From: Melioribacteraceae bacterium
GTDB taxonomy: Bacteria > Bacteroidota > Ignavibacteria > Ignavibacteriales > Melioribacteraceae
Assembly: GCA_030584085.1 (NCBI GenBank)
Contig: CP129490.1
Coordinates: 1,397,511 to 1,461,510, forward strand
Direction: 5' to 3'
DNA length: 64,000 nucleotides
Within the stretch, counting starts at the first letter, position 1, and each line of letters begins with the position of its first letter. The position numbers were made by a program, and so were the translations under genes. Shown piece by piece: positions 1-64,000 of the stretch. The notes under the pieces are model-generated. The model made no database searches and was not told the origin of the DNA. It saw only the letters and a list, made by a program, of their open reading frames with translations.

Positions 1-205
1 TAGTTGGTATTTTACCTTGACTCAATACTTTATCATTAACAATTAATCCGGGAGTAATAAAAATTCCTAAATCAGCAAAATCATTTACATCTGTTACTTT
101 TATAATGTTTGCATCGAGTCCACTTTCAGATACAACTTCTTTGCAAAGTGTTTCTAACTTTAGGCAATTAGCACAACCGCTTCCTACTACTTTGATTTCT
201 AACAT
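1..205 (-). CDS. Small thioredoxin-like disulfide protein (partial, runs off left edge)
   Basis: The reverse strand reads MLEIKVVGSGCANCLKLE from an ATG at 205 and stays open for 68 codons to the window edge. The CxxC motif (CANC, residues 11-14) directly after the first beta strand and a later TPGLIVN segment match the small thioredoxin-like family (redox-active disulfide protein 2). This family is commonly encoded beside ArsP/YraQ-type permeases and an ArsR regulator, which is the arrangement here. It probably acts as a cytoplasmic thiol partner of the permease system; that role is inferred. The C-terminus is missing because the window ends. An 80-bp gap containing a CTCTGTG-type repeat separates it from the permease gene. 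Confidence 0.85.
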   Translation of the reverse strand, partial: MLEIKVVGSGCANCLKLETLCKEVVSESGLDANIIKVTDVNDFADLGIFITPGLIVNDKVLSQGKIPT

Positions 206-238
206 TTTATTTCTCCATCAAAAATTTTATCAGATAAT

Positions 239-280
239 TTCTCTGTGGTACTCTGTGCTTTCTCCGTGGTTCTCTGTGTA
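239..280. repeat. CTCTGTG/CTCCGTGG low-complexity dispersed repeat
   Basis: The 80 bp between the permease stop and the thioredoxin-like start contain tandem variants of the words CTCTGTGGTA, CTCTGTGCTT, CTCCGTGGTT and CTCTGTGTA. Similar TTTGTG/CTTCGTG words recur near 26.85, 29.06 and 29.31 kb, so this looks like a dispersed intergenic repeat, not a regulator. I see no hairpin strong enough to call a terminator. Confidence 0.6.
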
Positions 281-285
281 GTGTA

Positions 286-1587
286 TTAAAATAAACTCCC
301 GTAAATCATTCCAACAATTGTTGACATAACTACCACAAGTGATACAAACACCGCTGTTTTTTGCGTACCTATAACACTTCTAATAACAATCATATTCGGT
401 AACGATAATGCCGGTCCAGCTAATAGTAGAGCAAGAGCCGGACCTTTACCCATTCCGCTGTTAATCAATCCTTGCAAAATCGGTATCTCCGTTAATGTGG
501 CGAAATACATAAACGCCCCAACTATTGATGCAAAGAAATTTGAGAATAATGAATTTCCGCCGACTAAATTTGCGATCCATTCATTCGGAATAATTCCGTT
601 GCCGTTTTCAGGCGAACCGAGCAAGAATCCTGCAACCAAAACTCCAGCTCCAAGAAGCGGCATAATTTGTTTTGTAAATCCCCAAGTTTCGCCCAGCCAT
701 TCGTTTGGTTCTCCTTTGCTGAATGTAAGAATTAATGTTAAGATCACAACAGCAACTGTGAATGGAATTAAAGGCTGACTGCTCCAAATAATTGCTGTTA
801 TCAAAACGACAACAGAACCAATAACTACATATAATTTGTTGAGTTTTAGAATGAATGCAAGTGAAAGAGAGAAGAGAATTCCGAATATTCCAACAAAGAT
901 CCATTTATAATCGAACATGAAATACCAGAAACCCTCGGTTGTATCCGGTTTCCCCCAGTTAGCTAAAACTAAAATTGCAACAAGCACAAAAAAATGAAAT
1001 GCTGTTTGCCAAATCGGTCTGATCTCTTCCGGTTCCGGTAAAGCTAATTGTGCTGCTGCTCGTTCTTTTTCTTCTTTGCGATATATGAAACTCATTATAA
1101 GTCCTATCACAATGCTAAAGGTAACTGCACCAATAACTCTCGCAATTCCAAGTTCGAGTCCGAGAATTCTGGCAGTTAAAATTATCGCAAGTATATTAAT
1201 TGCCGGTCCTGAATATAAAAATGCAATAGCCGGTCCTAAGCCTGCTCCTCTTTTATGAATTCCGGAGAAGAGGGGAAGTACGGTGCAAGAACACACGGCC
1301 AAAATTGTACCCGACACAGAGGCAACCAAATAAGCGACCCACTTCTTTGTTTTCCCGCCGAGAAATTTTATCACCGCATTTTGACTAACAAATACTGCAA
1401 TTACACCTGCAATGAAAAACGCCGGGATCAAACAGAGTAAAACGTGCTCTTGAGCGTACCATTTAGCCAGATCAAAAGCAGCTATTATTGCAGCGGAAAA
1501 TGATTCGTCTTCTATCGGCATAAAGTATGCAAATAAGAAAAATCCGAGTATCCATAAAAACGATTTGTATTGTTCTTTCCAGTTCAT
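286..1587 (-). CDS. ArsP/YraQ-type permease (DUF318 family)
   Basis: 433-aa polytopic inner-membrane protein with about ten hydrophobic segments. The signature CSCTVLPLFSGIHKRGAGLG near residues 98-117 and the later FATLTEIPI and LLAGPALSLPN segments in the second half are typical of the two-repeat permease family PF03773, which includes the organoarsenical exporter ArsP. The conserved cysteine pair of CSC is present. The gene follows the ArsR-type repressor by 58 bp, and a TTCG-N8-CGAA element lies in that gap, so metalloid-inducible control is likely. The actual substrate (organoarsenical, arsenite or another thiol-reactive species) cannot be read from sequence. Confidence 0.85.
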   Translation of the reverse strand: MNWKEQYKSFLWILGFFLFAYFMPIEDESFSAAIIAAFDLAKWYAQEHVLLCLIPAFFIAGVIAVFVSQNAVIKFLGGKTKKWVAYLVASVSGTILAVCSCTVLPLFSGIHKRGAGLGPAIAFLYSGPAINILAIILTARILGLELGIARVIGAVTFSIVIGLIMSFIYRKEEKERAAAQLALPEPEEIRPIWQTAFHFFVLVAILVLANWGKPDTTEGFWYFMFDYKWIFVGIFGILFSLSLAFILKLNKLYVVIGSVVVLITAIIWSSQPLIPFTVAVVILTLILTFSKGEPNEWLGETWGFTKQIMPLLGAGVLVAGFLLGSPENGNGIIPNEWIANLVGGNSLFSNFFASIVGAFMYFATLTEIPILQGLINSGMGKGPALALLLAGPALSLPNMIVIRSVIGTQKTAVFVSLVVVMSTIVGMIYGSLF

Positions 1588-1611
1588 AATAAAAAGACCT
1601 TACATCTATAT

Positions 1612-1627
1612 TTCGCCAAATGACGAA
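1612..1627. promoter_or_regulatory. Putative ArsR operator upstream of permease
   Basis: TTCGCCAAATGACGAA lies 25 bp upstream of the permease start. It shares the TTCG-N8-CGAA frame and an AT-rich centre with the perfect palindrome ahead of arsR. This suggests that the same repressor controls both genes from separate sites. Confidence 0.5.
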
Positions 1628-1645
1628 TTATTAATCAAAAAAATT

Positions 1646-1993
1646 TTAATTTCCACATACTTCGTATCTATCTACTGTTTTTACCATTTCCAGATCTTTA
1701 ATAATAGTTTTGCTATCTGAGATCCAAAAGTCCAAAGAAGATAAAATCGCAGAAACACGCTGATCCGATGGAGTAGGATTAATTTGAAAGTTTACCCATT
1801 TACCATCTTTTTGTTCAATAATAAATCCACTGTCTCTAAGAATACTTAAATGCTTGGATACGGTTGATGTAGCTAAATTTAACACACTTTTTATTTCGCA
1901 GACACAGAGATGTTTTGTCTGAAGCATCTTAAGAATTCTCAATCGATTGGGGTCAGATAGAACTTTAAATATTTTTGATTTTTCTCTTAACAT
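1646..1993 (-). CDS. ArsR/SmtB-family metalloregulatory repressor
   Basis: 115-aa winged-helix protein. Residues 10-25 (LSDPNRLRILKML) are the family signature. HLCVCEI (residues 28-34) matches the ELCVCDL As(III)-sensing motif on helix alpha3, and ATSTVSKHLSILRDSGFI is the recognition helix and wing. An extra cysteine lies at the C-terminus (VCGN). The family derepresses when As(III) or Sb(III) binds the CxC thiolates. It is the first gene of the unit and has its own perfect palindrome 13 bp upstream of the start, so autoregulation is expected. Confidence 0.92.
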   Translation of the reverse strand: MLREKSKIFKVLSDPNRLRILKMLQTKHLCVCEIKSVLNLATSTVSKHLSILRDSGFIIEQKDGKWVNFQINPTPSDQRVSAILSSLDFWISDSKTIIKDLEMVKTVDRYEVCGN

Positions 1994-2005
1994 TGATGAA
2001 ACTCA

Positions 2006-2023
2006 TTTCGTTATATAACGAAA
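2006..2023. promoter_or_regulatory. 18-bp perfect palindrome, probable ArsR operator
   Basis: TTTCGTTATATAACGAAA is a perfect 18-bp palindrome just upstream of the arsR start codon. ArsR-family operators are typically imperfect 12-2-12 or similar inverted repeats in this position. Its outer half-sites match the second element at 1612-1627. Confidence 0.7.
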
Positions 2024-2094
2024 CATATGATTTTGGTAAATGAGAATCAAATTATGGATAGTTAATTTATGTTAGAAGTGTAGTTGATAAAAAA

Positions 2095-2132
2095 ACCGCT
2101 AACACATAATTGTTCTCTTATGAATTAGCGGT
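2095..2132 (-). terminator. Rho-independent terminator after the transglutaminase-like gene
   Basis: ACCGCTAA (2095-2102) pairs with TTAGCGGT (2125-2132). On the minus strand the stem is followed by a T-tract (TTTTTTT), so it terminates the gene ending at 2157. Confidence 0.75.
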
Positions 2133-2156
2133 ATAAAATGTTATAGAATAGCTGAT

Positions 2157-3266
2157 TTAGTTTGGTGAATCATAAATATCCAATAGTGAGTTTGTGTATA
2201 ATGCATATTCTATTGGGTGTTTAATTTGAAATACTTTTGGTTCTGTACCTCCGACCGGTACTAAAATTATTCTACTTTTATCATTGATTAGTAATCGCTC
2301 AAAACCGATTCCTTCTCTATTATCGAATCCAACATTAAAAAAATATAAATAGGGGTAAACCCAAGTAACATAATTCCTTTTTGATACTTCGGATAAACTT
2401 TTAATCTCAAGTTTATTATAATTATTTGCAATTGCCTTTTGAAATTCGACTCCGTTTAAGGGTATGCCATTTAAAACCGGCATCACATTCCATTGACCGT
2501 CGATAAATACCCATTTTTGTAAATCGTTTAAGAAAACTTCCGTAACCACATGACCGGCGCCGTATTGTCTGGTCTCTACATCTTCTGTCATTAATGATAA
2601 TACTCGTGCTTTTAATCCGATTGCATTCAGACAAGCCGATGCGACAATACCGTACTCAACACATCTAAAATTTTTGCCTTCTTTTGCTTCTTCCAAAATA
2701 GAAATTGCATCATTCTTTGAAGGTTCGTTATTACCATCGTGCTTCCATCTATTATGAACCCAGTTTAAAATTTTAAGAACTCGTTCCGTATCGCTATCAT
2801 CTTCTTGAACAACCTGATCAAGTTGATATTGATTACGCAATTTCGTTAGGTATTGATTGTCATTATTTTCTTCATATAAGAATTTGACTTCATCATTTCT
2901 CGTATCGGCACTATATTTGGCTTCTTCATAATTTGGTAAAATACCGCATATTATCGTAAATGCTTTTGCAGTGTCGAGCATTACATAGAAAGAATGATTG
3001 TCACCGGGTCTAACATCAAAACTTATGCTGTCCAAATCAGTATAGAAAACAAATTTTTCTACATCGTTAAAACATGTGACAAACATTGTGTCGAATTCTA
3101 CATGTGGTGAAATTCTCCAAGCGCCTTTTACCAAATCTTCTGAAATCTTATAATCAACCATTTCCGAAGTCGCTTGAATTACCGGATAATCTGTCATTTT
3201 TGGTTGTGTAAAAGAAAAACTAAAGTTCAATAGCAAAATAAAACTAAGCAGCAGATGCTTCATCAT
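2157..3266 (-). CDS. Secreted transglutaminase-like protein
   Basis: 369-aa protein with an N-terminal signal peptide (about residues 1-20). The C-terminal half carries a papain-like transglutaminase core: Cys202 in FRCVEYG, His239 in GAGHVVTEV and Asp256 in WVFIDGQWN form the expected Cys-His-Asp triad with normal spacing. Bacterial members act as proteases, peptidases or crosslinkers; nothing here fixes the substrate. It is monocistronic: a terminator follows and a 300-bp gap precedes it. Export to the periplasm or cell surface is inferred from the signal peptide. Confidence 0.75.
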   Translation of the reverse strand: MMKHLLLSFILLLNFSFSFTQPKMTDYPVIQATSEMVDYKISEDLVKGAWRISPHVEFDTMFVTCFNDVEKFVFYTDLDSISFDVRPGDNHSFYVMLDTAKAFTIICGILPNYEEAKYSADTRNDEVKFLYEENNDNQYLTKLRNQYQLDQVVQEDDSDTERVLKILNWVHNRWKHDGNNEPSKNDAISILEEAKEGKNFRCVEYGIVASACLNAIGLKARVLSLMTEDVETRQYGAGHVVTEVFLNDLQKWVFIDGQWNVMPVLNGIPLNGVEFQKAIANNYNKLEIKSLSEVSKRNYVTWVYPYLYFFNVGFDNREGIGFERLLINDKSRIILVPVGGTEPKVFQIKHPIEYALYTNSLLDIYDSPN

Positions 3267-3271
3267 TCCTC

Positions 3272-3575
3272 CTTATTTAACGAAAGATATAATTAATAAG
3301 TTAGACTCGCCTCAATGGTAAAAGTTGTAAGCAAATAATTCATAATTGTTTCTATTGATGATGAAGTTTGTGAATGATCGGATCGTGTATAATTACATTT
3401 TATAATTGGCAGAATTCAATCAGACATGAAAAGTCAGTTGAGTAGGTTTGGGATTTAGTTTTGTTTACCAATTGATCGGACTCTCTTACTGCACGGCGAT
3501 ACTCTCACTCCGCAATTAATATTTTCTTTTTATCTCGAATTCGGTAGAGTATTTTTATAAAAAAATTTTGCCTAA
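3272..3575. other. Intergenic stretch without a recognisable gene
   Basis: About 310 bp of AT-rich sequence. It contains GTTAGAC near 3300 and GCCTAAC near 3571, which resemble integron core sites, but their relative order is wrong for an attC. No ORF, hairpin terminator or RNA gene could be supported. Confidence 0.5.
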
Positions 3576-3582
3576 CAATAGT

Positions 3583-4134
3583 CTAGCCTGCATTATCATA
3601 AGCTTTTTTCATCCATGCAATAATTTCTTTATCAATCTCTGATATATCAGCAATATTTATCTTATGTGAACACATTGAATTTGGCTTTTCGGTGACAAGC
3701 TTACCTTTTGCTTCTTCTCCTTTTAGATTAATACCAATTTCAAATCGTGTTTTAGTTGCCGGATTTAATATTGCAAATTGTTTTTTTCTTCTAAGACTTA
3801 CGTAAGCATTTTTTGGCGCTATTTCAACGTCTTTTCCGAATTTTTGAATTTCGGAAATCAATTTATCATAAATGGGTTTGAGGTGTTCCTTGCCTTGGTA
3901 TTGCTTCGTGATCAAGTCGCTTGTATTTTCGGCAGAACCGGCATCTGATCCACGTGTTTTGTGTGCAACAAGATTTGCAAACCCGTGGGTAAGTCCGTGT
4001 TTTTCTTTCAGAAACTTTAACATATCGCCGTGCTTGACGAAGTTTTCCTTCTTAACAATTTCAACCCACTGTTCTAAAGTCTTGCCGGTATTCTTATGCA
4101 GATTTTCTATCATTGTTAATGTAGCTTTATCCAT
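3583..4134 (-). CDS. DUF4287/DUF5655 domain protein
   Basis: About 183 aa. The N-terminus (MIENLHKNTGKTLEQWVEI ... HGLTHGFANLVAH) matches the DUF4287 helical domain and the C-terminal half (LRRKKQFAILNPATKTR) matches DUF5655, a combination common in small cytosolic bacterial proteins of unknown function. An upstream in-frame GTG exists at 4143, but the ATG at 4134 is preferred because AAGG lies 8-10 bp upstream. It lies just outside the displaced tRNA-Ser fragment, so it is likely resident chromosome and not island cargo. Confidence 0.8.
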   Translation of the reverse strand: MDKATLTMIENLHKNTGKTLEQWVEIVKKENFVKHGDMLKFLKEKHGLTHGFANLVAHKTRGSDAGSAENTSDLITKQYQGKEHLKPIYDKLISEIQKFGKDVEIAPKNAYVSLRRKKQFAILNPATKTRFEIGINLKGEEAKGKLVTEKPNSMCSHKINIADISEIDKEIIAWMKKAYDNAG

Positions 4135-4254
4135 GGAGTTCACCTTTTTTTATGTTTGAATTATGAATGATAGTTCTCTTTCTTCTGTAATTAAAGTCAG
4201 TAAAGTAGGTAAAACCTAATTACAAACACACACTGCCAACCAAATATAAAAAAA

Positions 4255-4302
4255 GGGAAGCCAAAATATGACTTCCCTTTAAGAGCGGAGAGGGAGGGAT
4301 TC
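4255..4302 (-). repeat. Displaced 3' end of tRNA-Ser plus terminator (att-like copy)
   Basis: Bases 4266-4302 are identical over 37 bp to 21030-21066, covering the last 17 bases of the tRNA-Ser(GCT) gene and its downstream flank. The terminator hairpin (GGGAAG ... CTTCCC) is also copied with small changes. Homology ends abruptly after GGATTC. This is the expected footprint of site-specific integration at a tRNA 3' end. Confidence 0.85.
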
Positions 4303-4462
4303 CGAAAATTTAAAGCATTTCTTTTGATTTCCCTTCATTTTGTAATAATTCAATAACTTTTTGTCTTTCTTTTGTCATAACCTATCAAAAATATTATCTC
4401 CACTAAATAATCATTTATCACTATCTTCTGTAAAAGTGGTAACTATTAATGAGGAGGTAATA

Positions 4463-5602
4463 ATGAAACGGATTAAACTTAACCGAGAAAAGCTATATGA
4501 GCAAGTATGGTCCAAACCAATGATTAAACTTGCCAAGAAGTATGGTATCTCTGATGTTGGATTAGGTAAAATTTGCAAGAAGATGAATATTCCAAAACCT
4601 TATCCCGGTTATTGGGCTAAGATCGAGTTTGGGAAAAGTGTTGAAAAGTTAAAACTACCTAAGCCGGATGAAAATACTATTACTGAGTATGAGATTACTG
4701 TAAGTGAAGAGGAACACATACCTATCCCGGATACTCTTGAAAAAGAAATAGCATCTAACAAACTAAATTCAATAAGAGTAAAGAAGAGTCTTCATAATCC
4801 TCATCCTTTAGTCAAAGATGCTCAAACAAAATTGGCTGATAAGAGTACAAATTATCAAGGTATATTCTCGACAGAATATAACGATATTATTGATATACGT
4901 GTAACGAAGAACACTTTAAATCGTGCACTCAGAATTATGGATACAATTTTAAAAGAAGCTGAGGATCAAGGATGGACTATCAAGGATCCGGGTTATGATA
5001 AGACCGGATTTATAATTAATGGAAGTGAGGTTGATTTCCTTCTCAGAGAAAAACAAAAAACGGAGAGGGTAAAATCAAACTCAGATTGGAGAGGCTATGA
5101 GAAAAATTACATACCAACCGGAGTTTTAAGTTTAGAGATTAAGTCTTGGTCTGAAGGTACAGGAGTGAAACTGAATTTTAAGGATAAAAATAATATTCAA
5201 CTTCTAGAGCAGATCAATGATTTTTTTGCCAGTCTAACCAAACTTGCTTTTATCAGAAGACAGCGACAAATCCAGCATGAAAATAGAGAAAAGATAAAGC
5301 AACTAAAAATAGAAATTCTTCAAAGGAAGATAAATCGAATCACCAATGAAGAGAAGAAAATTAATGATTTTCAGAATATGGTTTTAGAATGGAATAAATG
5401 TCAAAATCTTAGAAATTTTATCAAAGCGGTTGAAAATAAATATGCTGATAGGAAAGATGCGAGATTCCAAAACATGTCAATTAATGAGTGGGTAAAATGG
5501 GCAAATAGAATTGCTGATTGGAAGGATCCTCTAAAAGAAGGTATTCATCTTAATATTGAAGAGAAAGGCAAATTCATCCGAAGACTGAATCTTATTTACT
5601 AA
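4463..5602 (+). CDS. HTH-containing protein of unknown function at the island edge
   Basis: 379 aa from the ATG at 4463, chosen because GAGGAGG lies 6 bp upstream; a longer reading frame from 4361 lacks a ribosome site. The N-terminus (LYEQVWSKPMIKLAKKYGIS ... GLGKICKKMNIPKPYPGYW) is a conserved helix-turn-helix-like module that I remember from uncharacterised proteins of genomic islands. The C-terminal third is highly charged and probably coiled coil (residues about 265-330). There is no tyrosine- or serine-recombinase motif. It is the first gene inside the left tRNA-Ser repeat. Function unknown. Confidence 0.7.
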   Translation: MKRIKLNREKLYEQVWSKPMIKLAKKYGISDVGLGKICKKMNIPKPYPGYWAKIEFGKSVEKLKLPKPDENTITEYEITVSEEEHIPIPDTLEKEIASNKLNSIRVKKSLHNPHPLVKDAQTKLADKSTNYQGIFSTEYNDIIDIRVTKNTLNRALRIMDTILKEAEDQGWTIKDPGYDKTGFIINGSEVDFLLREKQKTERVKSNSDWRGYEKNYIPTGVLSLEIKSWSEGTGVKLNFKDKNNIQLLEQINDFFASLTKLAFIRRQRQIQHENREKIKQLKIEILQRKINRITNEEKKINDFQNMVLEWNKCQNLRNFIKAVENKYADRKDARFQNMSINEWVKWANRIADWKDPLKEGIHLNIEEKGKFIRRLNLIY

Positions 5603-5672
5603 TATAAGTGCAGATTCTAAAATTTTATATCAATTACTCTTTATCATCTTATGTTCATAGAGCTGTCAAAAC

Positions 5673-7019
5673 TTAGAGTAAGTCTGACAGCTCTTTAAGT
5701 GTAATTGGTTTACCGAGTATAATTCTTTGTTGATCCAATAAAAACATAGTCGGTGTAGCATAAATAAAATAATCTTGTGCCGCTTTACTTTCCCAGCCGT
5801 TAAGATCGGAAAGATCAATCCACTCAAAGGAATTATCTCTGAGATAATTTATCCAATCATCTCTGTTCTCATCTAAGGAAATTGCAACTACTTCAAAGTC
5901 CTTTCTTTGTTTATAGACTTTATGTATCTCCGGCAGCATATCTTGGCAATGAGGGCACCAGGTTGCGTAGAAAAGGAGCAGCACCTTTTCCTTCTCAATC
6001 TTACTGAGGTCAATCATATTCCCGGAAGTATCTTGTAGAATAATATTCGGTGCAGTAGCTCCAACCTTTAACAGATTGCTTTGGTTGATTCTATTCTCAA
6101 TTGAGTTTTCAGTCAGCTCATCTAAGCAGAGATCATCTTTGACAACATAATTCTCCACAATGTAGTCGACAACGTTGTCGAATCCGAACTGCTTAAAACC
6201 GTCAACTAAATAGTCCGCTATATGTTCATATACTAGAATGTTAACGCTTGCTCTAGTTAATAATGTATCAACCGCATTTTGAAATTCTTTCTCCAATAAC
6301 CCTTTTGGTAATTGCGGATTTTGGTAGTACATAAGATATTCGATGGACTTATTCGTAAAGCAATCAGAATAAATGAGTTCGGCATCACCAAAATCAACTT
6401 TATCCAATGTGTGTGATTTTAGAAAAGAGATCTGTTCCTCAATCGGTAAAGTAAAATTTACAATCGGAAGCTGTGAAGATCGAACATATCTTGAAATTAA
6501 AGAAGAGGAATCCATACTTACAACACTATCAATAAATGCTATGTATTCTTTTTGAATTTGACTTGCCTTGTTTAATGTAGTTTGGTAGTATTCATCATTT
6601 TTAGGATAGCGGGCAAGGATAAGCCGCAGAAGTTCTATCTTGATTTTGTAATCTCTATTTAAGTTAACAAAGTCATAATATATTTCATTGCTTTCTGATT
6701 TTACAACTTCGATAGTTTCATCAATACTCTCTGCATCCGCTTTCAGCACAACATCATTACCAGTATAAAGAAAGGTTATAGGACTCTTGCCATAGATCTT
6801 AATTTGATAAAACCCCATGGAGAGATTTTTACTATTATAAATAAATCTACCAATTTTATCGGAAAACAATGAATCAACAAAAGTAACTTTTTCACCTTGT
6901 AGCAATAATAAGATTGCTGTGTTTTCCTTTGTATTCTCTATTGTAATATTTATTTCCTCGCCCCAGCTTACAATAGACAATCTACAAAAGATGAGAATTA
7001 TGATGCTGTATTTTAGCAT
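5673..7019 (-). CDS. TlpA-like thioredoxin-fold lipid/periplasmic protein
   Basis: 448 aa with an N-terminal signal/anchor segment (LKYSIIILIFCRLSIVSWG), a DUF4369-like beta domain with long helical middle, and a C-terminal TlpA/AhpC-TSA thioredoxin domain. The active site is WCPHC (cysteines 355 and 358) and the cis-proline is in ATPTMF. Such proteins reduce or isomerise disulfides in the periplasm of Bacteroidetes. Start: the ATG at 7019 has AAGGA nine bases upstream; a start at 7040 would overlap the upstream gene by 16 bp. It follows the large secreted protein almost directly, so the two are probably cotranscribed. Confidence 0.85.
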   Translation of the reverse strand: MLKYSIIILIFCRLSIVSWGEEINITIENTKENTAILLLLQGEKVTFVDSLFSDKIGRFIYNSKNLSMGFYQIKIYGKSPITFLYTGNDVVLKADAESIDETIEVVKSESNEIYYDFVNLNRDYKIKIELLRLILARYPKNDEYYQTTLNKASQIQKEYIAFIDSVVSMDSSSLISRYVRSSQLPIVNFTLPIEEQISFLKSHTLDKVDFGDAELIYSDCFTNKSIEYLMYYQNPQLPKGLLEKEFQNAVDTLLTRASVNILVYEHIADYLVDGFKQFGFDNVVDYIVENYVVKDDLCLDELTENSIENRINQSNLLKVGATAPNIILQDTSGNMIDLSKIEKEKVLLLFYATWCPHCQDMLPEIHKVYKQRKDFEVVAISLDENRDDWINYLRDNSFEWIDLSDLNGWESKAAQDYFIYATPTMFLLDQQRIILGKPITLKELSDLL

Positions 7020-7024
7020 ATATT

Positions 7025-9649
7025 TCAATCCTTGACGCACCTTACACTAAACCCAGTATTTTTATCATTGTTATCCAAGAAAATGTCACCTTGATTGAAC
7101 AGTAGGTAAAGGTCGCTTGCATTATCGTTTCCATTAGAAGTGGAACTCCAGAAGTTAGTCGAGTTTGTGAAATACATGAATACTCCATCAATATGACTCC
7201 TGATTCCAGTTAACAAGGCAGAGAAGCCAGTTTCGTTTTGTATCCCAGAAAAATTATAAGTCAGATTTTGACTTTCGTCGACGAGGACCTCACCATGATT
7301 GTTTAAATAATCTTTGAGTGTTAGAAATTCGGTTAAGGTTGGAATGTGCCATCCAATAGGACATATACCTCTTGCTTGCTCTTGTGCTGTATACTGCATC
7401 GCTTCCTTCCATTCATAAAGACCTCCGTATGTTGCACAATTAATTTCATCATTATCATAACAGTATTTTTCTATTAACCCATTATCGGTTTGTAACTGCC
7501 CACCCCCATTACTATATATTGCCGTTCCAATATCAAGGTTTTCTTTCAACCAACATTGTTCTCCTATTAACACAGTATTATAAGTTTTGCCCGCATAAAT
7601 TACAGTTGGTATGCCGGGACATGGTTCGCCCATACCATCTCCACTTGCAGTTGTAAAATCCCATACATCTCCCGGAGTTGCATTTCCATGATTGTCTTCA
7701 GATATTATTTTCCAATAGTAAATTGTATTTTCACTTAATATGCCAGGATTATAATTTTTAGTTAAGTGATTGCTTTCTATAAGTGGAGGATTTGGAGTAG
7801 TCCCAAAATAAATTCTATACGTTAATGGATCACCTTCTGGATCCGAACAATCCCAGTATAAGTTTGAATTAATAGATTGGTTAATAGCTCCATCAGCCGG
7901 AGTTGGATTTGAAGGAGAAGACGGCGGCTGATTGGGATCGCTTAAATATACTTTTGATAATTCCCATTCTTTCTCAAAAATGTCTTCACGATATGTAAGT
8001 CCCGATCCGAATACATCAATTTCAAATCCTCCATCAATCCCAACCGAACCATATATTCCTAAATACTTTCCAGAATTATCATCTGCAACTTTAAAACTAC
8101 CACCAGCACTTAGTTCTAAAAATGCTCCAATAATTCCATTTAAATATAATCCTGCTCTAGGGATGGCTAATTTGCCTCTGATTTCAGCATATGTCGTTAG
8201 ATTACTTGACTTTTCGAAAGTCTCCTCTACATTTGAATATCCTTGGAATGCTGAGTTTTCATATATAAGACCGGTTTCAATAAATGTGTTTACATCGACC
8301 CTATTTTCTGACTGTATACTGCCAACTTCTATATTTGCAGATAAAGTAATTTTAACCACCGGTATGATATTGATAAACGGAATTCCAGTTGGTATTCCAG
8401 GATAAAATTTTAATGTAGCCCAAGGTGGCGAATAACTGCCACCAATATTCACTGCTTGATGTGTCAGTATTTCAACATAAGAATTTGCTTCTATTAAAAT
8501 ACCTACTTCCGCTCGTTTTACTCCTCTATCAAATTCAATATCAAAAATAAAATCTGGCGACTGAAAAGTTGTTCCAGAGTTAACCTCAACATCCCCGATT
8601 GCTCCAAAGCTCACTCCACTAAAAGAACATTTAATTTCCCCCATTGCTTTATTCAAAGTAATCGCTTCGCCTGATCCAATCGTTATTAATGCATTTGAAA
8701 CATCAAAACTACCTTCAAAGTTAATAGATCCAGTTTCTATTACTTCATCAAGTTTAGCATTTTCTGTTGAAACAATAATTTTATCATCAACCCATTCAAT
8801 TGCTGTTACCTTTTTCAAATATCCATCGTCAACTCCAAGCACAAGTATTTTACCAACATCCAAATCTTCAAGTTGATCTGCATCAGAACTAAATGTAAAG
8901 GTTGTACTATCGTGCTCAATCAATTTGTTCGCCGTAGAAGAGTCCGCAAGAAAGGTTTCTTCCGTCAATTCCATCGCTATATTCACCGTTAAAGTACCAA
9001 GGTTTAGATTGCTACCAGTATATGGAGGCAGATTTACAAAAGTTGTTTTCACTACATTTGCACCTGTCACAACCAGACTATCAATATTGACAAGACTACT
9101 TTTATTAATTTTGGGTATGAGAGAACTGGAACTCGGACCTACTTTTGATAAATGTTGACTTCCGTATACCAGTGAAAGCTTTCGCATAACTGTATACTTG
9201 TCATCAATGGTCATTCTTGCCAAGTAAATTCCATTAGACAGACCATTAAGCTTCAAGTCAATTTGATTTGTCCCTGCACTTAAGATTTCTGCAGGTTTAT
9301 CAAGAACCACTTGTCCAATTATATTATAAACGTCAACTTTTACTTTACTCGTTTGGGGAAGAGTTACAATGATTCTGGTTTCCGGATTGAAGGGGTTGGG
9401 AAAATTGTTTGATACACCGTAACCCTTTGGTAATTGTTCATCCTCGTCAACAGAAGTTAATCCTGAAAAAGTGAATGAACCATCCAAGGAAGAACTGGTA
9501 GAATATTCATTTGGGTACATGTAGAGTTTCAATTCTGCATTTGGTATACCTGCAGTATATTGATTTATCAGTCTTCCGGTAATGGTTTGTGATGTGACAT
9601 TTAAATATGATGTAAATATTACCATGGTAATGATTATACATTTTTTCAT
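7025..9649 (-). CDS. Large secreted modular protein: T9SS-like sorting module, FnIII, Fib_succ_major
   Basis: 874 aa with signal peptide. Order (numbered from an in-frame ATG at 9661): carboxypeptidase-regulatory-like beta module (27-70); a T9SS type A sorting-like module (80-165; NNFPNPFNPETRI, VDVYNIIGQVV, NGIYLARM, VMRKL); a long beta-rich central region (about 200-570); a FnIII domain (about 585-675); a Fibrobacter succinogenes major paralogous domain (680-878; GEQCWLKENL, GGLYEWKEAM, GWHIPT, FWSST, FSVRCVKD). The sorting-like module normally lies at the extreme C-terminus, so its N-terminal position is odd. The start at 9649 is chosen because GGAG lies six bases upstream. Confidence 0.85.
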   Translation of the reverse strand: MKKCIIITMVIFTSYLNVTSQTITGRLINQYTAGIPNAELKLYMYPNEYSTSSSLDGSFTFSGLTSVDEDEQLPKGYGVSNNFPNPFNPETRIIVTLPQTSKVKVDVYNIIGQVVLDKPAEILSAGTNQIDLKLNGLSNGIYLARMTIDDKYTVMRKLSLVYGSQHLSKVGPSSSSLIPKINKSSLVNIDSLVVTGANVVKTTFVNLPPYTGSNLNLGTLTVNIAMELTEETFLADSSTANKLIEHDSTTFTFSSDADQLEDLDVGKILVLGVDDGYLKKVTAIEWVDDKIIVSTENAKLDEVIETGSINFEGSFDVSNALITIGSGEAITLNKAMGEIKCSFSGVSFGAIGDVEVNSGTTFQSPDFIFDIEFDRGVKRAEVGILIEANSYVEILTHQAVNIGGSYSPPWATLKFYPGIPTGIPFINIIPVVKITLSANIEVGSIQSENRVDVNTFIETGLIYENSAFQGYSNVEETFEKSSNLTTYAEIRGKLAIPRAGLYLNGIIGAFLELSAGGSFKVADDNSGKYLGIYGSVGIDGGFEIDVFGSGLTYREDIFEKEWELSKVYLSDPNQPPSSPSNPTPADGAINQSINSNLYWDCSDPEGDPLTYRIYFGTTPNPPLIESNHLTKNYNPGILSENTIYYWKIISEDNHGNATPGDVWDFTTASGDGMGEPCPGIPTVIYAGKTYNTVLIGEQCWLKENLDIGTAIYSNGGGQLQTDNGLIEKYCYDNDEINCATYGGLYEWKEAMQYTAQEQARGICPIGWHIPTLTEFLTLKDYLNNHGEVLVDESQNLTYNFSGIQNETGFSALLTGIRSHIDGVFMYFTNSTNFWSSTSNGNDNASDLYLLFNQGDIFLDNNDKNTGFSVRCVKD

Positions 9650-10338
9650 ATCCATCTCCATTGACTTTATTTTAGTAACGGTAGAAACAAATCTATACTT
9701 CTTTTTACGTAAGATACTTACCCATGCAATTGATATACGGAATGCTCAAATATCAAAACCAAAATTCTATTTAGTAATGCAATTGTTTTCTGACATTCTA
9801 CCGATACTCTTTACCACATTTGGGACAAGATTATTTTTCTGGAGTGATGAATAGAAATTCATAATAAGAATTACTCTGGCCGAAATTGAGAATAATTTTT
9901 CTAGAGGACGCACATATATTGTAATTGGTTTGAGTTCAAATTTTGAGATAGTTGAGATAATCGAACAGATAGGGAGGATTATAAAATGTTCAGTCATAAA
10001 TACGACTAGAATAATTTAATATTGAGATAAATATAGAGTAGTGATACTTCTTAAGCAATAAAAAACTTGATTATGTTTAGTACTTATTTTTATTTTCTTG
10101 CTATCTAGATATTAATCATTGCTAGCTGGGAATCAATTTTAATCTCCCATCTTACCTAGGGCTTAGAATACCTCACTCGCACCACAACTCATTTTTTAAC
10201 TAGTATTGTAGCATCTTAAATTTATTTGTCTAAATTTTGTCCAAGGTGCGGCTGATTCATTTTTTTATTGCTGGATAATGCTGATTATTAAGTTTTTTTT
10301 CCTTACTTTAATATCTAAATTTTGATTCTCGGATATTA
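9650..10338. other. Long intergenic region upstream of hsdR
   Basis: About 690 bp. Several short open stretches occur, including overlapping frames around 9690-9850 and 9860-10018 that could be decayed coding sequence, but none has a ribosome site, family similarity or continuity. It divides the minus-strand secreted-protein pair from the plus-strand R-M locus, so promoters for both directions are expected here; I could not assign them. Confidence 0.5.
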
Positions 10339-13104
10339 ATGACGCCGGAACAAAGAGCACGTCAAAATATTGATAACCAACTTAAATCTGCTGGCTGGGC
10401 TGTTCAATCGCTTAAAGATTTTAATCCTTCATCAAACTTTGGAATTGCTGTAACCGAATATCCAACTCAATCCGGTAATGCGGATTATCTTCTCTTCGTT
10501 GATCGAAAACCAATTGGAGTTATTGAAGCTAAAGCAGAAGGTAAAACACTTAGTCAAGTCCACGATCAAACCGAAAGATATGCGACCGATACATTAAAGT
10601 ATATCGGCAAAAAAGAAGATCTTCCTTTTCAATATGAATCAACCGGAACGGAAACTTACTTTACAGATGCTCGTGACCCATCACCAAGGCAGAGAGAAAT
10701 ATTTCACTTCCATAAACCGGAAACTCTCTATGAAATGTTTACTCAAGGTACTTCGCTGCGATCAAGATTAAAAACATTTCCGCAATTAAATTATGATGGT
10801 TTACGTCAATGCCAGATTAGGGCTATTAATAATTTAGAAAATTCATTTGCAGAAAATCACCCACGCGCGTTAGTGCAGATGGCAACCGGTGCAGGTAAAA
10901 CTTTTACGGCAATTACTTCAGTATACAGATTACTAAAATTTGCAAGGGCTAAGAGAATTTTATTCCTTGTCGATACAAGAAATCTAGGCAAACAGGCAGA
11001 ACAAGAATTCCAGGCATATAAACCAAACGACGATAAAAGATTATTTACCGAACTTTATAATGTGCAGCGACTGCAATCAAATTTTATTGATCCATCCGCG
11101 CAAGTATGTATAAGCACAATTCAAAGAATGTATTCAATTCTCAAAGGCAAAGAGCTCGATGAAAGTTTAGAAGATGATTCGCCTTATGAATCCAAACTGA
11201 TAAAGAATAAAATTGATGAGGTCGTCTATAACGAAACAGTTCCCATAGAGACATTTGACTTCATTGTCATCGATGAATGCCACCGCTCAATTTATAATTT
11301 GTGGAAGCAGGTTCTTGACTACTTCGATGCATTTATGATAGGGCTTACAGCGACACCGGATAAAAGAACATTCGCTTTCTTTAATGAAAATGTTGTAAGC
11401 GAATATACACTCAAGGACTCCATATCAGATAAAGTAAACGTTGGTTATGATGTCTATACCATTGAGACAGAAATTACTCAGAAAGGTGCTGAGATAAAGG
11501 CTAAAGAATATGTTGATTTGCGCAATAAGCAAACCCGCAAAAAAGAATGGCGGCAGCTTGAAGATGAAATAAAATATGAAGGCACTCAGTTAGATAGGGA
11601 TATAGTTAATCCAAGTCAGATCAGAAATATTATCCGCGAGTTCAAACGAATTCAGAAAGATGTATTCTTCCCGGAACGCGATGAAGACAAGGAAGTACCT
11701 AAGACGCTTATCTTCGCTAAAACCGACAGTCACGCAGAAGATATTGTTCATATTGTTAGAGAAGAATTCGGCGAAGGAAATGACTTCTGCAAAAAGATAA
11801 CATACAGGGTACAAGGAGAAGATCCTGAATCCGTACTTCAACAGTTTAGAACTGCTTATAATCCACGTATAGCCGTTACTGTTGATATGATTGCAACCGG
11901 TACGGATGTTAAGCCGATTGAAGTTCTCATTTTTATGCGCGATGTCCGTTCAAGAAATTATTTCCAGCAGATGATAGGTCGTGGTGTTCGATCTCTTTCA
12001 AGAGATGATCTAAGAAAAGTTACCAACAGTGCAAGGGTAAATAAAGAACGGTTCTATATAATAGATGCAGTCGGTGTTTTCAAATCTGTTAAAGTTGATT
12101 ATCCTGTTGTTGATAAAAAACCTACTGTCCCTCTCAAAGATTTAATGAAAATGGTTATGCTGCAGCCGGATGAAGAAACGGTTACTTCACTTTCATCTAG
12201 ATTAACAAGATTAGCAAAACAAATATCCGATAGTGACAATGAAAAGTTCAAAGAACTAAGCGGCGGTAAATCAATCGAAGATGTAGCAAATGAATTAGCC
12301 GACCTTTACGATCCCGATTTTCAATACGATGTTGCTGTTGAGAAATTTAATTTACCTGATGATGCAGAACCAACCGAAGAACAAATTCAATCAGCCATTC
12401 AGCCAATCATTCAATCTTCCGTTAAACCATTTGATAACCCAAAGCTTAGAGACTTTGTAGAAACAGTCCGGCAGAAGATTTACCAAGTAATAGATACGGT
12501 TAATATTGATAAAGTCACTTTCTCCGGTTTCGATGCGCAGGCAAAAGAAAATGCTGAGGCAGTCATCGGATCTTTCAGAAAGTTTATTGAGGAGAACAAA
12601 GATGAAATTATTGCTCTTAAGATTTTATACAGTCAGCCCGAGCGAAGAAAAGAACTCAATTACAAAATGATCAGAGAATTGAGAGATGTTCTTAACAACG
12701 CACCTTATCATTTGTCAACCGAACAGATTTGGAATGCATACGAAAGAGTTTATCCGGCAAAAGTAAAAGGAACAACCGCACAGAGAATGTTAACCGATAT
12801 CATTTCCTTGATCCGTTTTGAACTAAAGATTGATGATATGCTTATACCTTACGGTGATATAATTAACCGCAACTACCGCGATTGGATGTTTAAGAAAAAT
12901 GCCGGTCCGGTACAGTTTACAAATGAGCAGGTTGAATGGCTGCGTATGATAAAAGAACATCTTGTTACTTCCGTTAGAATAGATAAAAAAGACTTTGACT
13001 TCTCGCCGTTTGTTGACAAAGGCGGACTCGGAAAATTCTGGAAGGTATTCGGTAACGAAACCGAAAATATTCTTGAAGAAATAAATGAGGAATTGGCAGC
13101 ATAA
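10339..13104 (+). CDS. hsdR: Type I restriction enzyme R subunit (EcoEI-like HsdR)
   Basis: 921 aa. The N-terminal nuclease has Asp49 and E63-A-K65 in NADYLLFVDRK ... VIEAKAEG, the PD-(D/E)XK pattern of HsdR. SF2 helicase motifs follow: MATGAGKTFT (181-190), IDECHRS (DECH at 312-315), LTATPDKRT and QQMIGRGVRS. The C-terminal part matches the EcoEI-R C-terminal domain that docks on HsdM/S. The protein translocates DNA with ATP and cleaves unmethylated DNA as part of an R2M2S complex. It starts the plus-strand locus that ends with hsdM at 20979. All key residues look intact. Confidence 0.95.
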   Translation: MTPEQRARQNIDNQLKSAGWAVQSLKDFNPSSNFGIAVTEYPTQSGNADYLLFVDRKPIGVIEAKAEGKTLSQVHDQTERYATDTLKYIGKKEDLPFQYESTGTETYFTDARDPSPRQREIFHFHKPETLYEMFTQGTSLRSRLKTFPQLNYDGLRQCQIRAINNLENSFAENHPRALVQMATGAGKTFTAITSVYRLLKFARAKRILFLVDTRNLGKQAEQEFQAYKPNDDKRLFTELYNVQRLQSNFIDPSAQVCISTIQRMYSILKGKELDESLEDDSPYESKLIKNKIDEVVYNETVPIETFDFIVIDECHRSIYNLWKQVLDYFDAFMIGLTATPDKRTFAFFNENVVSEYTLKDSISDKVNVGYDVYTIETEITQKGAEIKAKEYVDLRNKQTRKKEWRQLEDEIKYEGTQLDRDIVNPSQIRNIIREFKRIQKDVFFPERDEDKEVPKTLIFAKTDSHAEDIVHIVREEFGEGNDFCKKITYRVQGEDPESVLQQFRTAYNPRIAVTVDMIATGTDVKPIEVLIFMRDVRSRNYFQQMIGRGVRSLSRDDLRKVTNSARVNKERFYIIDAVGVFKSVKVDYPVVDKKPTVPLKDLMKMVMLQPDEETVTSLSSRLTRLAKQISDSDNEKFKELSGGKSIEDVANELADLYDPDFQYDVAVEKFNLPDDAEPTEEQIQSAIQPIIQSSVKPFDNPKLRDFVETVRQKIYQVIDTVNIDKVTFSGFDAQAKENAEAVIGSFRKFIEENKDEIIALKILYSQPERRKELNYKMIRELRDVLNNAPYHLSTEQIWNAYERVYPAKVKGTTAQRMLTDIISLIRFELKIDDMLIPYGDIINRNYRDWMFKKNAGPVQFTNEQVEWLRMIKEHLVTSVRIDKKDFDFSPFVDKGGLGKFWKVFGNETENILEEINEELAA

Positions 13105-13132
13105 TTATATTAACTAATAATAAGGAGTTAAT

Positions 13133-13363
13133 ATGGATAATAACCAAAAAACGTTGGAAGAAATTAGTAGGAAAATGAATTCAATAATATCTTTGCTCAT
13201 CTTAAAGTATGAGGAAGATAAGCTCTCAACAGAAGTTGAGAAGGTTGCTAAATTGAGTGAATGCGGATTAACTAATGATGAGGTGGCGCAAATTTTAGGT
13301 AAGACATCTCGTCAAGTATCTAAACTCCTATATAAATCCAAAAAAAGGAGAAATAAAAAATGA
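13133..13363 (+). CDS. Small sigma-region-4-like HTH protein (paralog 1)
   Basis: 76 aa, AAGGAG ribosome site six bases upstream. It has an N-terminal helix of about 30 residues (EEISRKMNSIISLLILK), then a helix-turn-helix resembling sigma-70 region 4 (KVAKLSECGLTNDEVAQILG, TSRQVSKLLYKSKK), and a lysine/arginine-rich tail. It overlaps the next gene by 4 bp (ATGA), so translation is coupled. No protein of this size has the other sigma regions, so it is not a complete sigma factor. A DNA-binding or adaptor role beside the HEPN and Hsd proteins is inferred. Confidence 0.8.
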   Translation: MDNNQKTLEEISRKMNSIISLLILKYEEDKLSTEVEKVAKLSECGLTNDEVAQILGKTSRQVSKLLYKSKKRRNKK

Positions 13364-13572
13364 ATGAAGAAATATTATCTGAAATAAAAAAAATGAATAA
13401 ATTATTGGCAATAGATTTAACTCGTGAATTAAAAACGGATGAAAAATTCGAGCTATTGAGTAATGCAGGATTTCAACCAAAAGAAATTGCTGATATTTGT
13501 AATACAACACCAAACACAGTGAGTGTTGCATTAAGTAGAGCTAAATCAAAAAGAAAGAAAAAGGGGAAGTAA
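13360..13572 (+). CDS. Small sigma-region-4-like HTH protein (paralog 2)
   Basis: 70 aa. Same plan as the preceding gene: leading helix (SEIKKMNKLLAIDLTREL), then LLSNAGFQPKEIADICN and TTPNTVSVALSRAKSKRKKK, which is the clearest sigma-70 region-4-like HTH of the five (the GxxxxEIA...TxNTVxxxLxRA pattern). Basic tail. The start codon overlaps the stop of paralog 1, and the ribosome site AAAAGGAG lies inside that gene. Likely the product of local duplication followed by divergence. Confidence 0.8.
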   Translation: MNEEILSEIKKMNKLLAIDLTRELKTDEKFELLSNAGFQPKEIADICNTTPNTVSVALSRAKSKRKKKGK

Positions 13573-13573
13573 A

Positions 13574-13798
13574 ATGGAAATCGAATCAAGTCAATTAAAT
13601 GAAATTAAGATGTATCTTAAGGCACTATTAATTCTCAAGATGAACGACAATTTCTCAACAGATAAAAAGGAGCTTAATAAAGGTGCGGTAGCTAGATTTT
13701 TGCATTCCATTGGTTTTCAACCATCAGAAATAGCGCCTTTATTGGGGAAAAAGAAAGCTACTGAAATATCACCTTATTTATACGCAAAAAAAAAGTAA
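13574..13798 (+). CDS. Small HTH-like protein (paralog 3, divergent)
   Basis: 74 aa, starting 2 bp after paralog 2 with AAGGGGAAG upstream. It has the leading helix (EIKMYLKALLILKM) and then FLHSIGFQPSEIAPLLGKKKATEISPYLYAKKK. The first HTH helix is kept (GFQPSEIAPLLG), but the recognition helix is altered: KKKATEISPYLY replaces TTPNTVSVALSR. It immediately precedes the first HEPN gene. It may have lost sequence-specific DNA binding and serve as a partner protein; that is a guess. Confidence 0.75.
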   Translation: MEIESSQLNEIKMYLKALLILKMNDNFSTDKKELNKGAVARFLHSIGFQPSEIAPLLGKKKATEISPYLYAKKK

Positions 13799-13805
13799 GT
13801 GAGTC

Positions 13806-14609
13806 ATGATTGATAAAAATTTATTAGATGCAATACAAAAAAAACGAAACACATCTGTTCAAGCGACTTATAATGCAATAAATGGCATTAGAAAAGAATT
13901 TGACAGCTGGATTTCAAAAGAGGAAGCTGCTTTTATATTAGCTTCGAGAAATGGAATTGACGTCCATAAATATTTAAAAGATGATCATGAATTGCAAAAG
14001 AAGATTTTTGAGCTTGCTAGAGATAGGAGCTCTACGAAACCTTCAGGCAAAAAGGAAACCTCAACCAAGAGGAAAACGACAGTACAAAAGATACTGAAGA
14101 TAAAGGAAACGACTGTGAGCGATCCACTTCTACCAAATCGAATTTTGAATGATGCTAAAGCCATGAGTGAAATTTATCCGTTGATTTATGTGTTTGAAAA
14201 TTCTATAAGAAATTTTCTTCGATTAGTTTTTGACAAAGAATATCCGGATGGGTGGTGGAGTGAAAACCGAATTACTAACACTCCATTTAGAAATGCAAAT
14301 TCGAGGAAGACAAAAGAGGGTGAAAATTTATGGCATGGCAAAAGAGGGCAAAGTAGCATGTTAGATTATGTTGATCTGGATGAGCTTGAAGCCATAATAT
14401 ATAGAAATACTCAAGTATTAACACCGTATTTTAAAAACCTTCCGCACCAATTAGATTGGCTCAGAATCAAAATAAAGGAAATCTATCCTTCACGAAATAT
14501 TTTAGCTCACAATAATCCTTTATCAAAGAATGACATTGATAGAATAAAAGTTATTTGCAGGGACTGGAACAGTCAGTTACCAGTGTTAAAAGAAAAATTA
14601 AATAAATAG
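13806..14609 (+). CDS. Swt1-like HEPN domain protein (putative RNase)
   Basis: 267 aa. Residues 1-75 form a helical N-terminal domain; 76-105 are a lysine-rich linker; about 110-267 match a Swt1-type HEPN domain (YPLIYVFENSIRNFLRLVF ... WWSE). The HEPN catalytic motif is intact: R230-NILA-H235 with N236 (Rx4H). HEPN proteins with this motif are metal-independent RNases in many toxin and defence systems. It lies between three small HTH genes and two more, inside the hsd locus. RNase activity and a guard role against Hsd inactivation, as for PrrC, are inferred. Confidence 0.8.
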   Translation: MIDKNLLDAIQKKRNTSVQATYNAINGIRKEFDSWISKEEAAFILASRNGIDVHKYLKDDHELQKKIFELARDRSSTKPSGKKETSTKRKTTVQKILKIKETTVSDPLLPNRILNDAKAMSEIYPLIYVFENSIRNFLRLVFDKEYPDGWWSENRITNTPFRNANSRKTKEGENLWHGKRGQSSMLDYVDLDELEAIIYRNTQVLTPYFKNLPHQLDWLRIKIKEIYPSRNILAHNNPLSKNDIDRIKVICRDWNSQLPVLKEKLNK

Positions 14610-14624
14610 AGGGTGGAGAAAATA

Positions 14625-14852
14625 ATGTCAAAAAAGATAGAATCAGCTTTGCCAAGTCTGGCGCTCGTCTTTGGATATATTGCAATAAAAGAATTACAAG
14701 ACGATAGTGATCGGATTGAAATACTTACTCGGTTAGGTTATGGCGATACTGAAATTTCAAAAATTTGCGGGCTAACTCCAAACATGGTCAGGGTAAAAAG
14801 ATTTAGAAAGAAAAAAAATAAAGGAGGTAAAAGTGGCAAAAAGTCAAATTAA
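14625..14852 (+). CDS. Small sigma-region-4-like HTH protein (paralog 4)
   Basis: 75 aa from the ATG at 14625, which has GGTGGAG seven bases upstream; a GTG at 14613 is a less likely start. Leading helix (LPSLALVFGYIAIKELQD), HTH (LTRLGYGDTEISKICG, LTPNMVRVKRFRKKK), then a Lys/Gly-rich tail. It starts 15 bp after the first HEPN gene and overlaps the next small gene by 20 bp in another frame. Confidence 0.8.
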   Translation: MSKKIESALPSLALVFGYIAIKELQDDSDRIEILTRLGYGDTEISKICGLTPNMVRVKRFRKKKNKGGKSGKKSN

Positions 14853-15036
14853 TCCTGAAAGACAAGCAGTATTAATGCTAGGGTATTTGTGCATATCAAC
14901 AGAAATTGAATCAAGTATATCTAGAAAAGTTGAGATCCTTGATAGATTTGGTCTAGAAGATAAAGAGATAGCAATAATTTGTAATTGTGGCTTACAAACT
15001 GTAAGAAATGCAAGACATACGAAAAAGAAAAAATAA
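14833..15036 (+). CDS. Small sigma-region-4-like HTH protein (paralog 5, GTG start)
   Basis: 67 aa with a GTG start and a strong AAGGAGGT site 4 bp upstream. The leading helix (RQAVLMLGYLCISTEI) is followed by ILDRFGLEDKEIAIICN and CGLQTVRNARHTKKKK, again the region-4-like HTH plus basic tail. It precedes the second HEPN gene by 9 bp, repeating the order small HTH then HEPN seen upstream. Confidence 0.8.
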   Translation: MAKSQINPERQAVLMLGYLCISTEIESSISRKVEILDRFGLEDKEIAIICNCGLQTVRNARHTKKKK

Positions 15037-15045
15037 TTATGTGAA

Positions 15046-15549
15046 ATGAAAAAAAGAAGAAGGCGGATAGTAAACATACCGAAAGAATATATTGAGGCGA
15101 TAGACATTGCAGAACCAGTTTTTTCGCATTTTTTCCAATTCGAAAATGGGTTAAGAATTGCTTTAAATGATTTCATGGTTGTCTGTTATGGCAATGATTG
15201 GTGGGAAAAATCATTAAAGATTAGAAAACGAGATATTTATGATTATGTAGCGAAAGTTAAACAGAAACAAACGTACATGCCTTGGATAGGTGATTCTGCG
15301 AGAGTTCCAATACTCCCAATTCATTCAATAACTCTTGGCCAACTTGCTGAAATCGTAAAAGAATATAAATCAGACTGTATTCCACAACTTTTCCCTAATT
15401 GGGAATTCTTTAGTGGCCACTTAGAAATAATAAAGCGTGTTAGAAACTTATATGCACATATGTATCCCTGTATAACTAAGAAAGACATTAGGGTTGCGAA
15501 AAGAGATATATTAACATTGTGTGATCATCTCAACTCAAAACTAAATTAA
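15046..15549 (+). CDS. Swt1-like HEPN domain protein, short form (putative RNase)
   Basis: 167 aa. It corresponds to the C-terminal HEPN domain of the 267-aa neighbour without its N-terminal domain: FENGLRIALNDFM, then WWEK, then the catalytic motif R133-NLYA-H138 (Rx4H). The first ten residues are strongly basic. It ends 4 bp before hsdS, so expression is tied to the R-M genes. The two HEPN proteins share layout but little identity, suggesting an old duplication or separate acquisition. Activity is inferred from the motif. Confidence 0.78.
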   Translation: MKKRRRRIVNIPKEYIEAIDIAEPVFSHFFQFENGLRIALNDFMVVCYGNDWWEKSLKIRKRDIYDYVAKVKQKQTYMPWIGDSARVPILPIHSITLGQLAEIVKEYKSDCIPQLFPNWEFFSGHLEIIKRVRNLYAHMYPCITKKDIRVAKRDILTLCDHLNSKLN

Positions 15550-15553
15550 AACT

Positions 15554-16747
15554 ATGAACAAGAAACTCCCTCCCAACTGGTCTTGGGTTAAACTTGGTGA
15601 CTATATTGAAAAGATTCCTACGACAGGAAAGAAGTTAAAACAAAAAGAGTATCTAATAGAAGGCAAATATCCAGTTGTTGACCAAGGGAAAGAATTAGTC
15701 GGAGGCTTCTCAAATGATCAAGAGCTTCTCTTAAACTGTAATTTACCTGTAATTGTATTTGGGGATCACACAAAAGCAAAAAAACTTATCCCATTTAATT
15801 TTATACCGGGAGCTGATGGCGTCAAAGTAATTAAGCCAAATAAAGAATTTGACACCAAACTATTTTATTATTTCCTGCATGTTTTACCAATTCCCGATAA
15901 AGGTTATTCAAGGCATTTTCAATATGTTGAGAAATCTCATATCCCTCTCCCACCCCTCCCAGAGCAGCACCGCATAGTAGATAAAATAGAAGAACTTTTC
16001 AGCGAACTCGACAACGGAATTGAGAACCTCAAAAAAGCAAAAGCGCAGATTAAGACTTATCGGCAGGCGGTACTTAAGTTTGCGTTTGAAGGAAAGCTGA
16101 TTCAAGGTGAAGGGAAAAAGGTAAAGGGTAAAAGTGAAAATAGGGAGCTGCCGGAAGGTTGGGAGTTAGTTGCACTAGGGGAATTTTGTGATAAAGTTTC
16201 AAATGCTAAAGATCTTGATCCAAATTTTGAATTTCTCTATTTGGATATTGGTGGAATTGATAACAAGATAAATAAAATTGTCTCACACAAAGAATACCAG
16301 TGGAAAGACGCTCCTTCGCGAGCTAAACAGCTGGTACATGAAGGCGATTTACTCTTCTCTACTGTAAGAACTTATCTTAAAAATATTGCACTAGTTCCGC
16401 CAAGGTACAGCGGTCAAATTGCTTCAACAGGTTTTTGCGTAATTAGACCGAAAAAGCATTTACTTTTATCAGAATATATTTTCCACCTTACCTTGTATGA
16501 AAAATTTCTTGAACCATTAAACGCACTTCAAACAGGTTCGAGTTATCCTGCCGTAAGAGATAAAGATGTTTTTTCTCAAAAAATTCCTTTACCACCATTA
16601 AAAAAACAAATCCAAATAGTAGAAGAAATCGAAAGGCGTTTTTCGGTTGCGGATAAACTGGAAGCGGCGATAGATGAAAGTCTTAAAAAATCAGAAGCAC
16701 TGCGGCAGTCAATATTAAAGCAAGCGTTTGAAGGGAAGCTGGTATAG
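15554..16747 (+). CDS. hsdS: Type I restriction-modification specificity subunit
   Basis: 397 aa with two target-recognition domains. TRD1 spans about residues 5-130 and ends in IPLPPLPEQHRIVDKIEELF; TRD2 spans about 205-335 and ends in IPLPPLKKQIQIVEEIERRF. Each is followed by a coiled-coil spacer (ELDNGIENLKKAKAQIKTYRQ and the C-terminal equivalent) and the repeated phrase QAxxKxAFEGKL. This is the standard HsdS design giving a bipartite recognition site. TRD1 and TRD2 look unrelated, so the target should be asymmetric. It starts 4 bp after the second HEPN gene. Confidence 0.95.
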   Translation: MNKKLPPNWSWVKLGDYIEKIPTTGKKLKQKEYLIEGKYPVVDQGKELVGGFSNDQELLLNCNLPVIVFGDHTKAKKLIPFNFIPGADGVKVIKPNKEFDTKLFYYFLHVLPIPDKGYSRHFQYVEKSHIPLPPLPEQHRIVDKIEELFSELDNGIENLKKAKAQIKTYRQAVLKFAFEGKLIQGEGKKVKGKSENRELPEGWELVALGEFCDKVSNAKDLDPNFEFLYLDIGGIDNKINKIVSHKEYQWKDAPSRAKQLVHEGDLLFSTVRTYLKNIALVPPRYSGQIASTGFCVIRPKKHLLLSEYIFHLTLYEKFLEPLNALQTGSSYPAVRDKDVFSQKIPLPPLKKQIQIVEEIERRFSVADKLEAAIDESLKKSEALRQSILKQAFEGKLV

Positions 16748-16816
16748 ATTATTCATAATATTAAGAAGTATATAGATGTTCGCTAATAATCTTGTTAAAC
16801 AAATAGATGGTTACAT

Positions 16817-18454
16817 ATGAAAGGAAGAGAAACAAAATCTTTTAAAATTCGTTCATTAGAAAGTTTTTTTGCAAAAAGAATATTTGCCATACCAAGACTA
16901 CAGAGAGAATTTGTATGGAATGCAAAAAAAGCATGTGATCTGCTCGATTCGATTTATAAAGGATTCCCTATTGGAACGGTGCTGATATGGAGGGCAAAGA
17001 AAGCAATGCAATATAACCTAAATCAAGAGCTTACTGCATTACCGATTTATAATCCGAATAATAATAATAAAGTCTATTTTATAATTGACGGACAACAGAG
17101 GCTTTCTGTATTATATAGAATAATGTGCGGAGATAAGATCGAAAATTCAAACGGCAAGGAGATTGATTTCTCAAGAATCTATCTCAATCTGGATAAGAAG
17201 GCTGAGCCGCAGTTCCTCTACCTAAGGCGACACGATGAAGATCAGCATCTACGAGTTTCTGATATACTTTCCCCAAGATGGAAAACAATTTTTAAGAATT
17301 ATCCTGCATATAAAATGAGAAAAATCAAAGAGTGTCGGGAACGTATTAAAAATTATAAGGTCCCGTTTGAATATATCGAGACAGATAATCTAGGTGAGGT
17401 AAGAGAGACCTTCGTTAGAATAAATTCAACTGGAACGCGTCTTAGCTCAGCCGACAAAGCATTTACTTTAGCAGCAAGTTTTAATCTCAAAAATAGAATC
17501 AATGCTATAAGAAGGGATTTTAAAAACGGATTTGAGAATATGGACCGGATCTTTTTATTAAGAGCAATTGCATTAATATATGACGCACCTCAAATTAGCG
17601 AAAGAGGCATCAGTTCTGTTATAGATAAAATTGAATCTTCGGAAGAGTTGCAAAAAGAATTTGATAATGACTGGAAATACCTGGGCCCGGCTTATGGAAA
17701 AGCAATAGATTATTTGAAGAAGAACTTCTGCGTCTATGATTACTCGATGATACCATCAGTAAATATGATTCCCTTATTGGCGACATTCTTTTATCATTAT
17801 AATAGATCTCAACCTGACCCATACCAGATGAGACAGATCAAAAAGTGGTTTTGGTATACTGGAATTACCGGAAGGTACTCAGGTGCTGGGTATCATAAAA
17901 ATATCATGGAGGATTACAATTACTTTTTGAAACTCAGCGAAGGTAAACAGAAACCATTTAAGATAGAGGAAAAAGTTAGTTTTATAAAAATGAAATTTTC
18001 CGACTATTCTGGAGGCTCCAGTTTAACAAAAGCATTTCTCTGCATGCTTGCATCCAAGAAACCGAGATATCTTGACGGCGGCGGCGAAATTCCGTTGGCT
18101 CAACATAATTCTTCCGCGAATAAAAAGAACAGACATCATATTTTTCCAAGGGCACATCTGAGGGTCAAGGGGCTCAGTCGAAATTATTATAATAGTATCG
18201 GTAATATCACTTACTTTACTTGGCAGGATAATATAAGAGTCAGTAGTAATCCGCCCTATAAATATCTTGCAGAGTATAGGAACAACGGATATTTAAGAAA
18301 AGTCTTAAATAGTCACCTCATCCCGCATACAAATGAATATGGCTTATGGATGAGAGATACTAAAAAGGGCTATAAGTTATTCTTAGAGGAAAGAATAAAC
18401 TTAATCTGTGATCAGTTTGAAAAATTAGCCGGCGCGGAAATATTTGAGGATTAA
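16817..18454 (+). CDS. DUF262/DUF1524 (GmrSD-like) protein
   Basis: 545 aa. The N-terminal DUF262 domain has IPRLQREFVW (25-34) and the ParB-like nucleotide-binding motif IIDGQQRLSVLYR (DGQQR at 91-95), then FVRINSTGTRLS. The C-terminus has the HNH-type DUF1524 signature NRHHIFPRAHL (HHIFP at 440-444). The family includes GmrSD type IV enzymes, which cut glucosylated hydroxymethylcytosine DNA, and BrxU. It lies between hsdS and a PD-(D/E)XK gene with short spacers, so it probably adds defence against modified phage DNA to the type I system; the target modification is unknown. Confidence 0.88.
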   Translation: MKGRETKSFKIRSLESFFAKRIFAIPRLQREFVWNAKKACDLLDSIYKGFPIGTVLIWRAKKAMQYNLNQELTALPIYNPNNNNKVYFIIDGQQRLSVLYRIMCGDKIENSNGKEIDFSRIYLNLDKKAEPQFLYLRRHDEDQHLRVSDILSPRWKTIFKNYPAYKMRKIKECRERIKNYKVPFEYIETDNLGEVRETFVRINSTGTRLSSADKAFTLAASFNLKNRINAIRRDFKNGFENMDRIFLLRAIALIYDAPQISERGISSVIDKIESSEELQKEFDNDWKYLGPAYGKAIDYLKKNFCVYDYSMIPSVNMIPLLATFFYHYNRSQPDPYQMRQIKKWFWYTGITGRYSGAGYHKNIMEDYNYFLKLSEGKQKPFKIEEKVSFIKMKFSDYSGGSSLTKAFLCMLASKKPRYLDGGGEIPLAQHNSSANKKNRHHIFPRAHLRVKGLSRNYYNSIGNITYFTWQDNIRVSSNPPYKYLAEYRNNGYLRKVLNSHLIPHTNEYGLWMRDTKKGYKLFLEERINLICDQFEKLAGAEIFED

Positions 18455-18475
18455 TCACTAATAATATATATCAGA

Positions 18476-19471
18476 ATGAGTAGACTATTTTTAGATACAG
18501 CAGGTATAACGGGTGAAGATCTTACCACTGAACTTTTAAAGATAATTTTAACAGATAAAAAATATTCTCCATTTCAGAAATTATTCTACAATCGCTTTCT
18601 TCAGAAAACCGAGTTTAAATCTACAGAGGACTTTCTGTTTGAAGTCGAAAGTCAGAATGTATTTGAAGAAGGAAGACCGGACCTACTTATTTATAACGAT
18701 GAGGAGGTTTACTGTCTAGAAAATAAATTTTATGCTGATTTCTCAAGCAAGGATCAACTGATTCGATATCATACTTTACTTCAGAACAATGATAGTTTTA
18801 AGAAATGTAGTATTAAGAAAGTGTATCTGCTTACAATTGAAAAACGTAAAAAGTACTACGAATATTTAATTGACTCACTTCTTGATAGTGGATCGAGAGA
18901 GGATAAAAAATTCAGTGATCTTTTTGAATTCATATTTTGGGAAGATATTCTTGAGCTATGGAAGTCAGACGATTGTATAATCAACGCTCTTCAAGAATAT
19001 ATCTATGATCTATACATCAAAGAAATTAACTTTAGCAGCGAGGAAATCATGCTCTTAAAAGATCAAAACGTACCTGAGTTGCTGGACAAATTTTATAAGC
19101 TCATTAGTCAAGTAAGAGATGAGATTACAAAACGGGGATTTGTAGCCACTTCGATCCGGTCGTCTTATAAATGGTGGGGTTTTTACATTGACCTCAATAA
19201 GGTAAAAGTCTGGTTCGGTTTCGGTACTGATCTATGGAAGATGAGCGACGATTTTATTTCGCCAATTGGTATCCAGATACAGAAAAGTTCCGTTTCGAAT
19301 TCAATGGCTGCTGACAAAATACGCAATGAATTAGAACCATTGAATTTTAATATACATTCTCAATTGTATTGGATAAAAAGATATCCACTTAAAGAGGATG
19401 AACTTAATGCTGGTCACCTTGCAGATATGCTAGAGGTAGATCTTCGCACTATTTATGGAATATTCAATTGA
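18476..19471 (+). CDS. PD-(D/E)XK nuclease superfamily protein
   Basis: 331 aa. The nuclease core reads GRPDLLIYN ... VYCLENKFYADFSSKDQLIRY, giving Asp69 and E82-N-K84 plus a downstream Gln (DQLIRY) as in the PDDEXK_4 group. The C-terminal half is a mixed domain with many aromatic residues (YKWWGFYIDL, WFGFGTDLWKM). Starts 21 bp after the DUF262 gene. Family members are found beside restriction systems and in phages. I cannot tell whether it cuts DNA independently or assists the DUF262 protein. Confidence 0.78.
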   Translation: MSRLFLDTAGITGEDLTTELLKIILTDKKYSPFQKLFYNRFLQKTEFKSTEDFLFEVESQNVFEEGRPDLLIYNDEEVYCLENKFYADFSSKDQLIRYHTLLQNNDSFKKCSIKKVYLLTIEKRKKYYEYLIDSLLDSGSREDKKFSDLFEFIFWEDILELWKSDDCIINALQEYIYDLYIKEINFSSEEIMLLKDQNVPELLDKFYKLISQVRDEITKRGFVATSIRSSYKWWGFYIDLNKVKVWFGFGTDLWKMSDDFISPIGIQIQKSSVSNSMAADKIRNELEPLNFNIHSQLYWIKRYPLKEDELNAGHLADMLEVDLRTIYGIFN

Positions 19472-19524
19472 AGGCGATTATTTAAAAACATCTAAAAATT
19501 TTTAATCATAGACGGTATATCAAA

Positions 19525-20979
19525 ATGACAGCATCATCAATCGTTTCAAAAGTTTGGAATTATTGTAACATACTTCGCGATGACGGCGTAAGTTACGGCG
19601 ATTATCTTGAACAGCTTACTTATCTGCTCTTTCTTAAAATGGCTTATGAATATTCCAAGCCGCCGTTTAATAGGCAAACAATAATCGACAAAAAATATGA
19701 TTGGGAATCTCTTAAAAATAAAACCGGTGCTGAGCTTGAAGTCCACTATGTAACACTGCTCAATGAACTCGGCAAAAAGAAAGGGATGATAGGCGAAATA
19801 TTCTTTAAGTCGCAGAACAAAATTCAAGATCCGGCAAAACTAAAAAAGCTTATTGATCTGATTGATGAAGAGAATTGGCTTACACTGGAAACAGATGTCA
19901 AGGGAGATATATATGAAGGGCTGTTAGAGAAAAATGCGGAAGATACAAAGAGCGGTGCCGGACAATATTTTACGCCCCGCGCATTAATTAAAGCTATGGT
20001 TGAATGCATCAGACCCGAACCAATGAAGACCATTGCCGATCCGGCTTGCGGTACTGGCGGCTTCTTCTTATCGTCTTATGAATATCTAAGTAAATTAAAA
20101 CTAGATTCAGAGCAGAAAGAATTTCTGAAGTTCAATACCTTCCGTGGATGGGAAATTGTGCCTAGTGCTGCAAGACTATGTTTGATGAATTTATACCTCC
20201 ACAACATAAGTGATATAGAAAGTGATCCGCCAATTATGCGGGAAGATAGTTTGCTCAGTAAGCCCAAGACAAATTATGATTATGTACTGACCAATCCGCC
20301 ATTCGGTAAAAAGAGTAGTATAACAATCACAAACGTTGAAGGCATACAAAAAAGAGAATCACTTTCTTATGAAAGACAGGATTTCTGGGTAACTACTTCC
20401 AACAAACAATTGAATTTTGTTCAGCATATAGTATCAATGCTAAAGCCGGATGGTAGCGCGGCTGTAGTTGTGCCGGACAATGTGCTTTTTGAAGGAGGCG
20501 CAGGAGAAACTGTCCGTAAGAATTTATTAGCGAGAACCGATTTTCATACTATCCTAAGATTGCCAACCGGTTTATTTTATGCGCAAGGAGTCAAAGCAAA
20601 CGTAATCTTCTTCGATAACAAACCAGCTAGTAAAACACCTTGGACAAAGGAAGTCTGGATATACGACCTAAGAACTAATCAGCACTTCACTTTAAAAACA
20701 CAGCAAATGAAATTTGATCATCTTGAAGATTTTGTAAAATCATATAATCCAAAGAATAGAAATAAACGAGCTGAATCAGAGCAATTCAAGAAATTCACAT
20801 ATGATGAAATAATCGCCCGCGATAAAACCAATCTTGACATCTTTTGGCTTAAAGATGAAAGTCTCGGCGATACAGACAACCTGCCCGACCCCGATATTCT
20901 TGCAGCAGAAATAGTTGAAAATATCGAGGCCGGTTTAGATAGTTTTAAAGAGATAATTCAAAGACTTGGTAAAGAATAA
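19525..20979 (+). CDS. hsdM: Type I restriction-modification methyltransferase (N6-adenine)
   Basis: 484 aa. The N-terminal helical domain is followed by GQYFTPRALIKAMV, SAM-binding motif I DPACGTGGFF (from 172) and catalytic motif IV NPPFG (257-261), which together define the HsdM gamma-class adenine methylase. It forms M2S with HsdS for methylation and recruits HsdR for cleavage. Being last, after hsdR, HEPN/HTH genes, hsdS and two other nucleases, gives the unusual order R-S-M with insertions. The 53-bp gap before it could hold its own promoter. Confidence 0.95.
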   Translation: MTASSIVSKVWNYCNILRDDGVSYGDYLEQLTYLLFLKMAYEYSKPPFNRQTIIDKKYDWESLKNKTGAELEVHYVTLLNELGKKKGMIGEIFFKSQNKIQDPAKLKKLIDLIDEENWLTLETDVKGDIYEGLLEKNAEDTKSGAGQYFTPRALIKAMVECIRPEPMKTIADPACGTGGFFLSSYEYLSKLKLDSEQKEFLKFNTFRGWEIVPSAARLCLMNLYLHNISDIESDPPIMREDSLLSKPKTNYDYVLTNPPFGKKSSITITNVEGIQKRESLSYERQDFWVTTSNKQLNFVQHIVSMLKPDGSAAVVVPDNVLFEGGAGETVRKNLLARTDFHTILRLPTGLFYAQGVKANVIFFDNKPASKTPWTKEVWIYDLRTNQHFTLKTQQMKFDHLEDFVKSYNPKNRNKRAESEQFKKFTYDEIIARDKTNLDIFWLKDESLGDTDNLPDPDILAAEIVENIEAGLDSFKEIIQRLGKE

Positions 20980-21016
20980 GATTTGTATTGAACATTTATT
21001 TTGTATAACAAAAAAA

Positions 21017-21042
21017 GGGAAGTCAAAAAATATGACTTCCCT
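21017..21042 (-). terminator. Terminator downstream of tRNA-Ser
   Basis: GGGAAGTCA and TGACTTCCC form a 9-bp stem around an A-rich loop, flanked by an A7 run that reads as a T-tract on the minus strand. It lies 8 bp past the tRNA 3' end and can also stop hsdM transcripts on the other strand. A slightly altered copy is present at 4255-4277. Confidence 0.8.
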
Positions 21043-21049
21043 TTAAGAG

Positions 21050-21138
21050 CGGAGAGGGAGGGATTCGAACCCTCGGTAGCAGTTTCCCACTACGACGGTT
21101 TAGCAAACCGTTGGTTTCAGCCACTCACCCACCTCTCC
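21050..21138 (-). tRNA. tRNA-Ser (anticodon GCT)
   Basis: 89 nt. The acceptor stem GGAGAGG/CCTCTCC, D-arm region GTGGCTGAAACCAACGG, anticodon loop TTGCTAA (GCT, reading AGC/AGU), a long variable arm and the T-loop GGTTCGAATCC are all present, as expected for a class II tRNA. The 3' CCA is not encoded. The last 17 bases plus downstream flank are duplicated near 4.3 kb, marking it as an integration target. Confidence 0.95.
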
Positions 21139-21192
21139 ATTAGCTGAAAAATTTAATCTATATTTCTAAGTATTAAGAACAAAATTACATCT

Positions 21193-21260
21193 GTTTAGCA
21201 AACCGTTGGTTTTCCCGACTCAAGGCGGGATCTCGCCGAAGGCGATGACAGCCACTCACC
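21193..21260 (-). pseudogene. Partial tRNA-Ser copy interrupted by 36 bp
   Basis: GTTTAGCAAACCGTTGGTTT (21193-21212) repeats 21098-21117 of the intact tRNA exactly, and CAGCCACTCACC (21249-21260) repeats the adjoining 21118-21129. A 36-bp insert with two small hairpins separates them. Acceptor-5', variable and T arms are missing, so this is a 5'-half fragment and not a functional tRNA. Confidence 0.8.
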
Positions 21261-21459
21261 TTTATACGCCGTAGTTTTAACGAAGGCGGGCACCTCGCCG
21301 TAAGTTGAATTTTTCATTTTCAAAACGAGTTACAAAGATAGAAATATTTTATCTCTTTTAAAACAAATTCTTTATCTTAAACAATTAGCCCACACTTAAT
21401 AATCTACTCTAATAATTTTAAAATACTAGTTAGCAGAAATCATTTATCGATACAGCCGG
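21261..21459. other. Intergenic, GC-rich repeat words then AT-rich spacer
   Basis: After the tRNA fragment, words such as GAAGGCGGGCACCTCGCCG (21283-21301) recall the 36-bp insert. The rest is AT-rich spacer with no gene that I can support. Confidence 0.4.
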
Positions 21460-21903
21460 TTATCTTAATTTTTTAAGAAAACAAACAATTCGTTCGGTTT
21501 CAATAAAACCTAGTTCTTTGTGTAGCGAAATGCTTTTATGATTATTTATTTCGGTATCGCTTGCTAATTCTGTATAACCAAGAGATATCGCCCACTCTTC
21601 GGCTTTTTTAATTAAAGCTTTGCCGTAACCTTTCCCTCGATCTTCGGGCTTAACATACCAAGCTTCAATGTAAGGCAATTTTGCATGACGACTTCCTTCG
21701 GCAAAATTTCTGATATTCAGTTCCATAAAACCAACTATTTCTTTAGCTTCTTCGGCAACATATACCTGAACGATATCAATTGATTTACCGGCAAAGTATT
21801 CTTCCAATTCAGTTATATGATTATCCTCGGTATCCGGCCAGAGTGATGTTCTCATCTTTGACCATTCCGATATATCGGTGTAGCTGACTTCTCGAATTAA
21901 CAT
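21460..21903 (-). CDS. GNAT acetyltransferase resembling aminoglycoside 6'-N-acetyltransferase
   Basis: 147 aa. The sequence follows the AAC(6')-I pattern: WSKMRTSLWPDTEDNHITE near the N-terminus, IEAWYVKPEDRGKGYGKALI (acetyl-CoA pyrophosphate loop, RGKGYG), then ASDTEINNHKSISLHKELGF and ETERIVCFLKK. AAC(6') enzymes acetylate the 6'-amino group of kanamycin- or tobramycin-type aminoglycosides. The match is by remembered motif spacing, so a housekeeping GNAT with another amine substrate remains possible. It lies next to the tRNA-Ser integration locus and at the head of a run of accessory genes. Confidence 0.7.
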   Translation of the reverse strand: MLIREVSYTDISEWSKMRTSLWPDTEDNHITELEEYFAGKSIDIVQVYVAEEAKEIVGFMELNIRNFAEGSRHAKLPYIEAWYVKPEDRGKGYGKALIKKAEEWAISLGYTELASDTEINNHKSISLHKELGFIETERIVCFLKKLR

Positions 21904-22060
21904 TTTATACCCGGATATTTAATCTGATTTTAAAATATAATTCTTAGAAGATAATTTTACATTACTTCCCGTACAAAAATCTTGCACTCGTAATAAAGGA
22001 TTATTTATTGGATTGGGGAATAAGTGATCTGAAATTTAACCTGTTCACAATGCAGTAGAT

Positions 22061-22360
22061 TTATAATTTCATATATCGAGAAATTATTGTTGTAGATTCC
22101 ACCGCTTTTTCAAAATACGCTTTCTTTATCTCTAAATATTCGGGATCGGAAAAAAATCTCTCTGAAGTTTCTTTATCCGGGAAAAATAAGGTAAACACTC
22201 TGTTTATTTTGTTTTGTGATTGAGTGATAAACACCTCCGATACCTTAAAATCATAATTAAATCCTCCGCCGTATGATTTTAATATCGGAGTCATTCCTTC
22301 TCTGTATTTTTGGTAGCTTGCATCATCTGTTACATTTAAGCCTACTAGGTATTCGTACAT
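22061..22360 (-). CDS. DUF1330-like small protein
   Basis: 99 aa. MYEYLVGLNVTDDASYQKYR, YGGGFNYDFKVSEV and RVFTLFFPDKETSERFFSDP follow the DUF1330 dimeric alpha-beta barrel pattern (ligand-free small enzyme-like fold). No catalytic role is established for the family. It is single, with its own spacers on both sides, on the same strand as the surrounding accessory genes. Confidence 0.72.
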   Translation of the reverse strand: MYEYLVGLNVTDDASYQKYREGMTPILKSYGGGFNYDFKVSEVFITQSQNKINRVFTLFFPDKETSERFFSDPEYLEIKKAYFEKAVESTTIISRYMKL

Positions 22361-22505
22361 TTATTTTCTCTCTGATAATTTCTATATCAACTTAGTATTT
22401 ATGAATTTTGTAGCTCTCATTATTTAGAAGTGGATTTAGTGCATAACCGCAGTTCACTTTTTAAGCATATCAAAGCCTTTATAAAGCAGTGACAATTTTT
22501 GCGTA

Positions 22506-22925
22506 CTATACACTTTCAATGAAGACTGCCGGCGAGACCGAAAATCTTTTACTTAGTGCAACTACTTGCCTTAAATTCAGTTGCCTTTTTCTGTTTAATA
22601 TTTCTGACACAACTCCCTGACTGCCGATCTCTTTTAAATCATTTTGAGTCAATCCGTGTTCTTCTAATAAATAATTCAATACACCTATTGGATCTCCTTT
22701 TCGTTCTTCAACATTGTTATCTTCATAATCTTTAATTAATGTACCAAGTGTATCAATTAATGATTCTTTAACCGGGTCACTTTTTTCATTAACATCATCT
22801 ATCAATTGATCAAGCATTTTTACCGCTCGATTATAATGTCGTTCAGTATGTATTGTTGAAACAACTTTTGAAACTGTCGGCCAAACTTTAACAGCTCTTT
22901 TTATTTCATTTTTCCCTTTTATCAT
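22506..22925 (-). CDS. Orphan HigA-type antitoxin (XRE family)
   Basis: 139 aa from the ATG at 22925, preferred for GGAAGGAG seven bases upstream; an ATG at 22946 is also in frame. It has the long helical N-terminal part of HigA-2-like antitoxins and a C-terminal XRE HTH (LEEHGLTQNDLKEIGSQGVV, SEILNRKRQLNLRQVVALSK, RFSVSPAVFIE). HigA normally follows a HigB RNase gene; here only the last codons of a HigB survive upstream. Without a full toxin it may act only as a transcriptional repressor or anti-toxin to another HigB. Confidence 0.85.
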   Translation of the reverse strand: MIKGKNEIKRAVKVWPTVSKVVSTIHTERHYNRAVKMLDQLIDDVNEKSDPVKESLIDTLGTLIKDYEDNNVEERKGDPIGVLNYLLEEHGLTQNDLKEIGSQGVVSEILNRKRQLNLRQVVALSKRFSVSPAVFIESV

Positions 22926-22942
22926 TTTTGCTCCTTCCATTT

Positions 22943-22993
22943 TCATGTATCATATTCCTGATGCGTTCTGATATGACGAATATAAATATCCGC
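22943..22993 (-). pseudogene. HigB toxin remnant (C-terminal 16 codons)
   Basis: One frame reads ADIYIRHIRTHQEYDT and then stop, overlapping the in-frame ATG at 22946. It matches the conserved HigB C-terminus (YIRFIGTHKEYD). Upstream of this, the frame continues into the repeat sequence and meets a stop, so the toxin's N-terminal 80 or so residues are gone. The break coincides with the edge of the junction repeat at 22986-23072. Confidence 0.7.
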
Positions 22994-23072
22994 TTGTTCA
23001 CCCCGCAGTTTTTTGATGCGGGACTACTAGCTTACTTGTCAACCTAGTTCATTGCTAGATTAAAGATGCTGC
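22986..23072 (-). repeat. Cassette junction repeat, right half only (copy D)
   Basis: It shares CCGCTTGTTCACCCCGCAG, the CCCGCA/TGCGGG hairpin and GATTAAAGATG with copies at 23601-23700 and 24534-24630. Only the right half of the unit is present; to its left lies the HigB remnant. Confidence 0.65.
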
Positions 23073-23078
23073 ACTTCT

Positions 23079-23447
23079 TTAACCACCGGTTAAATTGACG
23101 TTGTGTAGTAAATATGATATTACCACTATTGCTACAACTGCTCCACCAATAAAATAAGTTGCTAAACCATCATCTTCTCTCAGATAAATAATTTTTAATT
23201 CATTGATATCAAGTTTATTTACGGAATCATTTTCCGTTGCAAAAAGTAAGTGATCATTTTGTACTTTGGCATAGCCATCAATACTCGTTCTAAAATCAAT
23301 CGTTGAATCTTTCTTTGTAATTACCCAATCGACTTTTGAAGATTCACTTAATTTAGTCTGACTATCTACAATGATGGTTCTAGCTGAACATCCTGCAATA
23401 AATATTATCGGACAAAAAAATAATAGTGTGTTTAAATATTTCTTCAT
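23079..23447 (-). CDS. Small lipoprotein with C-terminal membrane segment
   Basis: 122 aa. The signal peptide ends in a lipobox (IFIAGC), predicting acylation at Cys20. A beta-rich middle (DWVITKKDSTIDFRTSIDG, LLFATENDSVNKLDINELKI) precedes a hydrophobic segment (YFIGGAVVAIVVISYLL). I do not recognise the family. It is the sole gene of the first cassette-like module, bounded by half-units of the junction repeat on both sides. Confidence 0.7.
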   Translation of the reverse strand: MKKYLNTLLFFCPIIFIAGCSARTIIVDSQTKLSESSKVDWVITKKDSTIDFRTSIDGYAKVQNDHLLFATENDSVNKLDINELKIIYLREDDGLATYFIGGAVVAIVVISYLLHNVNLTGG

Positions 23448-23454
23448 TTTATTT

Positions 23455-23700
23455 GCCGTACAATGTTGTTTTATCTACCAAAGACTAGCAAGTTGCTTTG
23501 CATAACCATCAGTACCGGGAAAATAACCGGTAACGCCGAACTTAACTCTATAAACATTTATTGAGAACTATCTTACTATAAAACTTATTCTGAGAAAGAA
23601 CTATAACCGCTAATTCACCCCGCAGTTTTTTTGTTGCGGAACTTCTTTCTTACTTGTCCTCTGAAGTTGCTTTTTGACGAAGTCGGACCTGTCCAGCATC
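23455..23700 (-). repeat. Cassette junction repeat, complete unit (copy C)
   Basis: Left half 23455-23545 (ACCGGTAACGCCGA core) and right half 23601-23700 (CCGC hairpin) joined by a conserved AT-rich spacer. It aligns along its length with the unit at 24413-24630. On the minus strand the right half follows a stop codon with a terminator-like hairpin and the left half precedes the next start. Confidence 0.7.
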
Positions 23701-23711
23701 TTTTTAGCCAA

Positions 23712-24386
23712 TTATTTACTTAGCTGAAAAGAGATATTTGCAATAAGCTTTACACTATATGATTGTGGAATATCCATCAAAGAATAATCAACCTTTGGAC
23801 TCGCTGTAAAAAAAACCGGCTCCCCGCCATCTAATCTAGTCATTCTTGATTCAATTTCTATTACTCTTTCGACACTTAAACCCAATTCCTCAGCATACAT
23901 TTCTGCTTCCTTCCGTGCCGTCCTTACTAATTCTTTTATGCCTTTCTCTCGTATTTTATCCGTTTCTTTTGAAGAAAATATGCTGTTAAATTCATTAATA
24001 CCCATTTTTAATAGTTCTATTTGGACTTTTTCATATAGTGTAAAATCATCTACTTTCAATCTGATTTTCTGATTCGTTATATAATTTTTACCATCTCTCG
24101 GTATTCGAGGTTGAGAAATACTCAATAATGAATAAACTATATTACTATCAGCTATCCCTAATTCTTTTATTAAAGATGCAAGTTTACTTTCCTTTTCTTT
24201 GTGTGTCTTGTAAGCCGTTTCAGGTTCTGTATTTTCTTCAGTGATTGTTATCTGAAATATTATTTGATCTGCTTGAACAGCAATTTCAGAAATGGCAGTA
24301 TATTTAAAAACAGTTTCATCATTCAATTGACCATAATTTACCGTGGTCAATAAAATTAGTATTACACTTACAATTATTTTTTTCAT
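23712..24386 (-). CDS. SIMPL (DUF541) domain periplasmic protein
   Basis: 224 aa with a signal peptide (MKKIIVSVILILLTTVNYG). The body follows the SIMPL/DUF541 layout: AISEIAVQADQIIFQITITE, then TAYKTHKEKESKLASLIKEL, IRLKVDDFTLYEKVQIELL, ARKEAEMYAEELGLSVERV and a C-terminal beta strand. Members such as E. coli YggE are linked to oxidative stress or immune signalling, but no biochemical activity is secure. It is the only gene of the middle cassette-like module. Confidence 0.82.
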   Translation of the reverse strand: MKKIIVSVILILLTTVNYGQLNDETVFKYTAISEIAVQADQIIFQITITEENTEPETAYKTHKEKESKLASLIKELGIADSNIVYSLLSISQPRIPRDGKNYITNQKIRLKVDDFTLYEKVQIELLKMGINEFNSIFSSKETDKIREKGIKELVRTARKEAEMYAEELGLSVERVIEIESRMTRLDGGEPVFFTASPKVDYSLMDIPQSYSVKLIANISFQLSK

Positions 24387-24412
24387 TTCTATTTCTCTTC
24401 CTTTTTGAATTA

Positions 24413-24630
24413 CTTAACGGTGTATTATCCGCTAGAGGCGGACAAGTTGTAAAATATCCAGTAACGCCGACGTGTATTTTTTTTATAATTATTTATTATG
24501 AACTTATCCCACAAAACTTATTTCATGCAATAACTATATCCGCTTGTTCACCTCGCCGTATTTTTTTGATGCGGGGACTTCTCACTTAATGATCCGCCAT
24601 CTCTTGGGCTGATTAAAGATGTTATGTTGC
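24413..24630 (-). repeat. Cassette junction repeat, complete unit (copy B)
   Basis: Left half 24413-24480 (AGTAACGCCGACG core) and right half 24534-24630 (CCGCTTGTTCACC, hairpin, GATTAAAGATG) with the same spacer words (AACTTAT, AAAACTTATT) as copy C. Confidence 0.7.
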
Positions 24631-24632
24631 TT

Positions 24633-25103
24633 TTAAGAATTATCCAGATAATGACTTACTTTATTACTTGTGTTTTTATAAAATGTCGGATCAGTATCTT
24701 TTAAAAAGTCTTTCTTTTGTGCAATGAATATTTTTAACCAACCTTTTCCCTTTGTTCTTAAGTTAAATGAGTATTCGTATTTGCCAGGTGAAATCTGAAT
24801 AATTTTATCACTCTTAAAGGATAATTTTTTAAAATCATAATTTGGGAGTATACAGACTATTCCATATAATGAATCAGTCATTTGATAATTCTCAGAAAAT
24901 AATAATCTAATTTTAATTTGGTAATCATATCCAACGACTTTGCCGCCTGCATAATGAGATGAATAATATCTTGTACTAGCAGTTGGTATTCTGTATTCAC
25001 CTTTATAAATTGGTTCAACCTCTATATTTGGCATTTCTAGAGTTTGTGCAAAATATAATTGTGTAAATATTATAATTATGGAAATTATCGGTATTTTCTT
25101 CAT
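24633..25103 (-). CDS. Secreted protein of unknown family
   Basis: 156 aa with a signal peptide (MKKIPIISIIIIFTQLYFAQ). The mature part is beta-rich with many tyrosines (TRYYSSHYAGGKVVGYDYQI, GKYEYSFNLRTKGKGWLKIF). I do not recognise a domain. It is the third single-gene module, with junction unit B after its stop and the left half of another unit (copy A) before its start. Confidence 0.65.
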   Translation of the reverse strand: MKKIPIISIIIIFTQLYFAQTLEMPNIEVEPIYKGEYRIPTASTRYYSSHYAGGKVVGYDYQIKIRLLFSENYQMTDSLYGIVCILPNYDFKKLSFKSDKIIQISPGKYEYSFNLRTKGKGWLKIFIAQKKDFLKDTDPTFYKNTSNKVSHYLDNS

Positions 25104-25122
25104 AACATGATTACCTTGTAAT

Positions 25123-25184
25123 TAAGCAGCATAACGGCGTGTTAGTCCGCAACTGGACGAAGTTGTTTAATAACAAGAAACGTC
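25123..25184 (-). repeat. Cassette junction repeat, left half only (copy A)
   Basis: It contains AACGGCGTGTTAGTCCGC, a GTCC/GGAC stem and ACAACTT (minus strand), aligning with the left half of copy B. No right half follows before 25.4 kb, so the array seems to end here. Confidence 0.6.
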
Positions 25185-25407
25185 GCTTTATATTTTTTTT
25201 ATAATGATTTACAAAGAACTTATTACTTCTACTTCTTATACTGAAACAAATGCTAACCTATTTATTAAGGATGTACTATTTGATCTTAATAATGTGCATG
25301 ATAAAATTTTGTTATGTAGAAAACTATTCGGTCTATATTCTAATGAATCTAAAATATTCGATTGCGAATGTTGGCAGGGGATAGATAATATTTGGGAATA
25401 CAAATAA

Positions 25408-25935
25408 TCCATAACAACCTAAACTGTTATAGTTAAAATACAAAATACAAAACTTAATTAAAAAACACAGAGAAATTTCCACCATTCCATTTTTCCAGCA
25501 TTCCATAATTCCATACATCCATTTACGCATTCTTTCATCCAATCTTCCAGTCTTCGTATCATGCAAGAGATTCCGTGTAAAATTTCCGCCAGCGCGGGAT
25601 GTCGCTTTTGGATCAAAGTAGGTGGTAAGGCACTCCACATCACGGAATGACCGACTCTTTTTGTCATTCCCGCGAAAGCGAGAATCCATGAAATAAATTC
25701 AATATTCCACCATTCCATTTTTCCTTAATTTCTACTGTCATGATATCTTCAACTCCATATTTCAACCCTATCTGAAACCTATTTGAAAACTTATCAGTGT
25801 CGTTACAGTCTCGATACAGTACCGCTCCGGTGCCGTCCAAATCATACACAATCCAGCCTCAACTGAGTACCTTTTCCATAATTTTTTTAATATATTTTAG
25901 ACAATCAGTCTTTTAAGTAATAATATTGAGGTATT
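25408..25935. repeat. Composite intergenic repeat array 1
   Basis: It holds low-complexity ATTCCA/ATCCA words (25479-25560), then the 120-bp element 25568-25687, which begins ATTCCGTG, contains CACGGAAT as its inverted match, and ends in the hairpin GTCATTCCCGC...GAATCC. Reverse-strand frames through it are artefacts. No gene supported; the last 60 bp before 25936 probably carry the promoter of the next gene. Confidence 0.7.
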
Positions 25936-26592
25936 ATGGCAAGAGTAGATCAACAATTACTCGGCGTTATTAACGGTAAGATTGGTAACCTCGTTTTCAG
26001 AAGAGTGAACGGTAAAACATTCGTTTCCAACAGACCGCAAAAATATAACATTACCGGCACAGAAGAATCGAAATTAGTAAAAAACGGTTTTAAGAATCTT
26101 ATCATGTTTTCTGCATATCTAAACTCTATTCCGCTTATCAAAAATGTGTGGGGAAGTAAAACCATTAGAGGAAACCGCGCGTACAATAAGATTTTCAGTC
26201 ATAATAAATCTCAAATTAAATCCGTTGAAATATCCGAATTATTTCGCATCATCCCGGATCCACCCGACAAGCAAATATTAATCTTCAAAACCGAAGTAGA
26301 GCAGAATTACGCTTACATAGATTTTCTCACAGATTATAAAGCAGAAAATTGTATTTATAATTATGTATTGGTTTTTTATTCCAAACATCATAATCAATTT
26401 ATGCATCAACTAGGCGAGATTGAAAAACCGGAAATACATCAAAGAACACTTCTTAATATAGAACTGAACAATGGCGCGATAAACTTCATTAACTTATCCG
26501 GCAAGGTTATAATTTATTTTGGTTTAATAGTACAAGATCAATCCGGCGCAATACTAACTTGGTCCACTTCAAACGGGAAAGTATATAAATAG
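25936..26592 (+). CDS. Hypothetical protein, DUF6266-like N-terminus
   Basis: 218 aa, no signal peptide. The N-terminus (LLGVINGKIGNLVFRRVNGK, then FVSNRPQKY) resembles the opening of Bacteroidetes DUF6266-type proteins, where a Gly-rich segment precedes a charged basic patch. The rest is beta-rich (IYNYVLVFYSKHHNQF, GKVIIYFGLIVQDQSGA). The family is uncharacterised and sometimes phage-associated. It stands alone between two copies of the same composite repeat array, which may indicate insertion together with the repeats. Confidence 0.65.
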   Translation: MARVDQQLLGVINGKIGNLVFRRVNGKTFVSNRPQKYNITGTEESKLVKNGFKNLIMFSAYLNSIPLIKNVWGSKTIRGNRAYNKIFSHNKSQIKSVEISELFRIIPDPPDKQILIFKTEVEQNYAYIDFLTDYKAENCIYNYVLVFYSKHHNQFMHQLGEIEKPEIHQRTLLNIELNNGAINFINLSGKVIIYFGLIVQDQSGAILTWSTSNGKVYK

Positions 26593-27060
26593 TACCCAGA
26601 ATTCTCTCATTCCACTCAACCACTCACCCAATCTTCCATCATTCCAATTCTCCATCATTCCTCTCATCCTCTCGTCCAATCATCCACCAATCCATTCATC
26701 CATGCAAGTCATCAGATTCCGTGTAAAATTCTCGCCAGCGCGGGATGTCGCTGTTGGATCAAAGTAGGTGGTAAGGCTCTCCACATCACGGAATGACCGA
26801 CTCTTAATTTGTCATTCCCGCTAATGCGGGAATCCAAGCTATAAATTTTTCTCTTCGTGTGACTTTGTGCGTACTTCGTGTAACTTAGTGACCTAAATCC
26901 TTCATTCATCCATCCATTCATCCATTCATCCAATCTTCCAATAATCCAATCTTCCATTTTTCCATCTTTCCACTCATTACTCCATCACTCCATTCCACTT
27001 ATTGCATTTCAATCAGACAAACTTTAATTTCATTTCAAAATAACATACACTTAATCTCAT
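26593..27060. repeat. Composite intergenic repeat array 2
   Basis: Same components as array 1: ATCCA-type words (26610-26705), the 122-bp ATTCCGTG...CACGGAAT element with GTCATTCCCGC hairpin (26714-26835, about 90% like 25568-25687), a TTTGTG/CTTCGTG block (26848-26893), then more ATCCATTC words to about 26995. The final 60 bp lead to the acs ribosome site. Confidence 0.75.
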
Positions 27061-27075
27061 TTAAGGGAGGCATTG

Positions 27076-28968
27076 ATGGCAAAGAAGAAATTGCAAGGCG
27101 AAGTTTTCTACCCACCGAAAGAAGTAATCGAAAACGCTAACGTTAAAGATTGGGATAAACTCAACAAGCAAGCAAACGCTGATTATGCAAAGTTTTGGGC
27201 TGACAGAGCCGAAGAATTACATTGGTTCAAAAAATGGGATAGAGTAATTGACGATCGTAAAAAACCTTTCTACAAATGGTTCACCGGTGCAAAGACAAAT
27301 ATTTCATACAATTGTTTAGATGTTCATGTTCAAACACACCGACGAAATAAAATAGCACTGGTTTGGGAAGGGGAGAATGGCGACTTTGAAGCAATGTCAT
27401 ATTTCCGTTTGCATAGAGAAACCTGCAAGTTTGCCAATATATTGAAAAGTATGGGAGTTGAAAAAGGTGACCGTGTAACAATTTATATGGGAAGAATTCC
27501 CGAGATAATGATAGCAATGTTAGCTTGCGCACGAATCGGTGCAATTCACTCAGTAGTTTACGGTGGTTTCTCCGTTGAAGCTCTTCATGAAAGAATAGAG
27601 GATAGTAAATCAAAAGTTCTTATTGTAGCCGATGGTGCATATCAAAGAGGGAAGATCGTTCCGCTAAAAGATATTGCCGATGAAGCTTTACAGCGTGCCG
27701 GAGGTATCGAACATGTTATCGTTGTTAAACGAACCGGACAAGAAATCAAAATGGAATTCGGTCGTGATATGTGGTATCACGAATTAAGAGAACTTCCAAT
27801 TGCAAGTAATTCATGTGCATTAGAAAAAATGGACTCGGAAGATCCGTTGTTTATTTTATATACATCCGGTACGACGGGCAAACCGAAAGCAATTTTGCAT
27901 ACACACGGCGGTTACATGGTCGGTACTTACACGACTCTCAAGTATGTTTTCGATATTCAAGAACAAGATAGATATTGGTGTGCTGCCGATCCTGGGTGGA
28001 TTACGGGTCATAGTTATATCGTTTACGGTCCATTACTCAATGGCGCTACATCATTCATGTATGAAGGTGCTCCGAATTATCCGTATCCGAATCGTTGGTG
28101 GAAGATGATTGAGAATTACGGAATTAATATTTTATACACTGCTCCTACGGCAATAAGAGGATTAATGCGCTTTGGCGAAGCTTGGGTTAAACGTCATGAT
28201 CTTTCTTCATTAAGATTACTTGGTTCGGTTGGTGAACCGATCAATCCCGAAGCATGGAAATGGTATCACAAAGTTGTTGGAAATGAAAAATGTCCGATTA
28301 TGGATACATGGTGGCAAACCGAAACCGGTATGTTTATGATTACCCCGATGCCTTGCGTTCCGCTTAAACCCGGTTCCGGTACAAGACCATTCCCAGGAAT
28401 TGAAATGGATGTAGTTGATGAAAAAGGTAAACCGGTCAAACCTAATGAAGAAGGTTATCTTGTTATTAAAACTCCTTGGCCTGCAATGATTAGAACAATT
28501 TACGGTGATGATGAAAGATACGTTCAGCAATACTGGAGAAAGTATAAAGGGATGTACATGACTGGCGACAGTGCAAAGAAAGATAAGGACGGTTACTTCT
28601 GGGTCATCGGAAGAGTTGATGATGTTATCAAAGTATCCGGTTATAGACTTGGTACAGCTGAAATCGAAAGTGCACTTGTTAGTCACAGTGCAGTTGCCGA
28701 AGCCGCGGCAATAGGAGTCCCGCATGAAGTTAAGGGAAACACTATCTACGCTTATGTAATTTTGAGAGCTGGGCAGTCCGGCAGTACAACATTAGCTGAG
28801 GAATTACGACAGCATGTCTCACATGAAGTTGGTCCGATTGCAAAACCGGAACAGATAGAGTTTGTCGATTCATTACCTAAAACTCGATCGGGAAAAATTA
28901 TGAGACGTGTACTCAAAGCTAAAGCCATGGGTGAAGATCCCGGTAACTTATCAACGTTGGAAGATTAA
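27076..28968 (+). CDS. acs: Acetyl-CoA synthetase (AMP-forming)
   Basis: 630 aa, the usual Acs length. The ATG at 27076 has GGGAGG five bases upstream. Motifs in order: YTSGTTGKPKA (P-loop, from 262), GSVGEPINPEAW, DTWWQTETG, then GRVDDVIKVSGYRLG (hinge) and PKTRSGKIMRR with the acetylation-regulated lysine. It converts acetate, ATP and CoA to acetyl-CoA, AMP and PPi. It is monocistronic, with composite repeat arrays on both sides. Acetate released by citrate lyase further along the window could feed this enzyme. Confidence 0.97.
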   Translation: MAKKKLQGEVFYPPKEVIENANVKDWDKLNKQANADYAKFWADRAEELHWFKKWDRVIDDRKKPFYKWFTGAKTNISYNCLDVHVQTHRRNKIALVWEGENGDFEAMSYFRLHRETCKFANILKSMGVEKGDRVTIYMGRIPEIMIAMLACARIGAIHSVVYGGFSVEALHERIEDSKSKVLIVADGAYQRGKIVPLKDIADEALQRAGGIEHVIVVKRTGQEIKMEFGRDMWYHELRELPIASNSCALEKMDSEDPLFILYTSGTTGKPKAILHTHGGYMVGTYTTLKYVFDIQEQDRYWCAADPGWITGHSYIVYGPLLNGATSFMYEGAPNYPYPNRWWKMIENYGINILYTAPTAIRGLMRFGEAWVKRHDLSSLRLLGSVGEPINPEAWKWYHKVVGNEKCPIMDTWWQTETGMFMITPMPCVPLKPGSGTRPFPGIEMDVVDEKGKPVKPNEEGYLVIKTPWPAMIRTIYGDDERYVQQYWRKYKGMYMTGDSAKKDKDGYFWVIGRVDDVIKVSGYRLGTAEIESALVSHSAVAEAAAIGVPHEVKGNTIYAYVILRAGQSGSTTLAEELRQHVSHEVGPIAKPEQIEFVDSLPKTRSGKIMRRVLKAKAMGEDPGNLSTLED

Positions 28969-29460
28969 TCATATAACTATTAATCCGGGTTGTTAAGTAA
29001 TCATTGAAAATTGTCATTCCCGCGAAGGCGGGAATCGATAACTATTTTGTTTTCTTTGAGTAACTTTGTGCCCGCCTCTGGTGTGTGTACTTCGTGTAAC
29101 TTTGTGACCATAATCCTTCAATCAACCAATTACCCAAAATTCCATTATTCCACTATACCAACCATCCAATCTATAATTCATTAATCCATGATCCAACAAT
29201 CCACTCATCCATTCATCCAATCCATCTATCCATAGATTCCGTGTATAAGCATCACGGAATTATCGACTTTTTTTTGACATTCCCGCAAAAGCGGGAATCA
29301 ATAACTGAAATGTCTTCTTTGTGAGACTCTGTGCTTACTTCGTGAAACTTTGTGACCTTATCTATTCAATAAAGTTGATTCAATTTATATCAACCATCAT
29401 TTAAAAATAATCATGAAATTCTAAATCTCATTTATTATTTTAACCGGTCGATTTAGTAAT
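28969..29460. repeat. Composite intergenic repeat array 3
   Basis: About 540 bp without a gene. It contains GTCATTCCCGCgaaggCGGGAATC (29013-29036), TTTGTG/CTTCGTG blocks (29052-29110 and 29312-29356), ATCCA-type words (29117-29232) and a short copy of the ATTCCGTG...CACGGAAT element (29234-29299) that lacks the inner 50 bp. The last 50 bp before 29512 contain AATAAC/GTTATT and GGAAG/CTTCC pairs around a run of G. Confidence 0.7.
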
Positions 29461-29511
29461 TTATTCTAATAACGGGGGGAAGACTGTTATTGCCTTCCTT
29501 ATGGTTTTCAA

Positions 29512-31734
29512 ATGAAATTATTCTATTATGTTTTTTTATTCCTATTCGTTTGCCTTTCCTTAAGTGCACAGCAGACCGGTAGATTAAGAGGTATTGTTTC
29601 CGATTCAACAAGCGGTGAATTTTTACCTTACGCTAATGTTTATATCGATGAACTTCAAACCGGCGCCTCAACTGATGAACGCGGATTGTATCTCATCAAT
29701 CAAATTCCGGCCAATAAAAATTATTTAGTGAAAGTATCATTTGTCGGTTATCAGACAAAAACTGTTAACATTTTTATTGCTCCTGGTAAAATAACACAGC
29801 TTGATATTAAGTTATCTCCGGAAGGTGTTGAACTTGGTGCAATTGAAAAGATTGGCGAACGAATAATTCAAAAGAATCAAACTGATATCGGATTGGAACG
29901 AATTTCGGTTAAGACATTGCAATCATTACCAAAAGGTGTTGAGACTGATGTACTGAGATCACTTCAATATGTATCCGGTGTAAGAACTACAGGTGATGTT
30001 TCCGCTAAATACTATGTACGCGGTGGTACAAGCGATCAAAATTTAGTAAAGCTCAATGGTGTCACAATTTATAATCCTTTCCATGCACTAGGTTTGTTTA
30101 GCGTTATCGATCCCGAAATGATAAATAGTGTTGAGTTTTATAAAGGCGGCTTCACAGCAGAATATGGCTCACGACTTTCTTCTGTTTTAAGTATCGTTTC
30201 TAAGGATGGTAATAGAAATCAATTCGGTGCAAGTGCAAGCGCAAGTTTATTGACGGGTAAAATGATGGTTGAAGGACCTATTCCAAATGGTTCATTTATG
30301 GCTACGGGAAGAAAGAGTTTATCAAATGATGTCTTGAAGAATTTCTTGAATGATCAAAGTGTTCCTATCGATTTTTATGATTTCTCTTTTAAATTGAACT
30401 ACTCTGACCCGGCAATTATTGAAAACGGAAGATTTTATTTCTTCGGATTCTTTTCAAGTGATAAACTTGATGATGAAGATCCTCTTGCCGAAGATTATCA
30501 ATGGAGCAATAACTTATTCGGTTTTGAATGGATTCAAATTTATGATGTGCCGTTGTATTCCAGACTAGGTATTAGCGTTAGCAAATTTGAAGGTGAAGTT
30601 ATTCCAAATGAATCTGATTTCAAACCTCGCAGAAACGAAGTTGATGATATGACTCTTAGTCTTGATTTCAATTATGTATGGCCAACAAAAGATGAACTGG
30701 GTTTTGGTATTGAATTTAAAGCGCTTAATACAAAACTCATTCAATCAAATAGTCAAGGTGCATTGTCTGATATCGAAGAGTTCTCTGGTAACTTTAGTAT
30801 CTATCTAAAATACAAACTACTACGATGGGAATCTTTGGGGATTGATATTGGATCACGATTAAATTTAACCGGCTTAACTGAAAGCGGCGGACTTTATCCT
30901 GAACCTCGCATTAGCATGACATATCAATTGTTCCCATTTCTTACTCTTAAATCAGCTGCTGGTCTTTATCAACAAGAAGTTGCAACGGTTTCTGATGAAA
31001 ATGAAGTCATCTCATTATTTGAGCCTTGGACAATTCTTCCCGATTACCTTGAACCTTCACGAGCTGTACATTTAATCTTTGGAGCAGATTTCTTCTTGAC
31101 CGAAAATCTATTACTCAAGTATGAAGGTTATTACAAAAAAATTACTAACCTAGCCGCAATAAATGAAAAGAAAGTTTTTGATTATGACGATGACCTGGTT
31201 AATGGCGACGGTGAGGCTTATGGTTCCGAATTTATTCTTAATTATGCAATCGATAGATTCAAAATAAATTCTTCTTATTCTTTAAGCTGGGCATTCAAGG
31301 AAGTCGATGGCTGGTTATATTATCCTAAATTTGATTCCAGACATGCTTTCAATTTTGGACTTGAGTATAACTTTGGAGCGGGTTGGAGCGCTAATGCAAT
31401 TTGGTCTTATAGTTCCGGATTACCGTTTACTCCGATTGTAGGTTTCTATGATAAATATTATACCGGTAATTTCTTTGATGTTGATCCCGGTGGTTATTCT
31501 TTTAATCCATATACAATTCTCGGGGATAAAAATATCGAACGGCTTCCGGTTTATCATAGATTAGATTTTACACTTTCAAAGAAATTCGATTTCAGTTTTA
31601 TTAAGATGGAACTCGATTTAAGTATTATCAACGTTTATGATCGCGCTAACATTTTCTATTTCAAAAGGGACACGGGTGAAAGGGTGAACATGCTGCCGTT
31701 TTTACCGACTGCGACTGTGAAGGTGGCTATATGA
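29512..31734 (+). CDS. TonB-dependent outer-membrane receptor
   Basis: 740 aa with signal peptide (to about residue 20), a CarboxypepD_reg-like domain (GRLRGIVSDSTSGEFLPYAN, residues 23-105), a plug domain (about 120-225; VETDVLRSLQYVSGVRTTG, KYYVRGGTSDQN) and a C-terminal 22-strand-type barrel ending in aromatic strands. Such SusC-like or metallophore receptors import large ligands with TonB energy. It overlaps by 4 bp the DUF4249 lipoprotein gene, the frequent partner of this receptor class. The ligand is unknown. Confidence 0.92.
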   Translation: MKLFYYVFLFLFVCLSLSAQQTGRLRGIVSDSTSGEFLPYANVYIDELQTGASTDERGLYLINQIPANKNYLVKVSFVGYQTKTVNIFIAPGKITQLDIKLSPEGVELGAIEKIGERIIQKNQTDIGLERISVKTLQSLPKGVETDVLRSLQYVSGVRTTGDVSAKYYVRGGTSDQNLVKLNGVTIYNPFHALGLFSVIDPEMINSVEFYKGGFTAEYGSRLSSVLSIVSKDGNRNQFGASASASLLTGKMMVEGPIPNGSFMATGRKSLSNDVLKNFLNDQSVPIDFYDFSFKLNYSDPAIIENGRFYFFGFFSSDKLDDEDPLAEDYQWSNNLFGFEWIQIYDVPLYSRLGISVSKFEGEVIPNESDFKPRRNEVDDMTLSLDFNYVWPTKDELGFGIEFKALNTKLIQSNSQGALSDIEEFSGNFSIYLKYKLLRWESLGIDIGSRLNLTGLTESGGLYPEPRISMTYQLFPFLTLKSAAGLYQQEVATVSDENEVISLFEPWTILPDYLEPSRAVHLIFGADFFLTENLLLKYEGYYKKITNLAAINEKKVFDYDDDLVNGDGEAYGSEFILNYAIDRFKINSSYSLSWAFKEVDGWLYYPKFDSRHAFNFGLEYNFGAGWSANAIWSYSSGLPFTPIVGFYDKYYTGNFFDVDPGGYSFNPYTILGDKNIERLPVYHRLDFTLSKKFDFSFIKMELDLSIINVYDRANIFYFKRDTGERVNMLPFLPTATVKVAI

Positions 31735-32690
31735 AAAAATTACAAATACTATTTTTTGCTTTAACTGTATTCATTCTTTTGGGCTGCGAAGAAAACTTTA
31801 GTCCAAAAGGGGACTTCGAAGAAAAGTTTGCACTGACTTGCGTTGTAAGGGGAGATACTGCATTACAAATCGCTTCATTGTTTAGCAGCTATGATGTCGA
31901 TGGTTACGATCCTTCGGTTTATGACGAGAATCCGGCATACCTTGGTGCGGATATCAGATTGTGGTATCAAGATACAGTTTACATTTTTGAAGAGAACACC
32001 GTATTTAATCCTACAAATCCGGATTCACTTTTCCATTTTTATTATTTGGATAAATTCAAACCAACTGGTAAAGGTGAACTATTAGAAATAGAAGCAACTC
32101 TTAGAAACGGTAAAAGATTGCGAGCATCTTGTTATACACCGGGTAGATTCAATTATAATACACAAGAAACTTCAAATACAATTCCGCCTGTGAATACTAG
32201 TAACGTAAATATTGTTTGGACAACCGAAGATACGGACAATTTTTATGTAGGCAGAATAAAGGTGAAATACTTTGAAAATATCGGGGGAACATCAACTCAA
32301 AAATGGTTACATCTTCCTGTTCGTTTGGTAGATAACAACGGTGAATTAATTCCTATTTATCCCGTTGCGTCAAAATCCCGTGCTGTATCTTATTCAATGA
32401 ATGCAATTAATCATGCGTTTCAAAGTTTATCGGAAAATATTGCTAAAGAGAATATTACTATTTCTACATACGGAATAGTTGAAGTTCTATCATTGGATGA
32501 AAACCTCTCGCGGTACTATGCTTCCATTTTAGAGGATAATAAATATACAGTTAGAGTCAACGAATCAGATTATTCAAATGTTGACGGTGGTTTTGGTGTT
32601 TTTGGAAGTCTCAATCGAGAAACAAAAAGGATTACTATTCAATCAGATTATATAACAAGTTTTGGATATAAGGTTTTGTTCGAGAATTAA
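31731..32690 (+). CDS. DUF4249-family lipoprotein
   Basis: 319 aa. The lipobox is FILLGC (Cys19). The mature protein has the beta-rich DUF4249 layout (FALTCVVRGD, then ADIRLWYQDTVYIFEEN, GELLEIEATLRNGKRLRASC). It follows the TonB receptor with ATGA overlap; this pairing is typical, and the lipoprotein probably sits at the outer membrane with the receptor. Its ligand is not evident. Confidence 0.85.
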   Translation: MKKLQILFFALTVFILLGCEENFSPKGDFEEKFALTCVVRGDTALQIASLFSSYDVDGYDPSVYDENPAYLGADIRLWYQDTVYIFEENTVFNPTNPDSLFHFYYLDKFKPTGKGELLEIEATLRNGKRLRASCYTPGRFNYNTQETSNTIPPVNTSNVNIVWTTEDTDNFYVGRIKVKYFENIGGTSTQKWLHLPVRLVDNNGELIPIYPVASKSRAVSYSMNAINHAFQSLSENIAKENITISTYGIVEVLSLDENLSRYYASILEDNKYTVRVNESDYSNVDGGFGVFGSLNRETKRITIQSDYITSFGYKVLFEN

Positions 32691-32692
32691 TT

Positions 32693-34177
32693 ATGAAAAG
32701 AAAAAATTTACTTCAGTTAGTGTTGATTATACTCTTTCTTCTAATTACCGTTTCCTGTGATAAGGAAGTATCGACTTCACCGTCAGAACCTGAACCGCCG
32801 AAAGGTATGATTTTTGTCGATTCCGAACCGGCGGGATTTAAAATTTATCTTGATGGAAGATTCACCGGAAGATTTACTCCCGATAGCATTCCTTTTATTG
32901 AAGAAAAACTTTTTGAGGTTGGATTAAAACGTAATCTTTGGAAAGATACATCTGTTTTTATAGAAGCAAGTAGTGTTCAGCCACCACAAATTGATGTAAA
33001 TTATCTAGTTAATCCTTCAATGCGCGGTAGTCTAAATTTGGTTTCATCTCCACGAGATGCGAAAATTTATATAAATGACTCTTTGTTAACCGAAACTAGT
33101 CCAACTGTTATCAAAGGTTTGCTGCCCGGAAGTTATAATGTAAGATTTAGTTTTGAGCAGCATAGAGATAATCAAGCGATTGTTGCAGTAAAAAGTAGTC
33201 AGGTGACAAATGTAAATCTTGCATTGCGTGATACTTCAATCTGGGTTGATTATCGTAAACTTAATTCACCGCTTCCAACAGATATTTTAACATCTGTTGC
33301 CGTTGAATCATCGGGAATTGTCTGGATAGGTACGATTGACAAAGGTATTGTCAGATTTCAAAATAATGTTTTCCAGACGTTTGATAAATCAAACTCATTG
33401 TTGCCGCATGATAGAGTTACCGATGTATTTGTGGATGAAAATGATACTAAATGGATTGGAACTGAAGGAGGTTTCGCTCGTTTTGATGACCCGAATAACA
33501 TGCAGGTTTATACTACTGCAAATTCTGAGCTGAGAAATAATAGGATAAACGTTATTACGGGTGATGGTGTCGGTACAATCTGGATAGGGAGTTGGGGCGG
33601 ATTGGTTAAAATGGTAAACCAAACCATGGAAGTAATGAGAACTGAAAATTCAAACTTACCTTCTAATCTTATAAAAGAAGTTGATTGTGGTTTAACTGAT
33701 ATATGGGTTGTTGCGGATACATTTTTAACTAGATTTGACGGAACCAACTTCCAAAAGTTTGGACGCAAGAATAATAATATACCCAATTCAAACACTATAG
33801 GTGTTGAGATTGATGCCGAAGGTAATACTTGGGCAGCATTTTCGGCTCAAGTAATCACATACCCGAACTTAACCACAGAACGAATCATCGGGGGATTAGG
33901 AGTTTATAATAATTCTCAGTGGCAATCTGTTTTTATTGGTGATCTTTCTCTAACTATGAACGATTTATATGTTGATAGAGATGGTTACAAGTGGATAGCA
34001 ACTAGTAGTGGGTTGTTCAGGTTTCTCGATCTAAATACATCAATCGCTTTCAGACCAAATAACTCCGGAATTCTTAGTCAAAGCATCAATGGATTAGTTG
34101 AAGATAGCAGGGGTACACTTTGGATTGCGACACAGGACGGCTTAGCTAAATATAAAAAGTACTTAGAGACTAAGTAA
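32693..34177 (+). CDS. PEGA-domain and two-component-regulator-propeller lipoprotein
   Basis: 494 aa. Lipobox LITVSC (Cys22). Two PEGA domains (about 37-100 and 105-178; GFKIYLDGRFTGRFTPDSIP and DAKIYINDSLLTETSPTV) are followed by a propeller of regulator-type repeats (VWIGTIDKGIVRFQNN, KWIGTEGGFARF, IWIGSWGGLVKM, KWIATSSGLFRF, LWIATQDGLAKY). There is no kinase or HTH domain, so it is a surface-binding protein and not a full hybrid regulator. It starts 2 bp after the DUF4249 gene, making a three-gene operon. It is convergent with the patatin gene, with overlapping 3' ends. Confidence 0.87.
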   Translation: MKRKNLLQLVLIILFLLITVSCDKEVSTSPSEPEPPKGMIFVDSEPAGFKIYLDGRFTGRFTPDSIPFIEEKLFEVGLKRNLWKDTSVFIEASSVQPPQIDVNYLVNPSMRGSLNLVSSPRDAKIYINDSLLTETSPTVIKGLLPGSYNVRFSFEQHRDNQAIVAVKSSQVTNVNLALRDTSIWVDYRKLNSPLPTDILTSVAVESSGIVWIGTIDKGIVRFQNNVFQTFDKSNSLLPHDRVTDVFVDENDTKWIGTEGGFARFDDPNNMQVYTTANSELRNNRINVITGDGVGTIWIGSWGGLVKMVNQTMEVMRTENSNLPSNLIKEVDCGLTDIWVVADTFLTRFDGTNFQKFGRKNNNIPNSNTIGVEIDAEGNTWAAFSAQVITYPNLTTERIIGGLGVYNNSQWQSVFIGDLSLTMNDLYVDRDGYKWIATSSGLFRFLDLNTSIAFRPNNSGILSQSINGLVEDSRGTLWIATQDGLAKYKKYLETK

Positions 34178-34993
34178 TTTTGTTAGCTTTTTCTTCAACT
34201 CAGTTTTATATGGTCGGGCACTTTCCAAAATAGTATCTGCTTTCATAAATTCATGTACTCTCACATCTTCGATGTTTGTTCGAATGTGAATATCGGGAGC
34301 AATATTTTTAGTCTTTTCGTTAATGATAGAACCTTGCATAATTTGAAACGCCGAAAAGAAAACTTCATATGCCGGGGGAATGTCTAATTTAGTGCGTGCT
34401 CCGTTCGAAGCTGAAACATCTACTGCAATCGTTAAATCACAATCGTTAAAGAGTATGTCATAAGGGAGTGGATTTACCATGCCACCATCAACAAGTAGCT
34501 TTTTTTCTCTCTTAACGGGTGAGAATAAAAATGGTAACGCATAGCTAGCCCTAACAGCTGAAATTAAATCACCTTTGTCTAAAACTACTTGATTCTTGGA
34601 AAAATAATCAGTTGCGACAACTTTAAGCGGAATTTGTAACTTATTGAAATCATTAATCTTAAGTTGTGTTGACAAGAAATTGGCTAGTTTATCTCCTTTG
34701 AGTAAACCACCGATTTTTATGGTGGGATCAAGTAAGTCAAAGTATTTAATAAAATCGGATTTCTTGTGAATTTCCCAAAATTTACTTTTTGTACCATGAA
34801 TAATCTGGTGTAGGATATGTTTCATTTCATCGGTTTTAAATCCGGCAGCGTAAAATGCTCCCACAATCGCACCGATACTCGAACCTGTAATAATTGTCGG
34901 TTGTATTTCCAATTCCTCTAAAGCTTCAATAAGAACAATGTGGGCTAACCCACGTGCTCCTCCTGCTCCTAATGCTAAACCGATTTTTTTCAT
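34163..34993 (-). CDS. Patatin-like phospholipase
   Basis: 276 aa. Oxyanion loop GAGGARG (9-15), nucleophile elbow GSSIG (Ser39) and the Asp of LLVDGGMVNPLPYD (Asp169) give the patatin Ser-Asp dyad. It resembles RssA/YchK-type bacterial patatins, cytosolic or membrane-associated lipid acyl hydrolases. It follows the 98-aa membrane protein by 18 bp on the same strand. Its 3' end overlaps the convergent propeller gene by 15 bp. Confidence 0.92.
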   Translation of the reverse strand: MKKIGLALGAGGARGLAHIVLIEALEELEIQPTIITGSSIGAIVGAFYAAGFKTDEMKHILHQIIHGTKSKFWEIHKKSDFIKYFDLLDPTIKIGGLLKGDKLANFLSTQLKINDFNKLQIPLKVVATDYFSKNQVVLDKGDLISAVRASYALPFLFSPVKREKKLLVDGGMVNPLPYDILFNDCDLTIAVDVSASNGARTKLDIPPAYEVFFSAFQIMQGSIINEKTKNIAPDIHIRTNIEDVRVHEFMKADTILESARPYKTELKKKLTKLLSL

Positions 34994-35011
34994 TTATTCA
35001 ATAACTCGCTT

Positions 35012-35308
35012 CTAAGATTCTTGTTCAAGCTGTTTTGTTATATTATTACCGCTTTTCTTCATTTCACTTTTGAATTTCATGGTAACTCTATAACCATAGT
35101 AAATAGTTATAAAAACCGAAATGTGAAAAACTATAAATGCTATCCCGCTGGCAACAAGTAAAATCCATTCTAAACTGAATTTCCCTAAACCTTCCGCTAA
35201 AATGGTTTCGATTACAAAATAATCAATTATTAACCAGGTAAGAGACAGAAAACCTAATACTAAAGTAAAATTCAGACTGTTTTTTAATTTTTGTGTTAAA
35301 CTTTCCAT
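35012..35308 (-). CDS. Small two-TM membrane protein
   Basis: 98 aa with two hydrophobic segments (FTLVLGFLSLTWLIIDYFVI and WILLVASGIAFIVFHISVFI) and a charged C-terminus (MKFKSEMKKSGNNITKQLEQ). I do not recognise the family. It lies just upstream of the patatin gene and is probably cotranscribed with it. Confidence 0.65.
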   Translation of the reverse strand: MESLTQKLKNSLNFTLVLGFLSLTWLIIDYFVIETILAEGLGKFSLEWILLVASGIAFIVFHISVFITIYYGYRVTMKFKSEMKKSGNNITKQLEQES

Positions 35309-35509
35309 GATCTCATTCCTTTGTTTATGTAAAAATACAAAATCTAAATCAGAAAATTAGTTTAGTCGGTTAAAAGCGACTTAATATTTTTTATCTGTTG
35401 CTTACAAGCAACACATAATCGGTTATTGTGGCTTATTTTCTTGAAAAATACTTCGGCACAAAAATCGCTACCATGTCCTAAAATCGAAAAACCAATGAAA
35501 GGATATCAT

Positions 35510-36709
35510 ATGAAAAAAGTACTTTTCTTTTTATTTCTACTAACTCCCATACTATTTGCTCAAGCAGAGTGGAAGAAAGTCTATGGCACGAACGTGAACA
35601 ATACAATTGTTCATGATATGATAATTCATCAAGGTAGTTTCTTTGCCGGAACAAACGGTCATCTATTAAAAAGTGATGATAAAGGTGAAACTTGGACAAG
35701 TTTACCGGTAAACGCAATGGGGATAGTTTCACTTGAATCCGATGGAAGCAGATTATTTGCCGGTGCAATAATATCACTCGGTGGATCAACGCTGATTTAT
35801 TCTGATGACAATGGCGAGACATGGAACAATACAAATGTTACCCAAAGTCAGGTTTCCTCCATTGAAGTTATAAATCAGAATCTCATGTATGCTTATTCAA
35901 ATTTTCAAGTTTTCTTTCAAAGTACTGACCGTGGCGAGACTTGGACTCAAGTCACCGGCTGGCCATTTTCTACAACTCGAGAGATTTATAAATCTAATTC
36001 TGGTAGACTTTACATAAGTGGTTACCATTCCGATGATGACGGACAAACTTGGACTAAAACCGGGTATGATAGAGATGGTTCCGGAATATATGCATATGCA
36101 GAAAATCAAGATGGAATCTGGGCAGGCGCCGGTAAATTATGGCTAAGTCAGGATCAAGGTGAAACATGGCAAGAAAAAGATCCGTATTTAACAGCTTCGT
36201 TAATTGTAGATGGTAATAACATTTTCCAAGGTAAAGAAGGGTTTGCATATAGTACGGATGGTGGTTCTAACTTTACAGATTTTAACGATGGAATAGATAA
36301 TGTTGACAGAGTTTTGTCAATACTATTTGATGGCGAATTTATTTTGATCGGATTGGATGGAACCGGGCTGTATAAAATAAAAGCTTCGGATTTAGGAATT
36401 ACAACTTCAGTTGAACAAACAGAAGAATTAGCAAATAGTTTTGAATTACTTCAAAACTATCCAAATCCATTTAATCCATCTACTACAATAAAATTTTCGA
36501 TTCCAGAGAGTGGTTTTGTTTCTCTTAAAGTTTATGATGTTCTTGGAAAAGAAGTTGCAACTCTTGTAAACAATGAACTAGCAGCCGGAAGTTACTCGGC
36601 AATATTTGATGCAAATAATTACTCACAAAACTTATCAAGTGGAATTTATTTCTACAAACTCGAGTCCGGTAATTTCGTTCAAACCAAAAAATTAATGCTA
36701 ATCAAATAA
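35510..36709 (+). CDS. Secreted BNR/sortilin-like propeller protein with T9SS sorting domain
   Basis: 399 aa from the ATG at 35510, chosen for the AAAGGA site upstream and the signal peptide that follows (MKKVLFFLFLLTPILFAQ). The body carries at least four Asp-box-type repeats (KSDDKGETWTSL, YSDDNGETWNNT, STDRGETWTQVT, SQDQGETWQEK), predicting a beta propeller. The C-terminal 85 residues form a T9SS type A sorting domain (NYPNPFNPSTTIKFSIPESG ... GIYFYKLESGNFVQTKKLML). It should be surface-anchored or secreted by type IX. Confidence 0.9.
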   Translation: MKKVLFFLFLLTPILFAQAEWKKVYGTNVNNTIVHDMIIHQGSFFAGTNGHLLKSDDKGETWTSLPVNAMGIVSLESDGSRLFAGAIISLGGSTLIYSDDNGETWNNTNVTQSQVSSIEVINQNLMYAYSNFQVFFQSTDRGETWTQVTGWPFSTTREIYKSNSGRLYISGYHSDDDGQTWTKTGYDRDGSGIYAYAENQDGIWAGAGKLWLSQDQGETWQEKDPYLTASLIVDGNNIFQGKEGFAYSTDGGSNFTDFNDGIDNVDRVLSILFDGEFILIGLDGTGLYKIKASDLGITTSVEQTEELANSFELLQNYPNPFNPSTTIKFSIPESGFVSLKVYDVLGKEVATLVNNELAAGSYSAIFDANNYSQNLSSGIYFYKLESGNFVQTKKLMLIK

Positions 36710-36738
36710 ATAAACTAACCAAAATATATGAGGGTGTT

Positions 36739-37515
36739 ATGAAGCTAAGTAAAATCGTATTAATAATGATGTTATTCTCAATGTTTCTGTTAATATCATG
36801 TAACAAAGAGGATGGTAGTCCAACCGAACCTGAAGATGGCGGGGGAAGCGGAAACACTAATGCAAGCGGACAACCAATGCCAGACTTCGGTGGAAATTCT
36901 GATGGTGTGTTGGCGACCATAAATTATGAATTTCAAACAATGCCAGGATTTCCGGCAGCTCAATTGTCCATGGCATTTGCACAATTTGGTACTGGTATAG
37001 ATGGCGGTAATGTTTCTGTAAACGGAAATTCGTTGGGTAAAACTTCTCAAGGAAGTACAACGTTTTATATGACGCCATCTCCAAGCAATCCGACACAAAC
37101 TTTGACAGGTGTAAGTTTTGACGGTTCTAATCATAACTGGCAGGTAAGTGGTAACGGATCAGTTCCTCAAATGAGTGGTGGAGTTCAAAGCCCCAGCAAT
37201 TTCTCATTAACCGGTCCAGCAAATAATGCAACAGTAAGTAAATCCGGTGGCATTAACATTACTTGGAGTAATGCTTCAAATAATTCTAATGTATTGGTAG
37301 TTCTTGCCGCTTTGGATAATTCCGGAAGTTATTACGCAGCCGAGGGGTTAAGCGATAATGGAAGTTATACAATCCCGGCAGGTGACATTAGCGGAATAAG
37401 TGGTCAAGCAATGCTGCAAGTAGTTAAATATAATTATGCCCCAGTTAGTGCAGGTGGCAAAACGTATTACGCTGTTGCTGAGGTAGTTAAGAGTGTAACT
37501 ATAACTGTTAACTAG
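36739..37515 (+). CDS. Secreted lipoprotein, unknown family
   Basis: 258 aa. Lipobox LLISC (Cys21) is followed by a low-complexity linker (SPTEPEDGGGSGNTNASG) and a beta-rich Asn/Ser/Gly-rich body without a domain I know. It lies 29 bp after the T9SS propeller gene and 71 bp before a small outer-membrane beta-barrel gene, in the same orientation. Confidence 0.75.
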   Translation: MKLSKIVLIMMLFSMFLLISCNKEDGSPTEPEDGGGSGNTNASGQPMPDFGGNSDGVLATINYEFQTMPGFPAAQLSMAFAQFGTGIDGGNVSVNGNSLGKTSQGSTTFYMTPSPSNPTQTLTGVSFDGSNHNWQVSGNGSVPQMSGGVQSPSNFSLTGPANNATVSKSGGINITWSNASNNSNVLVVLAALDNSGSYYAAEGLSDNGSYTIPAGDISGISGQAMLQVVKYNYAPVSAGGKTYYAVAEVVKSVTITVN

Positions 37516-37586
37516 CAAAATGAATAGAGAAATCAGAAATAAACTTTAGTAATAATTTTTTTCCCATAAACAAAAAGGAGCGGCAT

Positions 37587-38129
37587 ATGTTCAAGAAATC
37601 TTCAATAAAATTCTTTGCAATATTAATTGTACTTTTTACGACAGCAACAATGGCCCAATTTGATATCAACAGAAGTAATATAGGTTTAGGTGCAGGATAT
37701 GGTGGTGGTGGTCTTGATGGTGACAATGCAATTCCCTTTACTCTTGAATTTAATTTCTTAAAGCTTAGCGACAATATTCAAGGTGGTATATTTGCTTCGT
37801 ATGCGAGTACTTCGGAAGAAATGAATTTCTTCACGGCAAAAGGTGAATGGAGCTACACAAATATAATTGTTGCTGCTCAGGCAAATTATCACTTCTCTCC
37901 GGGTGCAAAGTTTGATCCGTTTGCTGGTGTTGCCTTAGGTTATAACGTTGCCAGTGCTTCTTGGGAGTGGGATGGTAACACAAATATGCCTGAACCTTCT
38001 GCAAGCGCAGGTGGTTTTTTCTATAGTGGTCAAGTTGGTTTTAATTACTGGTTCAGCAACTCAATGGCTTTCCAATTGAGAGCCGGATATTATCCTTACA
38101 TAAGCGGCGCATTAGTATTTAATTTATAA
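37587..38129 (+). CDS. Small outer-membrane beta-barrel protein
   Basis: 180 aa with signal peptide (to AMAQ). The mature part alternates hydrophobic and polar strands with aromatic girdles (GLGAGYGGGGLDGDN, PFTLEFNFLKL, GGIFASYASTSEE, AQANYHFSPGAKFDPFAGVA, FQLRAGYYPYISGALVFNL) and ends in Leu, typical of an eight-stranded barrel. AAAAGGAG ribosome site 8 bp upstream. A terminator follows. Confidence 0.8.
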   Translation: MFKKSSIKFFAILIVLFTTATMAQFDINRSNIGLGAGYGGGGLDGDNAIPFTLEFNFLKLSDNIQGGIFASYASTSEEMNFFTAKGEWSYTNIIVAAQANYHFSPGAKFDPFAGVALGYNVASASWEWDGNTNMPEPSASAGGFFYSGQVGFNYWFSNSMAFQLRAGYYPYISGALVFNL

Positions 38130-38154
38130 AATGCTGCTTTCTTCATAAATCCTC

Positions 38155-38196
38155 AAAGTCCCTTATCTTAAGCCCATTAGGTAGGGGACTTTTTTG
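38155..38196 (+). terminator. Rho-independent terminator
   Basis: AAGTCCC (38156-38162) pairs with GGGACTT (38185-38191) and is followed by T6. It separates the secreted-protein genes from the efflux operon. Confidence 0.8.
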
Positions 38197-38251
38197 TGTT
38201 AATCCCTTTGTTTAAAATCTATTTGACAAAATATTGAACTTCTTGGTAAAT

Positions 38252-38265
38252 TTACCGACCGGTAA
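38252..38265. promoter_or_regulatory. Putative TetR operator TTACCGACCGGTAA
   Basis: An inverted repeat TTACCG-AC-CGGTAA lies 20 bp upstream of the TetR start. Palindromes of this ACCGGT type are typical of TetR-family autoregulated efflux operons. Confidence 0.65.
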
Positions 38266-38284
38266 GTATAAAATATGCAAAATA

Positions 38285-38887
38285 ATGTCAAAAGAACTAA
38301 AAAAAGCGACAAAAGAAAAAATATTTCAAGCCGCCGCTGAATTATTTTCTAATGAAGGTTATCACAACGTATCTGTAAGAGAAATTTGCGAAGCGGCAGA
38401 AGTAACAAAACCTGTACTCTACTATTATTTCGGCGATAAGGAAAATCTCTTATTCGAAATGATGAGAGAGACAAGATTAATTGTTGAACAATACCTAGAG
38501 CAATACGTCTTAATTAAATCAAATTTTTCTGAAAAACTTGATGGGATAATTGAATTCTACATCAGGTTTATTAGTGACTATCCGTACCTTGTGAAGTTCT
38601 CGGCTTTCATTCAATTTATGGTTGTACCGGAGAGAGTGAAAGCTTTCAAGAATGAACTTTCAAAAAATGATTGGATAGTATTGTTTGGTATTTTTAAAGA
38701 AGCTCGCAAAAAAGGTGAACTTAAAGAAGATATTGAAATCGAATCCGCTGCAAGAAATTTTTTGGGAGGTCTTATTATTGCTTTAACAGAATATACCTCA
38801 GGAATTTTAAATAAAGAAGAATTTATTGATGCCATGCACAATTATCTAAAATTTTGGAAACAACAATTCGTAATTAATAAAAATTAG
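38285..38887 (+). CDS. TetR-family transcriptional regulator
   Basis: 200 aa from the ATG at 38285 (MSKELKKATKEKIFQAAAEL). The TetR HTH spans residues 10-55 (AELFSNEGYHNVSVREICEA, AEVTKPVLYYYFGDKENLL). The C-terminal helical domain would bind the inducer. A longer in-frame start at 38234 would translate through the operator palindrome and is unlikely. It heads a four-gene unit encoding a tripartite efflux pump and probably represses it. Confidence 0.92.
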   Translation: MSKELKKATKEKIFQAAAELFSNEGYHNVSVREICEAAEVTKPVLYYYFGDKENLLFEMMRETRLIVEQYLEQYVLIKSNFSEKLDGIIEFYIRFISDYPYLVKFSAFIQFMVVPERVKAFKNELSKNDWIVLFGIFKEARKKGELKEDIEIESAARNFLGGLIIALTEYTSGILNKEEFIDAMHNYLKFWKQQFVINKN

Positions 38888-38900
38888 TACGGAGATTTGA

Positions 38901-40238
38901 ATGAGAAAAATCTCAATTATCATTTTCCTTTTTACCGTTTCATTTGGTTCTTTGGTTGCGCAGAATGAAAAAAATATTATTTATTTGAGTCTGGATGAAG
39001 TTGTAACTCAGTCACTCAATGAAAATCTATCGCTCAAATCAAAAATACTTGACTATGAATCTCAGAATCTGGAAGTATTAAAAAGTTATTCTACTTTTTT
39101 ACCCACATTCTCTTATCAAGGTATGTTTGTAAAGAATGTCGAGTTACCCGTTTTTGTTTTTATGGGACAAAGTTTTACAGTCGGAACTCCCTACACTTTT
39201 CAACATTCATTAAGTTTATCATTGCCGGTTTTTACAGGTGGTGCTAGAATTTTTAATATCAGCGCACAAAAAAGTATAAAGAAATCGTTAGCCGAAGAAT
39301 TAAAAGGTAAAGAAGCTGAGACAGTATTAAATGGAATGCAAAGTTATTACGGAATAATTCTAGCTCAATCTTTTTTTGAAATTGCAAGCGAAGCAGTCAA
39401 AGTGGCTGAACAAAATTTAACTCAAGTACAGAACCAATATGATGCGGGAGTTGCAACCGAGCTCGATCTTCAAAGAGCTAAAGCACAATATTATAGCACT
39501 TTGCCTAAACTTGAATCTGCAAAATCCAGCTTGAGAATTTCGAAGCAGCAATTGAAAAGTTTCTTAAATCTGTCACTTGAAGATTCGCTTGTAGTTGTTG
39601 ATTCTTTGACGACCAAAAAATTTTTGAAAGAAATCGACAACATAACTTTAACAGAATTAAAACAGCTTGGTCTTAAAAACAAGCATGAATTGCTTGCACT
39701 GAGGCACCAATTAGATGCAACCAATCAAGGCGAAAATTTAGCATTAGCAAATTTTGCTCCGAAAATTGCAATATCCGCAAGTGTTGATCATCAAGCTCAA
39801 ATGGAAGATATCAATGTTTCATGGAATGATTACATTCGTTCGAAATCAATTGCCCTTGCAGTTAATTGGCCGATATTTGAAGGAGGAAGCAAAATTATTG
39901 AATGGCAGAAAGCAAAGATTCGTTCCGATCAAATGGAACTGGCATTAAAACAATTTGAAGATCAGAGTGAGTTGTTTATTGAACATAGTTACTTTAAATA
40001 TTATGAAGCATCTTCAAATCTTGAAAGCTTGCAAGAGACACTAAAACAATCAAATGAAAGTTTACGAATATCAAATTTACTTTATGAACAGGGGATGAGT
40101 ACTCAACTCGATGTACTGAATGCGCAATTATTATACATTAATAGCAAAATTGATTATCAACAAGGTATATACGACTACAATATTAGTCAGTTAAAGTTAT
40201 TGCAGTCAATCGGAAAATTAAACACAATTTGGAATTAA
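38901..40238 (+). CDS. TolC-like outer-membrane efflux protein
   Basis: 445 aa with signal peptide (to VAQ). Two OEP repeats show the TolC pattern: ILDYESQNLEVLKSYSTFLP, VAEQNLTQVQNQYDAGVATE ... LDLQRAKAQYYS and, in the second half, SNESLRISNLLYEQGMSTQL ... DVLNAQLLYI. It forms the trimeric outer-membrane channel. It starts 13 bp after tetR and is followed with overlap by the adaptor. Confidence 0.92.
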   Translation: MRKISIIIFLFTVSFGSLVAQNEKNIIYLSLDEVVTQSLNENLSLKSKILDYESQNLEVLKSYSTFLPTFSYQGMFVKNVELPVFVFMGQSFTVGTPYTFQHSLSLSLPVFTGGARIFNISAQKSIKKSLAEELKGKEAETVLNGMQSYYGIILAQSFFEIASEAVKVAEQNLTQVQNQYDAGVATELDLQRAKAQYYSTLPKLESAKSSLRISKQQLKSFLNLSLEDSLVVVDSLTTKKFLKEIDNITLTELKQLGLKNKHELLALRHQLDATNQGENLALANFAPKIAISASVDHQAQMEDINVSWNDYIRSKSIALAVNWPIFEGGSKIIEWQKAKIRSDQMELALKQFEDQSELFIEHSYFKYYEASSNLESLQETLKQSNESLRISNLLYEQGMSTQLDVLNAQLLYINSKIDYQQGIYDYNISQLKLLQSIGKLNTIWN

Positions 40239-40255
40239 GTTTTAACGGGGAAATC

Positions 40256-41359
40256 ATGATAAAGAAAATCTCAATAATTATCTTGTCACTTTTGATATTG
40301 ATTGCATGTGACGAACAGAATGACACAGTTAACGAGACTGTTATTCCTGTAAAAGTATATAATGTGAAACCAAATACAATTTCACAATATCTACGCTTGA
40401 CAGGAAGTGTCGAAGCTGAAAATGATGCTATTGTATTTGCCAAGTTGAATGAAAAAATAGAAAAGATTTATGTTAAAGTTGGGCAGAATGTTAAAAAAGA
40501 TGAAGTCATTGCCGAACAGTACAATGAAATTTTAAAACAGAATTTAGAAATGGCAAAAGCCGGGTTGAAATCCGCTGAGTCTCAATTCATATTAGCTAAG
40601 CAGAATTATGAAAGAATGCTAAAATTGTTCGAACAAAAAGCTGTAAGTCCCCAGCAATTTGATCAAGCTGAATCTCAAATGAAAACTTTAGAAGCCAATT
40701 TTGATCTTGCAAAAAGTCAGCTAAAACAAGCCGAAGAGAATTACGAAAATAGTTTCATTAAAGCACCTTTTGCCGGCGTTGTCGCAGCAATTAATTTTGA
40801 TGAAAATCAAATGGTAACTGCCGGTCAAGCGGTTGCACAAGTCGTTAATTCTAAATCCATGAAAGCAAAATTAATGGTTAGCGGAACGGATGCAAATCAT
40901 GTTGCACTTGGTCAGTTAATTGAAATTGAATTTCCATCAATACCGGAAGCGGTTTATCAAGGCAAAGTAAACCGAATTAATAAAGCTTTAAGCCCGGTTA
41001 CAAATGCTCTTGAAATTGAAGTTATTATTTTGAATGCCGACGAAAGAGTTAAGTCCGGTATATTCGGTAAATTTAATCTTGAGTTGGTAACAAAAGATAA
41101 CGTAATTATTATTCCCGAAACCGCGGTTCAACAGCAAACGGAAGTTAAAATTGATAGGGAAACCGGCGTACAAAAGTCGGTAAAAAAACACTTCACTTAT
41201 AAAATTGATAATGACCGAGCCGTTTTGACTGAAATAAAAATTGGTATCAATAGTGACGGAAGAGTTGAAATAACTGATGGATTGAGTGAAGGCGATAGAG
41301 TTGTAGTGGTTGGTCAAAATATTATCAAAGATGGAGACTTGGTAAAAATTATCGAATAG
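40256..41359 (+). CDS. RND efflux periplasmic adaptor (MFP/HlyD family) lipoprotein
   Basis: 367 aa from the ATG at 40256, whose product begins MIKKISIIILSLLILIAC; Cys18 in LLILIAC is the lipobox. Lipoyl halves flank a helical hairpin (residues about 80-155; AGLKSAESQFILAKQNYERM, QFDQAESQMKTLEANFDLA), then beta-barrel and membrane-proximal domains. It bridges the inner-membrane pump and the TolC-like channel. GGGG ribosome-like site is 5 bp upstream. Confidence 0.92.
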   Translation: MIKKISIIILSLLILIACDEQNDTVNETVIPVKVYNVKPNTISQYLRLTGSVEAENDAIVFAKLNEKIEKIYVKVGQNVKKDEVIAEQYNEILKQNLEMAKAGLKSAESQFILAKQNYERMLKLFEQKAVSPQQFDQAESQMKTLEANFDLAKSQLKQAEENYENSFIKAPFAGVVAAINFDENQMVTAGQAVAQVVNSKSMKAKLMVSGTDANHVALGQLIEIEFPSIPEAVYQGKVNRINKALSPVTNALEIEVIILNADERVKSGIFGKFNLELVTKDNVIIIPETAVQQQTEVKIDRETGVQKSVKKHFTYKIDNDRAVLTEIKIGINSDGRVEITDGLSEGDRVVVVGQNIIKDGDLVKIIE

Positions 41360-41370
41360 GAAGCTTGTAA

Positions 41371-44300
41371 ATGATACTTAGTAAATTTTCGTTACGTCGT
41401 CAGATCACATTAATAATGATTTACGCAATTGTGATCGGATTTAGTTTCTTCTCATTTTCTCAACTTAAAATTGATTTCTTCCCTGATATCACATTCCCGA
41501 TAGCGGGAATTGTAACTAATTATTCAGGAGTTGGACCTGAAGATATAGAAAATCTCATTACGCGTCCTCTCGAAGAAAGTGTATCCGCCGTAAAAAATAT
41601 CGAGAAAGTGAATTCCCAATCATTTAAAGGGGCATCAATAGTTACGCTTGAGTTTAAGTATGGTACCGATATGAACCAAGCGGAAGTTGATGTTAGAAAA
41701 AATATTGATTACATCCGAGACTTACTGCCACAGGATGCCGGTGAACCACTCGTATTTGTTTTCGATCCTTCAATGATGCCAATTTTGTTTTTAAATCTTA
41801 GTTCCGATTATCTTGGTTCGGCTGAACTAAGACGTCTTGCCGAAGAAACAATTGAACCACTTTTGGAAAGAGTCGAAGGTGTTGCTTCTGTTCAAACCCA
41901 AGGGGGTTTGCAAAGACAAATCAATGTTAATATAAATCCAACACTGTTGGCTTCTTACGGTTTATCACCTGATAATGTTGTAAATGCTATTCAACTTGGA
42001 AGCGGACTTTTACCCGCGGGCACGATCGAAACAAGGGATAAAAGTTATAACCTAAGAGTCTTTAGTGAGTATAGAACAATAGATCAAGTCGAGAATACAA
42101 TCGTAACGATGAGAGGTAATCATCCTGTAAAAGTGAAAGACGTTGCAAAAGTTGAAGATGGATATAAAGAGAATGCGTCAGAGGTAAGAGTTGATAATGG
42201 TGAAGGTGTGATGATGTTTCTCATGAAACAATCCGATGCCAATACCGTTCTAACATCTCGTCGAGTCAAAGAAGTATTACCGGATATAATTGAAAGATTA
42301 CCGCAAGGGACAAGACTAACTAATATGTGGGATCAAACTGATTTCATTTTATTATCAGTAAGCAATTTAAGCAACACTGCCGTAATTGCTTTTGTCATGG
42401 CCTTCATTGTAATCTATTTTTTCTTGAGAAATTTCCGCGGAAGTATAATTATGGGAATTTCAATACCTGTGTCGGTTCTAGCAACATTTGCGGCAATGTT
42501 TGCATTCGATATCACTTTGAATATTATATCCATGGCAGGACTTGCTCTGGCAATTGGAATGCTTGTTGACAATTCGATTGTTGTTCTCGAAAATATTTAT
42601 CGTCACCGTGAAATGGGCGACAATAGTTTCATCGCATCCGAAAAAGGCGCTTCCGAAGTTGGTATGGCAATTACTGCTTCAACACTAACGACTATAAGTG
42701 TGTTTATTCCGGTTTTGTTTGTGCCGAATATTACCGGACAACTCTTTAAAGATCTTGTTTTGACAATTACGTTCAGTTTAATTGTCTCTTTGCTTGTTGC
42801 TCTAACATTAGTTCCGATGATGTCTTCAAGAATATTACAAATTGAAAAATCGACAGGCAATGGATTATTTAATAGACTTAAAAAGAAAGTTGGTGATTGG
42901 CTTGAAAATTTGAAAGTAAATTATGGTAAGATTTTAAGATGGTCATTATCTCACCGTAAAACGGTTATGAGTTCGGTTACGTTAATGTTTTTTATTTCTT
43001 TAGGACTAACAACATTTTTAGGCGGTGAATTCTTACCTAAGACAGATCAAGGATTTATAAATTTCATGATGGAATCACCATCCGGAACCCCTATTGAAAA
43101 AACACGATTATATGCTTATCAAATTGAAGATATTATAAATGATATTGTTCCGGAAGAAGCTCTTGAATCAATGGCTATTTTTTACGGTGAAAGAGAGGGA
43201 ATTGGTGCATTCGGAACTACATCAAGTACTATTGAAACACTTATCAGACTTAAACCAAAAGAAGAAAGAAGTATAACACAGTTTGAAATTCAAGATTCGC
43301 TTCGTAAACGTCTTGATGATATTCCCGGCGTTACATACTTTTTCCAAGAAGGCGGGGCGTTCACCACAGAAAAAGATATTGAGGTGAAAGTAATTGGTTT
43401 TAACGTTGCCGGTGCCACAACTATTGCTAATCAATTGAAAGCTAAATTCGAAAAAGTTACCAGGTTTGTAGATATCACTCTGAATATTAAGGAGTCTACT
43501 CCTGAACTCCAGGTTCACTTAAACAAAGATGTACTCAATGACTTGAACTTATCTACTTTATCGGTTGCAAGTAATCTTTCAACAGCAATACAAGGCAAGG
43601 TAGTCTCTCAATTTCGTGAAGAAGGAGATGAGTACAATATCAGAGTTCAATTCGCAAAAGAATATCGAAATCAAAAAGAAGTTTTGGAACAAATGCAGAT
43701 TCCGCTTTTCGATGGATCGCTGGTCCAATTAAAAGATATGGCTACTATTCTAGAGGAAGAATCTTCACCTACTATTTTTAGAGAGAACCAAGATCGATAT
43801 GTTTCTGTTGGATTTGCTCTTTCGGGTGTTGATCTTTCTGCAGCTGTTGAAATTGTCAACAATATTATTTCAGAGACACCCATACCATCAGAATATCAAG
43901 TAATAATCGGTGGTACGGCTGAAGATCAACAAGAAGCTTTCTTCTATTTGGGCTTGGCATTTCTTGCTGCTATTCTTCTTGTCTATATGATTATGGCATC
44001 ACAATTTGAGTCGCTTATTTCTCCGTTAATTATAATGTTTACAGTCCCGCTTTCGGTTATCGGCGTATTCGGTTTTCTCTTCATTACTGGAACTGCAATA
44101 AGTGTAATGGCTCTTGTTGGTTTAGTTATGTTGGTTGGAATTGCGGTTAATAACGGAATTGTTATGGTGGATTACATAAACCAAGTTAGAGAAAGAGGTT
44201 TTGAATTGATGGATGCAGTGATGGAAGCAAGTCTTGCAAGAATGCGCCCTGTTTTAATGACTGCTATGACAACAATTTTAGGAATGGTTCCTCTTGCAAT

Positions 44301-44466
44301 TGAGCTTGGTTCAGGTGCCGAAACTTGGTCGCCGTTAGCTCGTGCAGTTATAGGAGGTTTAACAACTACTACTATTCTTACACTTATTGTTATACCGGTG
44401 CTTTACATAATTTTTGAGAGAATGTCAGAAAAGGCGAAAGCTTTTGTGAGAAGAATAAAAAATTAA
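41371..44466 (+). CDS. RND-family inner-membrane efflux transporter
   Basis: 1031 aa, the normal length for an AcrB/MexB/MdtB-type pump. TM1 is followed by a periplasmic domain with the PDITFPIAGIVTNYSGVGPE region, TM4 holds GMLVDNSIVVLENIYRH (the proton-relay Asp pair is partially present as VDNS), and the second half repeats the layout (LVGIAVNNGIVMVDYINQVR). Substrate cannot be set: the sequence is closer to HAE1-type drug pumps than to CzcA metal pumps, since the DFGxxxDGAVVMVEN metal motif is absent. Last gene of the tetR operon. Confidence 0.93.
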   Translation: MILSKFSLRRQITLIMIYAIVIGFSFFSFSQLKIDFFPDITFPIAGIVTNYSGVGPEDIENLITRPLEESVSAVKNIEKVNSQSFKGASIVTLEFKYGTDMNQAEVDVRKNIDYIRDLLPQDAGEPLVFVFDPSMMPILFLNLSSDYLGSAELRRLAEETIEPLLERVEGVASVQTQGGLQRQINVNINPTLLASYGLSPDNVVNAIQLGSGLLPAGTIETRDKSYNLRVFSEYRTIDQVENTIVTMRGNHPVKVKDVAKVEDGYKENASEVRVDNGEGVMMFLMKQSDANTVLTSRRVKEVLPDIIERLPQGTRLTNMWDQTDFILLSVSNLSNTAVIAFVMAFIVIYFFLRNFRGSIIMGISIPVSVLATFAAMFAFDITLNIISMAGLALAIGMLVDNSIVVLENIYRHREMGDNSFIASEKGASEVGMAITASTLTTISVFIPVLFVPNITGQLFKDLVLTITFSLIVSLLVALTLVPMMSSRILQIEKSTGNGLFNRLKKKVGDWLENLKVNYGKILRWSLSHRKTVMSSVTLMFFISLGLTTFLGGEFLPKTDQGFINFMMESPSGTPIEKTRLYAYQIEDIINDIVPEEALESMAIFYGEREGIGAFGTTSSTIETLIRLKPKEERSITQFEIQDSLRKRLDDIPGVTYFFQEGGAFTTEKDIEVKVIGFNVAGATTIANQLKAKFEKVTRFVDITLNIKESTPELQVHLNKDVLNDLNLSTLSVASNLSTAIQGKVVSQFREEGDEYNIRVQFAKEYRNQKEVLEQMQIPLFDGSLVQLKDMATILEEESSPTIFRENQDRYVSVGFALSGVDLSAAVEIVNNIISETPIPSEYQVIIGGTAEDQQEAFFYLGLAFLAAILLVYMIMASQFESLISPLIIMFTVPLSVIGVFGFLFITGTAISVMALVGLVMLVGIAVNNGIVMVDYINQVRERGFELMDAVMEASLARMRPVLMTAMTTILGMVPLAIELGSGAETWSPLARAVIGGLTTTTILTLIVIPVLYIIFERMSEKAKAFVRRIKN

Positions 44467-44472
44467 GAAACA

Positions 44473-44503
44473 GAGATTCCATCTGCCAAAATGATGGAAT
44501 CTC
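44473..44503. terminator. Bidirectional terminator
   Basis: GAGATTCCATC (44473-44483) pairs perfectly with GATGGAATCTC (44493-44503) over 11 bp between two convergent genes. Confidence 0.8.
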
Positions 44504-44506
44504 TTA

Positions 44507-44890
44507 TTAGATAGTTATTGTTGTATCAAGATAGGTTGAATCATATCTCCAAAATCTTAAAATTTTATCACCACCGGATTGAAAAATAATAGAATGTTTA
44601 ACTAGGATTGAGTCAATTACTTGTGGACAAATCTGACTGCCATCACTTCTTGCAAATACTTTTGCCGTAAATATAGTATCGTTCTGTGACTGTTCAACTC
44701 TATCAAAGTCCCAACAAGGTGTTGGGGTAGAATAAACCACATCTACAATTATTGAATTTTCTTCTATGGTAAGATTGATGATTCGTTCAGCAGAGACAGC
44801 TGCTGTAACTAAATTATTTGAATCATCGAAATCATTTACATTGCATGAGATAAAGAAAAATGTGATCAGTATTGAAATTAAATATCTCAT
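44507..44890 (-). CDS. Small lipoprotein, unknown family
   Basis: 127 aa. Lipobox FFFISC (Cys16), then a beta-rich domain (ERIINLTIEENSIIVDVVYS, ILVKHSIIFQSGGDKILRFW). No recognised domain. It sits 32 bp after the citF stop region in the same orientation but has its own short spacer, so it may or may not belong to the citrate cluster. Confidence 0.7.
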   Translation of the reverse strand: MRYLISILITFFFISCNVNDFDDSNNLVTAAVSAERIINLTIEENSIIVDVVYSTPTPCWDFDRVEQSQNDTIFTAKVFARSDGSQICPQVIDSILVKHSIIFQSGGDKILRFWRYDSTYLDTTITI

Positions 44891-44922
44891 AGTCGTACGT
44901 TAAAATTAATTTTCAACTAAAA

Positions 44923-46476
44923 TTACGAATCTATATTAAAAACAGAATCGAGTAAAGTTCCGTCAACCCATTTTATAACTGCAACAACTTTATTTTTATT
45001 TACTTTTGGTTTTTTAGGAACTCCGCAAAGATCAACTACTTCGTCATAGATTTCTTTTATAGTTCTTATTGGAAGCGATGAACCTTTAACAGCTTTCAAT
45101 AAATCTTTCCGATTCGGATTAATTGCAATTCCTCTTTCGGTTACGATTACATCTATTAATTCACCGGGACCAACAAGTGTGGTAACCTCATCAACAATTA
45201 CAGGAATCCTATCCCTAAAAGAGGGGATTGCTAAAATTGTACATTTGGAGAAAAGACAGTTTTGCCATCCACCGATTCCGTGAAGTAAATATCCGTCTGA
45301 ATGTGTTACAACATTTGCGTTAAAATTTAAGTCGACTTCGGTTGCACCTAATACTGCCGCATCTACAATAGATGCAAAATTTCCCTTGCCGTGATAATTA
45401 TAACTTGTGAATGGTGAGGTGTTTACATGTTCGGGATTTTCTCGCATAGAACGAACACCTTCCAAATCAAAAGTTTGTCCGTCGAGAATGTAATCAGTTA
45501 ATCCTTCTTCCAACATTTCAACGAGATATTTTGTACTGCCACCTCGAATAAATCTTGCTTTCACTCCGGCTTTTTTCATTTTCTCTCTTAAGTAAACGGC
45601 AAATGCTAAGTTTGTTCCTCCCGCTCCGGCTTGAAATGAAAAACCATCTTTCATTATTCCGGAATCCTCTAAGAATTGCGCTACATATTCTGCAATTAAT
45701 AATCTATCGGGACTTTTAGTTACTTCTGTAGTTCCGCTTACAATTTTTGCCGGATCACCGAGTGAATCAATCTCCACTACATAATCAACATTGTTGCCTT
45801 GAATCTGCCAAGGGTAACAGGGGAATGGAATTAGATTGTCAGTTACAACAATAACCTTATCTGCATATTCTGAATCAGCTAAAGCAAATCCTATAAGCCC
45901 GCAAGCTGATTTACCTCTATCACCGGTTGCGTTTCCAAACGGATCGGCAGTTGGAGCGGCAATTACTGCAATATCAATTTTCACTTCACCGTCTTGTATT
46001 GATTGATATCTTCCACCATGAGACCGTAAAACTCCAATACCTTTCATCTTACCTTCGCTTGTATATTTCCCGAGCGGTCCGTTCATACTTCCTTCGATAT
46101 GATGAATAGTTCCATCATCCAAATATTTTATTAAATGTTCATGACATGGAAAAGAAGCGGTAGGAAACCATCTAATGTTTTTAACACCTATTTCTTTTAT
46201 AACATCGAATAAATAGTTTGTAAGAACATCTCCATTTCTTAAATGATGATGTGTTGAAATTGTCATCCCATCTTTAAGTCCGGCTTTCTTTAATGCTTCT
46301 TTCAAATTTATTACAACTTTATTCCCATTTGCCGGATAATCGGCACAGCTTCTAATCGGCGGCTTTGCTTTATTGCCTTTTGGCTTGTATTTACCCACCC
46401 CTTTAAATGGAATTTGTTTTTGATTGTTAACTTTTTCTGGGACTAATCTTCCGGCTTGGTTTTTTAGTAGTTTCAT
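44923..46476 (-). CDS. citF: Citrate lyase alpha subunit (citrate CoA-transferase)
   Basis: 517 aa from the ATG at 46476 (MKLLKNQAGRLVPEKVN); an ATG at 46491 lies inside a GACAAT-type repeat and is less likely. Conserved CitF blocks: DGMTISTHHHLRNGD, FPCHEHLIKYLDDGTIHHIE, GLRSHGGRYQSI-like RSHGGR, and FQAGAGGTNLAFAVYL. The subunit moves the acyl carrier protein onto citrate before cleavage by CitE. Last gene of the cluster. The ACP and beta subunits are encoded by the fused gene upstream. No CitC, CitG or CitX activation gene is in the window. Confidence 0.93.
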   Translation of the reverse strand: MKLLKNQAGRLVPEKVNNQKQIPFKGVGKYKPKGNKAKPPIRSCADYPANGNKVVINLKEALKKAGLKDGMTISTHHHLRNGDVLTNYLFDVIKEIGVKNIRWFPTASFPCHEHLIKYLDDGTIHHIEGSMNGPLGKYTSEGKMKGIGVLRSHGGRYQSIQDGEVKIDIAVIAAPTADPFGNATGDRGKSACGLIGFALADSEYADKVIVVTDNLIPFPCYPWQIQGNNVDYVVEIDSLGDPAKIVSGTTEVTKSPDRLLIAEYVAQFLEDSGIMKDGFSFQAGAGGTNLAFAVYLREKMKKAGVKARFIRGGSTKYLVEMLEEGLTDYILDGQTFDLEGVRSMRENPEHVNTSPFTSYNYHGKGNFASIVDAAVLGATEVDLNFNANVVTHSDGYLLHGIGGWQNCLFSKCTILAIPSFRDRIPVIVDEVTTLVGPGELIDVIVTERGIAINPNRKDLLKAVKGSSLPIRTIKEIYDEVVDLCGVPKKPKVNKNKVVAVIKWVDGTLLDSVFNIDS

Positions 46477-46483
46477 TGTCGCA

Positions 46484-46520
46484 TTGTCCAATTGTCTAAT
46501 TGTCGTACTTGAGTCTAAAT
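46484..46520. repeat. GACAATT/ATTGTC tandem low-complexity repeat
   Basis: CATTGTCGCATTGTCC, AATTGTCTAATTGTCG words run directly into the citF start and occupy the place where a ribosome site is expected. A related pair (ATTGTCACATTGTCCAATGG) occurs at 48847-48866. Confidence 0.7.
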
Positions 46521-46901
46521 CTTGAGTTTTGTATTAGTATAATTAATTAAGCTATTTATTGCTTTTGGTAATTTTTGTAATTCTGCAAATATATGATCGT
46601 ATTCATTATCTGAAAGGAGTTTTCTAGCTTTAGCTTTTTCATTCCAATCCAAAGATTCATACATTGAACCAAAACTAATTCTATAAAATCTAATCTTATC
46701 TTTTTTTGTATATCTTCCAAACCCTTCTGCAATATTAGCAGAAATTGAATCGACTGCATCAGTAAATTGCGAGCCAATTGTTCGCTTGGCGAAATAATCC
46801 CATTTACTAATGATAGCCCAGACATAATTGCTTAACGCAAATGCAATTCGATAAGCTTCAATGTCATTCAATTTCAGATATTTAACCTGCTTTTCAACCA
46901 T
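46515..46901 (-). CDS. S23/four-helix-bundle (IVP-like) protein
   Basis: 128 aa. It matches the 23S rRNA intervening-sequence-protein family: LKLNDIEAYRIAFALSNYVW, IGSQFTDAVDSISANIAEGF-like DAVDSISANIAEGFGR, then YTKKDKIRFYRISFGSMYES. These small four-helix bundles are related to the Avd proteins of diversity-generating retroelements; function is unclear. It splits the citrate lyase genes. Its start codon lies inside a CCATTAAACCATTTATT-type repeat and its 3' side abuts the ATTGTC repeat, which looks like an inserted unit. Confidence 0.85.
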   Translation of the reverse strand: MVEKQVKYLKLNDIEAYRIAFALSNYVWAIISKWDYFAKRTIGSQFTDAVDSISANIAEGFGRYTKKDKIRFYRISFGSMYESLDWNEKAKARKLLSDNEYDHIFAELQKLPKAINSLINYTNTKLKI

Positions 46902-46930
46902 GTGACCATGCAGCCATTAAACCATTTATT
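46897..46930. repeat. ACCATG/ACCATT low-complexity repeat at S23 gene start
   Basis: CCATGTGACCATGCAGCC and ATTAAACCATTTATTG form the 5' flank of the S23 gene and resemble CAATTAAACCATTCAGCC at 48901-48918. Confidence 0.65.
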
Positions 46931-48149
46931 GATTTTCTTCTCTCCAATTTTTCTTCAATAATTTATTTTCTTCAGCAAGTCTAACTATTCTTCTAGCACG
47001 TTTTACCACCGGTGCATCAATCATTTTACTACCGAGCGAAACAACACCTAACCCTTTTGCTTCTGCTTCTTCGAATGCGACAACTATTTTCTTTGCTTTT
47101 TCAATTTCACTTTCGGTTGGTAAAAATGTTTCGTTTACAACTTTAACTTGACGAGGATGAATGCAGCCTTTACCTTCAAAGCCGAGTAACTTTGCTTCTA
47201 ATACGGAGATTCTTAATCCTTCCATATCACTCACATCGGAAAACACTGTATCAATTGCTTGAATCTTTGCAGCTTTAGCTGCGTTAATAATCATACTTCT
47301 TGCAAAAATACTTTCCTTGCCTTCGTTTGTTCTTTCCACTCCGATATCGGCTGTGTAATCTTCAAGTCCGACTGCGAGAGCACAATTATATTTTGAAGTA
47401 GATGCAATTTCATAGCTCTTGATAACACCAAGTGCACTTTCAATTATCGGCATGAAATAAATATCTTCTTTTACTTTGAATTCTTTTTTCAGCAGTTCAA
47501 CAGTTTTCTCAATTTCTTTAACTTGTTCTATGCTTTCAACTTTCGGGATTAAAATTACATGAACATTATGAGGTACAATAAACTTGAGGTCATCCAATCC
47601 CTTAGGCATTTGATTGATTCTAACCATTCTTTCGGAACCATAAAAATCAATTGAACGAAGAGCATTTCTGACTATCAATTGTGCAGCTTCTTTTTCGGTT
47701 GGCGAAACGCTGTCCTCTAAATCTAAAATTATTCCGTCTGGTTTATGCAGTCCGGCGTTGGGATAAAATTTGGGTTCATTGCCGGGAAGGTATAATCTGC
47801 TTCGTCTCAATCTTTCTTTTGTCGTTTTGTATTTATTCTTTTTGTTGAATTCGGGTAGGTATTCTTTATCAATTTCGGGGAAGAGTTTTTTTATTGCAAG
47901 TTCGAATCGTGCACCAAGTGTAAATGGAAGCGCTCCGGAATCTTCGATTAAAATGTCGGCATTTTTCAAGCCGAAAAACTCAGACATTTTTGTTACTTCT
48001 TTACGTATCGAATCTCCAAACATCGAGTCGACTTTACTCTTTAAATCAATTTTTAATCCGCCCGATTTTTTTAATTCAATTTCGATGTAGCAATCTGATC
48101 TGACTTTACTTCCGCGTTTACCCGCGTTTCCGATTTTCTTTTCAGCCAT
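46926..48149 (-). CDS. citE: Fused citrate lyase gamma (ACP) and beta subunit, CitD-CitE
   Basis: 407 aa. Residues 1-95 match the CitD acyl-carrier protein (GNAGKRGSKVRSDCYIEIEL ... ILIEDSGALPFTLGAR); Ser18 in VRSDC is the likely attachment point for the phosphoribosyl-dephospho-CoA arm. From about 105 the protein is CitE/HpcH aldolase: RRSRLYLPGNEPKF, DGIILDLEDSVSPTEK, ALAVGLEDYTADIGVER (Asp/Glu metal ligands), FEGKGCIHPRQ. Normally CitD and CitE are separate genes. The fusion places substrate carrier and lyase on one chain. It precedes citF with the S23 gene between. Confidence 0.9.
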   Translation of the reverse strand: MAEKKIGNAGKRGSKVRSDCYIEIELKKSGGLKIDLKSKVDSMFGDSIRKEVTKMSEFFGLKNADILIEDSGALPFTLGARFELAIKKLFPEIDKEYLPEFNKKNKYKTTKERLRRSRLYLPGNEPKFYPNAGLHKPDGIILDLEDSVSPTEKEAAQLIVRNALRSIDFYGSERMVRINQMPKGLDDLKFIVPHNVHVILIPKVESIEQVKEIEKTVELLKKEFKVKEDIYFMPIIESALGVIKSYEIASTSKYNCALAVGLEDYTADIGVERTNEGKESIFARSMIINAAKAAKIQAIDTVFSDVSDMEGLRISVLEAKLLGFEGKGCIHPRQVKVVNETFLPTESEIEKAKKIVVAFEEAEAKGLGVVSLGSKMIDAPVVKRARRIVRLAEENKLLKKNWREENQ

Positions 48150-48162
48150 ATAAACCCCAAAA

Positions 48163-48212
48163 CAAACCGCTAAGTCGCAAAGAAGACTTTGTGTCTCTGC
48201 GACTTTATGGTT
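48163..48212. repeat. GCGACTTTGC/CCGCTAAG dispersed repeat
   Basis: AAACCGCTAAGTCGCAAAG and TTTGTGTCTCTGCGACTTTA words, inverted partly on each other. A longer version is at 52861-52921. I recognise this as a widespread intergenic repeat; no function is implied. Confidence 0.6.
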
Positions 48213-48229
48213 AAGTATTATATAATTGC

Positions 48230-48508
48230 TTAACTGTAATGACCTAAAATTGAGATAATTTGGATCTCGCTTTTCTCTACTTTGTAAATCAATCTATCTT
48301 GAATATTGATACGTCGCGACCAACAGCCTTCATATTTATGTTTTAACGGTTCGGGTTTCCCTAAACCTTTGAATGGAGATTTTTGAATGTCATCAATCAG
48401 CATTGCAATTTTCTGTAAATACTGTTGTGCGTCCGGCTGATTTTTCTTTATAATTTTTATTTGCCTGAGCGATTCATTCGACCAAACAAGATTTCGTTTT
48501 TTAGGCAA
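48230..48508 (-). CDS. yoeB: YoeB/Txe-family mRNA interferase toxin
   Basis: 92 aa, full length. SPFKGLGKPEPLKHKYEGCW, SRRINIQDRLIYKV and the C-terminal ILGHYS match YoeB. Catalytic positions equivalent to E46, R65, H83 and Y84 of E. coli YoeB are Glu53, Arg72, His90 and Tyr91. It cleaves mRNA in the ribosomal A site. It follows its antitoxin gene with no gap, the standard order. The pair interrupts the citrate/aconitase cluster. Confidence 0.93.
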   Translation of the reverse strand: MPKKRNLVWSNESLRQIKIIKKNQPDAQQYLQKIAMLIDDIQKSPFKGLGKPEPLKHKYEGCWSRRINIQDRLIYKVEKSEIQIISILGHYS

Positions 48509-48775
48509 TTAAACACCCAGAGCTTCTTTAGTCGAAAGCTTTTTAACTTTTCCGCTTTTTACTTCTTTTAATCCTTTGTCAATACTTTTTAACCAATTGG
48601 GATTTGATAGAACGTATAAATTTTCTAACAAATTATCGTAATCCTCTTTAGAAAGAATAACAGCATCATTTCTCCCTTTTGAGCCAACAATAACAACAGG
48701 TTCTTTGTTTTTGTCAACCGAGTTAATCAATTTATTTAACTGATTCCTTGCATCTGTATATTGAATTGTTTGCAT
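48509..48775 (-). CDS. yefM: YefM/Phd-family antitoxin
   Basis: 88 aa. The N-terminus (YTDARNQLNKLINSVDKNKE, PVVIVGSKGRNDAVILSKED, YDNLLENLYVL) is the Phd/YefM DNA-binding fold, and the acidic-basic C-terminus (LSNPNWLKSIDKGLKEVKSG) wraps the toxin. It represses its own operon with YoeB. It is immediately upstream of yoeB and completes a typical type II module. Confidence 0.93.
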   Translation of the reverse strand: MQTIQYTDARNQLNKLINSVDKNKEPVVIVGSKGRNDAVILSKEDYDNLLENLYVLSNPNWLKSIDKGLKEVKSGKVKKLSTKEALGV

Positions 48776-48844
48776 ATCTATCTCTTAATTTATGACAGAA
48801 TACTGACAGAAATATAATTGTATTTACACAAACTAACAAGACAG

Positions 48845-48950
48845 AATGAATTGTCACATTGTCCAATGGTTTAATTGTTGGTAAGGTAAAAGACTTCTAG
48901 CAATTAAACCATTCAGCCATTTATCCATTTCATCATTTAAACAATCAGTT
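48845..48950. repeat. Low-complexity repeat resembling an empty S23-gene site
   Basis: ATTGTCACATTGTCCAATGG (48847-48866) and CAATTAAACCATTCAGCC (48901-48918) are the same two repeat types that flank the S23 gene at 46.5-46.9 kb, here only 35 bp apart and with no gene between. Confidence 0.6.
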
Positions 48951-50370
48951 TATCCATAAACTCTTTAGCAGAATAATTCTCTGCATCAAAGATTACTTCT
49001 TTAATTTCTTTTTGTCTTTCTTTACTTAATAGTTCAGATGACAATCCTTCAAATTTATTGTCAAGATCTGCTTCAGTCATCGGTTCACGCGGATCACCTT
49101 TCGGGAATTCCATATATTCATCAAATTCTCTTCCGTCCTTGGTTTTTACTACAACTTTCGACGGTTGTTTTGCAGGAAACATTTTTTCGAACTCAATGGA
49201 TGGTTCACCCTTTATTTTATCTATTACTTCGAATATTCTTGGATCGTTTAATTTTTCTTCATCGAAAGAATGTCGAGTGATTTTTTTATCAACCATTGCT
49301 GCTGCCAGACAATAGGGAAGTGAGTGATCTGCTGTTTCGCGAGATTCCGGTCTATACTTTGCCGGATCAAAAAGAATATCATATGCTTGAGCGAAACAAG
49401 TAACTTTCACCTCATCTATGTCAGAGTACTCTAATTTATTTTTGGTCATTGCATTTAACACGCAAGAAATATGTGTATGTGTTAACGCTTCAGTTGGGAA
49501 TGCTTTCATACCGCATTCAAGAATTTTATAATTTTTACCGAGATCCTTAATCAGTGCGTCAACATCCCAAGACCATTTGGAAATTCCGTCTCGTCCTTTC
49601 ATCTCGGTTGGATTAATTTTTTCTTCCTTAGCGTTCCACCCAATGAACGCATCCATAAATCCTTCTTTACCTTCGAATACTTTTTCTGTTCCGCTAAATC
49701 CGCGCTGAGCCATTAATGTCGCAAACACTCCCGATTGAACAGCCATCGGATCGACTGTGTTTTTCATCATCGTGAGTTTACCTGCAGTCGGACAACCGAT
49801 TGTATGATTGTGCGATCCATTTATTCCGATTGCATTTACCATCTGATCGACGGTTAAGCCTAAAACTTTACCGGCAACAATCGGTGAAACGAATTGAGTA
49901 AGAGTTGCGTGATGCCATTTACGTTCACGGACTCCCGGTTTTGCAAACAGACACATTCTTTGTTCAAACTCATATGCAAGCACGATGGCAACAATTACAT
50001 CTTTCATATCTGCATCAACTAACTCGGCCGTCGATAATGCAGCCGGAATTAAATCCGATGGATGCGAAGGATCATCTTTCCAATAAATGTCATTAAAATC
50101 CAACGCTCGTATCATCAAAGAATTTACAAGAGTTGCATTAACTGCAGGAATTTTATCGCCAAAACCAATAACTGTTGATTCCGCCTTGCCTCCCATTTCT
50201 TTATAAATATCTCTGATAATATTTACATCTTTTGTATTGTACCCACCAAATGCACAGCCGATTGAATCATATAAATATCTTTTTACTTCATGAGTAACTT
50301 CTTTTGGTAAATCTTCATATTTAAGGTTAATAGCAAACTCTGCTATTGTTCTGGAAATGGATTTCTGCAT
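48937..50370 (-). CDS. MmgE/PrpD family protein (2-methylcitrate dehydratase-like)
   Basis: 477 aa, normal for MmgE/PrpD. Signature blocks: RYLYDSIGCAFGGYN, RALDFNDIYWKDDPSHPSDL (substrate-site Asp/His region), KWHHATLTQFVSPIVAGK-like HHATLTQF, NGSHNHTIGCPTAGKLTMMK, CGMKAFPTEALTHTHIS. The family includes 2-methylcitrate dehydratase PrpD and cis-aconitate decarboxylase. Genes for prpB, prpC are absent here, so the substrate is uncertain. It stands 19 bp after a small unknown gene and before the TA pair. Confidence 0.88.
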   Translation of the reverse strand: MQKSISRTIAEFAINLKYEDLPKEVTHEVKRYLYDSIGCAFGGYNTKDVNIIRDIYKEMGGKAESTVIGFGDKIPAVNATLVNSLMIRALDFNDIYWKDDPSHPSDLIPAALSTAELVDADMKDVIVAIVLAYEFEQRMCLFAKPGVRERKWHHATLTQFVSPIVAGKVLGLTVDQMVNAIGINGSHNHTIGCPTAGKLTMMKNTVDPMAVQSGVFATLMAQRGFSGTEKVFEGKEGFMDAFIGWNAKEEKINPTEMKGRDGISKWSWDVDALIKDLGKNYKILECGMKAFPTEALTHTHISCVLNAMTKNKLEYSDIDEVKVTCFAQAYDILFDPAKYRPESRETADHSLPYCLAAAMVDKKITRHSFDEEKLNDPRIFEVIDKIKGEPSIEFEKMFPAKQPSKVVVKTKDGREFDEYMEFPKGDPREPMTEADLDNKFEGLSSELLSKERQKEIKEVIFDAENYSAKEFMDKLIV

Positions 50371-50388
50371 AAACTCCTCTGAATATTA

Positions 50389-50832
50389 TTATTTAATCTG
50401 GAAATACGGCTTATAAATGTTCATTATATTTTCTTTGAAATCGAATGGATCATGTTCCTTATCACCAACAAAAAATTTAAATTTCTTCATCCCGTTCTCA
50501 TAATAAACTCGGTCGGGTACTCTTGGCTTTTTTGTATAATCCGGTTCAGTTTGAGATTTTGGATCATCAATTTCAATCCGGTAATTTTTCTTTGCAGTTA
50601 TTATCTGTTTGCAAAGTTTAATGCAATCTTCACCAACCGCTTTTTGGACTAATCTTTTACCTTGTTGGGAAGAATGAAACGGAGCATTTTTAATCCATTC
50701 ATGCAAATGGTATGCTGTTGAGACAAAATTAAAAATATTGTCGCCGTTCACACGAATATCGAGTTGCTCATAATCGCGGATGAGTTTTTCGAATATGTTG
50801 CGAGGAGTAGAAAATTCATGTGTTATTTTCAT
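50389..50832 (-). CDS. Hypothetical protein in the aconitase cluster
   Basis: 147 aa, soluble. Features: NIFNFVSTAYHLHEWIKNAP, QKAVGEDCIKLCKQIITAKK and a basic, Tyr/Phe-rich C-terminus. The AYHLHEW segment is reminiscent of small uncharacterised proteins of scattered occurrence. There is no enzyme motif I can name. Short gaps of 18 and 38 bp to both neighbours suggest cotranscription with the metabolic genes. Confidence 0.7.
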   Translation of the reverse strand: MKITHEFSTPRNIFEKLIRDYEQLDIRVNGDNIFNFVSTAYHLHEWIKNAPFHSSQQGKRLVQKAVGEDCIKLCKQIITAKKNYRIEIDDPKSQTEPDYTKKPRVPDRVYYENGMKKFKFFVGDKEHDPFDFKENIMNIYKPYFQIK

Positions 50833-50870
50833 TGCCTACCTCGTATTTATTGATGAATGTTAATTTGATG

Positions 50871-52850
50871 CTAATTCTTTATGTTCTGCTTAACCCAATT
50901 TTCTAGTCCACCTACTACAATTAATTCTTGTGCTGCTGCTCCAACCGGACTAATATCAAATTCATTGCCTTCAAAAGATATTTTTGAGTTCTCAAAATTA
51001 ATTTCGGCTTTTGTATAAGTATAGATTGTCAATTGGTTTGTGCCATATTTTTCTTTAAGATAATTTATTAACTCCGGTGATTCGATTAGAAGAAATCCAT
51101 TATTAAGTGCATTACGTTGATAGGTTTGGCTAGCCGATCCTACAATTACACATTGAATGCCTCTATACTTTAATGCCGTTGCAGCTTGTTCACGTGAACT
51201 ACCCGATCCAAAATTATAACCGCCAACAAGAATATCTCCGTTCTCAACTTTTTGAGAGAATTCAGGATCATAATTTTCCATAACAACCTTTGCTTGATCT
51301 TCGGGTTTAAAGTCATCTTGATAAGTATATTTACCTGGGTATATACCATCTGTGTTTAAGTTATCTTGATGACAATAAACTATTCTTCCTGTCATTTTTT
51401 CCGGAAACCCATCAATAATTTCAATGCTCGATGTGTCTGATTTCTTTTTCTTATTAACTTCAATGTAACCATTAATACCGGATTCATCATAGTCCATCTT
51501 AAAATCTATATAACCGGATATTGCCGATTGAGCAACGACTGCCGGTGAAGCAAGATATGCTTTCGCATCGGGTGAACCCATTCTTCCTTTAAAATTTCTA
51601 TTTGTTGCCGAAATTCCAACTTCACCGGCTTCAAGTAAACCTATACCTAAACCAATGCAAGGCCCGCATCCGGGTGGTAAAGGAATTGCTCCGGCATTTA
51701 ATAAGCTTTGCCAGTGACCAAAATACTCTGCATTTTTTTGTACTTCACTTGATGCAGCTGCGATATAAAATTTAACATGAGGTGCTACCTTTTTATCTTT
51801 TAAAACCGACGCAGCTTGTTCGATATCTTCTAATCTGCTATTAACACAAGAAACTAAATATGCTTTATCAATTTTCACTTTTTCTTTTCTTAATTCGGAG
51901 ACAGACTCCATTACTTTAACAGAATTTGGTCCTGATACATGTGGTGTAATCGATGATAAATCAATGCTGATTGTTTTTGAATAAAAAGCATCATCGTCCG
52001 GTTGTAATTCTTTTTGTCTATCGAAAAGGTCATCGATTTTTTTCTTATTTAATCTTGGATGTACACCTTCACCGTCAATGTCCGATGGCACACCTTCAAG
52101 TCCGCGTCTCGCTATTGCACTTGCTCTTCTTGTCAGCCATTTAATTGTCGATTTATCGATAGGGAAGACACCGCCAAGTGCGCCCCACTCTGTTGTCATA
52201 TTTGCAATTGTAAGTCTTTGATCAATACTGAGGCTTTTTATTCCACCACCGGTAAATTCAATAATTGTGTTTAGTACTTCATCTTTATTAAAAAAACCAC
52301 TCAAAACTATAATAACATCTTTACCTGTTACACCATTTTGAAGTTGACCGCGTAATTCTACTTTTACTATGGGAGGAATTTGCCACCATGTTCTTCCGGT
52401 TGCCCAAATTGCGGCTGCGTCTGTTCTGACAATCGGAGTGCCTAGACAACCAATTCCGCCATACATGTTTGAATGACTATCGGATGCGACACACATTGTA
52501 CCGGGGAATGCATATCCTTCTTCGATCATTATTTGATGACCAATTCCTCTTCCTGCCGGATAAAAATCACATCCCATCGATTTTGAAAATTCTTCAATTT
52601 TTCTGTACTTCTCCAAATTTTTTTCGGAAGTGTTCTGAATATCGTGATCTAGTGTGTGAACTACTTGTCGCGGATTTGCTAACTTGGTTGCACCGATACT
52701 TTTAAATTTTGGAATGACTGCACCGGTGTTATCATGAGTCATAACATAAGCAGGTTTTATAGAAACAAAGTCACCACTTTTTACTAGTTCATTTTTTGAT
52801 AAACCTACCGCATGTTTTTGTACTATTTTTTCGATCAAGTTTTGTGGCAT
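50871..52850 (-). CDS. Aconitase-superfamily hydratase, Lys4 (homoaconitase)-like
   Basis: 659 aa, a fused LeuC+LeuD single chain. The N-terminal part (QNLIEKIVQKHAVG, MTHDNTGAVIPKFKSIGA, VHTLDHDIQNTSEKNLEKY, YPAGRGIGHQIMIEEGYAFP) is strikingly like fungal homoaconitase Lys4. Fe-S ligands: the Cys in VSCVNSR and two in PPGCGPCIG. The swivel domain carries GGYNFGSGSSREQAATALK. It could act on citrate/isocitrate, methylcitrate or homocitrate; cluster context favours a citrate-type acid. Signature ligands are all present. Confidence 0.88.
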   Translation of the reverse strand: MPQNLIEKIVQKHAVGLSKNELVKSGDFVSIKPAYVMTHDNTGAVIPKFKSIGATKLANPRQVVHTLDHDIQNTSEKNLEKYRKIEEFSKSMGCDFYPAGRGIGHQIMIEEGYAFPGTMCVASDSHSNMYGGIGCLGTPIVRTDAAAIWATGRTWWQIPPIVKVELRGQLQNGVTGKDVIIVLSGFFNKDEVLNTIIEFTGGGIKSLSIDQRLTIANMTTEWGALGGVFPIDKSTIKWLTRRASAIARRGLEGVPSDIDGEGVHPRLNKKKIDDLFDRQKELQPDDDAFYSKTISIDLSSITPHVSGPNSVKVMESVSELRKEKVKIDKAYLVSCVNSRLEDIEQAASVLKDKKVAPHVKFYIAAASSEVQKNAEYFGHWQSLLNAGAIPLPPGCGPCIGLGIGLLEAGEVGISATNRNFKGRMGSPDAKAYLASPAVVAQSAISGYIDFKMDYDESGINGYIEVNKKKKSDTSSIEIIDGFPEKMTGRIVYCHQDNLNTDGIYPGKYTYQDDFKPEDQAKVVMENYDPEFSQKVENGDILVGGYNFGSGSSREQAATALKYRGIQCVIVGSASQTYQRNALNNGFLLIESPELINYLKEKYGTNQLTIYTYTKAEINFENSKISFEGNEFDISPVGAAAQELIVVGGLENWVKQNIKN

Positions 52851-52860
52851 TTATTGTCTC

Positions 52861-52921
52861 CTTAGCGCTCTTTGCGACTCTGCGGTTTATATTTGAACCG
52901 CAAAGACGCTAAGCCGCAAAG
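52861..52921. repeat. Dispersed inverted repeat, TTTGCG/CGCAAAG type
   Basis: CTTAGCG...GCGGTT and AACCGC...CGCTAAG are inverted arms around TATATTTG in the gap between the HD-like gene and the aconitase. The words AACCGCAAAGACGCTAAG recur in related form at 48163-48212. On RNA the arms form a stem in the 70-bp gap and could affect readthrough. Confidence 0.7.
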
Positions 52922-52922
52922 T

Positions 52923-53474
52923 TTAGATTTTTATACAAGTATCCTTTTTAAAAGGCTCAAAGCTTACAAAATCTGCATGATGAACAATTATTGATTCTAT
53001 TGTACGTTTCCCTAAATCACCTTCTTTAGAATGATACGCTATAATATGTTGAATATCGGCTGGTAAACTAAAGCGATCAGCAATTGATACTCCGCTAAAC
53101 GGATGACGTAATAATTTACCTTCACGACTAGTAGTTAATTTATCATTTACTTTTTCATATTCAAGTAATTTCCCTACGTCAATTAAAATCGCTCCGGATA
53201 TCAAGTAATCCCAATTGATTTTAACATCTTTATCAAAATTCTTTTCCATGATTTTAGCAATTTCAATCGATAATTGAACAGCCGTTCTTTTATGATTCAT
53301 AAATGAAATATTGCAGTCGTCAATCAAAAGAGAAAAGGGAATGATCTCTAAGTCTTCAGGTTCTAATGGACTGTTTTCAATTGCATATTCCCAGCATTGG
53401 TAGGTTTTTTCTTTTATGTCGGCATCTTTTATTAGTTCAATTTCCGGCCAGATTTTTTTTATTTTTTCTCGCAT
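52923..53474 (-). CDS. HD-like phosphohydrolase-fold protein with altered HD motif
   Basis: 183 aa. Histidines sit at expected HD-domain positions: NHKRTAV (His61), LLRHPFSGV (His124), IIAYHSKEG (His148), IVHHADFVSF (His165/166, Asp168). The central His-Asp is ID (98-99) in SGAILIDVGKLLEYE, so one metal ligand is changed. A related family with ADVGKLLEYE is, as I recall, common beside aconitase/isocitrate dehydrogenase-type genes, so the change may be a family trait. Function unknown; catalysis may be altered. Confidence 0.75.
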   Translation of the reverse strand: MREKIKKIWPEIELIKDADIKEKTYQCWEYAIENSPLEPEDLEIIPFSLLIDDCNISFMNHKRTAVQLSIEIAKIMEKNFDKDVKINWDYLISGAILIDVGKLLEYEKVNDKLTTSREGKLLRHPFSGVSIADRFSLPADIQHIIAYHSKEGDLGKRTIESIIVHHADFVSFEPFKKDTCIKI

Positions 53475-53641
53475 AGTTACTCCGCAAATGTAAAAAGTGA
53501 AACGTTATTAAATTTTAGCTAACAATTAGTTTTGATAATAATGCAAAACTATGATTTATTAAATCTTCCAAATCTATTAAAGTACCTTTATCGAGCATGC
53601 TTAAATCAAGCTCCTAATATTACCTTTTTACGTTTGACGTT

Positions 53642-54820
53642 TCACAATTCAGAAATTATTGCATCAGTCATTTGCTGAGTTGTTGCAGCTCCTTGTTCTA
53701 TTGCTTTCGAACCACCGCGAATTTTCATCATATCATATGTCCGTACTTTTCCTTCTTCGATTACTTTTGCGATGGCATTTCTAATTTTACCGGCTTTTTC
53801 TGATTCACCAATATGATCTAACATCATACAAGCACTTAAAATCATCGCGATCGGATTGACAATAGACGGAGCAAGGTTCTCATATTTCGGAGCAGAACCG
53901 TGAGTTGGTTCAAAAACCGCGACTTCATCACCAATATTAGCGGAGCACGCGAATCCGAGTCCGCCTACAAGCCCGGCAAATCCATCGCTAATTATATCGC
54001 CAAACATGTTTTCTGCAACTAAAACGCCATAATCTTCCGGATTTTTGGTCAACCACATCATTTGAGCGTCAATGTTGGTATCCCATAAATCAATGCCCGG
54101 ATATTCTTTTGCAATTTGTCTGGCGATCTTTAGATACATACCAGAAGTTTCCCGGAGCACGTTTGGTTTTTCACATACAGTAACATTTTTGTAACCGAAT
54201 TTTTTAGCATAATCAAAAGCCGCTCTAAAAATTCTCTCGGTTGCTTGTCTAGATACAATTCGAGTTGAGATTGCCATATCTTCACTTTTTACATCAGCAA
54301 ATTTTTTCATCTTTGGATGTGTCTCGAATGCATCTCGTACATTCTTTGGCGGATTTGTCCATTCAATTCCTCCGTACATTCCTTCAGTATTCTGACGGAA
54401 AATTACAGAATCTACTGCCGGTTCTTCGAATCCACCTTTAGCATCTTTTCTAATAAAATTAAGCGGATTGCCTTTGAAAGCTTTACATGGTCTAATACAT
54501 ATATCTAAATTAAAATGCTGTCTTAATCCAACAATAGGAGAGAAGTAAACGTAACCTTTGTTTTTTAAATCCGGGGAAAGTTCATTTACTGCATCATCTT
54601 TAGGTTTACTAGTTATTGCGCCGAATAATCCTATTTTGTGTTCTTCTAATAATTTAATAGTACGATCCGGAAGTGCGTTACCTTCTTTACACCAAAATTC
54701 CCAACCAATATCTCCGTGAACGTATTCAGCTTGAAATCCTGCTGCATCAAGAACTCTAATTGCTTCGGGTAAAACTACTTTTCCAATACCATCTCCGGGA
54801 AGTGAAACTATTTTTCTCAT
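53642..54820 (-). CDS. Isocitrate/isopropylmalate dehydrogenase family protein
   Basis: 392 aa from the ATG at 54820 (MRKIVSLPGDGIGKVVLPEA), chosen because AAGGAC lies upstream; a frame from 54892 is longer but lacks a ribosome site. Family signature: FRQNTEGMYGGIEW (substrate loop), VCEKPNVLRETSGMYLK, NIDAQMMWLTKNPEDYGVLV, AENMFGDIISDGFAGLVGGLG, FEPTHGSAPKYENL. It is an NAD(P)-dependent beta-decarboxylating dehydrogenase; isocitrate, isopropylmalate, homoisocitrate and tartrate/malate types share these motifs. First gene of the citrate/aconitase cluster, with a 167-bp gap before the HD-like gene. Confidence 0.9.
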   Translation of the reverse strand: MRKIVSLPGDGIGKVVLPEAIRVLDAAGFQAEYVHGDIGWEFWCKEGNALPDRTIKLLEEHKIGLFGAITSKPKDDAVNELSPDLKNKGYVYFSPIVGLRQHFNLDICIRPCKAFKGNPLNFIRKDAKGGFEEPAVDSVIFRQNTEGMYGGIEWTNPPKNVRDAFETHPKMKKFADVKSEDMAISTRIVSRQATERIFRAAFDYAKKFGYKNVTVCEKPNVLRETSGMYLKIARQIAKEYPGIDLWDTNIDAQMMWLTKNPEDYGVLVAENMFGDIISDGFAGLVGGLGFACSANIGDEVAVFEPTHGSAPKYENLAPSIVNPIAMILSACMMLDHIGESEKAGKIRNAIAKVIEEGKVRTYDMMKIRGGSKAIEQGAATTQQMTDAIISEL

Positions 54821-54930
54821 GTTTTCGTCCTTAAAATTTGTGTAAGAAATAATCTCAATAGGAAAATTAGATAGAGTTATCGATTTTAGCAAGAAAATGT
54901 TACACTATCCGTAACAAATCGGTACGATTT

Positions 54931-56892
54931 TTAGAATTTTATATCGAGTTGAAAAGTGAGGCGGTTATCTAAATTATTATTTATTTGACTGTTTCCGCTG
55001 CTCAAGAGAACTTCATCGGGCTTGTAAAGTTCGGAATATTTAGCTGAAATTCGAGCAAAATCGAACAAATCATATTCTATCATTAAATACCAGCGTATTC
55101 CTTTTCCGATTAAGGCGGGATTGTTGAGTACACCTCGGACATCATTTTCAAACTGATAAACTCGCGAATTAAAGGAATCGGTTTCAAACAAAACTATTCT
55201 ACCGTAGAATCGTAATTGATCTAATGCATCATACCGGAAATCTTGGAAAAGTAGATATCCTTTCTCGTGAGTTTCAACAATTGATTGATCAAAGAAAACA
55301 TATTCTATTCTTGATCTCATTCTTAAATTTCTCAAAACATAATAATCATAATTGATTCGAACATTTGTTCTATACTGATCAAGTGAAGTAGGCGAACCGT
55401 CAATGTTTTGAGTGACTTCTTTAAATTCTCTTTTTACTCTAAGATTTAGCAAAGTTCTTGTTGCGGGTCTAAATTGATAATCAAATAAAAATTCATTCCC
55501 GGAAGATGGATAATCAGAAGTGAAAGATTCATAAGGAAATTTGAATTGATCAAAATAAAAATTAATAATTCCGAAATTCGATCTCCATTTTATTCCGTTA
55601 TAAATTCCGAATTCATTAGATGTATTTGATCCTTCACCAAATCCGGTTCCTTTAAAAGTGTAAAAGTTACGCGGATAATTTCTAATAGACGTTACAAATG
55701 AAAGTTTATTTGAAAGGATCCATTCGATACTATTTATAGATGCAACCGAAACTTCATTGTATGCGGCTTCACCACTAATTCTTACATTGTTATAAACAAA
55801 TGAGTAAGTAGCCGAATAGAAATTAAAAGATTTTCCATAAGGATTAAATAACCCGGTTTGGCGGATAGGATGATCATATTCTAAATTTTGATAAGCAAAA
55901 CCAATTCTTAATGAGTTGAATAAATCAACGGATAATATTCCGCCAAGTGCGCGTTCAGCGGATTGATGAAATCTGCTTCTCTCACCCTGTGTTCGATGAT
56001 ATCCGGAAATCGGCAAAGATGTTAATTCACCGGTAGATGTATCAACATTTGCATCTCTTTTGTTGTAAGAATAAAAAACTGTTAGGTCGAAATTGTCATA
56101 GATAAAATTTCCGGCGGCTCCGCGATAAAATTGATTTTCATCAGTACTGGTATAATCTCGAATACTTTTAGCAGATCGTGAAACTGTTCTTACGGCTTCG
56201 GCACCTTTCCCGAATGAATATGGTCCCCAATAAATTAATCCTTGTCCAAATTCAATTAAGTAATCACCCGCGGTTAATTTCTTGATGTAACTATAATCAT
56301 TAAGGGAAACTGAAAACGAAGTAAAGTCGTTAAACTTTGATTCACCGGGATCTTTTTCTATAAGTCCGGCAAAATTAAAATTACCAAATTTTATTTTTGC
56401 TCTTTGATAACTTTTGAATTCATCACCTGCGTAATTCCCATTTAGAAAGCCTTGTCTATCTTGAAGATCACGAACGAAACGAGATCTGAATTCGCCAGAT
56501 AATCCACTTAAATCAATTAATGGTTTTGTAATAACTTCTTCGGTTGTAGTAAAGAATTGTAAAGCTCTTGCGATATTAGGATCCAAAGTCTCAATTGCTA
56601 AGATTTCGCGAGCATGAAAAAATTTTCCGAATCTTTCCCTAAAATCTAAGATTGCCTGTGCGGAATTAAGGTCCAAAAAAGGTATTGTCAGAAGTGTGTT
56701 TATATCGGCAGTATTAATATTAATCGGATTATCTTGTAATTCCTCTAGTAAGTCATATAGGTAATCTTCTTCTAAATCAATTGAGGACTCTTCAAGCAAA
56801 TCTTGAATGATTTGATCAGTTGTAAGTGTGGAATCCGATTGCGCAAACAGATTAATAGAAAACAAGAATATTAGGATTATATATCTAATCAT
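54931..56892 (-). CDS. Helix-hairpin-helix protein with outer-membrane barrel-like C-terminus
   Basis: 653 aa with signal peptide (to AQS). Residues 55-115 form a ComEA-like helix-hairpin-helix repeat (NPININTADINTLLTIPFLD, LNSAQAILDFRERFGKFFHA). The remainder is 500 residues of alternating beta-strand sequence rich in Tyr/Phe/Asn, ending in RLTFQLDIKF, as in outer-membrane barrels. It overlaps the PorV/PorQ-like gene by 4 bp, so it is translated with it. Role may be in envelope assembly or DNA uptake; not established. Confidence 0.8.
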   Translation of the reverse strand: MIRYIILIFLFSINLFAQSDSTLTTDQIIQDLLEESSIDLEEDYLYDLLEELQDNPININTADINTLLTIPFLDLNSAQAILDFRERFGKFFHAREILAIETLDPNIARALQFFTTTEEVITKPLIDLSGLSGEFRSRFVRDLQDRQGFLNGNYAGDEFKSYQRAKIKFGNFNFAGLIEKDPGESKFNDFTSFSVSLNDYSYIKKLTAGDYLIEFGQGLIYWGPYSFGKGAEAVRTVSRSAKSIRDYTSTDENQFYRGAAGNFIYDNFDLTVFYSYNKRDANVDTSTGELTSLPISGYHRTQGERSRFHQSAERALGGILSVDLFNSLRIGFAYQNLEYDHPIRQTGLFNPYGKSFNFYSATYSFVYNNVRISGEAAYNEVSVASINSIEWILSNKLSFVTSIRNYPRNFYTFKGTGFGEGSNTSNEFGIYNGIKWRSNFGIINFYFDQFKFPYESFTSDYPSSGNEFLFDYQFRPATRTLLNLRVKREFKEVTQNIDGSPTSLDQYRTNVRINYDYYVLRNLRMRSRIEYVFFDQSIVETHEKGYLLFQDFRYDALDQLRFYGRIVLFETDSFNSRVYQFENDVRGVLNNPALIGKGIRWYLMIEYDLFDFARISAKYSELYKPDEVLLSSGNSQINNNLDNRLTFQLDIKF

Positions 56893-57752
56893 TTGTTGAA
56901 TAGATAATTTTTGATTTTTTCTTTACGGGGTGAACTCGGATTGAAATCGATAATTATCCCTGCTTGATGAGTTAAGCCAAGATCGGGATGTGAGAAGAAT
57001 GCATAATCCAATGTAACAAATGAGTAGTGAATTCCAAGTCCGACCGAATATGAACTCGGTTCACTCATAAAACCCGTTCTGAGAGTAACATATTCAATTA
57101 AACTATATTCTACCCCAAATCTAAAAGAAGGATCAAAATCGATTTCTTTTTCGACAGACGCATTAAAGGTTATTAAGGAATTAAAATCATGACTGGCACC
57201 AAATCCCATAATGAAAGGAATCTGATCCGATTCTTTCCCATAAGTCGCACGAAATAAATTTTGAGCATACATTGCTATTCTAGTATCTTCTGAAAGGTAA
57301 TACAATCCGCCCAAATTAATAGTTACTGCATTATCGTTACCATATCGTTCGATCGATAAATTTTGATAAAGCGCTGTTACACCTATAAAAAAATTATTAT
57401 CTATATTTCTGGAAAAGCTTAATGCAACTTTGTTCTCTTTATACAGTTCAAATCCATATTGCATATAACCGACAGAGATATTACCGAAAGAAAAAGGTTC
57501 AATATATGCTGCATATGCATTAGCAAGTTCTTTAACTCCGAAAGGTGATGGCGAATAATAAATTCCAACTTCTCGCCAGTTCATTTGCGCTAATCCGGCG
57601 GAATTACCAAATAGTGCAAATACATCATTGGATTGGGCTGCATCGGAATGAGAAAGAGCAATTTGTTTTGCCCCGGGTGAAACTTGAGCCGCTGATTGAA
57701 AGTATAAAATGAGGATGAATATTAAGATGAGAATTATATTTTTCTTTTTCAT
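56889..57752 (-). CDS. PorV/PorQ-like outer-membrane protein
   Basis: 287 aa with signal peptide (to SAAQ). The N-terminal pattern GAKQIALSHSDAAQSNDVFA ... LFGNSAGLAQMNWREVGIYY (conserved NSAGLA segment) and barrel-like strands match the PorV/PorQ family, which supports release or attachment of type IX cargo. It overlaps the downstream barrel gene and is transcribed away from the DUF4835 gene. Confidence 0.85.
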   Translation of the reverse strand: MKKKNIILILIFILILYFQSAAQVSPGAKQIALSHSDAAQSNDVFALFGNSAGLAQMNWREVGIYYSPSPFGVKELANAYAAYIEPFSFGNISVGYMQYGFELYKENKVALSFSRNIDNNFFIGVTALYQNLSIERYGNDNAVTINLGGLYYLSEDTRIAMYAQNLFRATYGKESDQIPFIMGFGASHDFNSLITFNASVEKEIDFDPSFRFGVEYSLIEYVTLRTGFMSEPSSYSVGLGIHYSFVTLDYAFFSHPDLGLTHQAGIIIDFNPSSPRKEKIKNYLFNK

Positions 57753-57828
57753 ATTTTGAATTTACCTGATTGTCAATAAATATTCAATTTCCTAACTTAT
57801 ATTAAGGATAATTTAATCTGAGGAAATT

Positions 57829-58707
57829 ATGAGAAAAATTATTTTTTTGTTTCTCTTTTTGCCTGTTGTGATTTTTTCGGCTGAGTTAAAGGCAAAAGTA
57901 GCCGTGAACTATGAACAACTTCCGAATTCGGCAAAAGAAAGATTAGTCGATTTTCAATATGCGGTTGAAAATTATTTAAACAACACGAGATTTACGGAAT
58001 TGGATTGGGAAGGTGATCCAATCGCTTGTTCGTTTAATATTTTCTTTATTGCAAATTCAGGCGAAACCCGCTATAGTGCTCAAGTCGTTATTAATAGCCA
58101 AAGACCAATTTATATGAGCACGAAAAATTCTTTGATGCTGAACGTGATGGATAAGGAATGGAATTTTGAGTACGAGAAAAATCAAACTCTCCGTTTTAAC
58201 TTAGTTAATTTTGATCCCCTTACGAGTTTTCTAGATTTTTATGCTTATCTAATTATTGGATATGATATGGATTCCTATAACCCGCTTGGCGGTTCCAGTT
58301 TTTTTGAAAGAGCTTATGATATTACTTTATTAGGAGCAAGTAGCCCTTTTAGTAAAGGCTGGGCTTTGGAAAGCAGTTCTTATAATAAACGTGCCCTGTT
58401 GGATGAAATCCAAAATGCCAATTATAATCAGTTTAGAAAAGATTATTACGATTATCATTATAACGGCTTGGATTTATTTAAGGAAAATAAACCTATTGCA
58501 CAAAAGAATATTGTAAAGCTTATTGATAATCTTTACAAAGTAATAGACAAGATGGCTCGAAACAGCGTTATATTAAAAGTCTTTTTTGATGCAAAGGTTG
58601 GTGAAATTGTTGACTATCTTCAAGGATATAATGAAGCAATTTTTAAGAAATTAATGAAAATTGATCCGGGTAATATTACCAAATACGAAAAAGCAATGCA
58701 GAGTTAA
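57829..58707 (+). CDS. DUF4835 family protein (PorD-like, type IX secretion)
   Basis: 292 aa with signal peptide (to SA). The DUF4835 pattern is clear: LKAKVAVNYEQLPNSAKERL, FTELDWEGDPIACSFNIFFI, RYSAQVVINSQRPIYMSTKN, TSFLDFYAYLIIGYDMDSYN, GGSSFFERAYDI. PorD is a type IX secretion-associated protein in Bacteroidetes. It is divergent from the PorV/PorQ-like gene and is followed by a strong bidirectional terminator. Confidence 0.88.
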   Translation: MRKIIFLFLFLPVVIFSAELKAKVAVNYEQLPNSAKERLVDFQYAVENYLNNTRFTELDWEGDPIACSFNIFFIANSGETRYSAQVVINSQRPIYMSTKNSLMLNVMDKEWNFEYEKNQTLRFNLVNFDPLTSFLDFYAYLIIGYDMDSYNPLGGSSFFERAYDITLLGASSPFSKGWALESSSYNKRALLDEIQNANYNQFRKDYYDYHYNGLDLFKENKPIAQKNIVKLIDNLYKVIDKMARNSVILKVFFDAKVGEIVDYLQGYNEAIFKKLMKIDPGNITKYEKAMQS

Positions 58708-58721
58708 GACACAATAATGAT

Positions 58722-58743
58722 AAGACCTCAGCATTGAGGTCTT
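58722..58743. terminator. Bidirectional terminator
   Basis: AAGACCTCA (58722-58730) pairs with TGAGGTCTT (58735-58743) over 9 bp between two convergent genes; the right arm overlaps the stop of the cyclophilin gene. Confidence 0.82.
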
Positions 58744-60697
58744 ATTTTATTAGCTCTATTTTTTTTACTACATCATATTGATCAATATTCTTAATCACCT
58801 CAAATCCATTTATAACTTTTCCGAAATTTGTATAATGCGTATTGAGGTGTGGATAATTATTCTGCATCACAAACCATTGTGAACCTTCGGTATCTTTTCC
58901 CGAACTTGCCATTCCTATATAATAAGTATCAAACGGTATATGTGAAAATTCAGAGACAATTGTATGCGATGGACCACTCCACCCGGTTCCGGTTGGATCA
59001 CCGATCTGAATTACAAAATTTGGAACAACTCTGTGAAAAATTACATTATCGTAAAAATTATTTTTAGATAAGTAGATAAAGTTACCGACTGAAATCGGTG
59101 CGACTTCCGGAAGAAATTTAATCGTGAAATTACCTTTGTTTGTTACTATCAGAGCTTCGGAATATTCGAAAGCATAGCTAAATAATTTATCGAACAATTT
59201 TATTCTTTCTTCTCTAACCTCCGGAATGAAAGTTAGTTCATCTCTTAAATCATATTTTAATTCGTGATTACTTGATGATGAAATCGCAGATATTATTTCT
59301 CTAGTAAAAAGTGTATCGAAATTATTAGTCACATTAAACGATGAAGAAATCGCTTGGTTAAATGAACTATCTTCCAATTTAGTAGAAACTAACCCACTGA
59401 TTTTCTCACGTAACTTTTCGGAATTGGAAATCGCAAACGATGAATCAATTGAATAATTATTTAAAGTAATAATTAACGGTTGATCGGATGAATATTGATC
59501 TAACACAAAGTTTATGAATTTATCATTATGCTTTAGTGAATCGAAATGGTTCACCAGATTTGAATAAATAAAGAATTTGTTATAGTCATCAGCATTGCTA
59601 TATAATTTTCTCAATTCGGTAAAGGCAAAATTATAATTTGAAACGTTTGCTAGATAACGATAATTAAATATTGGTGAAACCATTTTTGAATATTTTTCAT
59701 AGAATTCAATTTCTGTTTCTTTATGAAAAGTTTCTAAGAATAAAAATATTTCACCACGAGTATTTTCGCTTAAGTTTGGATCGATCAATAAATTAGTGAG
59801 AAATTCATTTACACTTCGTAATAAATTTTCATCGCTAAATTTGATGTTCTGAATTGACTGCGCCGCGGTTAATGAAACATTCGGATTTTGATCAAACAAT
59901 AAATTTAAGTATGAAAAAATTTCACTAGGCGATTGGTAATCATAATAACATAGAGTTCTTGCAGCTTCACATCTTATCGACCAATCAGAATCGTTTATTA
60001 GTTTTTGAGCTAAATCAAATGAATAGGGGAAAGAAGAACTCTTTCTTAAAATTCCCAAAGCATAAAGTCTTGTTTCGGACTTAAATTCTTTCTGTAAAAC
60101 AAACTCTAATTTTTCCGGATTAACTTTATCCGACGCAACACGGTAAAGTGTGAACAAATTTTGGAATAAATCTGATTCATCATTTTCTGTTTTCAAGTTA
60201 TCGAGTAATAATTTTACATCTTCTTCGCTTTCGTCTTTAATTCCTCTTAGATGAAAATTATAAATTGCAAACGGGAATCCGAAAATTTTATTTTCTTTAT
60301 AAAGTGAAATGCATTTTAGTAAATCATTTTTATCACCGACCTTACCAATCGCATCGAAAATTTCAGCAGTAAACTGAGTTCCGGTTTCTATTTGCTCAAA
60401 TAAATAATTAGCAGACAATTTTGAAGGACCGAGTTCACTGAGTGCAAATGTTATTTGTTTTGGGTGCTGATTAAAATCTAATAGCAAAATATTTTTAATA
60501 AATGAAGTATCTTGCGAATGTGCGATGGAGAGCAATGCTGCGTTAACTTTATCTAATTCGCCGGATTGAAAATAATTTTCGATAATGCTTTTATCGAATT
60601 CTCTTAAGAAAGTTGTTTTAACTAGATCATCATCATTATTTCTATATTGCGCGGATAAGAAAGTAAAACAAATTAAAAAAAGCGCAATCACTCTCAT
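58742..60697 (-). CDS. HEAT-repeat/cyclophilin fusion (secreted peptidyl-prolyl isomerase)
   Basis: 651 aa from the ATG at 60697 (MRVIALFLICFTFLSAQY, signal peptide; AAAAGGA upstream). The first 480 residues are helical with HEAT-like repeats (KLINDSDWSIRCEAARTLCY, FDQNPNVSLTAAQSIQNIKF). The final 138 residues are a cyclophilin domain: APISVGNFIYLSKNNFYDNV, FHRVVPNFVIQIGDPTGTG, SSGKDTEGSQWFVMQ, LNTHYTNFGKVI. It should aid folding of exported proteins in the periplasm. It follows the acyltransferase gene by 1 bp, so they may be cotranscribed. Confidence 0.9.
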   Translation of the reverse strand: MRVIALFLICFTFLSAQYRNNDDDLVKTTFLREFDKSIIENYFQSGELDKVNAALLSIAHSQDTSFIKNILLLDFNQHPKQITFALSELGPSKLSANYLFEQIETGTQFTAEIFDAIGKVGDKNDLLKCISLYKENKIFGFPFAIYNFHLRGIKDESEEDVKLLLDNLKTENDESDLFQNLFTLYRVASDKVNPEKLEFVLQKEFKSETRLYALGILRKSSSFPYSFDLAQKLINDSDWSIRCEAARTLCYYDYQSPSEIFSYLNLLFDQNPNVSLTAAQSIQNIKFSDENLLRSVNEFLTNLLIDPNLSENTRGEIFLFLETFHKETEIEFYEKYSKMVSPIFNYRYLANVSNYNFAFTELRKLYSNADDYNKFFIYSNLVNHFDSLKHNDKFINFVLDQYSSDQPLIITLNNYSIDSSFAISNSEKLREKISGLVSTKLEDSSFNQAISSSFNVTNNFDTLFTREIISAISSSSNHELKYDLRDELTFIPEVREERIKLFDKLFSYAFEYSEALIVTNKGNFTIKFLPEVAPISVGNFIYLSKNNFYDNVIFHRVVPNFVIQIGDPTGTGWSGPSHTIVSEFSHIPFDTYYIGMASSGKDTEGSQWFVMQNNYPHLNTHYTNFGKVINGFEVIKNIDQYDVVKKIELIK

Positions 60698-60698
60698 T

Positions 60699-61820
60699 TT
60701 AAATTTCCTTTTGATAAACTCTATATTGTTTGTACCGTTCTCCGCGCATTGTCTCCGCACCTCTATTCATCATTTCATTGTCTTCAAGAATCCAACTTGC
60801 CTCACCTCTAAAAATATTTCTCTTAGCAGCTCTAACCATTACATCATAGTATAATGCCGCATCCAAACCACGTTTTTGGAATTCAGGAATAATTCCCAGG
60901 ATTATAATTCTTGCCCAAGGAATACTTTTTCTTTTCGTAAAAAGTTTAATGAAATTGAAGGGGAGAAGTCGTCCGTTCATTTCTTTGAAAATAAAATTAT
61001 AATCCGGCATAACTAATGCAAAACCGACAGTCTTATTTTCGATCTCTAAAAATAAAACCAAGTTAGGATCAACTAATGGTTTTAGATCAGCGGCTAAGGC
61101 ATCAATTTCTTCATCTGTTAAAGGAACGAATCCCCAATTTGGCTGCCAAGCTTTGTTGTAAACGTATTTTACTTTTTCCAGTTCATTATCAAAATCTTTT
61201 AAATTAAGTATTCTGATCGACGCTTTTGATCTTTGTAATGCGATATCTGCAACACGTTTAATTTTATCATTCGTTTCCATTTTTTCTTTTGAGATTTTCC
61301 ATGCGTAAAGATCTTTGGCTTTTTCAAATCCGGCATTGTCAATTAAGTCCATATAGTATTTTGGATTGTAGGGCATCAATATCCTTGGAGGATCATCAAA
61401 TCCATCTATTAACAATGCGTAAATATCATTTACTGATGGACTAGCCGGTCCTCGCATGTGTGTCATACCTTTTGCTTTTAACAACTCGGCAGACACTTCA
61501 AACAATTTATTGGCAACGTCTTGATCGTTTATGCATTCAAAGAATCCAAAGAAACCAACTTTGTCATTATGTTCTTTATTATGAAGATCATTTTTAACTG
61601 CAGCAATTCTGCCCAATAGTTCACCGTTTCTTTCAGCCAGAAACATTTCCATCTCAGCATGTTTATAGAATGGATTTTTTTCTTTATTTAAAACTTTTTT
61701 AATATCGTAGAGAAGCGGTGGAACCCAATTCGGATCATCTTTATAAATTTTCCATGGGAATTTTACAAACTTGTTTAAATCAGACTTAGATTTCACAGTA
61801 TGGATAATTATCTCGGACAT
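60699..61820 (-). CDS. GNAT-fold acyltransferase, bacterial ceramide synthase candidate
   Basis: 373 aa from the ATG at 61820, preferred over 61838 because CGGAGA lies five bases upstream. The family signature MRGPASPSVNDIYALLIDGF (residues 128-147, from the longer start) is followed by PPRILMPYNPKYYMDLI, and the C-terminal half is GNAT-like (ARIIILGIIPEFQKRGLDAA, then LYYDVMVRAAKRNIF). This fits the putative acyltransferases reported as bacterial ceramide synthase (bCerS) beside serine palmitoyltransferase. Adjacent to an SPT-like gene, it probably N-acylates 3-ketosphinganine. The call rests on context and recalled family traits. Confidence 0.72.
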   Translation of the reverse strand: MSEIIIHTVKSKSDLNKFVKFPWKIYKDDPNWVPPLLYDIKKVLNKEKNPFYKHAEMEMFLAERNGELLGRIAAVKNDLHNKEHNDKVGFFGFFECINDQDVANKLFEVSAELLKAKGMTHMRGPASPSVNDIYALLIDGFDDPPRILMPYNPKYYMDLIDNAGFEKAKDLYAWKISKEKMETNDKIKRVADIALQRSKASIRILNLKDFDNELEKVKYVYNKAWQPNWGFVPLTDEEIDALAADLKPLVDPNLVLFLEIENKTVGFALVMPDYNFIFKEMNGRLLPFNFIKLFTKRKSIPWARIIILGIIPEFQKRGLDAALYYDVMVRAAKRNIFRGEASWILEDNEMMNRGAETMRGERYKQYRVYQKEI

Positions 61821-61848
61821 TTTATCTCCGTTTGTCATAAAATAGAAA

Positions 61849-61872
61849 GGGGTTACCCGATAAGATAACCCC
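61849..61872 (-). terminator. Hairpin between SPT and acyltransferase genes
   Basis: GGGGTTA (61849-61855) pairs with TAACCCC (61866-61872); on the minus strand a T-containing stretch follows. It may attenuate transcription between the two genes. Confidence 0.5.
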
Positions 61873-61902
61873 CTAAAACAAATTATAAATGATTAATCAT
61901 AT

Positions 61903-63096
61903 TTAGCCGATTAACCCCAATTCTTTACCTACTTTTTTGAAAGTTTCAACAATAAAATCTAGATGTTCATCTTCATGAGTCGACATGTAACTGGTTCTCA
62001 TCATTTGTCTGCCTTGTGGAACACCCGGAGAAATAAATACATTTACAAAAACTCCGCTGTCATAGAGCATTCGCCACATTTTGAAAGCCAAAAGATCATC
62101 ACCAACAATAACCGGAACGATGCCTGTTCTTCCTTCAATAACCGTAAATCCGGCTGCCTTTAATTCTGTTCTTACTTTGTTTGCATTTCTTATTAATTGA
62201 TCAACTCTTTCAGGTTCTTGTTCAAGTATTTTCAACGCAGCCATAGCAGCTGCAACAGATGCGGGAGTTGGAGAAGCAGAAAATATTAATGCTGCAGCAT
62301 GATGTTTTATATAATCAATAACTTTCGCATCACCGGCAACAAATCCACCAAGAGAAGCAAATGTCTTACTAAATGTACCCATCGTTAAATCTACCTGATC
62401 AACTAAATCAAATTCACTGGCAGTTCCTCTTCCGCCTTTCCCAATCACACCAACTGAATGCGCATCGTCGATTAAAATTCTTGCATTGTTTACTTTAGCT
62501 AGTTCAACTAAACGGGGAAGATTTACAATTTCACCGCCGGTACTAAATACACCATCGCTAACAATTAATTTAGCTTGATCTTTACTTAGTTTAGCAAGAA
62601 CTCTTTCGAGATCATTCATATCGTTATGTTTATAACGAAGCAGATCCGCAGTTGCTCCGCGAGCCATTAAATTTCCGGCAACTATACATGCATGGTTATC
62701 TTTATCAGAAATTACTACTTCACCTCTCTGAACTAGAGTCGGAATAATTCCTTGTGCGGTTTGGTATCCGGTACTGAATAATAATACTGCTTCTTTACCA
62801 AAAAACTTTGCCATTTTTTCTTCAAGTTCGATATGAAGATCGAGTGTGCCGGTTAGATAACGAGAACCCGAACACCCGGTTCCGTATTTTTCCAAAGCTT
62901 TTTGTGCAGCTTCTTTAACACGAGGATCGGCTGTAAGACCAAGATAATTGTTTGATCCCGCCATCACAATTTTTTTACCTTCAATTTGTACAACAGGTCC
63001 TTCATTTTCTTCAATTGCTCTGAAATAAGGATACATGCCTGATGCTTTAATATCGTCTGCTCTAGTAAAATCGTAGCACTTTTGAAATAGATCCAA
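61903..63096 (-). CDS. Serine palmitoyltransferase-like alpha-oxoamine synthase
   Basis: 397 aa, PLP-dependent. Motifs: [63 protein letters not shown] (Asp/His binding PLP), and [18 protein letters not shown] with the Schiff-base Lys244. The family includes KBL, BioF, HemA and SPT; the starting pair (GNAT acyltransferase downstream, NAD-dependent reductase divergent) favours SPT, which condenses serine with an acyl-thioester to 3-ketosphinganine. Divergent from the reductase across 121 bp. Confidence 0.85.
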
Positions 63097-63217
63097 TTAG
63101 TTCCTCCAGTTTCTATATGTTATTTTTTTGTTATTTTTTCCAAGTCAATTAATACAATTTCAAAATTTAGTTTACAAGTCTTATAAAAGCAAATAAAACA
63201 ATAATATAGAGAACACT

Positions 63218-64000
63218 ATGAATCAGAAATTAGTTTCGGCTGTTACGGGTGCAAATGGGTTTGTTGGAAGTCATTTGGTTGATTTACTTCTGTCAAAAGG
63301 TCAAAAAGTTAAATGTATTGTAAGAGGTTCAAGCAATCTAAGATGGTTGGAAGGAAAGGATGTTGAAATTGTAAACTGTGGTCTGTTTGATAAAACGGGA
63401 TTAGCCGCAGCATTAAAAGATGTAGATTATCTCTATCATGTTGCCGGTGTTGTAAAATCAAAAAACGAAGAAGGATACTTTAAAGGCAATGTTGAAACAA
63501 CCAGAAACCTTCTTGATGTTTTGCTTGAAGTTAATCCCCAGATAAAAAAAGTCGTTGTCGTTAGTAGCCAAACCTCCGGAGGCCCTTCGGAGAGTGTTGA
63601 TAAACCAAAGAAAGAAAGTGATCCCTCACTTCCGATAACAACTTACGGAAGAAGTAAAAGAGCGCAGGAAGAACTTGCATTAAGTTATTCCGACAAGTTA
63701 CCTATTACAATTGTAAGAGCACCGGCAATTTATGGTGAACGCGATACGGAAATTTATCTAGTCTTTAGAACTTATAAACAAGGATTATTTACGCTAATTG
63801 GATTCAATGATAAAAAACTCAGTCTTATTCATGTGATCGATTTAGTTAATGGATTATATCTAGCCGCAAATTCTGAAAAATCAAATGGTCAAATTTATAA
63901 CATAGGCTCGGATGTATTTTACTCTTGGCCGGAAATTGCAAAGGAAATTAAAAAATCGTTTGGTAGAGGTGCTTTAACATTGCGACTTCCTCATTTTCTA
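63218..64000 (+). CDS. NAD-dependent epimerase/dehydratase, ceramide reductase candidate (partial)
   Basis: 261 codons are visible from the ATG at 63218 to the right edge, with no stop. N-terminal Rossmann motif TGANGFVGSHL (10-20), then YLYHVAGVVKSKN, VVVVSSQTSGGPSES and the catalytic YGRSK. It is an extended SDR. In Caulobacter, an epimerase-like protein (CerR) is reported to reduce the 3-keto group during sphingolipid synthesis; the neighbouring genes suggest that role, but other SDR substrates are possible. Confidence 0.75.
   Translation, partial: MNQKLVSAVTGANGFVGSHLVDLLLSKGQKVKCIVRGSSNLRWLEGKDVEIVNCGLFDKTGLAAALKDVDYLYHVAGVVKSKNEEGYFKGNVETTRNLLDVLLEVNPQIKKVVVVSSQTSGGPSESVDKPKKESDPSLPITTYGRSKRAQEELALSYSDKLPITIVRAPAIYGERDTEIYLVFRTYKQGLFTLIGFNDKKLSLIHVIDLVNGLYLAANSEKSNGQIYNIGSDVFYSWPEIAKEIKKSFGRGALTLRLPHFL

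Follow-up and report, generated by a model that had tools for sequence, protein, structure and literature searches.

Why should a small gene for a four-helix-bundle protein sit inside a cit operon, with short repeated words packed against both of its ends? The locus lies in the window, our name for the whole stretch of 64,000 nucleotides from a Melioribacteraceae genome analysed here. The sequence-only reading of this DNA placed an S23 gene between citDE and citF, noted ATTGTC words at one end and ACCATT/CATTAAACC words at the other reaching the S23 start codon and the citF start, and took gene and repeats for a mobile or recombining unit. The layout is borne out: profile matches and coordinates agree on the gene order, all three genes are on the minus strand, both word types are present (ACCATT/CATTAAACC at ~46902-46925, ATTGTC as a period-8 array at 46468-46509), and the arms touch the S23 start codon and overlap the start of citF. 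The features of the locus are as follows.

46515..46901, minus strand: S23/IVP gene, 128 aa (PF05635 and TIGR02436 above cut-off; dN/dS)
46902..46925, minus strand: upstream arm of AATGGTTTAATGGCTGCATGGTC words, from the citDE stop to the S23 start codon (sequence; inverted match)
46468..46509, minus strand: downstream arm of CAATTAGACAATTGGACAATG words (ATTGTC on the plus strand), overlapping the citF start (period-8 array)
46926..48149, minus strand: fused citD-citE, upstream of the element (PF06857, PF03328)
44923..46491, minus strand: citF, downstream of the element (PF04223)

The protein belongs to the four-helix-bundle family, with matches to PF05635 (E 3e-22, 79.2 bits against a cut-off of 33.8) and TIGR02436 (E 5e-24, 84.6 bits against a cut-off of 24). 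PF05635 is its sole match among the Pfam profiles, which gave no known transposase (tyrosine transposases included), recombinase or nuclease domain. Six positions of the family are nearly invariant (Q, S, N, E, S and E). The dN/dS values are 0.05 and 0.10 against the cit-locus orthologues L043 and L054, and 0.10 for a pair of S23 genes (L001/L014) in a region named by eye as nuo; a third cit-locus pair was saturated at synonymous sites, and with three computable pairs at 0.05-0.10 the gene appears to be under purifying selection. In the neighbouring citD-citE fusion (46926-48149) the acyl-carrier domain lies N-terminal to the CitE-type lyase domain.

Read on the S23 strand, an ATGGTC-type word precedes the gene and the reverse complement of ATTGTC follows it; the run before the gene is AATGGTTTAATGGCTGCATGGTC, and the run after it reads CATTGTCGCATTGTCCAATTGTC when reverse-complemented. 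Because both word types are degenerate copies of one 8-bp word, they form a single inverted pair. These terminal inverted repeats are weak in the window copy, for which 54 of 2000 shuffles gave an equally good match, and clear in its cit-locus orthologues (as good in 0 of 2000 shuffles for G032, 2 for G031, 14 for G002 and 15 for G012); the downstream arm of the window copy also resembles sequence in the G002 and G012 orthologues. Across 21 genomes the citE-citF gap holds a related S23 gene in five; in 14 relatives lacking the gene, whose spacing the sequence-only reading suggested comparing, it measures 0-102 bp. In the remaining two, one genome has no citE beside citF and the other (G003, locus L112) carries a distinct 496-bp insert with no S23 match. 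The insertion at the cit locus is old, and the gap comparison over these 21 genomes gives no support to movement of this particular copy.

The S23 family is common in these bacteria, being present in 29 of 30 genomes searched (the source genome and 29 relatives) and in 116 of 148 genomes across the phylum; it was absent from all 14 well-known control genomes, and one S23 protein compared with 50,697 phage records had no match at E 1e-5. Eight S23 genes of the source genome (3.74 Mb) pass the Pfam cut-off, and one of these is interrupted. On inspection by eye, each lies between facing short-word flanks whose words differ from gene to gene, among them TGAGATC, AAGTTTGTAAAG, GGAGCTAG and TTCCANNN; by score, three of the seven near-full elements reach at least 14.

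To score flanks, we aligned the 200 bp before each gene with the reverse-complemented 200 bp after every gene of the set. For the window's order, part of the matches, mostly intact genes, supplied 121 distinct S23 matches, of which 108 were near full length and 105 had both flanks of at least 150 bp. The phylum-wide and named-genome sets supplied 107 matches, 103 of which were kept. In the order set the own-pair score averages 16.5 and the other-pair score 9.57 (AUC 0.894), and an element's own downstream arm ranks first of 105 for 43 elements. The AUC is 0.891 for the 28 phylum-wide elements and 0.922 for 75 elements of named genomes from many phyla, taken from the best 80 of 574. The direct-orientation control gave 0.587, 0.68 and 0.70 for the order, phylum and named sets; this raised similarity (0.59-0.70) is expected of low-complexity arrays and may be a confound. 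Control genes of 80-200 aa from the source genome and G005 (n=173) gave 0.494. Among the 208 S23 genes of the three sets (105, 28 and 75, the last drawn from the best 80 of 574), 105 score at least 16 as against none of the 173 controls, and 131 score at least 14 as against three controls; 77 of the 208 fall below 14 within 200 bp.

The arms themselves are periodic. Mean autocorrelation is 0.556 at period 7, 0.349 at period 8 and 0.25-0.28 at periods 4-6 and 9-13, and self-similarity over periods 4-16 has its main peaks at 7 and 14 bp and lesser ones at 8 and 16. Periodicity was scored in 166 of 416 real arms and in 1 of 416 shuffled ones, and a period-7 array holds a median of 4.7 words. On the sense strand G exceeds C in the upstream arm of 116 of 131 elements, and C exceeds G in 10. 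Matching inverted word flanks thus appear to be the general anatomy of S23 genes, with a word of 7 or 8 bp that differs by element, and gene and arms would together make one unit of ~0.4 kb. It had been proposed that other S23 genes should carry the same flanks; in anatomy they do, and in wording they do not, a literal test of sameness failing because each element or S23 clade has its own word.

Most units lie in sense between genes of their own orientation. Where both neighbours could be called, they are co-oriented with the S23 gene in 92 of 102, 21 of 25 and 55 of 66 elements, compared with 62.1% of 354 gene triples in the source genome. For 101 elements with placed arms, the median distance is 2 bp from the stop codon of the gene before to the beginning of the upstream arm, and 8 bp from the end of the downstream arm to the next start; the spread is wide, and 37 aligned arms overlap the upstream-called ORF (these are simple ORF gene calls). 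In the flank-scored set, the upstream arm ends a median of 34 bp ahead of the S23 start. Plasmid copies, for which 12 of 43 plasmid records were used, are similar: 11 of the 12 have inverted arms scoring at least 15.8, ten of the 12 being cyanobacterial. On cyanobacterial plasmids S23 genes separate cas6 from cas4 and cas10 from a Cmr3-family gene, or follow a TraM-domain gene; a Nostoc edaphicum copy has ribonucleotide reductase genes on either side and is antisense to both. The copies beside cas or ribonucleotide reductase genes in these plasmids are L288, L289, L292 and L298. An S23 gene in such a position can look functionally linked to the system that surrounds it; those inside cas or metabolic operons are probably passengers rather than components.

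Whether arms and gene move as one can be asked of related plasmids that differ by a single element, and the evidence for insertion is wholly comparative. Arms and an S23 gene occupy one site on Trichormus variabilis plasmid C and on a Scytonema plasmid. In Nostoc linckia, Tolypothrix and N. carneum, plasmids ~97% identical have this site empty, with no array; at the Trichormus site GTAAT occurs once when empty and on both sides when filled. In a small Nostoc plasmid operon of three genes, A-B-C, two plasmids have one S23 element between A and B, duplicating TTCTA exactly in L312 and as TTCTA/TTCTG in L314, and another plasmid has a different element between B and C, flanked by TAATG/TTATG (one mismatch). 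The A|B- and B|C-filled plasmids are thus each other's empty sites, and a fourth plasmid has neither element. Each of the three insertions lies at a stop-start junction, without interrupting either annotated gene. The comparisons covered 15 stretches (six, four and five) in the plasmid alignments and four of 11 records for the A-B-C operon. At these three sites the whole unit, arms and gene, appears to insert with a target duplication of ~5 bp, two of the three duplications being exact in at least one plasmid.

Other comparisons are less clean. Filled and empty plasmids compared at the TraM and Calothrix integrase sites showed no readable duplication. Decay is seen at two sites that are filled elsewhere, one of them retaining a truncated S23 gene with its upstream arm (L304) and the other arms with no S23 match (L306). 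At a site in one genus the element is present in three of six genomes and absent in three (G061, G072, G087, G098, G101 and G130); the flanks there, at 71-81% identity, are too divergent for junctions to be read. A short palindromic repeat of GTCATCCTGAACTTGTTTCAGGATC type, at L319 4890-5300, recurs in highly similar copies throughout the six searched genomes of its genus. The mobile unit suspected at the cit locus finds its support elsewhere, in empty and filled pairs where arms and gene are gained or lost jointly and in the matching inverted arms round most of the S23 genes examined.

A further expectation was that the array at 48845-48950, where the two word types adjoin with no gene between, represents an empty site of this kind. 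The array is real, but it is a gene-less hairpin, and the true empty sites have no array at all. It is one of several arrays in the window that stand without a gene.

48853..48937, minus strand: hairpin that has no gene, in the word family of the cit copy, between prpD and a YefM/YoeB pair (inverted arms)
25477..25531, plus strand: gene-less TTCCANNN array, the word of S23 element L006 at G000:C1:1593334 (array and word match)
26614..26994, plus strand: gene-less period-8 arrays, partly of the TTCCANNN class (match at 26952)
29188..29233, plus strand: gene-less period-8 array

The window contains six period-8 arrays, more than chance would give, since none of ten block shuffles had more than one; the other periods tested yielded 0-2 arrays. 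One of the six, at 12385-12420, resembles coding sequence. In the hairpin at 48845-48950 the two sides share an identical 13-bp arm, AATGGTTTAATTG (equalled in 3 of 2000 shuffles), and as RNA it folds modestly better than shuffled sequence (z -1.57, equalled in 14 of 200). The gap between prpD and citDE in which it lies is 788 bp long and also holds the YefM/YoeB-type toxin-antitoxin pair (window 48230-48775); it measures 17-160 bp in 14 other loci where prpD and citDE lie close to each other. At this same position G019 has an S23 gene of the cit-copy clade (66-68% identity), and in G017 a weaker gene-less hairpin of a different word occupies it (equalled in 16 of 2000 shuffles).

Searching the source genome with the L006 word (TTCCANNN x3) gave 32 matches in about seven places, including the element itself and two in the window, and none for the reversed control. 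All matches fall within 1.42-1.69 Mb, all but one on the same strand, and most are one-sided rather than hairpins. The TTCCANNN arrays span ~263 kb round L006 (G000:C1:1422987-1686168), and two groups of them are tandem copies, with units of 245 bp and 322-341 bp, that include CACCCCTTCGGGGT-type hairpins. Geobacter sp. AOG1 offers a parallel: besides the S23 element itself, nine gene-less places carry its S23 word (TCGGRAC x2), and the reversed word occurs nowhere. At five of these nine an inverted copy follows within 150 bp, equalled by at most one of 1000 shuffles, and four have no clear partner; one of the five hairpins (L355), viewed by eye, lies between a stop codon, which it closely follows, and a start codon. 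Long open frames span all nine sites, and L350 and L352 may lie in coding sequence. Array density is one per 286 kb in G005, which has no S23 gene, and 12 per 464 kb in the source genome, a contrast weakened because eight of the 12 arrays lie in the window and four in an even 400-kb sample. A stricter hairpin-array scan of both genomes returned nothing and missed the known hairpins too.

Word similarity and S23 protein identity are correlated in the 124 of 208 elements whose arms score at least 14 and span at least 20 bp (Mantel r 0.137; the largest of 999 permutations was 0.078), and the similarity is mainly same-strand. For 157 pairs with at least 55% identity and dissimilar neighbours the mean word cosine is 0.166, a value reached by none of 999 permutations (largest 0.076); this filter dropped pairs with the same genome label, phylum and named loci being labelled by locus. 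Individual cases span phyla. A Deltaproteobacterium (L222) and G092 (L163, of the window's class) share AGTAGTCAGTAGCC with proteins 64% identical, and Nitrospirae L207 and KSB1 L228 share AGGCACAA with proteins 66% identical. CAGAAGT types occur in the window's order (L021, L017) and on plasmids of Trichormus, Aulosira and Nostoc, which encode S23 proteins 64-68% identical to the L021 one. A GGGAACA type is another of the Nostoc words. A Picosynechococcus S23 gene is an exception, being 63% identical to that of L021 and flanked by GAGGAGATAAGGAGATAG, and of the 28 pairs at 60-65% identity roughly two thirds miss the word threshold. Words tend to be held in common by related S23 proteins, across phyla and among dissimilar neighbours, and this coupling could be partly the common descent of whole elements.

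The S23 family is known from intervening sequences (IVSs) of 23S rRNA genes, in Coxiella and Leptospira among others. The Coxiella IVS has a 28-bp terminal stem, an S23p ORF and tandem GACAGAT heptamers, variable in number among strains, just before the S23p start; RNase III excises this and other rRNA IVSs, past mobility of the IVS is discussed as a hypothesis, and a toroidal homopentamer is cited (PMC4990558). In Azospirillum lipoferum 4B we find an S23 gene with GACAGAG/GACGGAT heptamer arms inside a 23S rRNA gene (L297). The 23S copy on another plasmid has no element and is 100% identical over the aligned parts; at this rRNA site there is no target duplication, the element replacing a 19-nt palindromic stretch. 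Both kinds of element have an S23 ORF within terminal inverted repeats, and tandem heptamers accompany S23 in Coxiella and in L297 alike. They differ in that the window copy lies in a protein-coding operon (citDE/citF) and not inside a 23S rRNA gene, and the account of IVSs in PMC4990558, in its passages on these repeats, places heptamers in one species, with no mention of copy-specific words or of operon or gene-less copies. From these comparisons operon S23 elements and rRNA intervening sequences appear to be the same kind of thing.

We think it likely that these observations describe a widespread family of tiny mobile elements, similar to REPIN/RAYT systems, in which an S23 gene lies between inverted arrays of a 7- or 8-bp word. 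The S23 protein would recognise its own word at the element ends and would thereby decide which sequences move, as RAYTs relate to REPINs. Recognition of the word by S23 is proposed because it most simply covers insertion of the unit, target duplication, word-protein coupling and gene-less copies. The relatives 2gsc and 2rld have five chains each in their crystal entries, and a ring of S23 subunits may read tandem words, one each. In a transcript the two arms could pair, giving a likely stem for RNase III, which may free the S23 part from the host RNA as in the Coxiella IVS; such release would allow residence in an operon or rRNA at low cost.

The RNA could instead be the whole of the matter, with the arms a hairpin for RNase III, S23 a passenger or RNA-binding helper and the words by-products of slippage. 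We regard this as a serious contender, although on balance a doubtful one. It accords with the predominance of sense orientation between co-oriented genes, the excess of G over C in upstream arms, RNase III excision of the Coxiella IVS (PMC4990558) and the Azospirillum copy within 23S rRNA. Words that follow the protein clade and scattered gene-less copies of a word are not predicted by it, however, and mismatches between arms show no excess of G.U-compatible pairs (156, against 202 A.C), so RNA pairing seems not to be what maintains the words. Pre-existing slippage arrays near which S23 genes insert or persist are a highly improbable source of the pattern. Arrays without S23 do occur in the source genome and elsewhere, but the ~97% identical empty plasmids of the Trichormus site have no array, control genes do not have such flanks, and the arms are inverted, word-matched and linked to protein clade.

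TRAP provides a parallel for a ring that binds tandem RNA words, and an S23 ring might likewise bind such words in its leader RNA, one per subunit, controlling S23 and perhaps the next gene, with mobility as a side effect. The five chains of 2gsc and 2rld, the median of 4.7 words per period-7 array, the 34 bp from upstream arm to S23 start and the tracking of word with protein all suit autoregulation; we nevertheless judge it unlikely as the main explanation, since it leaves the matching inverted downstream arm, the gain and loss of whole units and the gene-less copies unexplained. Avd, the accessory protein of diversity-generating retroelements, is a pentameric four-helix protein, and its similar build, together with the preference for sites between co-oriented genes, could suggest a retroelement that depends on reverse transcriptase, S23 acting as Avd does. 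Such dependence is very unlikely, as 19 of the 30 genomes searched have no RVT_1 match, 18 of them with S23 matches; RVT_1 is absent from the source genome, G017, G018 and G026, which have 10, 31, 15 and 16 S23 matches, and the source genome also differs in this respect from one bearing a diversity-generating retroelement.

The mobile S23 element, as we prefer to read it, resembles several known systems in part. In REPIN/RAYT systems short inverted pairs form hairpins that are scattered gene-less, in sequence groups linked to proteins (PMC3116915). S23 elements would share the hairpin pairs, the gene-less scatter and the tie of sequence class to protein, a likeness seen in part, with five of nine gene-less AOG1 copies paired and the L006-word arrays of the source genome mostly one-sided; they differ in having tandem 7/8-bp words, a four-helix bundle instead of a tyrosine transposase, and full gene-bearing units that insert at stop-start junctions. 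Like insertion sequences they have inverted ends, a short target duplication and a gene tied to those ends, but the ends are degenerate word arrays, there is no known transposase domain and the length is only ~0.4 kb.

Short tandem heptamers are a named class of cyanobacterial repeats. Comparable intergenic arrays have been described of GGGAATC in Xanthomonas, with 70 and 75 inverted pairs, and of GGGGA(C/T)T in Nostoc, with few (PMC4692102), of GGGACCG, MTYCTGA and GTTGCTYN in Geobacter metallireducens (PMC2700814) and of TAACTGA in Beggiatoaceae (PMC4679880). By our own complementation MTYCTGA yields TCAGRAK, the type to which the words of the CAGAAGT S23 clade belong. These arrays are like the S23 arms in their period of 7-8 and largely intergenic location; unlike them, they have been interpreted, in the sections of those papers that treat them, as quadruplex-forming sequences or as regulatory or translational signals (PMC4692102, PMC2700814, PMC4679880), and S23 and four-helix terms are absent from the main texts of all three. 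Among titles and abstracts found in an open-licence library, none joins S23 or four-helix genes to inverted operon arrays.

More tentatively, and as a possibility to which we would not yet commit ourselves, S23 may be a mobility protein of a novel kind, unlike any known transposase. As a ring it would read tandem 7/8-bp words, the word diversifying with the protein, and it would mobilise the S23 gene as well as hairpins lacking that gene, inserting both among the genes of operons and in rRNA. IVSs and several separately reported heptamer arrays of cyanobacteria, Xanthomonas, Geobacter and Bacteroidota would then all be products of one pan-bacterial system. A mobile S23 element would offer a single explanation for the spread of S23-bearing rRNA intervening sequences, for the identity of many operon-internal genes annotated as 'four helix bundle protein' and for the source of some heptamer arrays in cyanobacteria, Xanthomonas and Geobacter. 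If S23 does read its word, the family would constitute a natural series of protein-word pairs and a new form of sequence-specific nucleic-acid recognition.
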